From the IMG/VR virus record IMGVR_UViG_3300021440_000082, positions 1-33,017 of that record: a stretch of 33,017 bases of DNA. One strand, 5' to 3'. The notes below the pieces were generated by a model. That model made no database searches. It saw nothing but the letters and a program-made list of their open reading frames with translations, and was not told the DNA's origin. Below are positions 1 to 33,017 of this stretch, one piece after another. The DNA comes from a virus. The stretch's first letter is position 1; the number at the start of each line of letters is the position of its first letter. Both the position numbers and the translations under genes were made by a program.

Positions 1-1
1 C

Positions 2-616
2 GACCTCATCCAGGAAGGCAACATCGGCTTGATGAAAGCCGTCGAGCGTTTCGACCATAACCGCGGATACCGGTTTTCGACGTACGCGTCCTGGTGGATC
101 CGTCACGCGATTAGCCGCGCGTTGGCGGACAAGGGGCGAGCCGTGCGAATTCCAGTACACATGCTCGACACCTATAACCGCGTGGCGCGCGCGACGCAGA
201 CGATCATCGCGCGGACTGGTCACGAGCCGTCTCTCGACGACCTGGAGAAGGAAACCGGGGTGCCACTCGAGAAGCTAGAAAATGTTCGCGAGCTCTATGC
301 CGAAACACCGTTTTCGCTCGACCGTCCCGTGGGAGACGAAGACGGTCGGCGCTTCATCGACTTCCTTGTCGAGGACGACGCCGCGTCTCCGTACGATAAC
401 CTTGCCGCATCGAGGTGGTCGGCGGAAGTCCGTCGATTGCTCCTCACTCTCACTCCGATAGAGTCACGAGTCCTCCGCTGGCGCTTCGGTCTCGACAACG
501 AGGAGGAACTCACGCTGAAGGAGATCGGTGACAAGTACAGCCTGTCTCGTGAACGCATCCGCCAGCTTCAGGAGCAGGCCATCGGCAAGATTCGTCGGAA
601 GATTCGTGACTTCTGA
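2..616 (+). CDS. RNA polymerase sigma-70 family factor, 5'-truncated by window edge
   Basis: This is a sigma-70 family factor that directs RNA polymerase to promoters. The 204 visible residues begin in region 2 ([12 protein letters not shown], then [19 protein letters not shown], the core-binding and -10 recognition part). A region 3 follows at about residues 45-110 ([12 protein letters not shown], then [12 protein letters not shown]), and a C-terminal region 4 helix-turn-helix ends the protein ([20 protein letters not shown]). The reading frame is open to base 2, so the start and region 1/2.1 lie outside the window. The protein is an RpoD/RpoH-type (group 2 or 3) factor, not an ECF, because region 3 is present. 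Its stop is two bases from the stop of the convergent minus-strand gene, with no terminator or phage end between them. It may therefore be phage-encoded. The alternative is a host gene at an eroded prophage edge. Family assignment is sure; ownership is not. Confidence 0.95.
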
Positions 617-618
617 AA

Positions 619-1041
619 TCAGGACTTGCCGGCGCGTGAGGGGAGCTTCGGCCGCGGCGGAGTATCCTCAGCGAACTCGCGGCACAGCCTGTCGATCTCG
701 GCTGCATCGCGGAGTTTGATCTCGCGGATTACAGCTGTCGTCTCCTGCCAGTCCTGATCCGTCGGAGGAACGGCGGGGCGCCCGCTCTTCAGCGCGAGCG
801 CGTATCGGGCCAGCCCAATAGACCTCGCGCTCCGCTTGACCTCCTGCACGAGATCCTCCTGCAGGGCATCGTACGCTTTGTCGCGGACCTCTAAATCCGC
901 CTCGAGTTTCAAGATCCGGTCGGAATGCTCTTTCTCCCGCCGCAGCGTCTGCCAGCACAAGCCAGCGAGGAGCGCGGAGATCACCCATCCCGTGAGGCCG
1001 GGAACATCTGGCAGCCCGCTCGGTAGCGGCAGCGGGTTCAT
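619..1041 (-). CDS. Small membrane-anchored coiled-coil protein (i-spanin-like architecture)
   Basis: This 140-residue protein has one N-terminal hydrophobic segment (about residues 17-32, TGWVISALLAGLCW). A charged, heptad-like helix follows (about 36-72, rich in K/E/D/L) and then a polar C-terminus. A short N-terminus, one membrane helix and a coiled coil outside match inner-membrane spanins (Rz-like), but no sequence family is recognised, so this is only a layout argument. The ATG overlaps the stop of the upstream gene by four bases (ATGA), so the two are probably co-translated. It is the last gene of a two-gene minus-strand unit that converges on the sigma factor. It could equally be a small phage accessory membrane protein. 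Confidence 0.6.
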   Translation of the reverse strand: MNPLPLPSGLPDVPGLTGWVISALLAGLCWQTLRREKEHSDRILKLEADLEVRDKAYDALQEDLVQEVKRSARSIGLARYALALKSGRPAVPPTDQDWQETTAVIREIKLRDAAEIDRLCREFAEDTPPRPKLPSRAGKS

Positions 1042-1358
1042 GCGGAGCCGTTGCCGTTCGTCGGCAAGATCAGAGAGTGCCGCTCGGGCTGATCGAGTAC
1101 GTGCGACACCGCCTGCAGCGACCGTTCGATCCGGTGCACTCGGCTACCCAGATCGTCGAACTCCGGGATCGTCGCGTTCAATCGATCGGTGAGCGTGTGC
1201 TGTGCGTGCATCACGTGTGTGAGCTGCCGACGTACGTACCGGATTTCTGCGACGATCGTCTCGATCGTCGACGGCGCGCCGTCGTCGGGCGGCGGCGGCA
1301 GCGAGCTCGGCTGAAGTCGCGCGGTCAGGGTATCCCGGTCGTCGTGCTCGTGGGGCAT
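1038..1358 (-). CDS. Small acidic/amphipathic helical protein, unknown function
   Basis: This predicted 106-residue protein starts MPHEHDDRDTL. Longer in-frame extensions exist (ATG at 1376, or further upstream to 1565), but their residues are Pro/Arg-rich and look non-coding, so the ATG at 1358 is preferred. The middle (about residues 30-90) is helical with leucine/valine spacing typical of a coiled coil (TIETIVAEIRYVRRQLTHVM). The C-terminus is polar. No family is recognised. It overlaps the downstream membrane protein by ATGA. It is transcribed divergently from the plus-strand gene at 1544, so the roughly 185 bases between them probably hold promoters for both directions. Confidence 0.5.
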   Translation of the reverse strand: MPHEHDDRDTLTARLQPSSLPPPPDDGAPSTIETIVAEIRYVRRQLTHVMHAQHTLTDRLNATIPEFDDLGSRVHRIERSLQAVSHVLDQPERHSLILPTNGNGSA

Positions 1359-1507
1359 CAGCGTTGCTCGGAGCATGCCGCGCGGCTGTGAGACTGCCCC
1401 CGCCGGGGTAGCCCTGCCAGGAGTCGTCCGCGGTGCGGGGTCCGAGGGATGGTCGGAGCGGGGCGGGAGGCGGATGCGAACTTTTTTCGGAAATCGACCT
1501 GGTCCCC

Positions 1508-1526
1508 CTTGCGCTGCCCGGGCAGC
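1508..1526 (+). promoter_or_regulatory. 19-bp repeated element with perfect 14-bp palindrome (copy 1)
   Basis: CTTGCGCTGCCCGGGCAGC occurs here and again at 2319-2337. Bases 1513-1526 (GCTGCCCGGGCAGC) are a perfect inverted repeat. It lies 17 bases before the first gene of the plus-strand island. Identical position-specific flanks (CTTGC on the left) in both copies argue against chance. Candidate operator; the small ribbon-helix-helix protein encoded between the two copies is the natural candidate binder. Confidence 0.5.
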
Positions 1527-1541
1527 GGGTATAGGTATAGG
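1509..1541 (+). promoter_or_regulatory. Possible promoter for the plus-strand island
   Basis: A TTGCGC hexamer at 1509-1514 is followed after 15 bases by TATAGG (1530-1535), and a second TATAGG lies at 1536-1541, directly before the ATG at 1544. The 15-base spacing is short for a sigma-70 promoter. The spacer consists of the palindrome described separately, so a protein bound there could block the promoter. The reading as a promoter is inference. Confidence 0.3.
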
Positions 1542-1543
1542 GC

Positions 1544-2008
1544 ATGAACTACGCGCAAACGGCACTCGCTCTGAACAGCAACGGCTCCGAACTGCTCGCT
1601 CTCCTGGCCCCGATGGGGGATGCGGCGGAAGGGTATAATATCAAGGTCGTGGGACAGGATTGGGAGAACGAGACGACGATCGTTCGTTTCGAAGACGGCT
1701 CGGCCTTGGCGTTCTCCGGATCGGATGTGCGGGTGGTCGGGCCGCGAAAGGCGGCGGTCACTCTCACCGCGTACAACATGGGCGGCGACGCCACCGAGTC
1801 TGATTTCGACTCGTTCGCCGCTTACGTTGCTGAGCACATCGACGAGCGCACCGGGCTCGACGTCACGGTCGACCAATTCCGGTTCGAGGGATCGGGCGTG
1901 GCGAAGGATCGTATCGAAGCGGCCTCGGACGACGACCGCGAGACGATCCAAGGGGCGCTGCGAGGTCTATGGGACGACTGGTGCTCCAGCGGCGCGGAGA
2001 TCGCCTGA
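1544..2008 (+). CDS. Acidic protein of unknown function (plus-strand island)
   Basis: This 154-residue acidic protein starts MNYAQTALALNS. The first half alternates short hydrophobic and polar runs typical of beta strands (YNIKVVGQDW, ETTIVRFEDG, ALAFSGSDVRVV). The second half is helical and rich in Asp/Glu, ending in a WDDW motif. It has no signal peptide, no membrane segment and no recognised domain. The ATG has no strong ribosome binding site; the upstream bases hold the palindromic element and a TATAGG repeat. A good intrinsic terminator follows the stop. Orientation opposite to the late operon, with its own control signals, suggests an accessory (moron-type) or regulatory gene. Confidence 0.75.
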   Translation: MNYAQTALALNSNGSELLALLAPMGDAAEGYNIKVVGQDWENETTIVRFEDGSALAFSGSDVRVVGPRKAAVTLTAYNMGGDATESDFDSFAAYVAEHIDERTGLDVTVDQFRFEGSGVAKDRIEAASDDDRETIQGALRGLWDDWCSSGAEIA

Positions 2009-2039
2009 TCAACACTGTCACCGTACATGCGGGGCCCCG

Positions 2040-2069
2040 CCCCTCCGGTCCAGGCCGGAGGGGCTTTCT
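2040..2069 (+). terminator. Rho-independent terminator
   Basis: A perfect 9-bp stem (CCCCTCCGG, 2040-2048, pairing with CCGGAGGGG, 2055-2063) has a 6-base loop and is followed by CTTTCT. It lies 32 bases after the stop of the 1544 gene and just before the next gene, so it should separate or attenuate transcription between the two. Confidence 0.75.
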
Positions 2070-2084
2070 GGCTGAAAGGACCGA

Positions 2085-2303
2085 ATGGCCCACAAGAAAA
2101 CCGCCGCCCACTCCCGCTCCGGAACCGTACAGACCAAGGCCGAACGACGCGCGCGCGGCAAGCGACGGATCGAGATCGAAATGGATGAGGACTTACTACA
2201 AGCGCTCGACGCCCTCTGCGCCATCTCCGGGCGCAACCGGTCCGAGGCGATCCGGGATCTGCTCCTTGCCGCCGCGGGGAGGCCGGGGAAGAAATCTGAG
2301 TGA
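2085..2303 (+). CDS. Ribbon-helix-helix (CopG/Arc-type) DNA-binding protein
   Basis: This 72-residue protein has a basic N-terminus (residues 1-27) and then a classical ribbon-helix-helix core: a strand RRIEIEMD, helix 1 DLLQALDALCAIS, a GRNRSE turn and helix 2 EAIRDLLLAAA. Such proteins dimerise, put the paired strand into the major groove and act as small repressors, often on their own operon or as antitoxins. The ATG is preceded by an AAAGGA ribosome binding site. No toxin-like partner is obvious; the neighbours at 1544 and 2397 are unknown. Two copies of a palindromic 19-bp element lie on either side, making autoregulation plausible. Family call is firm; target and role are inferred. Confidence 0.88.
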   Translation: MAHKKTAAHSRSGTVQTKAERRARGKRRIEIEMDEDLLQALDALCAISGRNRSEAIRDLLLAAAGRPGKKSE

Positions 2304-2318
2304 TGCTGTCGGTCGTGT

Positions 2319-2337
2319 CTTGCGCTGCCCGGGCAGC
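2319..2337 (+). promoter_or_regulatory. 19-bp repeated element with perfect 14-bp palindrome (copy 2)
   Basis: This is an identical copy of the 1508-1526 element, with its palindrome at 2324-2337. It starts 15 bases after the stop of the ribbon-helix-helix gene and lies 59 bases before the ATG of the next gene. No convincing -10 box follows it at normal spacing, so it is more likely a protein-binding or structured site than a core promoter. Confidence 0.45.
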
Positions 2338-2345
2338 TCCGACTC

Positions 2346-2370
2346 GCCCCAGAGCCCACGGGCCTGGGGC
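2346..2370 (+). promoter_or_regulatory. Hairpin in the leader of the 2397 gene
   Basis: GCCCCAG (2346-2352) pairs with CTGGGGC (2364-2370), and an inner GCC/GGC pair extends the stem. No T-tract follows, so it is a weak terminator at best. It sits between copy 2 of the palindromic element and the strong ribosome binding site of the next gene, so attenuation or a 5'-UTR role is possible. Confidence 0.35.
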
Positions 2371-2396
2371 TCGCGGCGTTAGGAGGACACGAAAAG

Positions 2397-2651
2397 ATGG
2401 CTACGTACATCCACAGTTTTCAGGACCTACGCACGTGGGTTCTCAACGCGAACCCCGGTAACATCGTCGCCGAGCGCGAGACAGGCGCGAACAGCGGCCC
2501 GGCGGATACGGTAGGCGATGTGGCCCGGGCGCTACGTGACGCGCCGACCGCGAACGGTTACGTTCTGCGCTTTGTCGTCGTAGCCGTCCAGCTCGCGGTG
2601 AGCGTCGTCCGCACCGCCGCGGACCATTGCACCGCTCGCGGTACAGTGTGA
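2397..2651 (+). CDS. Small protein of unknown function (plus-strand island)
   Basis: This predicted 84-residue protein starts MATYIHSFQDLRTW. It has the best ribosome binding site in the area (TTAGGAGG nine bases before the ATG), which is the main evidence for it. The N-terminal 55 residues look like an ordinary soluble protein. The C-terminal stretch from about residue 56 contains a hydrophobic run (FVVVAVQLAVSVV) and lies antisense to the end of the minus-strand fibre gene (overlap 2558-2651). Either one 3' end is mis-called or the genes truly overlap tail to tail. No family is recognised. Confidence 0.6.
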   Translation: MATYIHSFQDLRTWVLNANPGNIVAERETGANSGPADTVGDVARALRDAPTANGYVLRFVVVAVQLAVSVVRTAADHCTARGTV

Positions 2652-4567
2652 GCTACGACGCTCGTCGTAGTCCGTGCGGGGCGCATCGTGAACGTCACGT
2701 CAGCCGGAACGACTCCCGTGCTGAGAGCGCTCCGCGAACTGCCGAGGGACGATGCGCGACCGCTCGCAGACAGCCCCGCTCGTGCGTACGCGGACGCGAG
2801 CGCTGCAGCTCTGCCCGTGACACCCGCCGCCGACACGGACGCGGAGGCGCGCGCTGCAGAGCAGGACTGCGCCCGTCCGGTGGCGGAGACGGTCGGCGCG
2901 GCGCGCACGGCGCCGAAGCTGGCCGCTCTCCCGCGTGCTGAGGCGCCGGCCGATGCTCGCGCCCCGTCGGCTCCACCGGCTCGAGCTGCAGCGGCAACAG
3001 AGCCCGACGCTTTGGGGCTGGCAGCGCCCGACATCCGGGGGCTCACGGAGATGCTGGCGAGCGCCCGAGCCGACGCAATGCCTCCGCCCCTCCCCGTCGT
3101 GCTCCCTGCGCCCGCTACTGCTCCTGCTGCCCTCCCTGCGGCTGCGCCCGAACCGCGCCCCGCGGCGCTCACCCCGGCTCCGGACCGTGCCGCGGCCGCC
3201 CCGGAGGCGCGAGCCGTCGCAGCGACGCCACCGCGCGCGTACGCTGACGCCGCTCCAGCGGCTCTTCCGGGCGCCCCGGACCCAGCGACCGCACCGGAGG
3301 CCCGGGACGCTCCGGCGCCCGATCCCCGGGCGACAGCGGACACGGAAGCAGCGCACCGAGCTGCTCCCCCTGAGCTCGCTCTGCCGGAGCACGAGACGGC
3401 CGCGCCCCCGCGCCCGGAGGCCCCTGCTGCTGCTCTCCCGGGCGCTCCCACGCTGCCCCCCCCACGGGCCGACGCGACGGATGCCGCGCGAGCTACAGCC
3501 GTCAGCCCCGCGCTGGTCCTCGGTGTGCCCGCCGACCCCTCGCGCCCTGCGGCTGTGACGGACGCCCCGGCGCGTGCCGAGGCCAATCCGCCCTGTCGGC
3601 CCTGCCCAGAGACAGTGGTCCCTGCAGAGACAGATCCCGCAGCGGCTCCCGCTCCGGCACCCGCTGCATTCCCGGAGAGGGACGGATCGTCAAAAAAACG
3701 GTTCGCGAGCCGCCATTGATCGCCTGGCCCGGCAAATGACCAAATCCTCTGGCCGCGCACGAGCTCAGGGAATTGAATCCGCTCTCCTCCAGCGTAGCCC
3801 CGGCGCCATTTCGGCGGCAGGATGCTCCCGCCGTACACGACGCTCGCGGAAGCGCGCGCGCTGCCCATGCCCGACCCGGCGCCGAAGGGGCCCGCCGGCG
3901 GCGCTGGGTCGAGCAGAACGACCCCGAGGGCAACGGTGGGGCCGGCGGCAGATTGAGTGAACGTCGCAGCAACCGGCGAAGCGGAAGCGAGCGTCTTTGC
4001 GACGATCACGGATTGCGCGGACCCGCCGCCGAATGACCACGCGTTGCCGACGAGGGACAGCCCGGATCCGGACGTGGGCACCGCTGCGCCGCTCGTGTCG
4101 AGTGCGAGCCCGATCAAGATCCCAGCAGCGGCGCTAGGCGTCATCAAACCGGACGTGATTGCGTCGGTCGCTGTCCCCGGAGCGGACTGATACTGTCCGG
4201 CGGAGGCTCCGACCACAGCAGATGTCGCTACTCCCGAAACCTCGACGAGAGCGAGACCTCGAAAATCCACGGACGAGCCGCCAAACCCGACTGTCGTCGT
4301 GACGTTTCCGCCGGCCGAGTTCGGCGCGACGAACGCGAAAATGCATTGGTGATTTGTGGGGTCGTTTGGGACCGTGGAGATGAGCTGAGATCCGTACGCC
4401 CCGCCCGCGTCATCCGAACACGTGAACGATGGGACTCCGCCGCCCGTCCCGCACGACCCGATCGCAACGAGAGCATTCCCTGGTGTGACCCCATTCCTTG
4501 TCACAAGTAGGGACGTAGCCGTGGCGGCTCCCGTCGAAGCTTCGCTGAATCCGACGACGGTTCCCAC
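2558..4567 (-). CDS. Tail-fibre/adhesin-like protein with about sixteen 18-residue repeats
   Basis: This 669-residue protein is the last gene of the late operon. It has three parts. Residues 1-225 form a Gly/Ser/Thr/Val-rich beta-type domain with scattered cysteines. Residues 225-300 are a linker with an aromatic patch (PPKWRRGYAGG, IQFPELVRGQRIW). Residues 320-618 are low-complexity Ala/Ser/Gly/Arg organised as 18-residue repeats of the type x-G-R-A-S-x-x-x-A-x-R-A-x-A-x-V-S-A. Arginines alternate at 8 and 10 residues with few exceptions. The last 50 residues are Thr/Val/Arg-rich. The start is GTG at 4567, six bases after the previous stop; no ATG is available. Position beside other fibre genes supports a host-contact role. 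The antisense strand is also open over the repeats, a by-product of the GC-rich codons. Confidence 0.8.
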   Translation of the reverse strand: MGTVVGFSEASTGAATATSLLVTRNGVTPGNALVAIGSCGTGGGVPSFTCSDDAGGAYGSQLISTVPNDPTNHQCIFAFVAPNSAGGNVTTTVGFGGSSVDFRGLALVEVSGVATSAVVGASAGQYQSAPGTATDAITSGLMTPSAAAGILIGLALDTSGAAVPTSGSGLSLVGNAWSFGGGSAQSVIVAKTLASASPVAATFTQSAAGPTVALGVVLLDPAPPAGPFGAGSGMGSARASASVVYGGSILPPKWRRGYAGGERIQFPELVRGQRIWSFAGPGDQWRLANRFFDDPSLSGNAAGAGAGAAAGSVSAGTTVSGQGRQGGLASARAGASVTAAGREGSAGTPRTSAGLTAVARAASVASARGGGSVGAPGRAAAGASGRGGAAVSCSGRASSGGAARCAASVSAVARGSGAGASRASGAVAGSGAPGRAAGAASAYARGGVAATARASGAAAARSGAGVSAAGRGSGAAAGRAAGAVAGAGSTTGRGGGIASARALASISVSPRMSGAASPKASGSVAAAARAGGADGARASAGASARGRAASFGAVRAAPTVSATGRAQSCSAARASASVSAAGVTGRAAALASAYARAGLSASGRASSLGSSRSALSTGVVPADVTFTMRPARTTTSVVAHTVPRAVQWSAAVRTTLTASWTATTTKRRT
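2714..3610 (-). repeat. Degenerate 54-bp (18-residue) tandem repeats inside the fibre gene
   Basis: About sixteen units of 54 bp, some lengthened by 9-12 bp, encode residues 320-618 of the fibre protein. Conservation is at protein level (Gly-Arg, Arg, Val-Ser-Ala positions), with codons diverged, so the array is old or under selection for the protein pattern. Confidence 0.8.
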
Positions 4568-4573
4568 AGCGGG

Positions 4574-5398
4574 TCACTGCTTCCCGATCAGCAGGCCGCC
4601 CTGGATATTGCCGCTCGTCGTCGCGCTGCAGAGCACCATGATCGAGAGGCACGAGTCATCGAAGATCCGCTGTAGCCCCGTCCCGAATGCGTCGAGAGTG
4701 ACACCGACGTTCGCTAGCCCAAGCCCGACGCTGCTCAATCTGCGGAGCAGCGTCACGCCGACATCTCCGGCAGTGCCGGAGGACACAGAGCACGTGAGTG
4801 ACGTGACTTGCCGAATCCCGGGAGTCGACGCAGTACCCGGGACGAACGGCGCCATTTGTCCGACCGTCTCTGCGTTCGCGGGATGGGTGTACGTCCACGT
4901 TCTCCCCGTGTTTCCGGCGGCGTCAACACCGGTCAGCGTCCACGTAGCGCCGGTAGCGCCGGGGGCCGTGTAGATCTCGACCCATGGCTCGACGTCCGCT
5001 CCGCTGTTCGGGTCGCGTCCGCTCGGCAGGGCTCCAGGAGTCGTCACCGCCTGCGCGGTGAGCGTCGTCGTATTGAAGCCGCTGCACGCCCAGAGCCGAT
5101 CATAGATCTCGACGCTCCCCACGACGCTCGACTTAAGCCCGATTACTCCGGCGAGGTACGCGAGCGACGGACTGGCCGGGTTCGTGTACGGGACCGCTCC
5201 CGCCGTCGCGGCGGTCGGGACGTATCCCGACCCGGCGGAGAATGCGGGCGGAGAGGCGCCGGCAATGGGCCATCCCGCGACCTTCCACATGCTGTGAAAC
5301 GTAGCCGCGCCTTCCGTAGTTTGGCTCGGCTTGTAGATCCGCATGAACTGCCCATTGTTTAGGGCAGCGACGAGATCGCTTTCGCTGTAGACCGGCAC
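4574..5398 (-). CDS. Phage structural protein, probable tail-fibre or minor tail component
   Basis: This 274-residue protein starts with GTG (MPVYSESDLVAALNNG) after a clear GGAGG site. Residues 1-45 look like an alpha/beta attachment segment (LNNGQFMRIYKPS). The remainder is Gly/Ser/Thr/Val-rich, as in beta-sandwich virion proteins, with a Trp-bearing stretch near the middle (WVEIYTAPGATGATWTL) and two cysteines near the end. No named family is recognised with confidence. It sits three bases from the stop of the previous gene and six from the next start, so it is a tightly packed member of the receptor-binding end of the operon. Confidence 0.7.
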   Translation of the reverse strand: MPVYSESDLVAALNNGQFMRIYKPSQTTEGAATFHSMWKVAGWPIAGASPPAFSAGSGYVPTAATAGAVPYTNPASPSLAYLAGVIGLKSSVVGSVEIYDRLWACSGFNTTTLTAQAVTTPGALPSGRDPNSGADVEPWVEIYTAPGATGATWTLTGVDAAGNTGRTWTYTHPANAETVGQMAPFVPGTASTPGIRQVTSLTCSVSSGTAGDVGVTLLRRLSSVGLGLANVGVTLDAFGTGLQRIFDDSCLSIMVLCSATTSGNIQGGLLIGKQ

Positions 5399-5401
5399 AG
5401 C

Positions 5402-6121
5402 TCACGCCTCCGCGAAGGTCGTGCTCGTGTTCAGTGACGGCGTGATCCCGGAGCCGACCGTGAGCGGAGTGACTTTCTGGTACCTGCCTGCTCCGACGGC
5501 GGTGATGTCCAGCGTTGCGCCGCCGGAAGTCGCCGAGATCGTAATGGTGTCTGCATCCGGCGTCGTTTTGACGAAATAGACGATGCCCTCCGTGATCCCA
5601 GTTGGCAGGGCTTGATCGGTGGTTGCCCAGAAGACGATTTCGTCGAGCGCAGTGAGCCCGTGGCCCGGGAGCTTCATCGTATCCCCGGCGGTGTCCGTCG
5701 CCGTGAACGGCTTCATCGCCGTCCCGATCGCTCCGTACCGGCGGAACTTCGTCGCGCCGGTCGAAGCGTCGCCGATCGAGAAAAACCGAGCAGTCTGGGG
5801 AGACCCTGTGTTCTGCGGGAACCCGATCGCGGAAATCGGAACGACCGCCCCACCCGACACGGTGAACCCAGCACCAGAGCGAGCGATCGGCGTGCGGGCA
5901 TAGCCCGTGTACGTGCACTCATTCGTCGACTGATTCGCCCCTGTCTGGTCCGGGAGCGCAGTGTGCAGCGCGACGTAGTAGTTGCCTGCGGCTGTCGAGC
6001 CGCGTAGACCCGTGGCGTCACCGAGTCCAGCGGCCGTCGTGTTCGTGAATTCGAGGGCGAGCTCTTCGTTCCGCCACACAGTGGTCTTCATGACCGCAGC
6101 GTGAGAGCCGGGCGCACGCAT
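5402..6121 (-). CDS. Phage tail fibre-type protein
   Basis: This 239-residue protein has an N-terminal segment resembling a widespread phage tail protein family: a short helix (MKTTVWRNEELALEF), then YYVALHTALPDQTG, STNECTYTGYARTPIAR and GFPQNTG. The C-terminal half (about 125-239) is a Thr/Gly-rich beta domain with an APDADTITIS-like strand pattern. The ATG at 6121 has a GAGGG site at good spacing. The ATG at 6091 matches the usual start of the family better in sequence but has no site, so the first ten residues may be an extension. It lies between a small beta protein and the next fibre gene and probably forms part of the tail fibre or its attachment. Confidence 0.75.
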   Translation of the reverse strand: MRAPGSHAAVMKTTVWRNEELALEFTNTTAAGLGDATGLRGSTAAGNYYVALHTALPDQTGANQSTNECTYTGYARTPIARSGAGFTVSGGAVVPISAIGFPQNTGSPQTARFFSIGDASTGATKFRRYGAIGTAMKPFTATDTAGDTMKLPGHGLTALDEIVFWATTDQALPTGITEGIVYFVKTTPDADTITISATSGGATLDITAVGAGRYQKVTPLTVGSGITPSLNTSTTFAEA

Positions 6122-6130
6122 GACCCTCGC

Positions 6131-6457
6131 TCATATTGTCTGGAGCAGCGCTTCTCCGGACACTCTCTCGCCAGATGGGTGCACGGTGATCACTCGAATT
6201 AGGCGGATCTCACGCCGAGGGCAGTCGCTGCCGTCAGCAGAGAACGTGTGCGTTGCCTTCGCTGAGCTGGCAGTTTGCTCGGAAAGAGTGGCCGGCCATT
6301 GCACCTTCTCCCCGTCGATATTCTCGACCTCGAAGTGAGCGGACGTCGCCGTCGTGAAGTCGGGAGGGTCAACGTCGGTCGCATCACGGACCAGGACGGC
6401 CTGCAGGGTGTACGGCGCCGCGACGCCCTGGAGCACTCGTATTTCGGACCTGGCCAT
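6131..6457 (-). CDS. Small beta-rich phage structural protein
   Basis: This 108-residue protein starts MARSEIRVLQGVAAPY. Alternating hydrophobic strands (TLQAVLVRD, AHFEVENIDG, REIRLIRVITVHPSG) and its size fit an immunoglobulin-like or baseplate-upper-protein-like fold, but no family is recognised. It lies between the endolysin and the fibre genes, in a region that mixes lysis and host-contact functions. No strong ribosome binding site is seen, so translation may rely on coupling with the endolysin gene, eight bases upstream. Confidence 0.6.
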   Translation of the reverse strand: MARSEIRVLQGVAAPYTLQAVLVRDATDVDPPDFTTATSAHFEVENIDGEKVQWPATLSEQTASSAKATHTFSADGSDCPRREIRLIRVITVHPSGERVSGEALLQTI

Positions 6458-6465
6458 GTCGCAAT

Positions 6466-7176
6466 TTACGCGGACGCGATACCGTCGACCCAGTCTGCGG
6501 GCCTCGAGTACACCGTCTCCATTAGGGACAGCGCCACGGCGCTGATGTGTTCTCGGTCCTGCCCCGTGATCCCATAGTCGTCCCCGGTGATCACTCGCTT
6601 GCAGATCGGCAGGATGCGCTTCGCGATCGATGCGAGACCCGCGGTGTACGCTCCGACGTCCGCGGTGTAGTAGCCCGCGGCGCCGAGCTCGAGTGAGAAT
6701 CCCACCGCGTCACCGACAAACGCACGTTTCCAAGCGCGCCGGTACCGCTCGCGGCAGGAGAGGAACTCGAAATACCTGGCCGTCCCCTGCGCCGCGGTTT
6801 CGAACGCGACGAACTCTGTCCACGGGTGCGGCGGGAGGAGCACCACACGCTGCCTGGGGCCGCCCTTCCACGGCGACACGACGCAGGGACCGAGCTTCTG
6901 CGCCAGCGCGGCGGTGTTCGCGTCGAAAATCTCGTCACACTTGAAGCGTGTGAACAGGCCAGTCCAATCCTTGCTGCGTTTCTCGTTGTGAAAATTGAAT
7001 TGGTGGGCATGCTGCCCGTTGCCTGACTCAAGGCAGAGCTGCGCTCCGGTTGCCGCGAGGCACTCCGCGCTATCGGTCTCCGCGCCCATGACGATCTGGT
7101 AACCGTCATGCGCAGCGAGGAGCAGTTCCTCGACAGAGAGCGGCGTGATCTTGTCCGGAACGAAAGTAGCGGTCAA
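6466..7176 (-). CDS. Endolysin, glucosaminidase (FlgJ/LYZ2-type) domain
   Basis: This 236-residue protein cleaves peptidoglycan between N-acetylglucosamine and the next sugar in FlgJ-type glucosaminidases. The diagnostic motif AQLCLESGNG (residues 45-54) matches the AQ-x-x-LESG-x-G signature, with Glu50 as catalytic acid. It continues with an HQFNFHN segment (the usual 'NFFG/N' stretch), an FVAFETAAQGTARYFEFL segment and AAGYYTADVGAYTAG near residue 185, as in phage lysins of this group. There is no signal peptide, so release would need a holin. The start is TTG at 7176, overlapping the previous stop as TTGA, with AAAAGG upstream. The gene closes a compact lysis cassette. Confidence 0.88.
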   Translation of the reverse strand: MTATFVPDKITPLSVEELLLAAHDGYQIVMGAETDSAECLAATGAQLCLESGNGQHAHQFNFHNEKRSKDWTGLFTRFKCDEIFDANTAALAQKLGPCVVSPWKGGPRQRVVLLPPHPWTEFVAFETAAQGTARYFEFLSCRERYRRAWKRAFVGDAVGFSLELGAAGYYTADVGAYTAGLASIAKRILPICKRVITGDDYGITGQDREHISAVALSLMETVYSRPADWVDGIASA

Positions 7177-7490
7177 GGCTGTGGCCTTTTCGTTTGGGGG
7201 AGCGTCGGGGGCTCGTCGTCGAATTGCGGCAACGGAAGCGTCGCCGGGATCGTCGGGGTCGGGGTGTAGGAGCGCGGCGGAGGCACTACCGGAGTGCGCT
7301 CGGGATCCGTCTCTTTCACTTCGCGCAGGAGAACATTCAGATCCGTGATCACGTCACCGAGCTGCAGCGCTGCGCGATGCACGGAGAGCCCCAGCGTCGC
7401 ACATGCCGCGACCGCATCACTGACGGCGGCGGTTGCAAGATTGATCAAGGTCTCGAGCTCTCTTCGCGATTGCGCGCTGTCGCGGATCAT
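7173..7490 (-). CDS. Small protein of the lysis cassette, proline-rich C-terminus
   Basis: This 105-residue protein has an N-terminal helical half (residues 5-60, LINLATAAVSDAVAACATLG, then LQLGDVITDLNVLLREVKE). The C-terminal tail, about residues 67-105, is Pro/Thr-rich. It has no clear membrane helix or lipobox, so it is not an obvious spanin or holin. Its stop overlaps the TTG of the endolysin, and its start lies inside the end of the membrane protein 7417-7623, so it is translationally embedded in the lysis cassette. It may regulate or chaperone lysis, but the function is unknown. Confidence 0.6.
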   Translation of the reverse strand: MIRDSAQSRRELETLINLATAAVSDAVAACATLGLSVHRAALQLGDVITDLNVLLREVKETDPERTPVVPPPRSYTPTPTIPATLPLPQFDDEPPTLPQTKRPQP

Positions 7491-7623
7491 CGGTCACCCA
7501 CCCCACCGAAAGCATGAAGGCCCCTGGGATCCACAGCGGTGAGGAGGCGGCCAGGAGCAAAACCCCACTCCAGGTCACCGCTGTGGACCCCAACAGGGCG
7601 AGTCGTTTACGGAGCGCCAGCAT
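7417..7623 (-). CDS. Small membrane protein, holin candidate
   Basis: This 68-residue protein has basic residues at the start (MLALRKRLALL). One long or two short hydrophobic segments (about 8-26 and 29-42) are followed by a strongly charged basic tail (residues 46-68). This is the size and layout of a small holin or antiholin. It overlaps the genes on both sides (74 bases with the downstream gene, 17 with the upstream one), which is common in lysis cassettes but also leaves room for a false call. The ribosome binding site is poor (GAGGG about 14 bases before ATG). Confidence 0.55.
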   Translation of the reverse strand: MLALRKRLALLGSTAVTWSGVLLLAASSPLWIPGAFMLSVGWVTDDPRQRAIAKRARDLDQSCNRRRQ

Positions 7624-8158
7624 CGGAGGAAAGCGCCCTCGCTGCGTCCTGAATTGCCTGAGCGGCGAGCGCCCCTTCTGCGAGTCGAAGCGTGACCTCG
7701 ACCTGCTCCGGGATCGGGTCGCCCGCCGCGCGAGACGCTGTCACGATGCGCGTCGCCAGCTCGAATGCCAGCGCATAGTCGCGCTCATCGATTGCCTGCT
7801 TCGCCATAGCTACGGTCGAAGGCTGAATGCCGCGGTCATCGCACCAGCCCACCACGTGAGCGAGTCCTCGACCGATCGCATCCGCCTGCGAGAGCATCGG
7901 CACCCCAGTCTTGAGCGCTGCGCACCCGGATAGGGATGCGAGTGCGGCGAGCAGAATGAGGCTCTTCGTTGCTACAGCGGAGGCGTCGATCTTCGCCGCA
8001 TTCTTCGGCTCGAGCCGGTGAGCAACGTCGGTGAAAACGCTACCCACACCGGAAAGCACCGCGATGATCACGCCCGGCGATACACCAAAGCGATCCATTA
8101 CCGCTCCGCATAGGGAGGCGACGAGCAGCTGCATCAGCATGGGCCACGATTTGAGCAT
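7607..8158 (-). CDS. Membrane protein with internal lipobox-like motif (lysis cassette)
   Basis: This 183-residue protein has three hydrophobic stretches: about 7-21 (MLMQLLVASLCGAVM), 28-43 (PGVIIAVLSGVGSVF) and 66-80. The third, preceded by Lys65 and ending LASLSGC, looks exactly like a lipoprotein signal with the lipobox cysteine at residue 79, yet it lies 65 residues inside the frame. No ATG, GTG or TTG is found just before it. The rest is helical and soluble (about 95-183). Either the first part is a holin-like membrane module fused to a lipoprotein-like module, or the third segment is simply another membrane helix. The position beside the holin candidate and endolysin implies a lysis role. 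Confidence 0.6.
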   Translation of the reverse strand: MLKSWPMLMQLLVASLCGAVMDRFGVSPGVIIAVLSGVGSVFTDVAHRLEPKNAAKIDASAVATKSLILLAALASLSGCAALKTGVPMLSQADAIGRGLAHVVGWCDDRGIQPSTVAMAKQAIDERDYALAFELATRIVTASRAAGDPIPEQVEVTLRLAEGALAAQAIQDAARALSSDAGAP

Positions 8159-8194
8159 GCGGATCGGAGTAGCAGCCGCACGTGGAATTGACCG

Positions 8195-8548
8195 TCAGAC
8201 GAACTTCGGTGGCTCGAGCAGCTCACCGTCGATCGATATCCGCAGCGAACCGAACCACCGGTTGTGAGCCACCTCTCGCAGCACCACGAGATGATCTCCG
8301 CCTTCGATTGGAGTGAAACTCACCGAGTCGGGCGCGGTGCCCGTGAACTCGCGGCGCTGGTAGCTCGCGGAGCTCGACCCCTGCACCTCTAACACCAGCG
8401 GGAGCATGACTCCCTCGGGCTTACAGCGCGTGTAGCTCACGGTCACGAGCACGGGAGCGAACGCGCGCGGTGGAGGAGACTGATCGTCGGTCGACAGATC
8501 GATCCGCCGCTCGCGGATGTAGTCCGGGGCGAGTTCGTCGAGGATCAA
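8195..8548 (-). CDS. Small beta-sandwich-like phage protein, unknown
   Basis: This 117-residue protein starts with TTG (MILDELAPDYIRERR), overlapping the previous stop as TTGA. After a short polar N-terminus it shows strand-like repeats (APVLVTVSYTRC, VMLPLVLEVQG, HLVVLREVAHN, SLRISIDGELL). This suggests a single beta-sandwich domain, as found in minor tail or fibre accessory proteins. No family is recognised. It is coupled to the upstream gene and followed by a 36-base gap before the lysis cassette. Confidence 0.6.
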   Translation of the reverse strand: MILDELAPDYIRERRIDLSTDDQSPPPRAFAPVLVTVSYTRCKPEGVMLPLVLEVQGSSSASYQRREFTGTAPDSVSFTPIEGGDHLVVLREVAHNRWFGSLRISIDGELLEPPKFV

Positions 8549-8931
8549 AATATATCGAACGGTACGAGTACCGCCCCCCCGTTTCTTCGGCCCATTCCGA
8601 TCACGTAGTGCCCGGGTGACACGGGTCGCAGTATCTGCAGTGACGACCGGCCAGGGGCCTCTTCTGTCGGCAGCATCTCGACGGGCCCCTGCACGAGCCA
8701 GACCGAAAACAGCTCCCCACCGAGCGCCGTGTCCGGAGGTGACACGACTCCCGAGACCACTGCGCGCAGTTTGAGGATGTCACCGCTCCGCGCCGTGTGG
8801 CGCATATGCGTGGTCCCATGCCTGGGGTTCAGCCGACTCGGACGCACCGGTTCGTCACCGGGGGGGGCCCATGCTGGGTCCGTCCACTGCGCAACAGTCG
8901 TCCCTTCGAGCTGCACGTCGAAGTTCGGCAT
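8545..8931 (-). CDS. Small beta-type phage protein, unknown
   Basis: This 128-residue protein starts MPNFDVQLEGTTVAQW and is rich in Pro, Gly and Val. Strand-like segments (ILKLRAVVSGVVS, LFSVWLVQGPVEML, HYVIGMGRRNGGAVLVPF) suggest a small beta domain. It begins one base after the stop of the propeller protein (TGAAATG arrangement) and ends in a TTGA overlap with the next gene, so all three are likely co-translated and may form one receptor-binding assembly. No family match is recognised. Confidence 0.6.
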   Translation of the reverse strand: MPNFDVQLEGTTVAQWTDPAWAPPGDEPVRPSRLNPRHGTTHMRHTARSGDILKLRAVVSGVVSPPDTALGGELFSVWLVQGPVEMLPTEEAPGRSSLQILRPVSPGHYVIGMGRRNGGAVLVPFDIF

Positions 8932-8932
8932 T

Positions 8933-10000
8933 TCATGGCCCCAGAGCGATCGACGCGTAATGCACCCCGCCCGTGTCTGCGAACAAGAGTTGCCCTCGAC
9001 CGAGCGCTATCCGGCTGCCCGGAGCGTTGCTCGCAATCGTCCCGATTGTCCAGCTCACTCCGCCGTCCACGGAGTACCGCACTACAGCTTCCGACGATGC
9101 CATCGTGTCCACACAGACGATCATTCGACCGAACGCGACCGCTGACTTGATCGTGGATGGCCCGAAGGGTCCAGAGGACCACGTCAGCCCATCATCCGTA
9201 GACACTCGGCTGAACCCGGAACTGCTGTCCCAAATAATGAACTTGGCCAGCCCTGGAATGTACAGCGGGATCTCGTATAGTTTGGGCAGCAGGTTCGTGG
9301 CGTCTACCAGCGTCCACGCTATCCCGTCTACGGACCGATAGACTCTGCCCATCCCATCGGCGCGAATGATCGCTGTCGGTGAAGCGGCTAGCTTGTACCC
9401 GGGCCCATACGAGGACGGCAAAGTTCGCGCCGTCCAGGCTGTCCCTGTGGGGCTGGTGGCGATTAGGCCAGCATCGGTGCTGAGCACGAACAGATTCGCC
9501 GATGGCGCCCAAGCTACGTCCGATTTCTGCGTGTCTAGAGCCCATGGAGTGCTCGCTCGAGACCACGTGAACCCGAAGTCTGTTGATAGGATCACCGTCT
9601 GTACGTTGGTCGAACGGTCGGCGACGACCACGACGTTCCCCCCTGTATTTACAGCAGCGGAGAGCAGAGAGACGTAGATCTCTAGGGTGGAAAAAATCTC
9701 ACCGAAAGAGTTCCGGATCGGGATCCACCGCTTCCCGTCCACGGAGTAAGACGCGACGGGCCCCGTTCCGCCTTCGTGCATCGTGATCCAGACCATGCCG
9801 GTCCAGAACACGAGATCGCCCCTAGATGTAAGAGTCGCAGTGTTCACCCAATTTCGCGGCAGGACGGCATCCGTGTACGAGAGGCCATCGGCGGCCTGCG
9901 AGCAGATGCGATCGATCTTGTCGAGCTCGCTCGCTGTAGGGATGTCATCGGTCACGAATCCCGCGGGACGCGCACGAGAGAATGGCCACTTTTCCGACAT
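8933..10000 (-). CDS. Asp-box (BNR) beta-propeller protein, candidate tail spike/receptor-binding protein
   Basis: The ATG at 10000 overlaps the stop of the upstream gene as TAATG, giving 355 residues. An in-frame extension to 10093 is rejected because it runs inside the upstream gene and looks non-coding. The protein shows six Asp-box motifs (S-x-D-x-G-x-x-W type) at about residues 86-92, 139-146, 182-189, 223-229, 267-274 and 310-317, for example SVDGKRW, STDFGFTW, SVDGIAW and STDDGLTW. Regular spacing of 37-53 residues marks a sialidase/photosystem-assembly-like beta-propeller. There is no catalytic sialidase signature that I can see, so a binding rather than a cleaving role is more likely. 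It directly follows the baseplate genes, the usual place for fibres. Confidence 0.8.
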   Translation of the reverse strand: MSEKWPFSRARPAGFVTDDIPTASELDKIDRICSQAADGLSYTDAVLPRNWVNTATLTSRGDLVFWTGMVWITMHEGGTGPVASYSVDGKRWIPIRNSFGEIFSTLEIYVSLLSAAVNTGGNVVVVADRSTNVQTVILSTDFGFTWSRASTPWALDTQKSDVAWAPSANLFVLSTDAGLIATSPTGTAWTARTLPSSYGPGYKLAASPTAIIRADGMGRVYRSVDGIAWTLVDATNLLPKLYEIPLYIPGLAKFIIWDSSSGFSRVSTDDGLTWSSGPFGPSTIKSAVAFGRMIVCVDTMASSEAVVRYSVDGGVSWTIGTIASNAPGSRIALGRGQLLFADTGGVHYASIALGP

Positions 10001-10689
10001 TACCCAAGAGCTCCCATCCCCAGAGGGGTTGAACCGAGATGCCAGGCACCGGTCCCGATCGTGAAATCGACCCAGCTCGGCAGCACGTCGCACAGGAAAG
10101 CCCTAACGCGTTCCCTGATGCGCATCTCCTCCGCCGTCAGCTGACCGGAATGGCCCACCGCGAATCGCACTCGCACGACAAAATTCGTGGAGTAGTTCGG
10201 GTAAGCAGCGTACTCGAGCCCTCCGAAGATTGCGCCTTCTGCCGTCGGGTCGTGCGGCGCAATCGTGCGGCCGAACTGCGTACACGCAGCCGTGTCGTGA
10301 TTGACCGCAAGGAGAGATAGTCGCGCGTCGATCTTGGTGAGCTCAGCTGCGAGATTCGGTGTCGTCGCATCGATGCTCCGTGTCCAACGCTCAGCGGCTC
10401 GTTCGGCCCGCGTCGACGGCGCGTCCTCCGGCGACGGTACAAGCCCCGTGACGCGCTCGTAATAGGGCAGGAAATCAGTAGCGAGCGACGGGTCTAACTG
10501 CAAGATAGCACGGTCGTATGCGCTATTCGCCGCAGCAAGCCCGATCGCGCGGGACTCACGCCAGAGCCCCTCGATACCCGAGTCGGCGCGAGCGCTCCCG
10601 CCGATCCCGACGGCGCTGCGAATCAGCGCGTACGCCTTCGACGCGGGCGTCGGCTCTCCGCCGACCTGGAACGGGAGAGGGTTCAGCAT
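10000..10689 (-). CDS. Baseplate protein, Mu gp48/YmfQ-like (DUF2313 type)
   Basis: The ATG at 10689 is one base from the previous stop and gives 229 residues. The extension to 10902 overlaps the upstream gene and is Arg/Ser-rich shadow sequence. The segment LDPSLATDFLPYYERVTGL followed by Pro and an RAERAAERW helix matches the 'degree of wedge' region of phage gp48/DUF2313 proteins, where a short helical domain precedes a beta-rich C-terminus (from about residue 130). Position right after a gp47/J-like gene (with one small gene between) is as in Mu. In Mu the protein helps close the baseplate wedge around the tail tube. Confidence 0.7.
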   Translation of the reverse strand: MLNPLPFQVGGEPTPASKAYALIRSAVGIGGSARADSGIEGLWRESRAIGLAAANSAYDRAILQLDPSLATDFLPYYERVTGLVPSPEDAPSTRAERAAERWTRSIDATTPNLAAELTKIDARLSLLAVNHDTAACTQFGRTIAPHDPTAEGAIFGGLEYAAYPNYSTNFVVRVRFAVGHSGQLTAEEMRIRERVRAFLCDVLPSWVDFTIGTGAWHLGSTPLGMGALG

Positions 10690-10690
10690 C

Positions 10691-11191
10691 TCAGAATACC
10701 TCCAGCCAGAACGGCGCATCGACGAGCGTTCCAGCCGTGTCCCACAATCGAATTTGGACCCGTAGTGGGTTCGTTGCGTCCTTCCACGCGCGCGCCTCGA
10801 TCCGGTCGGCGAATGCTGCCAGCGCCTTTTGATCGTGGACGCGGGCGGCGAGGAGCACGGTTGGGACTGCGATTTCGTTTTCGTCCACATAGCTGGACGC
10901 AAACGTGTACGTGTAACTTCCTGCTGCGGTGCGCGCGAGAACCGGGCGGGCTTGCGTCCCGTCCGGGTTCCAGGCTTCCGCCTGTATGCTCACATCGAAG
11001 ACGGCACCCCCAGTATTCCAGCTCGCGATCACGGTAGCGCGAGGCACCACCAGGCTCATCCCGGAGGCAGCCCAGAACAGCGCGTTGAGCGTGACTTTTC
11101 CAACCTGCTGCTTCGGGTTGCGAATAGGCGCCGCATCCTCGAGCTTGGGCCCGAGCGATGCTCGCGTAATCCGAGTGGGGAATGCTGCCAT
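10691..11191 (-). CDS. Baseplate-region structural protein, unknown
   Basis: This 166-residue protein starts MAAFPTRITRASLGPKLED. The N-terminal 30 residues resemble a peripheral attachment segment. The remainder is beta-rich (SLVVPRATVIASWNTGGAVF, YTYTFASSYVDENEIAVPTV) and ends LRVQIRLWDTAGTLVDAPFW. It is inserted between the gp47-like and gp48-like baseplate genes, an extra gene compared with Mu, so a baseplate decoration or fibre-attachment function is likely. No named family is recognised. Confidence 0.7.
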   Translation of the reverse strand: MAAFPTRITRASLGPKLEDAAPIRNPKQQVGKVTLNALFWAASGMSLVVPRATVIASWNTGGAVFDVSIQAEAWNPDGTQARPVLARTAAGSYTYTFASSYVDENEIAVPTVLLAARVHDQKALAAFADRIEARAWKDATNPLRVQIRLWDTAGTLVDAPFWLEVF

Positions 11192-11198
11192 ATGTAAC

Positions 11199-12791
11199 CT
11201 AGAGAGAGTACAGCCCGCAGGTTCCGAGAGTGATCATATTGGGCCCAGCGGTGAGTACCGCTGGGTAGTCCGGCGTCGTTCGGCTGAGGCTTGCCAGCGC
11301 AGCGTCCGAGCTACTGCCGCCGAGCGCCTCGATCACCCGCGTCGCTACAAGCGCTCCGGCGCGAAAGGGCTTCTCCTCGCTCGCGAGCGGGAAACGAACA
11401 CAGCGCCCCCCGCGCACGTCACCAGTCGCGTCGATAACCTCTCCGGGGCCGAGTGCGTCGAAATATCCTTCGACTGCTCTTGCCACGGTGTCGCGTCGAG
11501 CCATGTCCGGACAAATAACGAAGCCAACAGAGAGAGCGGGGACTGGCCCGGAGCAGAGCACACGGAAAGTGTTTCCGCCGAGGTCTTGGACGGACGTTGC
11601 CATGATGCGGACGTATCGGCTCGTTGCCCGATCCCACAGCATCATAGCCGGTGCGTTCGCGCCGGAGAGCGTCGTCCCTGCGAGCTGCCCGGGAAGGGTC
11701 GCGTCGCCGGGACATGTGATCACGAAATCCGTGAGAGAGGTCACCGCCGACACGTACGGCGTGATCGCGTGGTAGGACGGGAACGGGCGCGCGTCCGTCC
11801 AGCCCGAGAGCGACCCGCGTGCCATCTCGAGTCGCAGCACGACATTAGCTGGCTGGCTCACCGGGGGGGTAACGAGGACGAAGGGCGGAGTCGGGTAGAC
11901 CGCACTCGCCGGCGGCGTCATGTGCGCGATGGCGGCGGCGAGCGTTCCAGCGCTCGGGAAGCGACCGAGTGGCCCCACCGCGTTGCCCCGTTTTTGAGTG
12001 ATCGCGATCAGCGTTGACCCGGCATGGAACGCGCAGGGATAGACGAATGCGTCCTCGACCGCGTTGCTGGATTTCCTGGTCCATCCGCGCGTCTGCGAGT
12101 CGTTGCCGGCGCCTTGCGCATGGCGGATCCGAGCGAGAAGCCTCGACGCGAACTCCGCATCCGTCTCCCTGTCCGTCCCGCCCGAGAAATCTGCGGAGAC
12201 CGTGGCTTGCGGCTCCATCGAAGGATCTCGCAGCGTCCATGTGAGCGTCGTGCCCTCGGTGGGGTTCGTCGCGCTCCCGCTTCCGGTCGCCATCATCTGC
12301 ACAGAGACGGTTCCGTCAGCGCCGACAGTGGCACCGGTCAGAACCTGGTACATGTTGCCCGCATCGTCGCGTGCCCGGTGTGCTGTCGGATCCCCAAGGG
12401 TCGTCGAGCCGACCACGCTCGTCCCCGACACACCACGGACGAGCACCGAGCCCGATCCTCCGGTGGCAGGGAGCAGGGACTCTCCCCACATGCGACCATG
12501 GAAATCCACGAGCCATTTCGTCGGAGCGCGGTCGATTCGTAGGCAGTCCGCGAGGTAGATCGCGCGGCGCTGCTCGCTCTGGCCGTAATCGTCGATCGCC
12601 TGCGCTTCGTTGTACCAGCGCGACTTCGGTTGCGTCGCTCGCTGGATCTCCGACTCGGTGAAGGGCAGCCCCGTTTCCGGGTTCAAGAGTTGCCGGAGGC
12701 CTTCGCGAAAATTCGCGAGCACCACGCGATCACGGAGCCACCCGCGGGCGACGACGGCGAACTCTCGATCGACGGGGGTCTGCAATGCCAT
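11199..12791 (-). CDS. Baseplate J-like protein (Mu gp47 / P2 J type)
   Basis: This 530-residue protein is the central wedge subunit of the contractile-tail baseplate. The N-terminus (1-110) is helical. The family signature lies at about residues 204-230 (GGTDRETDAEFASRLLARI, then a Gln-Gly-Ala-Gly-Asn segment), continuing with AVEDAFVYP near 250, the region that packs against gp46. An insertion-rich C-terminal half (300-530) has small beta domains and may carry extra peripheral functions; the family is often 350-400 residues, so this one is long. The ATG overlaps the stop of the gp46-like gene as TGATG. Confidence 0.88.
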   Translation of the reverse strand: MALQTPVDREFAVVARGWLRDRVVLANFREGLRQLLNPETGLPFTESEIQRATQPKSRWYNEAQAIDDYGQSEQRRAIYLADCLRIDRAPTKWLVDFHGRMWGESLLPATGGSGSVLVRGVSGTSVVGSTTLGDPTAHRARDDAGNMYQVLTGATVGADGTVSVQMMATGSGSATNPTEGTTLTWTLRDPSMEPQATVSADFSGGTDRETDAEFASRLLARIRHAQGAGNDSQTRGWTRKSSNAVEDAFVYPCAFHAGSTLIAITQKRGNAVGPLGRFPSAGTLAAAIAHMTPPASAVYPTPPFVLVTPPVSQPANVVLRLEMARGSLSGWTDARPFPSYHAITPYVSAVTSLTDFVITCPGDATLPGQLAGTTLSGANAPAMMLWDRATSRYVRIMATSVQDLGGNTFRVLCSGPVPALSVGFVICPDMARRDTVARAVEGYFDALGPGEVIDATGDVRGGRCVRFPLASEEKPFRAGALVATRVIEALGGSSSDAALASLSRTTPDYPAVLTAGPNMITLGTCGLYSL

Positions 12792-13207
12792 CAGCGACTC
12801 ACGATCTCGCTCAGGCGCACGCGAACATTGCGCTCGGCCTGTTGCACCTGATTGGAGTACGTCACTTGCAGCTCCGCCCAGTCGTCACCGGTGAGGATGT
12901 CCACGGACAGGATTTCGACCTGCCGGTCGTCGACGAGGTGCGCGAGAGCGAAGGCGACCTCCTGCTGCAGGAACGGCGCGAGCTGAGGGTCGATGCGCTC
13001 GTGCTCGTGGAACTTCTGACCGAAGCCCTGAACGGCGCTACCTGAATCGCGGACGGTGCGCAGCGCGGCGAACACCGCGGCGTCCGTCGGGTCGTATCCG
13101 CGCTCGACGGAAAGGAGCTCACCCGTCGCGAAGTCGATCGGATCCGCGAGCATCGCGGGCACGGTCACCGTGAATTGCGGCGCGATCAGGAAGTCCTGCG
13201 ACGACAC
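12791..13207 (-). CDS. Baseplate wedge protein, gp46/GpW-gp25-like
   Basis: This 138-residue protein starts with GTG (MSSQDFLIAPQFTV). A helical DPTDAAVFAALRTVRDSGSA segment, then LAPFLQQEVAFALAHLVDD and a strand QVEILSVDIL followed by WAELQVTYSNQVQQ, resemble the helical-plus-sheet layout of Mu gp46/GpW-gp25 wedge proteins, which bind the J-like protein. The gene position just before gp47 supports this. The sequence match alone is modest. It is coupled to the J gene by TGATG. Confidence 0.65.
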   Translation of the reverse strand: MSSQDFLIAPQFTVTVPAMLADPIDFATGELLSVERGYDPTDAAVFAALRTVRDSGSAVQGFGQKFHEHERIDPQLAPFLQQEVAFALAHLVDDRQVEILSVDILTGDDWAELQVTYSNQVQQAERNVRVRLSEIVSR

Positions 13208-13243
13208 GACGCGGAGCTTGGCGACCGGCCGTGGGAGTGACCC

Positions 13244-13567
13244 TCAATCGAGAGGACAGAACAACCCGGGTAGCCCCGGGGGCGTCGGCAGCGTCGGCAG
13301 CGTCGGCAGCGTCGGGATGCCGGGGAGGCCCGGCAATGCCGTCAGCGCTGGGACGCCAGGGAGCGCCGGGAGAGCGGGTAGCCCCGGGGGCGTCGGCAGC
13401 GTCGGCAGCGTCGGGATGCCGGGGAGGCCCGGCAATGCCGGCAGCGCTGGGACGCCAGGGAGCGCCGGGAGAGCGGGTAGCCCCGGGGGCGTCGGCAGCG
13501 TCGGCAGCGTCGGCAATGGAAACGACAACGCGATCAGCGGCAGCGGCGGGAACGCGCAGCGAGACAC
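13244..13567 (-). CDS. Proline-triplet repeat protein (Pro-x-x), unknown
   Basis: This 107-residue protein starts at a GTG that overlaps the previous stop (TAGTG) and is encoded by a 99-bp tandem repeat. Apart from a short N-terminus (MSRCAFPPLPLIALSF), proline recurs at every third residue: LPALPALPG, VPALPALPG, LPGIPTLPT, PPG. The unit of 33 residues repeats about 2.7 times, with a few differences. On the plus strand the same DNA reads as collagen-like Gly-X-Y. Minus-strand coding is preferred because the gene fits between the stop of 13567-13887 and the gp46-like start and has the operon's direction. The conformation would be polyproline-like or a rod; its place beside the spike gene hints at a baseplate or tip role. 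Function is unknown. Confidence 0.5.
   Translation of the reverse strand: MSRCAFPPLPLIALSFPLPTLPTLPTPPGLPALPALPGVPALPALPGLPGIPTLPTLPTPPGLPALPALPGVPALTALPGLPGIPTLPTLPTLPTPPGLPGLFCPLD
13268..13514. repeat. 99-bp tandem repeat, about 2.7 units
   Basis: Near-identical units begin at 13268, 13376 and 13475. The first is 9 bp longer (one extra GTCGGCAGC block), the second is 99 bp, and the third breaks off near 13514. Each 99-bp unit is itself made of 9-bp-like subrepeats and encodes 33 residues. Unit-to-unit identity is very high, which suggests recent expansion or conversion. Confidence 0.85.
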
Positions 13568-13887
13568 TACGCGATCGTCCCCGTCGCAGTGCCCGCCGAC
13601 GTAGTCGCCCCCGTTTGCGCCGCCGCCGTGCCTGCTGTGGATACAGGGATCCCTGGTGCCACCGTCGACGATACCTGCGCGTGGGCGGCGATGTGAGGGA
13701 TCACCTTGGCGACCGCGCGTGCAATCGCGGCGAGTTGCTCTTTCGCGACGGCCTGCGCGGCAGGCGTCATGCCGACCGGAAACGACACGGGAGCGACGAG
13801 CGCGTCGAACACCTCTTTCGCGCAGCCTGCTCCGGTCACGGTGCCGGTGACGGGGTTCACGGTGACGGAGCCTTCGATCATCGCCAT
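13567..13887 (-). CDS. Small phage protein after the spike gene, unknown
   Basis: The ATG at 13887 has a GAGGT site, giving 106 residues (MAMIEGSVTVNPVTG). A Val/Thr-rich N-terminal strand region is followed by GCAKEVFDAL and a helix AAQAVAKEQLAAIARAVAKV. The tail (80-106) is Thr/Ala/Gly-rich. It lies immediately after the gp45-like spike gene. Its function could be a spike-tip partner or chaperone, but no family is recognised. The frame upstream of 13887 overlaps the spike gene and is not used. Confidence 0.65.
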   Translation of the reverse strand: MAMIEGSVTVNPVTGTVTGAGCAKEVFDALVAPVSFPVGMTPAAQAVAKEQLAAIARAVAKVIPHIAAHAQVSSTVAPGIPVSTAGTAAAQTGATTSAGTATGTIA

Positions 13888-13895
13888 GGGGGACC

Positions 13896-14630
13896 TCACA
13901 CCGGGGACACGAACACGCTGGGGCTCGGCGGGCTCGCTGGCCCCGCGAGGAGCGGCACCGCCGCCGTCGGGTTCGCGCCGAGGGCGACGTTGCCCTGGAG
14001 CACAACTTTCGACGCGCACACCGTAAACTCTCCGGGCTTCAGATTCAGCCACGTCGTCGAGTCCGCCCGCATCGTGATCCCGTTGTCCTTGTCGAGCACG
14101 ACGGCGAACCCGTCGCCGTGCACCAGCATGACGCTCTCTCCGTCCGGATCGAACGCGAGCACGTGGGCCTTCGTCGCCGTCCCTCCGGCGTAGGCGTACG
14201 GCACATACAGGGTGGCCTTCGAGGCTTTGCCGTCTTCGGGCCCGCTCGAGGCCGCATCGTCGAAGGAGAGGAACGCGCCGCCGTACCCGACGAGGGCCAC
14301 CGAGCCCGCCTTCGGCTCCGGATACCGCCGGTTCAGCCGCAGGTCACGCCACGCGACGGGAGTGAGTTTCCCCCCGAGACGTACGGCCATCGCTTCCGCC
14401 GCGAGCTGGTCGCCCGACGCATCCGGGGGGCGCGGGCGGAACACGATGCCGGGGGCCCCGTACGCCTCGGCGTCGGGAGCGCTCTCCCCTGACGCCGTCT
14501 CGTCGTCGCTGTCGAGATCGCCGACCGCGCCTTCGCCTCCGACGAGTACTGCGGAGTGCCGGCCGACCACCGTCGATCCGACGACGCGCATGAACGACAC
14601 CAGAAACCCCGAGAGTAGCGACGGTCTCAT
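13896..14630 (-). CDS. Baseplate assembly/spike protein, gp45 (gpV)-like
   Basis: This 244-residue protein starts MRPSLLSGFLVSFMRVVGST after GGAGG, overlapping the upstream stop as ATGA. A small N-terminal beta domain (residues 13-40), an insertion rich in Asp/Glu/Ala (about 35-70), and a C-terminal series of glycine-spaced strands (HVLAFDPDGESVMLVHGDG, then FAVVLDKDNGITMRADST, then LKPGEFTVCASKVVLQGNVA) match the OB-fold plus beta-helix needle of phage spikes. In contractile phages this trimer forms the membrane-piercing tip. Order in the operon (P-like, then this) is as in Mu. Confidence 0.75.
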   Translation of the reverse strand: MRPSLLSGFLVSFMRVVGSTVVGRHSAVLVGGEGAVGDLDSDDETASGESAPDAEAYGAPGIVFRPRPPDASGDQLAAEAMAVRLGGKLTPVAWRDLRLNRRYPEPKAGSVALVGYGGAFLSFDDAASSGPEDGKASKATLYVPYAYAGGTATKAHVLAFDPDGESVMLVHGDGFAVVLDKDNGITMRADSTTWLNLKPGEFTVCASKVVLQGNVALGANPTAAVPLLAGPASPPSPSVFVSPV

Positions 14631-15781
14631 GCGAGCCTCCAGATCCCCCGGCCCACGCCGGTAAGCGTCGTGCGGTGCGACTCACCCGCGGAGCCGCGCA
14701 TAGTGCACTGCCAGACTAGGTACGGACCGTTTGCCGCGCCTGCAACATCGACGCGCACGTCAGCCACGGTGTCCACGCCGTACGGGATCTTCTGCGAGCC
14801 GGACCAGTACGAAAGCCCGTCGGTCTCGAGCGTCCACGAGTCCTTGTGCAGCGAGCGTCTCATCATCTCCCGGCGCGCCCGGCCCTCGGCCTGCGCCTTC
14901 GTTGTCACGCCCTCATCGATGACGATCGCAACGCGGTCAAGCGGGGAGTCTAGAAACGCCAGCGTACGGTCGAGCTCCACGCCTCGCGCCCGCGCCTTGC
15001 TCTGATCCTTCCCGCCGCCGATGCCGTACACGAAGAGCTTCGACGGAACGTCCTCGAAGTCTTCGGTCTTGCGCACGTCGAGCAGGTTGTTCGTGCGGCC
15101 CTGCGCGCCGCGCCTGCAGGTCATGACGTAGAGCGGATCCTGCGTGTCGTCGGGCGCGCCGATCACGATCCGGCCGTCCGCGGTGTCCCACATCATCAGA
15201 CCGAAGCGCGAGAGGTGCCGATCGACGAAGGCATAGATCGACTCCGGCGGATGCGGGCGCGCCTCCTCCTCCTTGATATCGTGGATCTCGAGCGCGGGCT
15301 TCGTCGGGGTGGAAGAGCTCCGCCCGGTGATGATGTTGCGCGCAAGGTCGGCGCGAAAGATGAGGTCCTTTTCCTCGAGCCGCATGCCCGCAAAGGCCTT
15401 CAGTACCACGTCCTTCAGGGTCGCCTTCGTCACTCCGATCGCGGGGTTCACGGCCGTGAATAGCGCGTCCGCAAGGAGCGTACGCACGACAACCTGGACC
15501 GTCGCCCCGGCGCTCGCCGAAACGGCAAGGTTGCGGGTCAGAAGTCGCCCGGTGATGCGCGGCGCATCGTTAACCGTAACCTTGAATCGTCCTCCGATCG
15601 CAATCGCGTCTCGGATGGCGGACCACGTACCCGAGTCGCCGAGCTCGAAGCGCGCGGCGGAGGGCTGAGTGAGGTCCGTCGCGATCTCGTACTGCGTGGC
15701 CCGGTCCACGACGATCGAGAAGTCCCCGCCCTGGATGGACTCGATCTGCACGGTGTCGCGTTCGCGCTTCACCATGCTCAC
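14627..15781 (-). CDS. Tail hub protein, Mu P/gp44-like (late control D family)
   Basis: This 384-residue protein starts at GTG 15781 (GTGA overlap) or ATG 15775. The layout of an N-terminal beta domain with VKRERDTVQIESIQGGDFSI and RFKVTVNDAPRITGRLLT, a middle IYAFVDRHLSRFGLMMWD segment, and a C-terminal GVELDRTLAFLDSPLDRVAI then QAEGRARREMMRRSL fits hub proteins of the gpD/gp44 family, which connect the tape measure end to the spike. Its neighbours are the N-like and gp45-like genes, consistent with the baseplate hub position. Confidence 0.8.
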   Translation of the reverse strand: MSMVKRERDTVQIESIQGGDFSIVVDRATQYEIATDLTQPSAARFELGDSGTWSAIRDAIAIGGRFKVTVNDAPRITGRLLTRNLAVSASAGATVQVVVRTLLADALFTAVNPAIGVTKATLKDVVLKAFAGMRLEEKDLIFRADLARNIITGRSSSTPTKPALEIHDIKEEEARPHPPESIYAFVDRHLSRFGLMMWDTADGRIVIGAPDDTQDPLYVMTCRRGAQGRTNNLLDVRKTEDFEDVPSKLFVYGIGGGKDQSKARARGVELDRTLAFLDSPLDRVAIVIDEGVTTKAQAEGRARREMMRRSLHKDSWTLETDGLSYWSGSQKIPYGVDTVADVRVDVAGAANGPYLVWQCTMRGSAGESHRTTLTGVGRGIWRLA

Positions 15782-16731
15782 CCAACGAAGACGAGCACGG
15801 GGGTGTTTGCGGGGATGTACGCGGGATCCTCGATCTGGCTGTTCACCCCGATGAGGTCCCGGACCGATTGACCCCGCTCCGTCGCGATGTCGTAGATGCT
15901 GCGGTCGGTCGCGTACCGCACGGTCACGGTCTTCGGGAGGCGCTCGCGCGACTCCATCTCCGCGCGAGCCGCGAACTCGATGAGGTCGAGGAGCCCCTGT
16001 CGCGCGCGCGAGCCCTCGGGGTCGTTCAGCTGCCCCCGGCCCGTGGCGGCGCTCGTGGCGGAGTCGTTGAGGAATCGAGCGGCGCGCATGACGCGGCCCG
16101 CCTGGTGCGCGATCGCAGCGGCGTAGTCCCCCGGCGTGTTCATCAGCCCGACGAGGTCAGCGGCGAGCTGCGTAATGTCCTCTATTGAGCCGTCCCAGCC
16201 GCCGATGGAGTCCATGTCGAACTGCGTGGTTTCCGCCTTGCGCTGGACCTGCGATTTCACGGACACCGCCTCGAAGGCCTCGCGGTCCAGGTCGTCTTCA
16301 TTGTCCGAGCAGAAAGAGGCCGTCAGGATCTCCCCGCCGCGGAAGTCGTCGCCGATCGCGCGCCGGTCCCACGTCGTGGGCTTCACGCGCATGTTGCGTT
16401 TCCACGGCAGGTGCAGCGTCGCCGTCTTCCCCGTCTTGAACTGCTTCAGCAGCGCCTCGAGGCGGTCGGGCCAGATCGCCGGCTGCCCATCGCCCTCGGT
16501 GTCGCCCTCGGCCACGTCGGGGTGGAACAGGAGCTCGAGCGTGAAATCGTCCGGCTCCGCGCCCGTCGAGTCGAGTTTCGCTCCGTCCTGCCACGGGCGC
16601 GCGTGCTTCACGATCCGGTTGCCGCCCTTCTCGGTGATCTGGCGGGCAATCACGCGGAGCTCGCTCTCCCCGTCGGCCATGTAGGTCGAAGGGCCTAGCC
16701 CTTCCCAGTCGTCGGGAGCTTCGTCCGCCAT
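15778..16731 (-). CDS. DNA circularisation/N-like tail protein with C-terminal LysM-like segment
   Basis: This 317-residue protein has two parts. The first (about 20-120) matches the 'DNA circularisation N' domain of Mu-like phages: an Arg/Lys-rich segment (GGNRIVKHARPWQDGAKLD), a beta strand (DDFTLELLFHP) and a helix with WPDRLEALLKQF. The end (about 265-317: VRYATDRSIYDIATERGQ, then DLIGVNSQIEDPAYIPAN) reads like a LysM or tail protein X motif that binds sugar chains or the tail tube end. The name is historical; in structural models such proteins sit between tape measure and baseplate. The ATG is at 16731, 37 bases after the tape measure gene stop. Confidence 0.78.
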   Translation of the reverse strand: MADEAPDDWEGLGPSTYMADGESELRVIARQITEKGGNRIVKHARPWQDGAKLDSTGAEPDDFTLELLFHPDVAEGDTEGDGQPAIWPDRLEALLKQFKTGKTATLHLPWKRNMRVKPTTWDRRAIGDDFRGGEILTASFCSDNEDDLDREAFEAVSVKSQVQRKAETTQFDMDSIGGWDGSIEDITQLAADLVGLMNTPGDYAAAIAHQAGRVMRAARFLNDSATSAATGRGQLNDPEGSRARQGLLDLIEFAARAEMESRERLPKTVTVRYATDRSIYDIATERGQSVRDLIGVNSQIEDPAYIPANTPVLVFVG

Positions 16732-16768
16732 CGCGGAGTCTCTACCGCAGAGAGAGCAGGCTCAGCCG

Positions 16769-18865
16769 TCAGTCCGCACTGCTTCCCGAGCCGTTGCCGG
16801 GTTTGGGCGGGAGGCCGTTGGATGCTCCGCCGCCGCCGGCGCTGCCCGCCGCGCGGTCGAAGGAACGGGACAGCCTCTCTGCCGCCTGCGCCGCGCGCTC
16901 CATCGAGCTTGCCGCCTTGTCGGAGGCCTGGTCCGTTCGGTTGAGGCGTGTGAGATCTGCCTTCGCCCGTGCGATGGCGTTCTCCTGCGTGTCGAACTGC
17001 ACATCTCCGGTCATGCTCGCCGCCCCACGGAACCATCGCTTCACCGCCCCTGTTGCACCCTGCTCGCCTTTCTCGGCATCCGCGATCGCCCGAGAAAGTC
17101 TCGCTCGCGCCGCTGCAATCTGGACCGGATCTCCGCTGGATTCGGCGGCGCCCGCTTGAGCTCTCGCTGCAGCCAGGCCGCCTTCGTTGCTGGCGTCCTC
17201 GGTGACCATCTTGTCGATCTGGTTCTTCCCGACTTCGTAGGCGAGGTAAGCGCCGAGGGCGGGACCGACCACGGAAGCGAAGACGTGCGCCGCCGCGCCC
17301 CATTTTCCGCTCGTCGCTGCCACGGCCGCAATCTCCGCGCCGATTGTGGCCGCCTGCTTCTTGCCGAAACCAGCGAGCAACTCTCCACCCATTGATGCGG
17401 CGCCACTGAAGGCGGGCCGTCCTCCTGCGAGCGCCATACCAGCGAGGGCAGGGTGCTCGGCGGCGAACTCGACGGCCTTGCCCAAGACGGAGGCGAGCTT
17501 CGGCAGGTGCGTGGCGAGCTTGTCGATCGCCTCCACGACTTCCTTCTTTTCGAACGAACGCTTGAATCGGTTCATCGCGTCGTCGAGCTGGCGCGCGGGG
17601 TCCTTGAGCCGCGCAGTCGCCTGCCGCTGCACGTCCGCTGCCGTGAGTGTTTGCTCGCTCGCAGCCTCGACTGCCGCGTCGAATGCGTCGAGGGCGGCGG
17701 CGCTGCGCTTCTTGTCCGTGCCTTTCGTATCCTCGAACGCCTTCGCGAAGGTCTCGCCAAAGCCGCTCATGATCTTGAGCTGCTCGCCCGAGAAGAGCTT
17801 GGCGAGCTCTTCGTGAGACCCCTTCGTCTTCACGATGATCTGCTCCATCGCGTCGTCGCGGATGTGGCCCTTCTTGTCGGTGAGCTTCAGGCCCGTGAGC
17901 TTCTGGATGTTCTTGATCTTGTCGGGGTCCGCCAGATCCGCCATGAGCGCCGAGACGCCGGTGACCGCGCCCTTCAGCGACTTGGTCGAGCCCTCCGCGA
18001 GGTTCATCATCCCGACCACGCGTTTTAGCCCCTCAGGCCCCTGAATCCCGATGGCCTTCGCCGCGGAACCGACCATGCCCAGTGTCGCGGAGAAGTCCTC
18101 CATCGATAGGCCGCCCTTGTTGCTCATCGCAATGACGGCCGCCATCGACTCGGGCAGCTGAGACGCCGTGATGCCGAACTTCTCGTTTAACGCGCCGACC
18201 ACGCTCGTGAGCTGCTCGACGGAGCCGGCTCCGGCCGTGGCTCCCTTCGCTACCTCATCGATCGCAGCCCGCGCGAAGTCTGCGTCCCCAATGTCGTCCC
18301 ACAGCTTACGGTAGGACGCGGCGATCTTGTCGTTGGACTGCTTCCAGCGAGATCCAACCGACTCGACGTCGCCTTGAATTGCTCGCCAGTCTTGCGCTTT
18401 TCCGGTCCCTGCCTGGATCGCAAACGCGAGGTCCTTGTACGTGCTGATTAGCTCGGTCGCGCCGTGGATGCCGGCGCCGACGGAGAGCGCACCACCGAGA
18501 GTCGCGGCCTGCGCAAGGTGCGTTCTGAGCGCTCCTCCGAGCTCCGACAGCGACTCCTTCGCGGCACCGATACCGGACTTGAAGCTCTTGGTAAAGAGCG
18601 AGGCTTTGCGGTGACTCCGCTCCGCGGCGTCTCCGACGTGGTCGACGGCCGACCCGACGCCTTTTGCTTCGCGCTCGACGTCCTTCAGTCCCGTCTTCGC
18701 CGCGGTCGTGAACGCCTTCGTTTCCTTGCCCGCCTCTTCGGCGCCGTCGCCGATGTCCTCGAGCGATTGCTCGACGGCCTCCGCCTCCTTCTGCAGAGTC
18801 TGCAGTGCGGTCAAGAAACCCGACGCAGCGAGGTTTAGGCGGACTGCGGCTTCTCTATCCGCCAT
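16769..18865 (-). CDS. Tail tape measure protein
   Basis: This 698-residue protein determines tail length and is ejected ahead of the DNA. An N-terminal helical segment (LNLAASGFLTALQTLQKE, then EAVEQSLEDIGDGAEEA) is followed by Ala/Gly-rich amphipathic helices and a hydrophobic stretch near 118-132 (AATLGGALSVGAG). A middle region contains KLTGLKLTDKKGHIRDDAME, typical of Mu-like tape measure proteins, and there are further hydrophobic helices around 480-560. At about 0.15 nm per residue the protein predicts a tail of roughly 100 nm, a calculation from length only. The ATG at 18865 has a GAGGAG site. The frameshift extension of the chaperone overlaps its first bases. Confidence 0.92.
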   Translation of the reverse strand: MADREAAVRLNLAASGFLTALQTLQKEAEAVEQSLEDIGDGAEEAGKETKAFTTAAKTGLKDVEREAKGVGSAVDHVGDAAERSHRKASLFTKSFKSGIGAAKESLSELGGALRTHLAQAATLGGALSVGAGIHGATELISTYKDLAFAIQAGTGKAQDWRAIQGDVESVGSRWKQSNDKIAASYRKLWDDIGDADFARAAIDEVAKGATAGAGSVEQLTSVVGALNEKFGITASQLPESMAAVIAMSNKGGLSMEDFSATLGMVGSAAKAIGIQGPEGLKRVVGMMNLAEGSTKSLKGAVTGVSALMADLADPDKIKNIQKLTGLKLTDKKGHIRDDAMEQIIVKTKGSHEELAKLFSGEQLKIMSGFGETFAKAFEDTKGTDKKRSAAALDAFDAAVEAASEQTLTAADVQRQATARLKDPARQLDDAMNRFKRSFEKKEVVEAIDKLATHLPKLASVLGKAVEFAAEHPALAGMALAGGRPAFSGAASMGGELLAGFGKKQAATIGAEIAAVAATSGKWGAAAHVFASVVGPALGAYLAYEVGKNQIDKMVTEDASNEGGLAAARAQAGAAESSGDPVQIAAARARLSRAIADAEKGEQGATGAVKRWFRGAASMTGDVQFDTQENAIARAKADLTRLNRTDQASDKAASSMERAAQAAERLSRSFDRAAGSAGGGGASNGLPPKPGNGSGSSAD

Positions 18866-18986
18866 CGCAAACGCTCCTCAGTTTCTCGAGCAGGTCGCGC
18901 CACTCGTTGGGCGCTCCATCGATGATCTTCTTCAGTCCTGGGACGTCGAGTGCTCCGGCGTCGAGATCCCGAACAATCGCGCAAAA
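18855..18986 (-). CDS. Likely -1 frameshift extension of the tail assembly chaperone
   Basis: This frame is open from upstream of 19100 to 18855 and overlaps the chaperone frame. Without an own ATG (only a TTG near 19115), it is best read as a C-terminal extension reached by a -1 slip, giving about 43 extra residues such as CAIVRDLDAGALDVPGLKKI and ending RSVCDGG. A U-UUU-GCG site on the minus strand (18983-18986) would allow one tRNA-Phe to slip. This is the standard gpG/gpGT-type arrangement: tube gene, chaperone with frameshift, tape measure overlapped by the extension. The exact slip site is inferred. Confidence 0.5.
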   Translation of the reverse strand, partial: FCAIVRDLDAGALDVPGLKKIIDGAPNEWRDLLEKLRSVCDGG

Positions 18987-19549
18987 GACTTGCCCGTCGG
19001 TGAGAGCAAGGCTTCCCTCGCCATACGCAGCACGAAGCTGGGCTGCGCGCGCCCAGCGATATCGGTCAAAGGGAGCATGTTGCCGGCCCTCCCGAGCTCG
19101 GCCACTTTCCTCCAAAACCGGTCCTCGGTGATATCCGCTTCTCGCGGGTCGAGCATCGCCTTGTAGGCGTTGATCCGCTCCTGCACGTCGTGAATGGATG
19201 ACTCGTCCAGCTCGGCGAGTTCCTCCACGTCGTACTTCTGAGCGTGCGGTTCCTCGTGCGTGCGGATCGCGCGAGCGAGCAGGCAGAGCTGCTCGACTTC
19301 GGCGAACAGGTCCTTGTCTCGCTCGGCGTCGAGCTTCTTCTTTGCAAAGAGAGCGCGAGCCGCGACGCGCGCCTCGATCTGATCGCTCGGCTGGGGGACG
19401 CAGACGCGGATCTTTCTCTCCTCGACGATGCCCGCGGGGTTCCGCATCCGCAGCACGTCGGCAAACATCAGTCGGCCGTTCTCGTGGCGAGAGACCTCGA
19501 GCTCCCCCCAGGTGCGCCCACCGAACTCTGGCAGCGGCTTATCGCTCAT
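18932..19549 (-). CDS. Tail assembly chaperone (Mu gp41-like position)
   Basis: The ATG at 19549 lies two bases after the tube gene stop, giving 205 residues (MSDKPLPEFGGRTWGELEV). The protein is helical and charged (ARALFAKKKLDAERDKDLF, then AELDESSIHDVQERINAYKA, then ITEDRFWRKVAELG), as expected for a soluble chaperone that coats the tape measure before the tube polymerises. The frame upstream to 19660 runs inside the tube gene and is not used. No direct family motif is recognised; the call rests on position between tube and tape measure and the overlapping -1 frame. Confidence 0.72.
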   Translation of the reverse strand: MSDKPLPEFGGRTWGELEVSRHENGRLMFADVLRMRNPAGIVEERKIRVCVPQPSDQIEARVAARALFAKKKLDAERDKDLFAEVEQLCLLARAIRTHEEPHAQKYDVEELAELDESSIHDVQERINAYKAMLDPREADITEDRFWRKVAELGRAGNMLPLTDIAGRAQPSFVLRMAREALLSPTGKSFARLFGISTPEHSTSQD

Positions 19550-19551
19550 GG

Positions 19552-19932
19552 TCACACCGGAGCGACGTCGAACTTGCCGATCACCGAGATCGTGAACTCG
19601 ATGTAGTTGTCGACGTTGCTCGTGATCTGCGGCTTGGTGAGCCGGCCCGTGAAGACCCACGTGACGCCCGGCGCCTTGATGCGGAGCTGCACCACCTTGC
19701 GCTTGCGGTACATCCCGAACCAGTCACGCTCGAAGCCATCCTGCGAGATCGCGCTCTTGAACGTGGCGGTGCCGGAGCGCGTGCCGCCGGTGGAGCCCGC
19801 CGGGTTCCGCCGCAGCGTAGCGACGATCTTCTCGCCGTCCTCGGTGACGCCAGAAACATCGAAGGCGTCCTGGAGATCGCCCGCGCCGAGCGCGACGCGC
19901 GCTTTGGGGTAGTCGAGAAATTCCTGGGACAT
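19552..19932 (-). CDS. Tail tube protein (Mu M/gp40-like)
   Basis: This 126-residue protein starts MSQEFLDYPKARVALGAG. Beta-strand-rich segments with conserved-looking turns (EKIVATLRRNPAGSTGG, then RKRKVVQLRIKAPGVTWVF, then NYIEFTISVIGKF) match short contractile tail tube proteins in size. It directly follows the sheath gene (six-base gap) and precedes the chaperone, as in Mu. It should form hexameric rings inside the sheath. Confidence 0.8.
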   Translation of the reverse strand: MSQEFLDYPKARVALGAGDLQDAFDVSGVTEDGEKIVATLRRNPAGSTGGTRSGTATFKSAISQDGFERDWFGMYRKRKVVQLRIKAPGVTWVFTGRLTKPQITSNVDNYIEFTISVIGKFDVAPV

Positions 19933-19938
19933 GCGCTA

Positions 19939-21459
19939 TCACCCGACCTTCGCGATGTAGAGACCGATCTTGGCGAGGATCTTGAAGACCTTCGCGGGAA
20001 TGAAGACGTCGACCTGGTTCGGGTCGGAGGCGTTGACGGTGACCGCGAGCGAGCCGTCGTCGACCGTCGACTGGAAGGCCACTCCGTCGATAACGCCCTT
20101 CGGCACCCAGAACGCGAGCGTGCGCTGCACGATGAACGCCTTCACGTCGCGCTCCTCGACCACTCCGGCGGGGAGATCCTCGTCTCCCTCCTGGCGGTTC
20201 TTGGCGATCTTCACCTGCCCGTCCGGGGCGATGAATTGCGCGGGCACCGCGGCGCGGAGATCCTTCGCGTAGTCGTATAGGGAGTCCGGCTCGTTGGTGT
20301 CGTAACAGCGCTTGTCCGGGTTCCCGAGCGTGTCCTGGGAATGGGTCGTGATCGACCGCATCACCATCGGGTCGCCTTGCGCCGTGTACGACAGCAGCGT
20401 GACGCCGTTCGAGAGCGCGTCGAGCGCCATCGGGTCGCTCGGCGTGTTCGCGGCCACGTCGGCGGCTCCGCGGAGGCGCTTCAGCGGCTGGAGCACGCGG
20501 TTCGCGTTGATCTCGCGTCGGCGGCGCCGCATGCGGTCGCCGAGCTCGGCCGCGGCGATCTCGCACGGCAGGGACTCGTAGTTGATGCCCAGCACGTGCT
20601 CGAGGTTCGGGTTGTTTCGGGCGACGGTGTTCGTCTTCGCCGCAGCGATCGTACCGTTCGAGCCGTACACGCATTGCTGCAGCTTCGCGCTCGAGCCGGC
20701 CTTGTACGTGTCGATGTGGGTAGCGATCTTCTGCGTGTTGCCTGTCGCGGACTGGGCATCCACGGCCGATAGGCACGGCAGGATGAAGTCGTACTCCCTG
20801 ACGCTGGCCGTCTGCAGAGCAGTCGTCAGATCGACCTCCGTCGTGCCGCCCGTGAGCGTGGCCCCGCCGGCGGTGAGCGTGCCGCCCGCGCCGCTGATCG
20901 TCACAACGCGGACAGGGATGTCGTTCCCTGCCGGCCCCTTCGAGCGAGCGGTCAGGTTGATCACCCCACCCGCACCAGCGCTTGCGACAGCCGGCAGGTC
21001 GGCGGAGTTCTGGTTGATTGCCGAGACGCCGTTCGTCTTCGCGAGGGTGTTCGCGTCACCGACGTTCCAGGCGACCAGCGAGAGCACGCCACTGATGTAG
21101 ACGCCGAACGTCATGTTCGACGTCGGGGTGCCGGCAAAGGTGAGCGTTTGCGTGGCCGCTGCACCCGCGGACTCCGCGCAGGCGACCAGGTCCACGAGAG
21201 CGAGAGGGTCGTTCGCGACGAGGGTCTTGTATGCGAAGTAGCCGGGGCCGCGACCGATTGCTGTTTCGACGTCCTCCGCGGAGTACACAGGGCGGAGCTC
21301 GGTGCCGATCGTGATGTTCCCCTGTCCGCTTGCCGGCGGGGAAATCATCAGACAGCGAAGCCCCGCTGCGCCCGGGCTGCTCGTTCCTCGGAGCAGGTCG
21401 ACGGTGAGATACAGGCCGGGTTTCGGGTTGCTCGGATCGACTGCAAGAGGCTGCGGCAT
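19939..21459 (-). CDS. Contractile tail sheath protein (Mu L/gp39-like)
   Basis: This 506-residue protein forms the contracting outer tail layer. The N-terminus has the usual attachment layout (KPGLYLTVDLLRGTSSPGAA, RPVYSAEDVETAIGRGPGYF) and a central variable beta domain (about 95-205, Gly/Thr/Ala-rich). A conserved C-terminal block follows: helix EIAAAELGDRMRRRRREINA, the VTLLSYTAQGDPMVMRSITT strand and the final VFIPAKVFKILAKIGLYIAK. Length is typical of Mu-like sheaths. The ATG overlaps the preceding stop as TGATG. This gene marks the phage as a myovirus. Confidence 0.93.
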   Translation of the reverse strand: MPQPLAVDPSNPKPGLYLTVDLLRGTSSPGAAGLRCLMISPPASGQGNITIGTELRPVYSAEDVETAIGRGPGYFAYKTLVANDPLALVDLVACAESAGAAATQTLTFAGTPTSNMTFGVYISGVLSLVAWNVGDANTLAKTNGVSAINQNSADLPAVASAGAGGVINLTARSKGPAGNDIPVRVVTISGAGGTLTAGGATLTGGTTEVDLTTALQTASVREYDFILPCLSAVDAQSATGNTQKIATHIDTYKAGSSAKLQQCVYGSNGTIAAAKTNTVARNNPNLEHVLGINYESLPCEIAAAELGDRMRRRRREINANRVLQPLKRLRGAADVAANTPSDPMALDALSNGVTLLSYTAQGDPMVMRSITTHSQDTLGNPDKRCYDTNEPDSLYDYAKDLRAAVPAQFIAPDGQVKIAKNRQEGDEDLPAGVVEERDVKAFIVQRTLAFWVPKGVIDGVAFQSTVDDGSLAVTVNASDPNQVDVFIPAKVFKILAKIGLYIAKVG

Positions 21460-21809
21460 CAGCTATTCCCTTTCGGCGCGTCGGCAGTGGTCTCCTCAGC
21501 GCCCTGGACTCCGTTGGCTGCGGCGTCGCGCTCCTGCTCGAATTCGAGCCACGCGCGATAGTCCGCTTCACTGCGCTCGATCAGGTCGCCGTTCCTCAGC
21601 TGATGCTGGAGGTCTCGACCGTACCGAGCGCAGTACTCGCCGGTGAGAGCTACGACCTGCTCGAGGTCCCATACGATGCGCTCCCCCGAGGCTCGCGCCT
21701 CTTCCTCGGTCGCGCGTCGTGCACCGATGAAGCTCTGGGGAGAGTCCGACCGTGAGACGAGGCGTCCGGGAGCGGCGCTCACGAATTGTACGAACTGCGG
21801 CTCAGCCAT
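21459..21809 (-). CDS. Small protein upstream of the sheath, Mu gp38/DUF2635-like position
   Basis: This 116-residue protein starts MAEPQFVQFVSAAPGRLV. The middle part is helical (VWDLEQVVALTGEYCARY), followed by LRNGDLIERSEADYRAWLEF and an acidic Ala-rich tail. A short FVSAAPGRLV segment and 'NGDLIER' recall DUF2635 proteins, which lie just before the sheath in Mu-like phages, but the match is weak and the length greater. Coupled to the sheath by TGATG. Confidence 0.55.
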   Translation of the reverse strand: MAEPQFVQFVSAAPGRLVSRSDSPQSFIGARRATEEEARASGERIVWDLEQVVALTGEYCARYGRDLQHQLRNGDLIERSEADYRAWLEFEQERDAAANGVQGAEETTADAPKGNS

Positions 21810-21853
21810 CGCGGCGTAAGCTGGCAGCCGCGGATCCGGGTGACCCTGACCCT

Positions 21854-22771
21854 TTACGTCTTGGTCATTGGCACGGTGATGTCCGGCAGGTCGATCTTCG
21901 CGCTGCCCTGCTCGGTCGTCTGCTCGCGGATGCGAGTGCGCATCCAGTCGTTGAACTGAGCGTCACCCTGGAACTGCATCGACGCGATCGTGCCGACTCG
22001 AATCAGGTCAACGTAGGACGTCGGTGTGACCTTGTAGACGCGCGCCTCGAGGATCTCCGTCCCGGGGCTGTTCGACAGGCGGAGCTTGCGAGCGACAGCG
22101 CGCTGGTGCAGCCGTCCCATCACCGCGTCTCGGATGGCGTCTCCCTCGTCGCGGCGTTCGCCCTCCGTGTCGAGCCGGCTCGTGATCAGAAAGAGAGACC
22201 AGGTGTGCCGGTACAGCACCGTGTCGACTCCGGTCCGAGCGGTCCGTGGTCCAGGGCTCGAGCCCATCGAGCCGCCGAGCGGCTGCGTTGCCTCCCATGC
22301 GAGCACGAGGGCGGGTGACTCAGAGACCTGCGCGCGGAAGAGCTGCTCGACGTCGGCGCGGTCGATCTGCTTGTACAAGCGCACCTGCCGAATCGGACTC
22401 ACCGCGAGGAACGCCCCCCCGGAGATTCCGGAGGCGTCCGCGGTGGCCGTCTCCTCGAGACCGCTGATCGTCGGAGCCCATCGGAACACAGTCCCGCTTT
22501 CCGAGTTGCCGATCGGTCCGCCGTGGAGAGCGGCAACGTCCACGAGCGTCCCCGCCGCGGTCACCGTCCAGCCGGCGGCGTTCGCGGCGTTCGGCTGCAC
22601 GAAGGCGATGCCCGACTCGTCGAGGCTGCCGCGGATCGGCACGGCCATCGCTCCGGGCTTCAGCACCACACTCGCGCCCGTCGCCCTCACGAGCAGCTTG
22701 CCGCTGGCCGCTGGTCCCGTGAGCGGTTGGAGGGCCGCGCAGATTGCTCGAGCAACGTCGACGGTGTTCAA
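21854..22771 (-). CDS. gp37-like tail terminator protein (head-tail joining)
   Basis: This predicted protein of about 305 residues starts with TTG at 22771 (MNTVDVARAICAALQPL), overlapping the previous stop as TTGA. Another TTG at 22795 adds eight residues. The helical N-terminus and mixed C-terminal part (LYRHTWSLFLITSRLDTEGE, then GDAIRDAVMGRLHQRAV, then RVYKVTPTSYVDLIRVG) fit Mu gp37/DUF1834-like proteins, but the Mu protein is shorter; here a beta-rich insert at about 40-150 is present. The place between the morphogenesis genes and the gp38/sheath pair agrees with a tail terminator. Confidence 0.6.
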   Translation of the reverse strand: MNTVDVARAICAALQPLTGPAASGKLLVRATGASVVLKPGAMAVPIRGSLDESGIAFVQPNAANAAGWTVTAAGTLVDVAALHGGPIGNSESGTVFRWAPTISGLEETATADASGISGGAFLAVSPIRQVRLYKQIDRADVEQLFRAQVSESPALVLAWEATQPLGGSMGSSPGPRTARTGVDTVLYRHTWSLFLITSRLDTEGERRDEGDAIRDAVMGRLHQRAVARKLRLSNSPGTEILEARVYKVTPTSYVDLIRVGTIASMQFQGDAQFNDWMRTRIREQTTEQGSAKIDLPDITVPMTKT

Positions 22772-22965
22772 TTCGGCTTGGGCGGCCGGTGCCAAGTGCC
22801 CGGCTCGCGGCGCTCAGAGTGCCGCGCCCGCACGACCGTGAGGCACGCCAGCCCGCCCTCGGAGATGAGAACTTGGTAGCGTCCGTCGTATTCCTCCCCG
22901 CTCAGGAGTCGCCCCTCCTGGGGCCTTCCCGTTGCCGAGACGTACACGACGCGCTGCACCGTCAC
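22768..22965 (-). CDS. Small basic protein, unknown
   Basis: This 65-residue protein starts with GTG at 22965, overlapping the stop of the G-like gene as GTGA (MTVQRVVYVSATGRP). Short strand-like runs (QRVVYVSATGR, GRYQVLISEGG, LACLTVVRARHS) suggest a tiny SH3-like barrel. Its end overlaps the start of the next gene by TTGA. Coupling at both ends supports that it is real despite the small size. No family is recognised. Confidence 0.55.
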   Translation of the reverse strand: MTVQRVVYVSATGRPQEGRLLSGEEYDGRYQVLISEGGLACLTVVRARHSERREPGTWHRPPKPN

Positions 22966-23375
22966 GACGTGATCTCGGTGGTGATGAGCGAGGCAACCTC
23001 ATCGAGCAAAGGAGACTCGAAGGGGCCGAGATCGAAGGGATTGCGTTTGGGCATGTGAACCGTGCCCTCGACGTGGAAGATCGCGTAGCTCACGCCGGCG
23101 GCGGCTTCAGCGTACGTGTCTCCCCAGGCCGGGTCGATGCCCGCGAAGAGCCCGGTATCCTGCAGGATCTTGTGGCTCGTGCCGCGGCGCGCCTTGAGGG
23201 TGGACTCGGCGAGCGGCTCCCACCCTGGACCCTCCGCCTCGAAGACGTCCTCGACGGCACTGACGAGCATCTCCGCGATGGCCGGCAGCAGCGTGTGCAC
23301 CTTCTCGGACTGCTGCCGCATCTCCCTGAGGACGCGGGCAAGGTTCGACTCGACCTTCACCTCGATGTCGGCCAC
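22962..23375 (-). CDS. Phage virion morphogenesis protein (Mu G-like)
   Basis: This 137-residue protein starts at GTG 23375. The helical N-terminus (VESNLARVLREMRQQSEKV) is followed by the family pattern: a GPGWEPLAESTLKARRG segment, then KILQDTGLFAGI, then a strand region with VSYAIFHVEGT, ending in an ESPLLDEVASLITTEI helix. In Mu the G protein is needed for tail completion/head-tail joining. In Mu the gene follows F directly, while here it follows the gp36-like gene. Confidence 0.82.
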   Translation of the reverse strand: MADIEVKVESNLARVLREMRQQSEKVHTLLPAIAEMLVSAVEDVFEAEGPGWEPLAESTLKARRGTSHKILQDTGLFAGIDPAWGDTYAEAAAGVSYAIFHVEGTVHMPKRNPFDLGPFESPLLDEVASLITTEITS

Positions 23376-23378
23376 TGC

Positions 23379-23846
23379 TCAGAACCCGCCGCCGGAGCGG
23401 TTGCCGCGGGTGGACTGGTACATGAACGCGGGGGACTCGGCCGTCTGCACGCGGGGCAGGTGCGTGGTGTTCGCGCCCGCCTTCGCCTCGGCTGGGCTCC
23501 GGAGCTCCGCGTCTGCGATGTCCCGCAACATCTGCCGCGCCTTCTCGTACAGCCCCGTGTACGGCGCGCCCTGGCCGCTCCACTCAGCGCGCCCCTCGCA
23601 GCCAGCAGCAAGCACAAGCTTGCAGAACGCACCTTTCACCGCGGCGTCCTCGGCGACCAGCGTTGCGATCTGGTCTCGCGTGAAGGCCCGCAGCAGGATG
23701 GCCTCGCCCTGCCGCGAAGCCTCGTCAACGATCATGTCGAACCGCGGCCCCATCGTGACCGAGCCATCGTCCGAAAAGACGCGGCGGACATGGGCCGGGG
23801 GAAACCGGGCCTCCATGTCCGCCTGGGTGACGAGGGGAATTCCCAC
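23379..23846 (-). CDS. Head-tail connector, Mu gp36/DUF1320-like
   Basis: This 155-residue protein starts at GTG 23846 with AAGGA. The opening (IPLVTQADMEARFPPAHVRR, then VFSDDGSV) and the following helices (FDMIVDEASRQGEAILLRAF, then RDQIATLVAEDAAVKGAFC) give the four-helix layout of DUF1320 connectors that sit between portal and tail. The C-terminus (125-155) is polar and may be disordered. It precedes the G-like gene by a three-base gap. Confidence 0.7.
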   Translation of the reverse strand: MGIPLVTQADMEARFPPAHVRRVFSDDGSVTMGPRFDMIVDEASRQGEAILLRAFTRDQIATLVAEDAAVKGAFCKLVLAAGCEGRAEWSGQGAPYTGLYEKARQMLRDIADAELRSPAEAKAGANTTHLPRVQTAESPAFMYQSTRGNRSGGGF

Positions 23847-23855
23847 GTCGCGTCC

Positions 23856-24323
23856 TTACCGAATGAACCCGTCGCGCGCGAGCTCTTGCAGGCAGCTCGG
23901 GTCGATGCGGTGCACGTTCGCGAGCTTGCCGATGTCCCGCTGAAGCATGTCCGCGTCTCGTTGTTCGAGGTCGGTCAGTACATCACCCTTGTTCGCGCGC
24001 ACGGCCGTTTTGCCGTCGGCGCCGGGCACGGTGACAGAGTCGAGCACCTGGACGCATCGGCTCGGGAGCTCCGGTAAAACCGGAACGCCATCGGTCTGAA
24101 TGCGGCGCTTGACGTTAGCGAGTTCGGCCTTTGCCGATTCCGCCGTCGCCGCCGCGGTGCCGAGATCCGACTGCAGCTGGTCGTTCTCTGCCTGTAGCTT
24201 TGCGAGTTGCTGCCGCAGGAGCGCGTTCTCGTCGACGATGGGCGTCGGGTCCAGAGCGACCGGCGCCGCCGCGGAGACATCCGCGGGAGCATCCGCGGCG
24301 GTATTTTGATTGGGTTTGGCCAT
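23856..24323 (-). CDS. Coiled-coil structural protein, unknown (gp35-like position)
   Basis: This 155-residue protein has an Ala/Pro/Asp-rich N-terminus (1-30) and a coiled coil at about residues 32-72 (DENALLRQQLAKLQAENDQL and on). A C-terminal domain of about 75 residues contains VPVLPELPSRCVQVLDSV and a helix DLEQRDADMLQRDIGKLANV. The position after the major capsid gene is where Mu has gp35, and the C-terminal part could be a small head-completion domain. No family is recognised. The ATG has a GGAG site. Confidence 0.65.
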   Translation of the reverse strand: MAKPNQNTAADAPADVSAAAPVALDPTPIVDENALLRQQLAKLQAENDQLQSDLGTAAATAESAKAELANVKRRIQTDGVPVLPELPSRCVQVLDSVTVPGADGKTAVRANKGDVLTDLEQRDADMLQRDIGKLANVHRIDPSCLQELARDGFIR

Positions 24324-24344
24324 GCTTGTACTCCTGCAGAGGAC

Positions 24345-25502
24345 TCAGTTGATCACGTTCTGGATGAGGCCGCCCGCGACGTTGCTCGCGAAAAACTGGT
24401 CCTCTGCATAGCCCATCTCGAACATTGTTCCGCCGTTGATGCCGCGGCCGTTCGGGATGTACTCGTTCGTTGTGACCCCGGTCCCGCTCCGCCCCTTCGT
24501 ACGGAACGTGTAATGCGTCGCGATCCGGTTGCCGTCTCGCGGCACGCCCGGCTGATTCGTGACGAGAACCACATGCTTCCCGAGCACGTAGTCGAGCGCC
24601 CCAGTCGACTCGTTCAGCACCTTGCTGCCAACGATCCAGATCGTCGGCAGACCAGGTACCTTGAAGCTCTGGATCCCGCCGTCGCCCGCCATCGCCGCGG
24701 CCGCGACGTCCGCCGTCGGAGCAGCGTCGCCGAGCATCTGCCGCATGTACGCGATGACGCCCGCGTCGGAGAGGAACCAAAACGCAACATCGGGATTCAT
24801 TCCGATATCCGTGACCGGCTGCGCGGAGGCTTTCAGGCGGGCCTGGAGGTCCAGGCGCGGGTTCTTCGTCGAGCCCGTGTCCCACTTGAAGTTGGTGGTG
24901 AGCGACGTGGTGTTGTTCGCGTTCCACAGGGCGGAGTTCGTCAGGTCGGTGAAGACCCGAACTTCACGCGCGAGCGCGAGTTTCCACGCGATCGTTTCGC
25001 CGAGTGCGGCTCGCACGTTGTAGAGCGCCGTCGCGTCGTTCTCCGTCTGCCAGGGTACGAAGCCTGCGAGGGCGTACTCCTGGACCTTGTACGGTACGAG
25101 CTGAGAAACGTGGTCTATCTCGTTGATCGCTCCGTTGCGGCCGCTGCGCACGTTGGCGAGTCGGAAAGCGTTCTCCAAGCTGAAGTCCCGCCGATTTCCA
25201 GCTTCCTTATCGACCGGCACTACCTTCGAGAAAATGTCGGCGCCGAATCCGAATGGAGAGTACCCACCCAGGTACGTATCGAGCTCCGTCGTCTGAACGG
25301 AGACATCGGCGGGCGTCGCCGCCATCGTGATCACCTGGCCGGCGGATCCGACTCCGGGGGCGTCCTCGACCAGACGTAGCGTCACCTGCTGATTGTTCGC
25401 CGGCTGTCCCGGGCGCAGCGCGGACAGCATATGGGGGTCGGCCGGAATGAATCGCGGCTGCGCGAGCGCGGCATTTCCCTGGAGGTATTTGGAAATCGAC
25501 AT
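24345..25502 (-). CDS. Major capsid protein
   Basis: This 385-residue protein starts MSISKYLQGNAALAQPRFIP. It has the length and composition of a phage capsid subunit. The N-terminal segment is extended (residues 1-60). A central helical part follows (ALYNVRAALGETIAWKLALA), with an Asn/Thr-rich loop (NSALWNANNTTSLTTNFKW). A conserved-looking C-terminal sheet has GLPTIWIVGSKVLNE and VVLVTNQPGVP, ending MFEMGYAEDQFFASNVAG. The order protease/scaffold, decoration, this gene, connector fixes its role. An HK97-type fold is inferred from context, not seen directly. Confidence 0.85.
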   Translation of the reverse strand: MSISKYLQGNAALAQPRFIPADPHMLSALRPGQPANNQQVTLRLVEDAPGVGSAGQVITMAATPADVSVQTTELDTYLGGYSPFGFGADIFSKVVPVDKEAGNRRDFSLENAFRLANVRSGRNGAINEIDHVSQLVPYKVQEYALAGFVPWQTENDATALYNVRAALGETIAWKLALAREVRVFTDLTNSALWNANNTTSLTTNFKWDTGSTKNPRLDLQARLKASAQPVTDIGMNPDVAFWFLSDAGVIAYMRQMLGDAAPTADVAAAAMAGDGGIQSFKVPGLPTIWIVGSKVLNESTGALDYVLGKHVVLVTNQPGVPRDGNRIATHYTFRTKGRSGTGVTTNEYIPNGRGINGGTMFEMGYAEDQFFASNVAGGLIQNVIN

Positions 25503-25535
25503 GTGATTCCGTTTCGTTGGTGGTGGAAGTCGCGC

Positions 25536-25910
25536 TCAGCGCGAGGTGAACAACTCGACTTCGATGGGTTGCCCTGCGGCGGTCGCTGCCGTCATTGCGC
25601 GTCCTGCCTTCGTGTTCGTTGTCGTCTGCGTGACCGCTCTGCCGGTTGCATCGGGCATCACGATTGCGTGGAGTGCGACAGCGGCGCCGGATTCGACGAT
25701 TGCCTTTCCGCTGGATTGGTAGCTCTGGCTCTTTCCGAGCAAGATCGTCTCGGTCGTGACTCCAAGCACGTCGTCCGTGTTCGCGCTGGAGATCGCCACG
25801 CCGTCCTGCGCGGCGCCAGGCTTGATAAAACGCTTGGGGACGATGTCGGCACCTTCGGCGACACCGACGCGGAAGCAGGACGGCTGGTCGATTACTCGGG
25901 GAGTGGGCAT
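25536..25910 (-). CDS. Capsid decoration protein (DUF2190-like)
   Basis: This 124-residue protein starts MPTPRVIDQPSCFRVGVAEG after a GAGGA site. Glycine- and valine-rich beta strands (DIVPKRFIKPGAA, DGVAISSANTDDVLGVTTE, GKAIVESGAAVALHAIVMP, GRAMTAATAAGQPIEVELF) follow the layout of small capsid cement proteins, where trimers bind the capsid surface. The place between scaffold/protease and capsid genes supports this. Confidence 0.72.
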   Translation of the reverse strand: MPTPRVIDQPSCFRVGVAEGADIVPKRFIKPGAAQDGVAISSANTDDVLGVTTETILLGKSQSYQSSGKAIVESGAAVALHAIVMPDATGRAVTQTTTNTKAGRAMTAATAAGQPIEVELFTSR

Positions 25911-25934
25911 TGATGTGTCCTCGTGTTGCTGCGA

Positions 25935-26648
25935 TCAGAGAGTCGGCGCGCCGCTGCGCAGGTATTGTCCGGCCTCGTGCACCTGGTCGTTGCGGCTGAG
26001 CACTTTGAACCCCGGGCGCTTGTCGCTGAGATAGGCCATAGCCTTCTCGATATCGTTGCGGCCCGGGTAAGCGTCAGCCGGGTGCGTAGAGGGGGAATGC
26101 GACGGAGCCATGAGCGGGGCCGTGGCGGAGAAATGCACGGCTCCAGTCGCCGGGCTGCCGAGCTGCGTCCCGTTGTGCCCCGCGACGATCGGCGTGGTGA
26201 GCAGTCGCTGCGCCGCGTTCAGCACCGGGTACTGCGCGCGCCATGCCGCGAGCCTCACCGGGTCGCCGGCGATGCCGATTCGTTCGCTCAGCAGGAGCGG
26301 CTTCAGCCGCTGCGACTGCGCATCGTCGAGTCGAAGGCTCGCGGCCACTTGCTCGACCTCCGCCTCGGCGTCCTTCTTGTCGTACGCGCCCAGGCGCTCG
26401 TTCGCGGCATTCAGAGCACCGAGGTACTCCTCCGCCTTCTTCGCCTTCTCGACGAGCGTTGCCGCATCCGTCAGGAGCGACTGGGTATCGCTCGAGCCGA
26501 AGAGCGCGAGCAGCTTGTCGAGTGCGTCTCCCTGCGCCGCGGACGCTTCCGCGCTCGCGAGGATCTGCGCGTCCGTCGCCCCATCGCGGAGCTTGAGGAT
26601 CTTGCAGAGGGCCGACATGAGGGTGGGGCTGATGTTCGCGACGGACAT
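25935..26648 (-). CDS. Scaffold protein from internal start (Mu Z-like, nested in I)
   Basis: An in-frame ATG at 26648 (MSVANISPTLMSALCK) is preceded by GGAGA seven bases upstream, a good ribosome binding site inside the coding region. Translation from here gives 237 residues: helices rich in Ala/Glu/Lys (ATLVEKAKKAEEYLGALNA) and a Gly/Pro/Ser-rich end. In Mu the scaffold Z is made in the same way from the end of the I gene. The protein should fill the prohead and be removed by the protease. Translation start is inferred from sequence. Confidence 0.6.
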   Translation of the reverse strand: MSVANISPTLMSALCKILKLRDGATDAQILASAEASAAQGDALDKLLALFGSSDTQSLLTDAATLVEKAKKAEEYLGALNAANERLGAYDKKDAEAEVEQVAASLRLDDAQSQRLKPLLLSERIGIAGDPVRLAAWRAQYPVLNAAQRLLTTPIVAGHNGTQLGSPATGAVHFSATAPLMAPSHSPSTHPADAYPGRNDIEKAMAYLSDKRPGFKVLSRNDQVHEAGQYLRSGAPTL

Positions 26649-27605
26649 GTTTTGGTCTCCGGTGGCCGGTTGGCCCTGCGGTTGAACGAGTGACAGCGCC
26701 GAAAGAATCTGACCCCCGGCGGCAATGATTTCGTCGAGCGTGGCGAGTGCGGGCACGCCGAGCAGATCGCGCAGGCAGCTCGCGATGCACTCGGCGCGGT
26801 CGTAGAGTTCGTCCTCTTCGCCTGCGGGCTGCGCGGAGAGGATCGTGCGGAGCCGCTCGAACTGCGACGCGATCTCGGACACGGACGCTTCCGGCTTCAG
26901 GCCGAAGATCTGCCGCATTCCGACGATCGCCTCTTCGGGGCTCGCCGCGGTTCCGTACACCGAGACGGAGGCGTTGACCTGCCGCGCGCGCGCTGCGATG
27001 GCCATCGGCTCCATCCCCTTGATGAACGGGTGGTTGGTGAATGCGATGCTGGTGAGCAACGCGCCGATCGGCTTGGCCGTCGTCGAGTCCTGCGCGCGGG
27101 GCCAGATCGAAACGCTGGTCCACAGGTACTCGCGTTCTTTCACCTGTTGGCGCGCTCGGTTGCCCATGGTGGTGAGCGCCCAAAGCTCTTCCGTGCCCCC
27201 GTCGGAGGCCCGGAGGTCGAGGTCAAGCGCCCACGCCGGCGCCGGAGCGCCCTCCTGCGGGATCGTCCCGCTGGTGGGGTCCATCTCGCTCGCGTGCTCG
27301 TAGTCGTAGGGGATGACCGGCTTGCACCCCCAGCCGTCCGCGCCCTGCAAATACGAGGGGTTCGCGCGGAAGTTTGCGACGACCTGCTCGAACGTGGAGC
27401 GGGTGAACTCGACGCCATCCGGATGGTCGGGGTGTCCCATCCACTTTCCAGCGCGGGCGATCTGCACCCACACCGGCTTGGGCTCGGCATCCGGCTGGAC
27501 GTCGGAAAGCTTCAGCTCGCCTCGCAGGTTCGCGCTCCCGAAGAGCGGAGCCCCGAGGAGCAGTGCCCCGAACCGAATCAGCGTCCGACTTACGAGCTTC
27601 GCCAC
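25935..27605 (-). CDS. Prohead protease/scaffold, Mu I-like
   Basis: This 556-residue protein is a capsid maturation protease with a fused C-terminal scaffold. The protease half (about 44-200) shows PVIPYDYEHASEMDP (His104), the LWALTTMGNRARQQVKEREY segment with Ser164/Ser166 in YLWTSVSIWP, and IAFTNHPFIKGMEP, matching the Mu I layout; the catalytic residues are proposed from this pattern. The second half is helical and charged (about 330-470). A nested scaffold start is at 26648. The start used is GTG at 27605, inside a 128-bp duplication; no ATG exists upstream, and the first 26 residues read like a non-conserved leader, so the true start is uncertain. Confidence 0.85.
   Translation of the reverse strand: MAKLVSRTLIRFGALLLGAPLFGSANLRGELKLSDVQPDAEPKPVWVQIARAGKWMGHPDHPDGVEFTRSTFEQVVANFRANPSYLQGADGWGCKPVIPYDYEHASEMDPTSGTIPQEGAPAPAWALDLDLRASDGGTEELWALTTMGNRARQQVKEREYLWTSVSIWPRAQDSTTAKPIGALLTSIAFTNHPFIKGMEPMAIAARARQVNASVSVYGTAASPEEAIVGMRQIFGLKPEASVSEIASQFERLRTILSAQPAGEEDELYDRAECIASCLRDLLGVPALATLDEIIAAGGQILSALSLVQPQGQPATGDQNMSVANISPTLMSALCKILKLRDGATDAQILASAEASAAQGDALDKLLALFGSSDTQSLLTDAATLVEKAKKAEEYLGALNAANERLGAYDKKDAEAEVEQVAASLRLDDAQSQRLKPLLLSERIGIAGDPVRLAAWRAQYPVLNAAQRLLTTPIVAGHNGTQLGSPATGAVHFSATAPLMAPSHSPSTHPADAYPGRNDIEKAMAYLSDKRPGFKVLSRNDQVHEAGQYLRSGAPTL
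26656..26660 (-). promoter_or_regulatory. Internal ribosome binding site for the nested scaffold
   Basis: GGAGA on the minus strand lies seven bases before the internal ATG at 26648. It is stronger than the site of the full-length gene's GTG and supports separate scaffold production. Confidence 0.5.
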
Positions 27606-27654
27606 GCGGCCCAGCTTGCGGAGCTGGGCTTGCGCTGACCCGGTGCTACGGTCG
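27527..27654. repeat. 128-bp direct repeat, copy 1 (covers start of the protease gene)
   Basis: This copy is identical to 27682-27809 except for one base (A at 27562, G at 27717). It covers the GTG start and first 26 codons of the protease gene plus 49 bases upstream, including the hairpin CCCAGCT...AGCTGGG. Its counterpart lies 155 bp away. Confidence 0.92.
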
Positions 27655-27681
27655 CCGCATGTGGCTGTTCACCGCGTTCGG

Positions 27682-27809
27682 GGTTCGCGCTCCCGAAGAG
27701 CGGAGCCCCGAGGAGCGGTGCCCCGAACCGAATCAGCGTCCGACTTACGAGCTTCGCCACGCGGCCCAGCTTGCGGAGCTGGGCTTGCGCTGACCCGGTG
27801 CTACGGTCG
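27682..27809. repeat. 128-bp direct repeat, copy 2 (between F and I genes)
   Basis: The second copy overlaps the stop codon of the MuF gene and then carries the same GTG and leader codons as the protease gene. Here they run into an early stop after 56 codons (a decoy ORF, GTG at 27760 to TAA). A 27-bp spacer (27655-27681) separates it from copy 1. On the plus strand the copy also contains most of a 44-codon ORF (27659-27793, MWLFTAFGVRAPEERSPEER...). Confidence 0.92.
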
Positions 27810-29738
27810 GGGCGGCCAGGCGGCGGGCTTCGTGATCTCCGTCAGCTTGCCCTCAAGGAAGCTCGTCCGCGCTTCGAGCATGCCGATCATGCGCTCGCGG
27901 TCGAACGCCGTGAGGAACTTCCCCTCTGCCTCGACGAACTTGCGCCACCCACCGACGTCCCTCCGGAGTTCGATGATGCGCTTGATGCCACGGATCGCAG
28001 CGTCGCCCAGCTCTTCGGCGGATGTGACGCTGGCGGCCTCAGCGAGGCGCGCGTACCCGGGGTTGACGCTCGGGTCGAAGAAGGACTCCCACTCGGTGAC
28101 GTTGCCGAGTGCCTCGACCGGTTTGCGCCCCGCGTTCGCGCGCGAGAGGAGCGCTCCGCCGTTGTCGATGCGGAAGAGCTTGCCGCGAGCGTCGACGACG
28201 ATGTTTTCCAGCCCGAGGCCGGCCGCGTCCCAGTTGGCGGTGAGCACGTCCGCTGCGAATCCCTCGAGCGCCTTCTTCGCGAGTCCTCGAGTGAGTCCCT
28301 TGTCGGCGAGCGTCTTCGCTTTCGGAATGAGCTCACTCGCGTAGGCGAGCTTCCCGTCGCGCACGAAGGTGACGCTCTTCACAGTGCCGAGACCGAGCTT
28401 CGCGTAGATCTTGTTGGCGATGTGCTCGCCGGCCGCCTGCGCAGGGTCGTCGTAGAACTTGACGTAGCGCTTCTTGCCGTCCAGTCCTTCATACACCCCG
28501 CCCGGGTTGCTGCCGGTTGCATCGGAGATCTTCTTCGCGAGAACGTTCTCCGCGCTCGCGACCGCTGGCTTGGGCGTCGGTGGAGGGGGAGGCAACACCG
28601 CGGGCGGCGGTGGAGGGGGAGGCTTCGGCCCCTCGAAGGGTATCGACACGGGCAGAGCACCAGGGCCCACCTGCGGGGCGGCCGGCGGGGGCGGAGCGGG
28701 CGGCGCCTGTTGCGCGCTGTCGTTCGCAGGCTTCGCCGGCGGCGTCTGCAGCGACGGCGGTACCGTCGGCAGCACCCGCGTGCCCGAGTCGAAGTCCGGA
28801 TCCGGGAGCCCCTGCGGCTCGGGACCGATCGGCGCCTTGTGCTGGTCGATCCAGCGCTGCGAGCGCGCGACGACGCGGCACCGGCAGTTGTACCCGAACG
28901 GCGGATAGGCGCGCTTCCAGAACGGGTGATTCGCCGGGAGGATCACACCGTGCGCTCGCTTGTGCGCGGGGCGAGCTCTCGAGTCGTCGACGCCACGGAT
29001 CTGCCAGTACGGCATGAGCGCGACGACGGCCGGCGACGTCATCTGCGCGTGCCGGCCCGTGGCATACGCGCTCGCGACGTTCGTTCTGTAGATCGTCTCG
29101 ACGTGGCTCGGATTCGACGGCGTCCAGCCCGCGGACTCGAGGCGCTCCCGGACGAACTTCTCGAACTCGCGCAGGTTCGGGCCCTCGTAGACCCACCCCG
29201 TCTCGGGATCCTTCTGCGTCCGCCCCTGGCTGCCCTGCAGCTGACGAATGAGCTCGGCGTGTGCCGTGTCGAGTAGTTCCTGCTTTGCGAGCCCGGCGAC
29301 CGTGAAGGCCTTCCGTTTCGCCTCGCGCTCGAGCAGGTCGAAGGCCGCCCGGGGCATCACCTCGCGCTTGCGGAACTCCGCAATCGCTTCGGCGAAGGGG
29401 AGGTGACCGAACGCTCCAGCCGTGTCCGTTCCGGTCGCCGCGAACTTCGCGATCTCGACCTCGTCCTCGTGCTGGACCTCCCAATCCACGTCCAGGATGC
29501 CGAGCATCAGGCTGCGTAGGATCTGCTCCTCGACGACCTTCGCGAAGGCGTGCGTGTCGAAGCGCTCACCCGCCGCAGCGATGGCCCCGCGGATCCCGGC
29601 CTCCGTGTCGCGGCCCGAGCATGCGTCCGCAATCTGCTGCGCCCACCGCTTGGTAATCTCGGCGCCGCTCGCGACGCCAGCGTCGACCAGGTGCTCGGGG
29701 GAGCCGTTCACCGTCGCGGGCTGTGCCGCGCAACACAC
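27801..29738 (-). CDS. MuF head morphogenesis protein fused to a HipA/PI3K-like kinase domain
   Basis: This 645-residue protein has three parts. Residues 1-300 are a Mu F/SPP1 gp7-like minor head protein: a helical N-half, then RTNVASAYATGRHAQM, a VDDSRARPAHKRAHG segment and an FGYNCRCRVVARSQ end typical of MuF. Residues 325-395 form a Pro/Ala linker with poly-Pro. Residues 400-560 resemble a kinase of the HipA/PI3K-like fold: Gly-rich strand GGVYEGLDG, Lys427 in RYVKFYDD, a helix with GEHIANKIYAKLGLG, then ANWDAAGLGLENIVVD (Asp504, Asn512) and FRIDNGGALL (Asp525). Further helices reach the end. MuF proteins enter the head, so the kinase would be carried in the virion and may be injected. The start is GTG at 29738; no earlier usual start is in frame. 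Substrate unknown. Confidence 0.85.
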   Translation of the reverse strand: MCCAAQPATVNGSPEHLVDAGVASGAEITKRWAQQIADACSGRDTEAGIRGAIAAAGERFDTHAFAKVVEEQILRSLMLGILDVDWEVQHEDEVEIAKFAATGTDTAGAFGHLPFAEAIAEFRKREVMPRAAFDLLEREAKRKAFTVAGLAKQELLDTAHAELIRQLQGSQGRTQKDPETGWVYEGPNLREFEKFVRERLESAGWTPSNPSHVETIYRTNVASAYATGRHAQMTSPAVVALMPYWQIRGVDDSRARPAHKRAHGVILPANHPFWKRAYPPFGYNCRCRVVARSQRWIDQHKAPIGPEPQGLPDPDFDSGTRVLPTVPPSLQTPPAKPANDSAQQAPPAPPPPAAPQVGPGALPVSIPFEGPKPPPPPPPAVLPPPPPTPKPAVASAENVLAKKISDATGSNPGGVYEGLDGKKRYVKFYDDPAQAAGEHIANKIYAKLGLGTVKSVTFVRDGKLAYASELIPKAKTLADKGLTRGLAKKALEGFAADVLTANWDAAGLGLENIVVDARGKLFRIDNGGALLSRANAGRKPVEALGNVTEWESFFDPSVNPGYARLAEAASVTSAEELGDAAIRGIKRIIELRRDVGGWRKFVEAEGKFLTAFDRERMIGMLEARTSFLEGKLTEITKPAAWPPRP

Positions 29739-29773
29739 GTGGTCGCCGTACGTCTCGCGGGCGGCGAGGCAGA

Positions 29774-31321
29774 CTAGGAACTGCCCGAACTCCTCGAGAG
29801 CAAGTCGAGCAGTCTTGCGGCCCTCGCCAAGACTAAAGGGTCGTGGGCGCCACCACGGAGCGTCGACGGATCGCCGGTGGCCTGGCCGCCCTGGCCCAGC
29901 GGAGAGCCGCCCCCACCGCCGCTTGAGTTATCACTGGGTGAGGGACTTCCCGGATCTTGCGCATTGGGTGAGGGACTTCCGGGGAGCTCTGGGGCCGCCT
30001 GCGGCGGCTGCTTGATGACGCGATCGGTAGGCCCCGGCTTCGTCCACCCGGTGCGCTCGTATACCTCGTCCTCGACGAGCGGGAGGCCGAGCGCGAGCGT
30101 CTTCGTTGCGACGTCGGCCTCCACGCCGCGGTTGCGCGGGAGCTCGTAGCGGATCTCGATGCGCGGGCAGTGGTCTAGGTACTCCGGGCCCTCGTTCAGT
30201 ACGATGATGTCTGCGGCGAGTTGCTCGGTGAGCAGGTCGGAGAGGTTCCAGCCGTCGGCCTCGACGACGCTGCCCTGTTCCTCCTGCCCCACCTCGTCGC
30301 CGGTGGAACCGAGCGCGCCCGGCTTCGCGTCGGTGGTTCGCGTGGTGCCGAGTACCAGCTTCGAGATCTGATCATCCGCGTCCATCCCTGCGTCGCGGTG
30401 GTTCTGCCCGCTGCGGTCACCGGGAACGCTCGTCTCGACTTTCACGCCGGGGGGCATGACAGCGGTGGAGCTCCCGCCCATGCCGTCGATGACCTCGCCG
30501 GCCCTGTCGAGAGCGTCGGGCTGCACCGCCGGGTTGTCCGTGTAGGCGATGCGCCACGGCTTCCCGAACACCTCGAGCAGCACCATGCGCTCACGCCAGC
30601 TGAAGCGCTTGTGAAAGCTCCAGTACAGGCAGCGCGGCCCGAAGCCCTCGCGCTCCGGCGTCTCGTTGAACAACTGCGGAGTGAAGCAGATGAACTTCAG
30701 CGGCACTTCGGCGAGGTCCAGGCCAACCGGGGAGAACCCCGTGCCGTCGAAGACCCCGTCTCTGACCCGTAACTCACGTTGCGGACCGAAGGACAATCGC
30801 CGCGGCTGGATCCAGTTGAGTCTGTCGACGCGCCAGCGGACGTTACCCGCGGGGTTCTCCCGCCATACCTTCTCGAGCGCTGCTCGGCCGTGGAGATGGC
30901 CCCAGTTCAGCCGGAGAATCGACTGTTTCAGGTTCGGGATCCACGCGAGCTGCTGACGTACCATGTCCGCGTAGCGAGTCGCGCGGGGCTCGTCGATCCC
31001 GTCGCCCTTCGCGGGCACCACGGTGATCTTTGCGGATGCGAGAGACCGGAACCGCTTGCCTGTCGCCCCAGCATAATGCGTGTCGATGAACAGCGTCTCA
31101 TTGCTGAGGTCTGTCAGGTCCCGCATGAACCCGAGATTTGCGGATACGAGTACCTGCTCGATTGTTGCCGGTGTGAGCGCGCGACCGAAGTACCGGCGGT
31201 ACTGCTCCATCTCCGGCACGCCATTGAGCATCGTGGCCTGAAGATCGTCACGGAACTCTGAGGATCTGAACCACCAGCGGCCGTCGCCCGTTCGATAGCC
31301 CTGGACTCTGCGCGACGACAT
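29774..31321 (-). CDS. Portal protein, Mu gp29-like (DUF935 type)
   Basis: The ATG at 31321 overlaps the previous stop (TGATG), giving 515 residues; a GTG at 31345 would add eight. Portal dodecamers form the DNA gate of the head. The N-terminal half has the usual pattern (YRRYFGRALTPATIEQVLVS, then SLASAKITVVPAKGDG, RLNWGHLHGRAALEKVWRE), and the middle has GFGPRCLYWSFHKRFSWRER. The C-terminal 70 residues are a Pro/Ser/Gly-rich tail with a 16-bp direct repeat at DNA level (29935-29950 and 29965-29980, encoding GSPSP). It precedes the MuF gene as in Mu. Confidence 0.88.
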   Translation of the reverse strand: MSSRRVQGYRTGDGRWWFRSSEFRDDLQATMLNGVPEMEQYRRYFGRALTPATIEQVLVSANLGFMRDLTDLSNETLFIDTHYAGATGKRFRSLASAKITVVPAKGDGIDEPRATRYADMVRQQLAWIPNLKQSILRLNWGHLHGRAALEKVWRENPAGNVRWRVDRLNWIQPRRLSFGPQRELRVRDGVFDGTGFSPVGLDLAEVPLKFICFTPQLFNETPEREGFGPRCLYWSFHKRFSWRERMVLLEVFGKPWRIAYTDNPAVQPDALDRAGEVIDGMGGSSTAVMPPGVKVETSVPGDRSGQNHRDAGMDADDQISKLVLGTTRTTDAKPGALGSTGDEVGQEEQGSVVEADGWNLSDLLTEQLAADIIVLNEGPEYLDHCPRIEIRYELPRNRGVEADVATKTLALGLPLVEDEVYERTGWTKPGPTDRVIKQPPQAAPELPGSPSPNAQDPGSPSPSDNSSGGGGGSPLGQGGQATGDPSTLRGGAHDPLVLARAARLLDLLSRSSGSS

Positions 31322-31644
31322 CAGCGCTGCTTCTGCCACGGCCACCGCAACCCTGACCGGACGCGCGGGGGCTCAGGGGGCACCAGGGTGGCCTGCCTCT
31401 CGAGCTCCGCCGCTTGCCGATCGAGATCTGACGCAAGCGCCTCAACCTGTGTGCACCAGGTCTCCGTCACGGACTCTACGAGAGCGGCCCTAAGGCGTGC
31501 CCGGAATCCCGCCGGTTGCGCTCTCGCAGTAGCCGCGACGCCGCGCAGATGCGCGGCCAGAGCGCGTGCGGCATGGACCTGCCCAGCGATCCAGCCGGCG
31601 CGGTAGTCAGGCGTTCGAGCTTCTTGCACGCCGCGAGCTTCCAC
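31321..31644 (-). CDS. Small helical protein upstream of the portal, unknown
   Basis: This 107-residue protein starts with GTG at 31644 (or a second GTG fifteen bases later). It is almost entirely helical, Ala/Arg/Leu-rich (GWIAGQVHAARALAAHLRG, RLRAALVESVTETWCTQVEA), and ends in a basic Trp-Pro-Trp tail. It may interact with DNA or the terminase/portal, but no family is recognised. It is coupled to the portal by TGATG. The 117 bases upstream carry a palindrome and no gene. Confidence 0.6.
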   Translation of the reverse strand: MEARGVQEARTPDYRAGWIAGQVHAARALAAHLRGVAATARAQPAGFRARLRAALVESVTETWCTQVEALASDLDRQAAELERQATLVPPEPPRVRSGLRWPWQKQR

Positions 31645-31687
31645 TGCTCCGAACCGCGTGACCCGCCACCGGATACGCGCGTCATGT

Positions 31688-31701
31688 GTTCACGCGTGAA
31701 C
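31688..31701. promoter_or_regulatory. Perfect 14-bp palindrome in an intergenic gap
   Basis: GTTCACGCGTGAAC is a perfect inverted repeat, flanked by further arms CGCGTC (31678-31683) and GACGCG (31706-31711), making a nested inverted repeat. It lies in the only gap over 100 bp inside the head genes (31645-31761). Operator, processing site or transcription pause are possible; nothing in the sequence decides. Confidence 0.4.
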
Positions 31702-31761
31702 GAACGACGCGTATTTCTAAGGCAGAACCGCGCACCAGTGCGGGCCGGGGCGCTCGCTGGA

Positions 31762-32379
31762 TTACGGGACGTTCGGCGAGCCGTCCTGTCGGTAGTCCTG
31801 TGGGTACTCCGCGGCGTCCTGTCGCCGCGCCCGCTCAAGCGCCTCCGCCGGGTCTTCGGAGCCAAACTCGGCACGCAGGATCCTGCGGAGGACAGCGTCG
31901 GGGTGAATCTCGTCGAGCGAGGCGATCGGCGGGAGCTTTCGGGCTTTCCTGCACTGATTGACGTGCTCGAGCGAGCCGACCGGAGCCGCGGCATCCGCGT
32001 CGAGCACCATCTCGTGCATATGCTCGATGCGGAACACCAGGTCCCCGAACGGCACGAACTCGCGGTGCGTGATGTCCGGATTCTTCGTGTCGAACGGGTC
32101 CTCGTCGACCCGATCGCTGGTCATATCGATCGGCACATCGGCGGTCGGCAGTGAAGCCAAGATCGCTTGCGCCTGCACGAGCATCATCGGGTCGAAGGAG
32201 ACCACGCGATATACGGCGCCCTTCGGCGCTCCGTCCTGCGCCCAGTGCAACCAGCATATCTGCCGAGCGTCCTCGAGCACATCGAATCCCGACTCGTCGT
32301 CGCTCGGCACGACAGCGACGAACCCGAGTGCCGACTTGACCTCTGCGATGAAGCGTCTCCGGACGTCCGGGTGTGCCAT
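31762..32379 (-). CDS. Head-region protein of unknown function
   Basis: The ATG at 32379 (TGATG with the previous stop, AGGAAGG upstream) gives 205 residues (MAHPDVRRRFIAEVKSALGF). The longer frame to 32931 runs inside the previous gene and is not used. The first part is mixed (FVAVVPSDDESGFDVLEDAR, ICWLHWAQDGAPKGAVYRVV). The second is helical and ends in an acidic/basic tail (AEALERARRQDAAEYPQDYR). No family is recognised. The place just before the portal-proximal genes suggests a head or packaging accessory protein. Confidence 0.7.
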   Translation of the reverse strand: MAHPDVRRRFIAEVKSALGFVAVVPSDDESGFDVLEDARQICWLHWAQDGAPKGAVYRVVSFDPMMLVQAQAILASLPTADVPIDMTSDRVDEDPFDTKNPDITHREFVPFGDLVFRIEHMHEMVLDADAAAPVGSLEHVNQCRKARKLPPIASLDEIHPDAVLRRILRAEFGSEDPAEALERARRQDAAEYPQDYRQDGSPNVP

Positions 32380-33017
32380 CAGTTGTATGCCTTCCTGACC
32401 GAAGTCTTGCACGACACCGCGCTCGCGTCGACAGTGCCGCCGCTGCCGTTGTAGCACCGCCAAGTCACCGTGTTCGCCGCCGTGACGTATGCATCGAAGA
32501 TGAGTCCGGCCGGCGCCGAAGCCACCGCCTTGTCGACGTAATCCCCCGTGGCCGCCCCAGTGATCGTGACGGTCGCCGTCGCCACTGCACCCGCCGCGAG
32601 AGCCGCGCCGAAGTTCAGCGCCGACGTGTTGGAGGCGAACGGGATTGTCGGGCCTTCGGTCCAAGTCAGGTTGTTCGAGCCGTCGATCGACGTGACGACG
32701 GCGCACATCGATTGTCCAGCGGCCGCATCCGTGTACCACCAGATGGAACCGACCGTCCACACGCCTGGCGAGTCGTTCAGCGTCGCGATCGTCGTGCTCG
32801 TCGTCGTCGGGCGCGACGCGCGGAGACCCCATTGGGCTCGTTTCGGCGCTGCTGTCGTGCCCACGGCGATCCCGCGGCGCAGCATTATGTGGCCAGGGCC
32901 GAGCGGGAAGTTCGGGCCGGTCAACGTCCACGCCATTCCCAGCGAGGAGCCGCTGTAGCTCATCGCGTATTCGTTGGAAAAGCCGCTGAACACACCGAAT
33001 TGGTATCCAGCGTCCCC
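32379..33017 (-). CDS. Phage structural protein, 5' end outside the window
   Basis: The frame is open to the window edge (visible start GDAGYQFGVFSGFSNEYAMS), so the gene runs off the right end. The roughly 212 visible residues are Gly/Ala/Thr/Val-rich and beta-type, with Trp-bearing strands (VWTVGSIWWYTDAAAG, NNLTWTEGPTIPFAS). A C-terminal segment (IFDAYVTAANTVTWRCYNGS, GTVDASAVSCKTSVRKA) is of a type often found at the end of phage structural proteins. It could be a head-surface or fibre protein. A GTG at 32993 is an internal start possibility. Confidence 0.65.
   Translation of the reverse strand, partial: GDAGYQFGVFSGFSNEYAMSYSGSSLGMAWTLTGPNFPLGPGHIMLRRGIAVGTTAAPKRAQWGLRASRPTTTSTTIATLNDSPGVWTVGSIWWYTDAAAGQSMCAVVTSIDGSNNLTWTEGPTIPFASNTSALNFGAALAAGAVATATVTITGAATGDYVDKAVASAPAGLIFDAYVTAANTVTWRCYNGSGGTVDASAVSCKTSVRKAYN

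What the first reader, a model, noticed from the sequence alone, without database searches (positions are those of the whole stretch)
27801..29738. MuF head protein fused to a kinase-like domain: a candidate virion-delivered effector
Seen in the sequence: a MuF minor head protein, a 70-residue proline-rich linker and a C-terminal domain of about 160 residues. That domain has a Gly-rich strand, Lys427 in a YVKFY context, NWD (504) with Asn512, and a RIDNGG motif (Asp525), the order of motifs in HipA/PI3K-like kinases. Known: MuF proteins lie inside phage heads, and MuF fusions to toxin or enzyme domains have been described in mobile elements. Inferred: the kinase is packaged and injected to modify a host target early in infection or to block competing phages.
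Basis: partly seen in the sequence, partly recalled or inferred. Interest (0 to 1): 0.75.

Follow-up and report, generated by a model that had tools for sequence, protein, structure and literature searches.

The report
Phage head protein carrying a kinase
A bacterial virus head protein of the phage Mu type ends in a confidently predicted kinase of a widespread family that no protein-family library searched here recognises; it probably rides in the virus particle and is injected with the DNA to phosphorylate something in the host, although its target is unknown.

Summary
The gene is on the minus strand (29738..27801, 645 aa): a phage Mu gpF-type MuF domain, an 82-residue linker with 33 prolines, and a C-terminal domain of about 245 residues (not 160). 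That domain is a kinase fold: AlphaFold2 pLDDT 96.9, pTM 0.93; best solved match is the HipA-like kinase CtkA (Foldseek E 9e-7), then PI3K/PI4K and RIO kinases. Lys427, Asn512 and Asp525 are kept in 120 of 120 non-redundant relatives and Glu438 in 119 (Asp504 in all, but search patterns favoured it). Pfam sees it only below threshold (HipA_C, HipA_2), NCBIfam and PADLOC not at all. The family is large: 478 viral contigs matched one pattern. It is a swappable module, fused to MuF in 23 of 120 proteins and followed by an ADP-ribosyltransferase in 51; this window's version has no ADP-ribosyltransferase. A relative in Yersinia phage fHe-Yen8-01 is annotated as particle-associated. Best explanation: a virion-packaged kinase effector anchored near the portal and injected with the DNA. 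Fold and likely activity are well supported, packaging is supported indirectly, and injection and target are inferred. MuF-effector fusions are known; this kinase family in that role appears undescribed.

The parts
27801..29738 (-). MuF-kinase fusion gene, 645 aa, GTG start
   Evidence: open frame 708 aa to 29927
28872..29189 (-). MuF domain (PF04233, residues 184-289); Mu gpF-type minor head protein
   Evidence: PF04233 E 3.4e-17; phrog_220 E 3.9e-50 over residues 32-304; tblastn hit to phage Mu itself
28563..28808 (-). proline-rich linker, residues 311-392
   Evidence: 33 prolines in 82 residues
27804..28562 (-). C-terminal HipA/CtkA-like kinase domain (residues 393-645)
   Evidence: AF2 pLDDT 96.9 / pTM 0.93; Foldseek CtkA E 9.4e-7; alignment A2; 120-row census
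28458..28460 (-). Lys427, predicted ATP-binding lysine in strand beta3 (YVKFY)
   Evidence: 120/120 relatives; strand at model residues 31-36
28425..28427 (-). Glu438, helix-C glutamate, predicted salt-bridge partner of Lys427
   Evidence: 119/120; helix 40-55 of the model
28227..28229 (-). Asp504, predicted catalytic aspartate (NWD)
   Evidence: 120/120 but partly biased by scan pattern; unbiased phage hits also keep it
28203..28205 (-). Asn512, predicted metal-binding asparagine
   Evidence: 120/120
28164..28166 (-). Asp525, predicted metal-binding aspartate (RIDNGG, DFG-like)
   Evidence: 120/120
28509..28511 (-). Ser410 in the Gly-rich loop (GSNPGG), candidate autophosphorylation site by analogy with HipA
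   Evidence: 117/120; analogy from PMC8262856
29774..31345 (-). Mu-type portal protein directly upstream (context)
   Evidence: Portal_Mu E 3.6e-47
25935..27605 (-). Mu-type head maturation protease downstream (context)
   Evidence: Mu-like_Pro E 5.9e-17; phrog_328

Best explanation
This is a minor head protein of a Mu-like contractile-tailed phage that carries an active HipA/CtkA-type kinase as cargo. The MuF domain would place the protein inside the head at the portal; the proline-rich linker tethers the kinase; the protein enters the host with the first DNA and the kinase uses ATP to phosphorylate one or a few host proteins early in infection, before phage genes are expressed. In about half of the family an ADP-ribosyltransferase sits C-terminal to the kinase in the same polypeptide or in a nearby gene, so the kinase probably belongs to a set of injected protein-modifying enzymes; this phage carries the kinase-only version. 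Shown here: fusion, fold, conserved catalytic set, module shuffling, head-gene context. Supported indirectly: packaging. Inferred: activity, injection, host target.
For: Head-gene context: portal upstream, head protease and major head protein downstream, sheath and baseplate further on. MuF homologous to phage Mu's minor head protein; SPP1 gp7, a MuF protein, binds the portal and is present in 1-2 copies per capsid (PMC5576092). Fold: pLDDT 96.9, pTM 0.93; CtkA E 9.4e-7, TM up to 0.63; PI3KC3, PI4K, RIO follow. Order beta3-Lys, helix-C Glu, catalytic Asp, Asn, DxGG as in kinases; near-invariant in 120 relatives. Weak sequence links point mainly to HipA: HipA_2 and HipA_C each in 15 of 102 members, next best family in 2; profile-profile against HipA E 1.4e-4 aligning Lys and Glu, control E 0.35. 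Co-domains: ADP-ribosyltransferase fused in 51 of 120, MuF in 23; NUDIX fused or downstream. The relative in Yersinia phage fHe-Yen8-01 is flagged 'phage particle associated' in a record that flags 52 of 136 genes by my count, including portal, major head, sheath and baseplate but not helicase or SSB. Modular cargo: only 1 of the 80 best MuF relatives carries the kinase.
Against: No biochemical or virion data for this phage. The particle annotation is of a large relative that also has an ADP-ribosyltransferase and no detected MuF; its source paper was not found, and the flagged list also holds primase and two methyltransferases, so contamination is possible. Foldseek TM to CtkA is only about 0.6. 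No HipA structure is among the 50 hits listed. A virion-assembly role would leave the same sequence signature.
Confidence: 0.62

Rival explanations
1. The kinase acts during particle assembly, phosphorylating portal, scaffold or other head proteins (or the protein itself), and is a structural passenger afterwards.
For: Encoded in the head-assembly cluster between portal and protease. Late expression of head-cluster genes was the argument used against an early role for the Gratiaviridae HipA-like kinase (PMC8008677).
Against: Same module sits in very different proteins and phages, and travels with ADP-ribosyltransferases and NUDIX domains, which fit host modification better. 79 of the 80 best MuF relatives do without it.
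Confidence: 0.15
2. MuF polymorphic toxin: the kinase is a growth-inhibiting toxin used against competing bacteria or phages, with an immunity gene.
For: MuF toxins with variable C-terminal domains are known in temperate phages (PMC5576092). HipA kinases are toxins (PMC8262856).
Against: [quoted passage not shown] The domain also occurs in large phage proteins without MuF.
Confidence: 0.12
3. In-cis regulator: in the family the domain phosphorylates or gates the neighbouring ADP-ribosyltransferase; in this phage it is a left-over whose partner has been lost.
For: ADP-ribosyltransferase C-terminal to the kinase in 51 of 120; nearby separate genes in Gordonia phage Mareelih.
Against: Half the family has no detected ADP-ribosyltransferase in the protein; this kinase keeps every catalytic residue; no ADP-ribosyltransferase remnant follows the gene and none is detected in the 45.9-kb contig of the same phage.
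Confidence: 0.08
4. Kinase fold but not a protein kinase: a small-molecule or lipid kinase, or an AMP- or other transferase using a kinase fold.
For: Foldseek also returns PI3K/PI4K and choline kinase LicA; one member hits APH.
Against: Best match by fold is a protein kinase, CtkA; sequence links are to HipA kinases.
Confidence: 0.03

Closest known systems
CtkA (JHP0940), Helicobacter pylori Ser/Thr kinase, PDB 3akj/3akk/3akl
   Same: Best structural match (E 9.4e-7, TM up to 0.63) and the one clear protein kinase among the weak PDB profile hits; also a kinase carried by a DNA-transfer element and thought to be a secreted effector (PMC7366825)
   Different: About 15% identity; not a phage protein; the new family inserts about 3 residues between catalytic Asp and metal-binding Asn (alignment) and has NWD and RxDxGG signatures
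HipA/HipT Ser/Thr kinases (PF07804, PF20613)
   Same: Gly-rich loop with nearby Ser, Lys, Glu, catalytic Asp, Asn, metal Asp; sub-threshold Pfam hits; weak profile-profile link
   Different: Below curated cut-offs; no antitoxin partner; fused to virion proteins; Asp-Asn spacing 8 here against 5 in the HipA alignment
HipA-family kinase of 'Gratiaviridae' gut phages (PMC8008677)
   Same: HipA-like kinase encoded between portal and major capsid genes
   Different: Reported in five phages, function proposed as superinfection immunity; no MuF fusion or virion role mentioned in the passages read; whether it belongs to this family was not tested
MuF fusion effectors and MuF polymorphic toxins (PMC5576092, PMC3482391, PMC5512222)
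   Same: MuF N-terminus with variable enzymatic C-terminus, proposed to be packaged and injected
   Different: Described cargos are ART, nucleases, RelA/SpoT, peptidases, zeta-type kinase; no HipA-like kinase named in the passages read
Protein kinases of polyvalent proteins (PMC5512222)
   Same: Predicted delivered phage kinases
   Different: That group lost the C-terminal subdomain and keeps a phosphotransfer His; here a full helical C-lobe is modelled and no such His is conserved
T4 Alt and T7 gp0.7 kinase
   Same: Early modification of host proteins; Alt is packaged and injected
   Different: Alt is an ADP-ribosyltransferase; T7 kinase is made after infection, not packaged (background knowledge and PMC5512222, PMC8008677)

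Membership tests
MuF minor head proteins (PF04233) | Profile match over the curated cut-off | tested here: met
   63.6 bits against 29.6
MuF minor head proteins (PF04233) | Gene next to portal in the head module | tested here: met
   Portal_Mu upstream, Mu-like protease downstream
MuF minor head proteins (PF04233) | Protein present in the virion | not testable with these tools
   Known for SPP1 gp7 (PMC5576092); a kinase relative is annotated particle-associated
Protein-kinase-like fold | Two-lobed kinase fold predicted with confidence | tested here: met
   pLDDT 96.9, pTM 0.93; 171 PDB chains at E <= 0.001, the 50 listed all kinases or their complexes
Protein-kinase-like fold | Lys, Glu, catalytic Asp, Asn, metal Asp conserved in order | tested here: met
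   119-120 of 120; Asp504 count partly biased by the scan pattern
Protein-kinase-like fold | These residues clustered in one ATP cleft | tested here: inconclusive
HipA family (PF07804 / PF20613) | Match above curated cut-off | tested here: not met
   Window domain has no hit; 15 of 102 relatives hit each model weakly, best E 0.0012 and 0.0069
HipA family (PF07804 / PF20613) | HipA-like kinase structure | tested here: met
   CtkA, a HipA-like kinase, is the best match; HipA structures not among the 50 listed
HipA family (PF07804 / PF20613) | Adjacent antitoxin gene | tested here: not met
   Neighbours are portal and head protease
MuF polymorphic toxin | C-terminal extension with enzymatic domain | tested here: met
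MuF polymorphic toxin | Downstream small immunity ORF | tested here: not met
   195 nt repeat-bearing gap before the protease gene
MuF polymorphic toxin | Toxicity when expressed | not testable with these tools
   needs experiment
Polyvalent-protein kinases of PMC5512222 | Loss of C-terminal subdomain, conserved phosphotransfer His | tested here: not met
   Helical C-lobe modelled to residue 244 of 253; no invariant His

The most novel reading that the evidence does not exclude
A large, unnamed family of virion-packaged HipA/CtkA-like kinases, swapped between head proteins and large particle proteins of many phages and often joined to an ADP-ribosyltransferase, is a general early-infection effector with which phages phosphorylate host proteins at the moment of DNA entry.
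Probability: 0.45. Interest if true: 0.8.

Novelty: new variant of a known kind. Interest (0 to 1): 0.62.

Why it matters
Injected phage effectors that act before phage gene expression are poorly known; T4 Alt is the main studied example. A widespread kinase family in that position, with intact catalytic residues and a frequent ADP-ribosyltransferase partner, gives a clear biochemical test (phosphoproteomics within minutes of infection) and would explain many 'hypothetical' and 'ADP-ribosyltransferase' virion proteins. This 645-aa version, with no ADP-ribosyltransferase, is a compact one to express and assay.

Tried and rejected
Single-sequence Pfam, NCBIfam and PHROGs scans of the kinase domain: nothing; PADLOC: nothing credible. 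Single-sequence PDB search: only TdpB at E 0.89, chance. Profile PDB hit to an S-layer beta-propeller (E 0.001-0.003) rejected: it aligns only the N-terminal GSNPxG...dGxxxYV part and repeats within the propeller. The 'portal' column is wrong (the kinase ORF was used as query by mistake); redone. Close MuF relatives by single-sequence scan: only the same phage on another contig, L097/L169, identical over the stretch compared. Looked for an ADP-ribosyltransferase in this phage: none detected in the window (where no control genome rang), in the 45.9-kb contig or as a remnant after the gene; profiles for divergent ones could miss it. RNA or tRNA nature of the 128-nt repeat: no Rfam match, no fold signal (z -0.4 and -0.2), no tRNA. 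Claim that MuF fusion is inherited as a block: MuF changes 17 times on the kinase tree against 21 for shuffled labels, so close to free reassortment; the tree is a quick one with weak support in places. Plant- and human-pathogen homologues (Pseudomonas syringae group, Legionella) were left out of the structure alignment; their biology was not pursued.

Full report
Observation. The gene is on the minus strand, 29738 to 27801, 645 residues from a GTG; the frame is open further up to 29927, so the true start may lie upstream. Residues 184-289 match Phage_Mu_F (E 3.4e-17) and residues 32-304 match PHROG 220, 'minor head protein and DNA pilot' (E 3.9e-50). tblastn with this part finds 272 annotated phages, phage Mu itself among them. 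Upstream is a Mu-type portal, downstream a Mu-type head protease, then major head protein, sheath, tape measure and baseplate genes. The linker, residues 311-392, holds 33 prolines.

Is the domain a kinase? Searches with the window domain found 27 viral loci and 19 annotated phage records. A profile of these found 478 relatives in viral contigs with a single degenerate pattern, and 57 loci in bacterial genomes. In 120 non-redundant members Lys427, Asn512, Asp525 and Arg533 are invariant, Glu438 is 119/120, Ser410 117/120; Asp504 is 120/120, but scan patterns included NWD, so it should be weighed less, though hits found by tblastn without that pattern also keep it. AlphaFold2 on a 102-row alignment gives pLDDT 96.9 and pTM 0.93, with Lys427 in the third strand, Glu438 in the next helix, Asp504 and Asn512 in the loop before the next strand and Asp525 just after the following one: the kinase arrangement. 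Foldseek's best seven PDB hits are chains of CtkA, the HipA-like kinase of H. pylori, followed by protein kinases, RIO, PI3K and PI4K. By sequence, HipA_2 and HipA_C are the only Pfam families seen repeatedly, each in 15 of 102 members and weakly (best E 0.0012 and 0.0069). Profile-profile comparison with 11 HipA proteins gives E 1.4e-4 (probability 52) and aligns the ATP lysine and helix-C glutamate; a control against MuF gives E 0.35. I could not measure distances in the model, so clustering in one cleft is expected but not measured.

Is it a module? Among the 80 best MuF relatives only one carries the kinase. Conversely, of 120 kinase proteins 23 have MuF and 51 have an ADP-ribosyltransferase after the kinase; on a kinase tree MuF changes at least 17 times (shuffled mean 21) and the ADP-ribosyltransferase at least 22 times (shuffled mean 37). 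Pfam on 44 whole proteins finds MuF in 20, ADPrib_exo_Tox in 14, ART in 8, NUDIX in 5, a fused Portal_Mu in 1. In Gordonia phage Mareelih the order is portal, kinase protein, small gene, ADP-ribosyltransferase. In Pseudomonas, Yersinia, Enterobacter and Morganella phages a NUDIX gene lies two genes downstream of the kinase protein. The window's protein ends at the kinase; no ADP-ribosyltransferase was found in the window, in the longer contig of the same phage, or as a remnant.

Is it in the particle? The relative in Yersinia phage fHe-Yen8-01 (2,155-residue open frame, kinase at 1577-1810, ADP-ribosyltransferase at 2044-2126) is annotated 'phage particle associated protein'. In that record 52 of 136 genes carry the flag by my count: portal, protease, major head, sheath, endolysin, baseplate and tail fibres do; helicase, SSB and most small genes do not; primase and two methyltransferases do. 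This reads like a proteomics list, but no paper was found. SPP1 gp7, a MuF protein, sits at the portal in 1-2 copies (PMC5576092), and a MuF toxin was detected in the proteome of phage StB12 (same paper).

Mechanism. Most likely the MuF part takes the protein to the portal, the linker tethers the kinase, and the protein leaves with the DNA to phosphorylate host proteins before phage genes are read, in the manner of T4 Alt but with another chemistry. Fusion, fold and catalytic set are shown; packaging is indirect; injection and target are inferred. The glycine-loop serine kept in 117 of 120 recalls the autophosphorylated serine next to the Gly-rich loop of HipA and HipT (PMC8262856), suggesting self-regulation, untested.

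Known or new. MuF fused to enzymes is known (PMC3482391, PMC5512222, PMC5576092), polyvalent proteins carry a different kinase group that lost its C-lobe (PMC5512222), and a HipA-like kinase between portal and capsid genes was noted in five gut phages (PMC8008677). Only one paper in the library holds both 'MuF' and 'HipA', once each. I found no family model and no description of this kinase as a virion effector, so I call it a new variant of a known kind. The library lacks most subscription papers and all preprints, so a description may exist elsewhere.

Noticed in passing
27527-27654 and 27682-27809: A 128-nt direct repeat (99% identical, 155 bases apart) spans the stop codon of the MuF-kinase gene and the start of the protease gene. 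No Rfam match, no unusual RNA fold, no tRNA; origin unknown.
   Followed up: partly
13260-13502: Repetitive GC-rich stretch with a 9-base step; on the + strand it reads as collagen-like Gly-X-Y, opposite to the structural genes, so the coding strand is unclear.
   Followed up: no
L014:4843-7299 and 7148-8389: Two neighbouring ORFs both match the kinase profile (the second divergent, E 1e-7): a possible tandem kinase pair.
   Followed up: no
L032, L029, L030, L036 (downstream of the kinase protein): A NUDIX gene follows two genes downstream in phages of four different hosts: a conserved kinase, ADP-ribosyltransferase and NUDIX set.
   Followed up: partly
L039:3-5675 (Streptomyces plasmid NZ_CP108366): A 1,891-residue open frame ending in this kinase, not in the plasmid gene table; similar matches on three other Streptomyces plasmids.
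   Followed up: no
L148:2931-16481: A 4,517-residue open frame with the kinase in its middle in a phage contig: one of the largest polyvalent-type proteins seen here.
   Followed up: no
L041:5391-9323: A single 1,311-residue frame joins Mu portal, MuF, kinase and ADP-ribosyltransferase in a gammaproteobacterial chromosome (presumably a prophage).
   Followed up: partly
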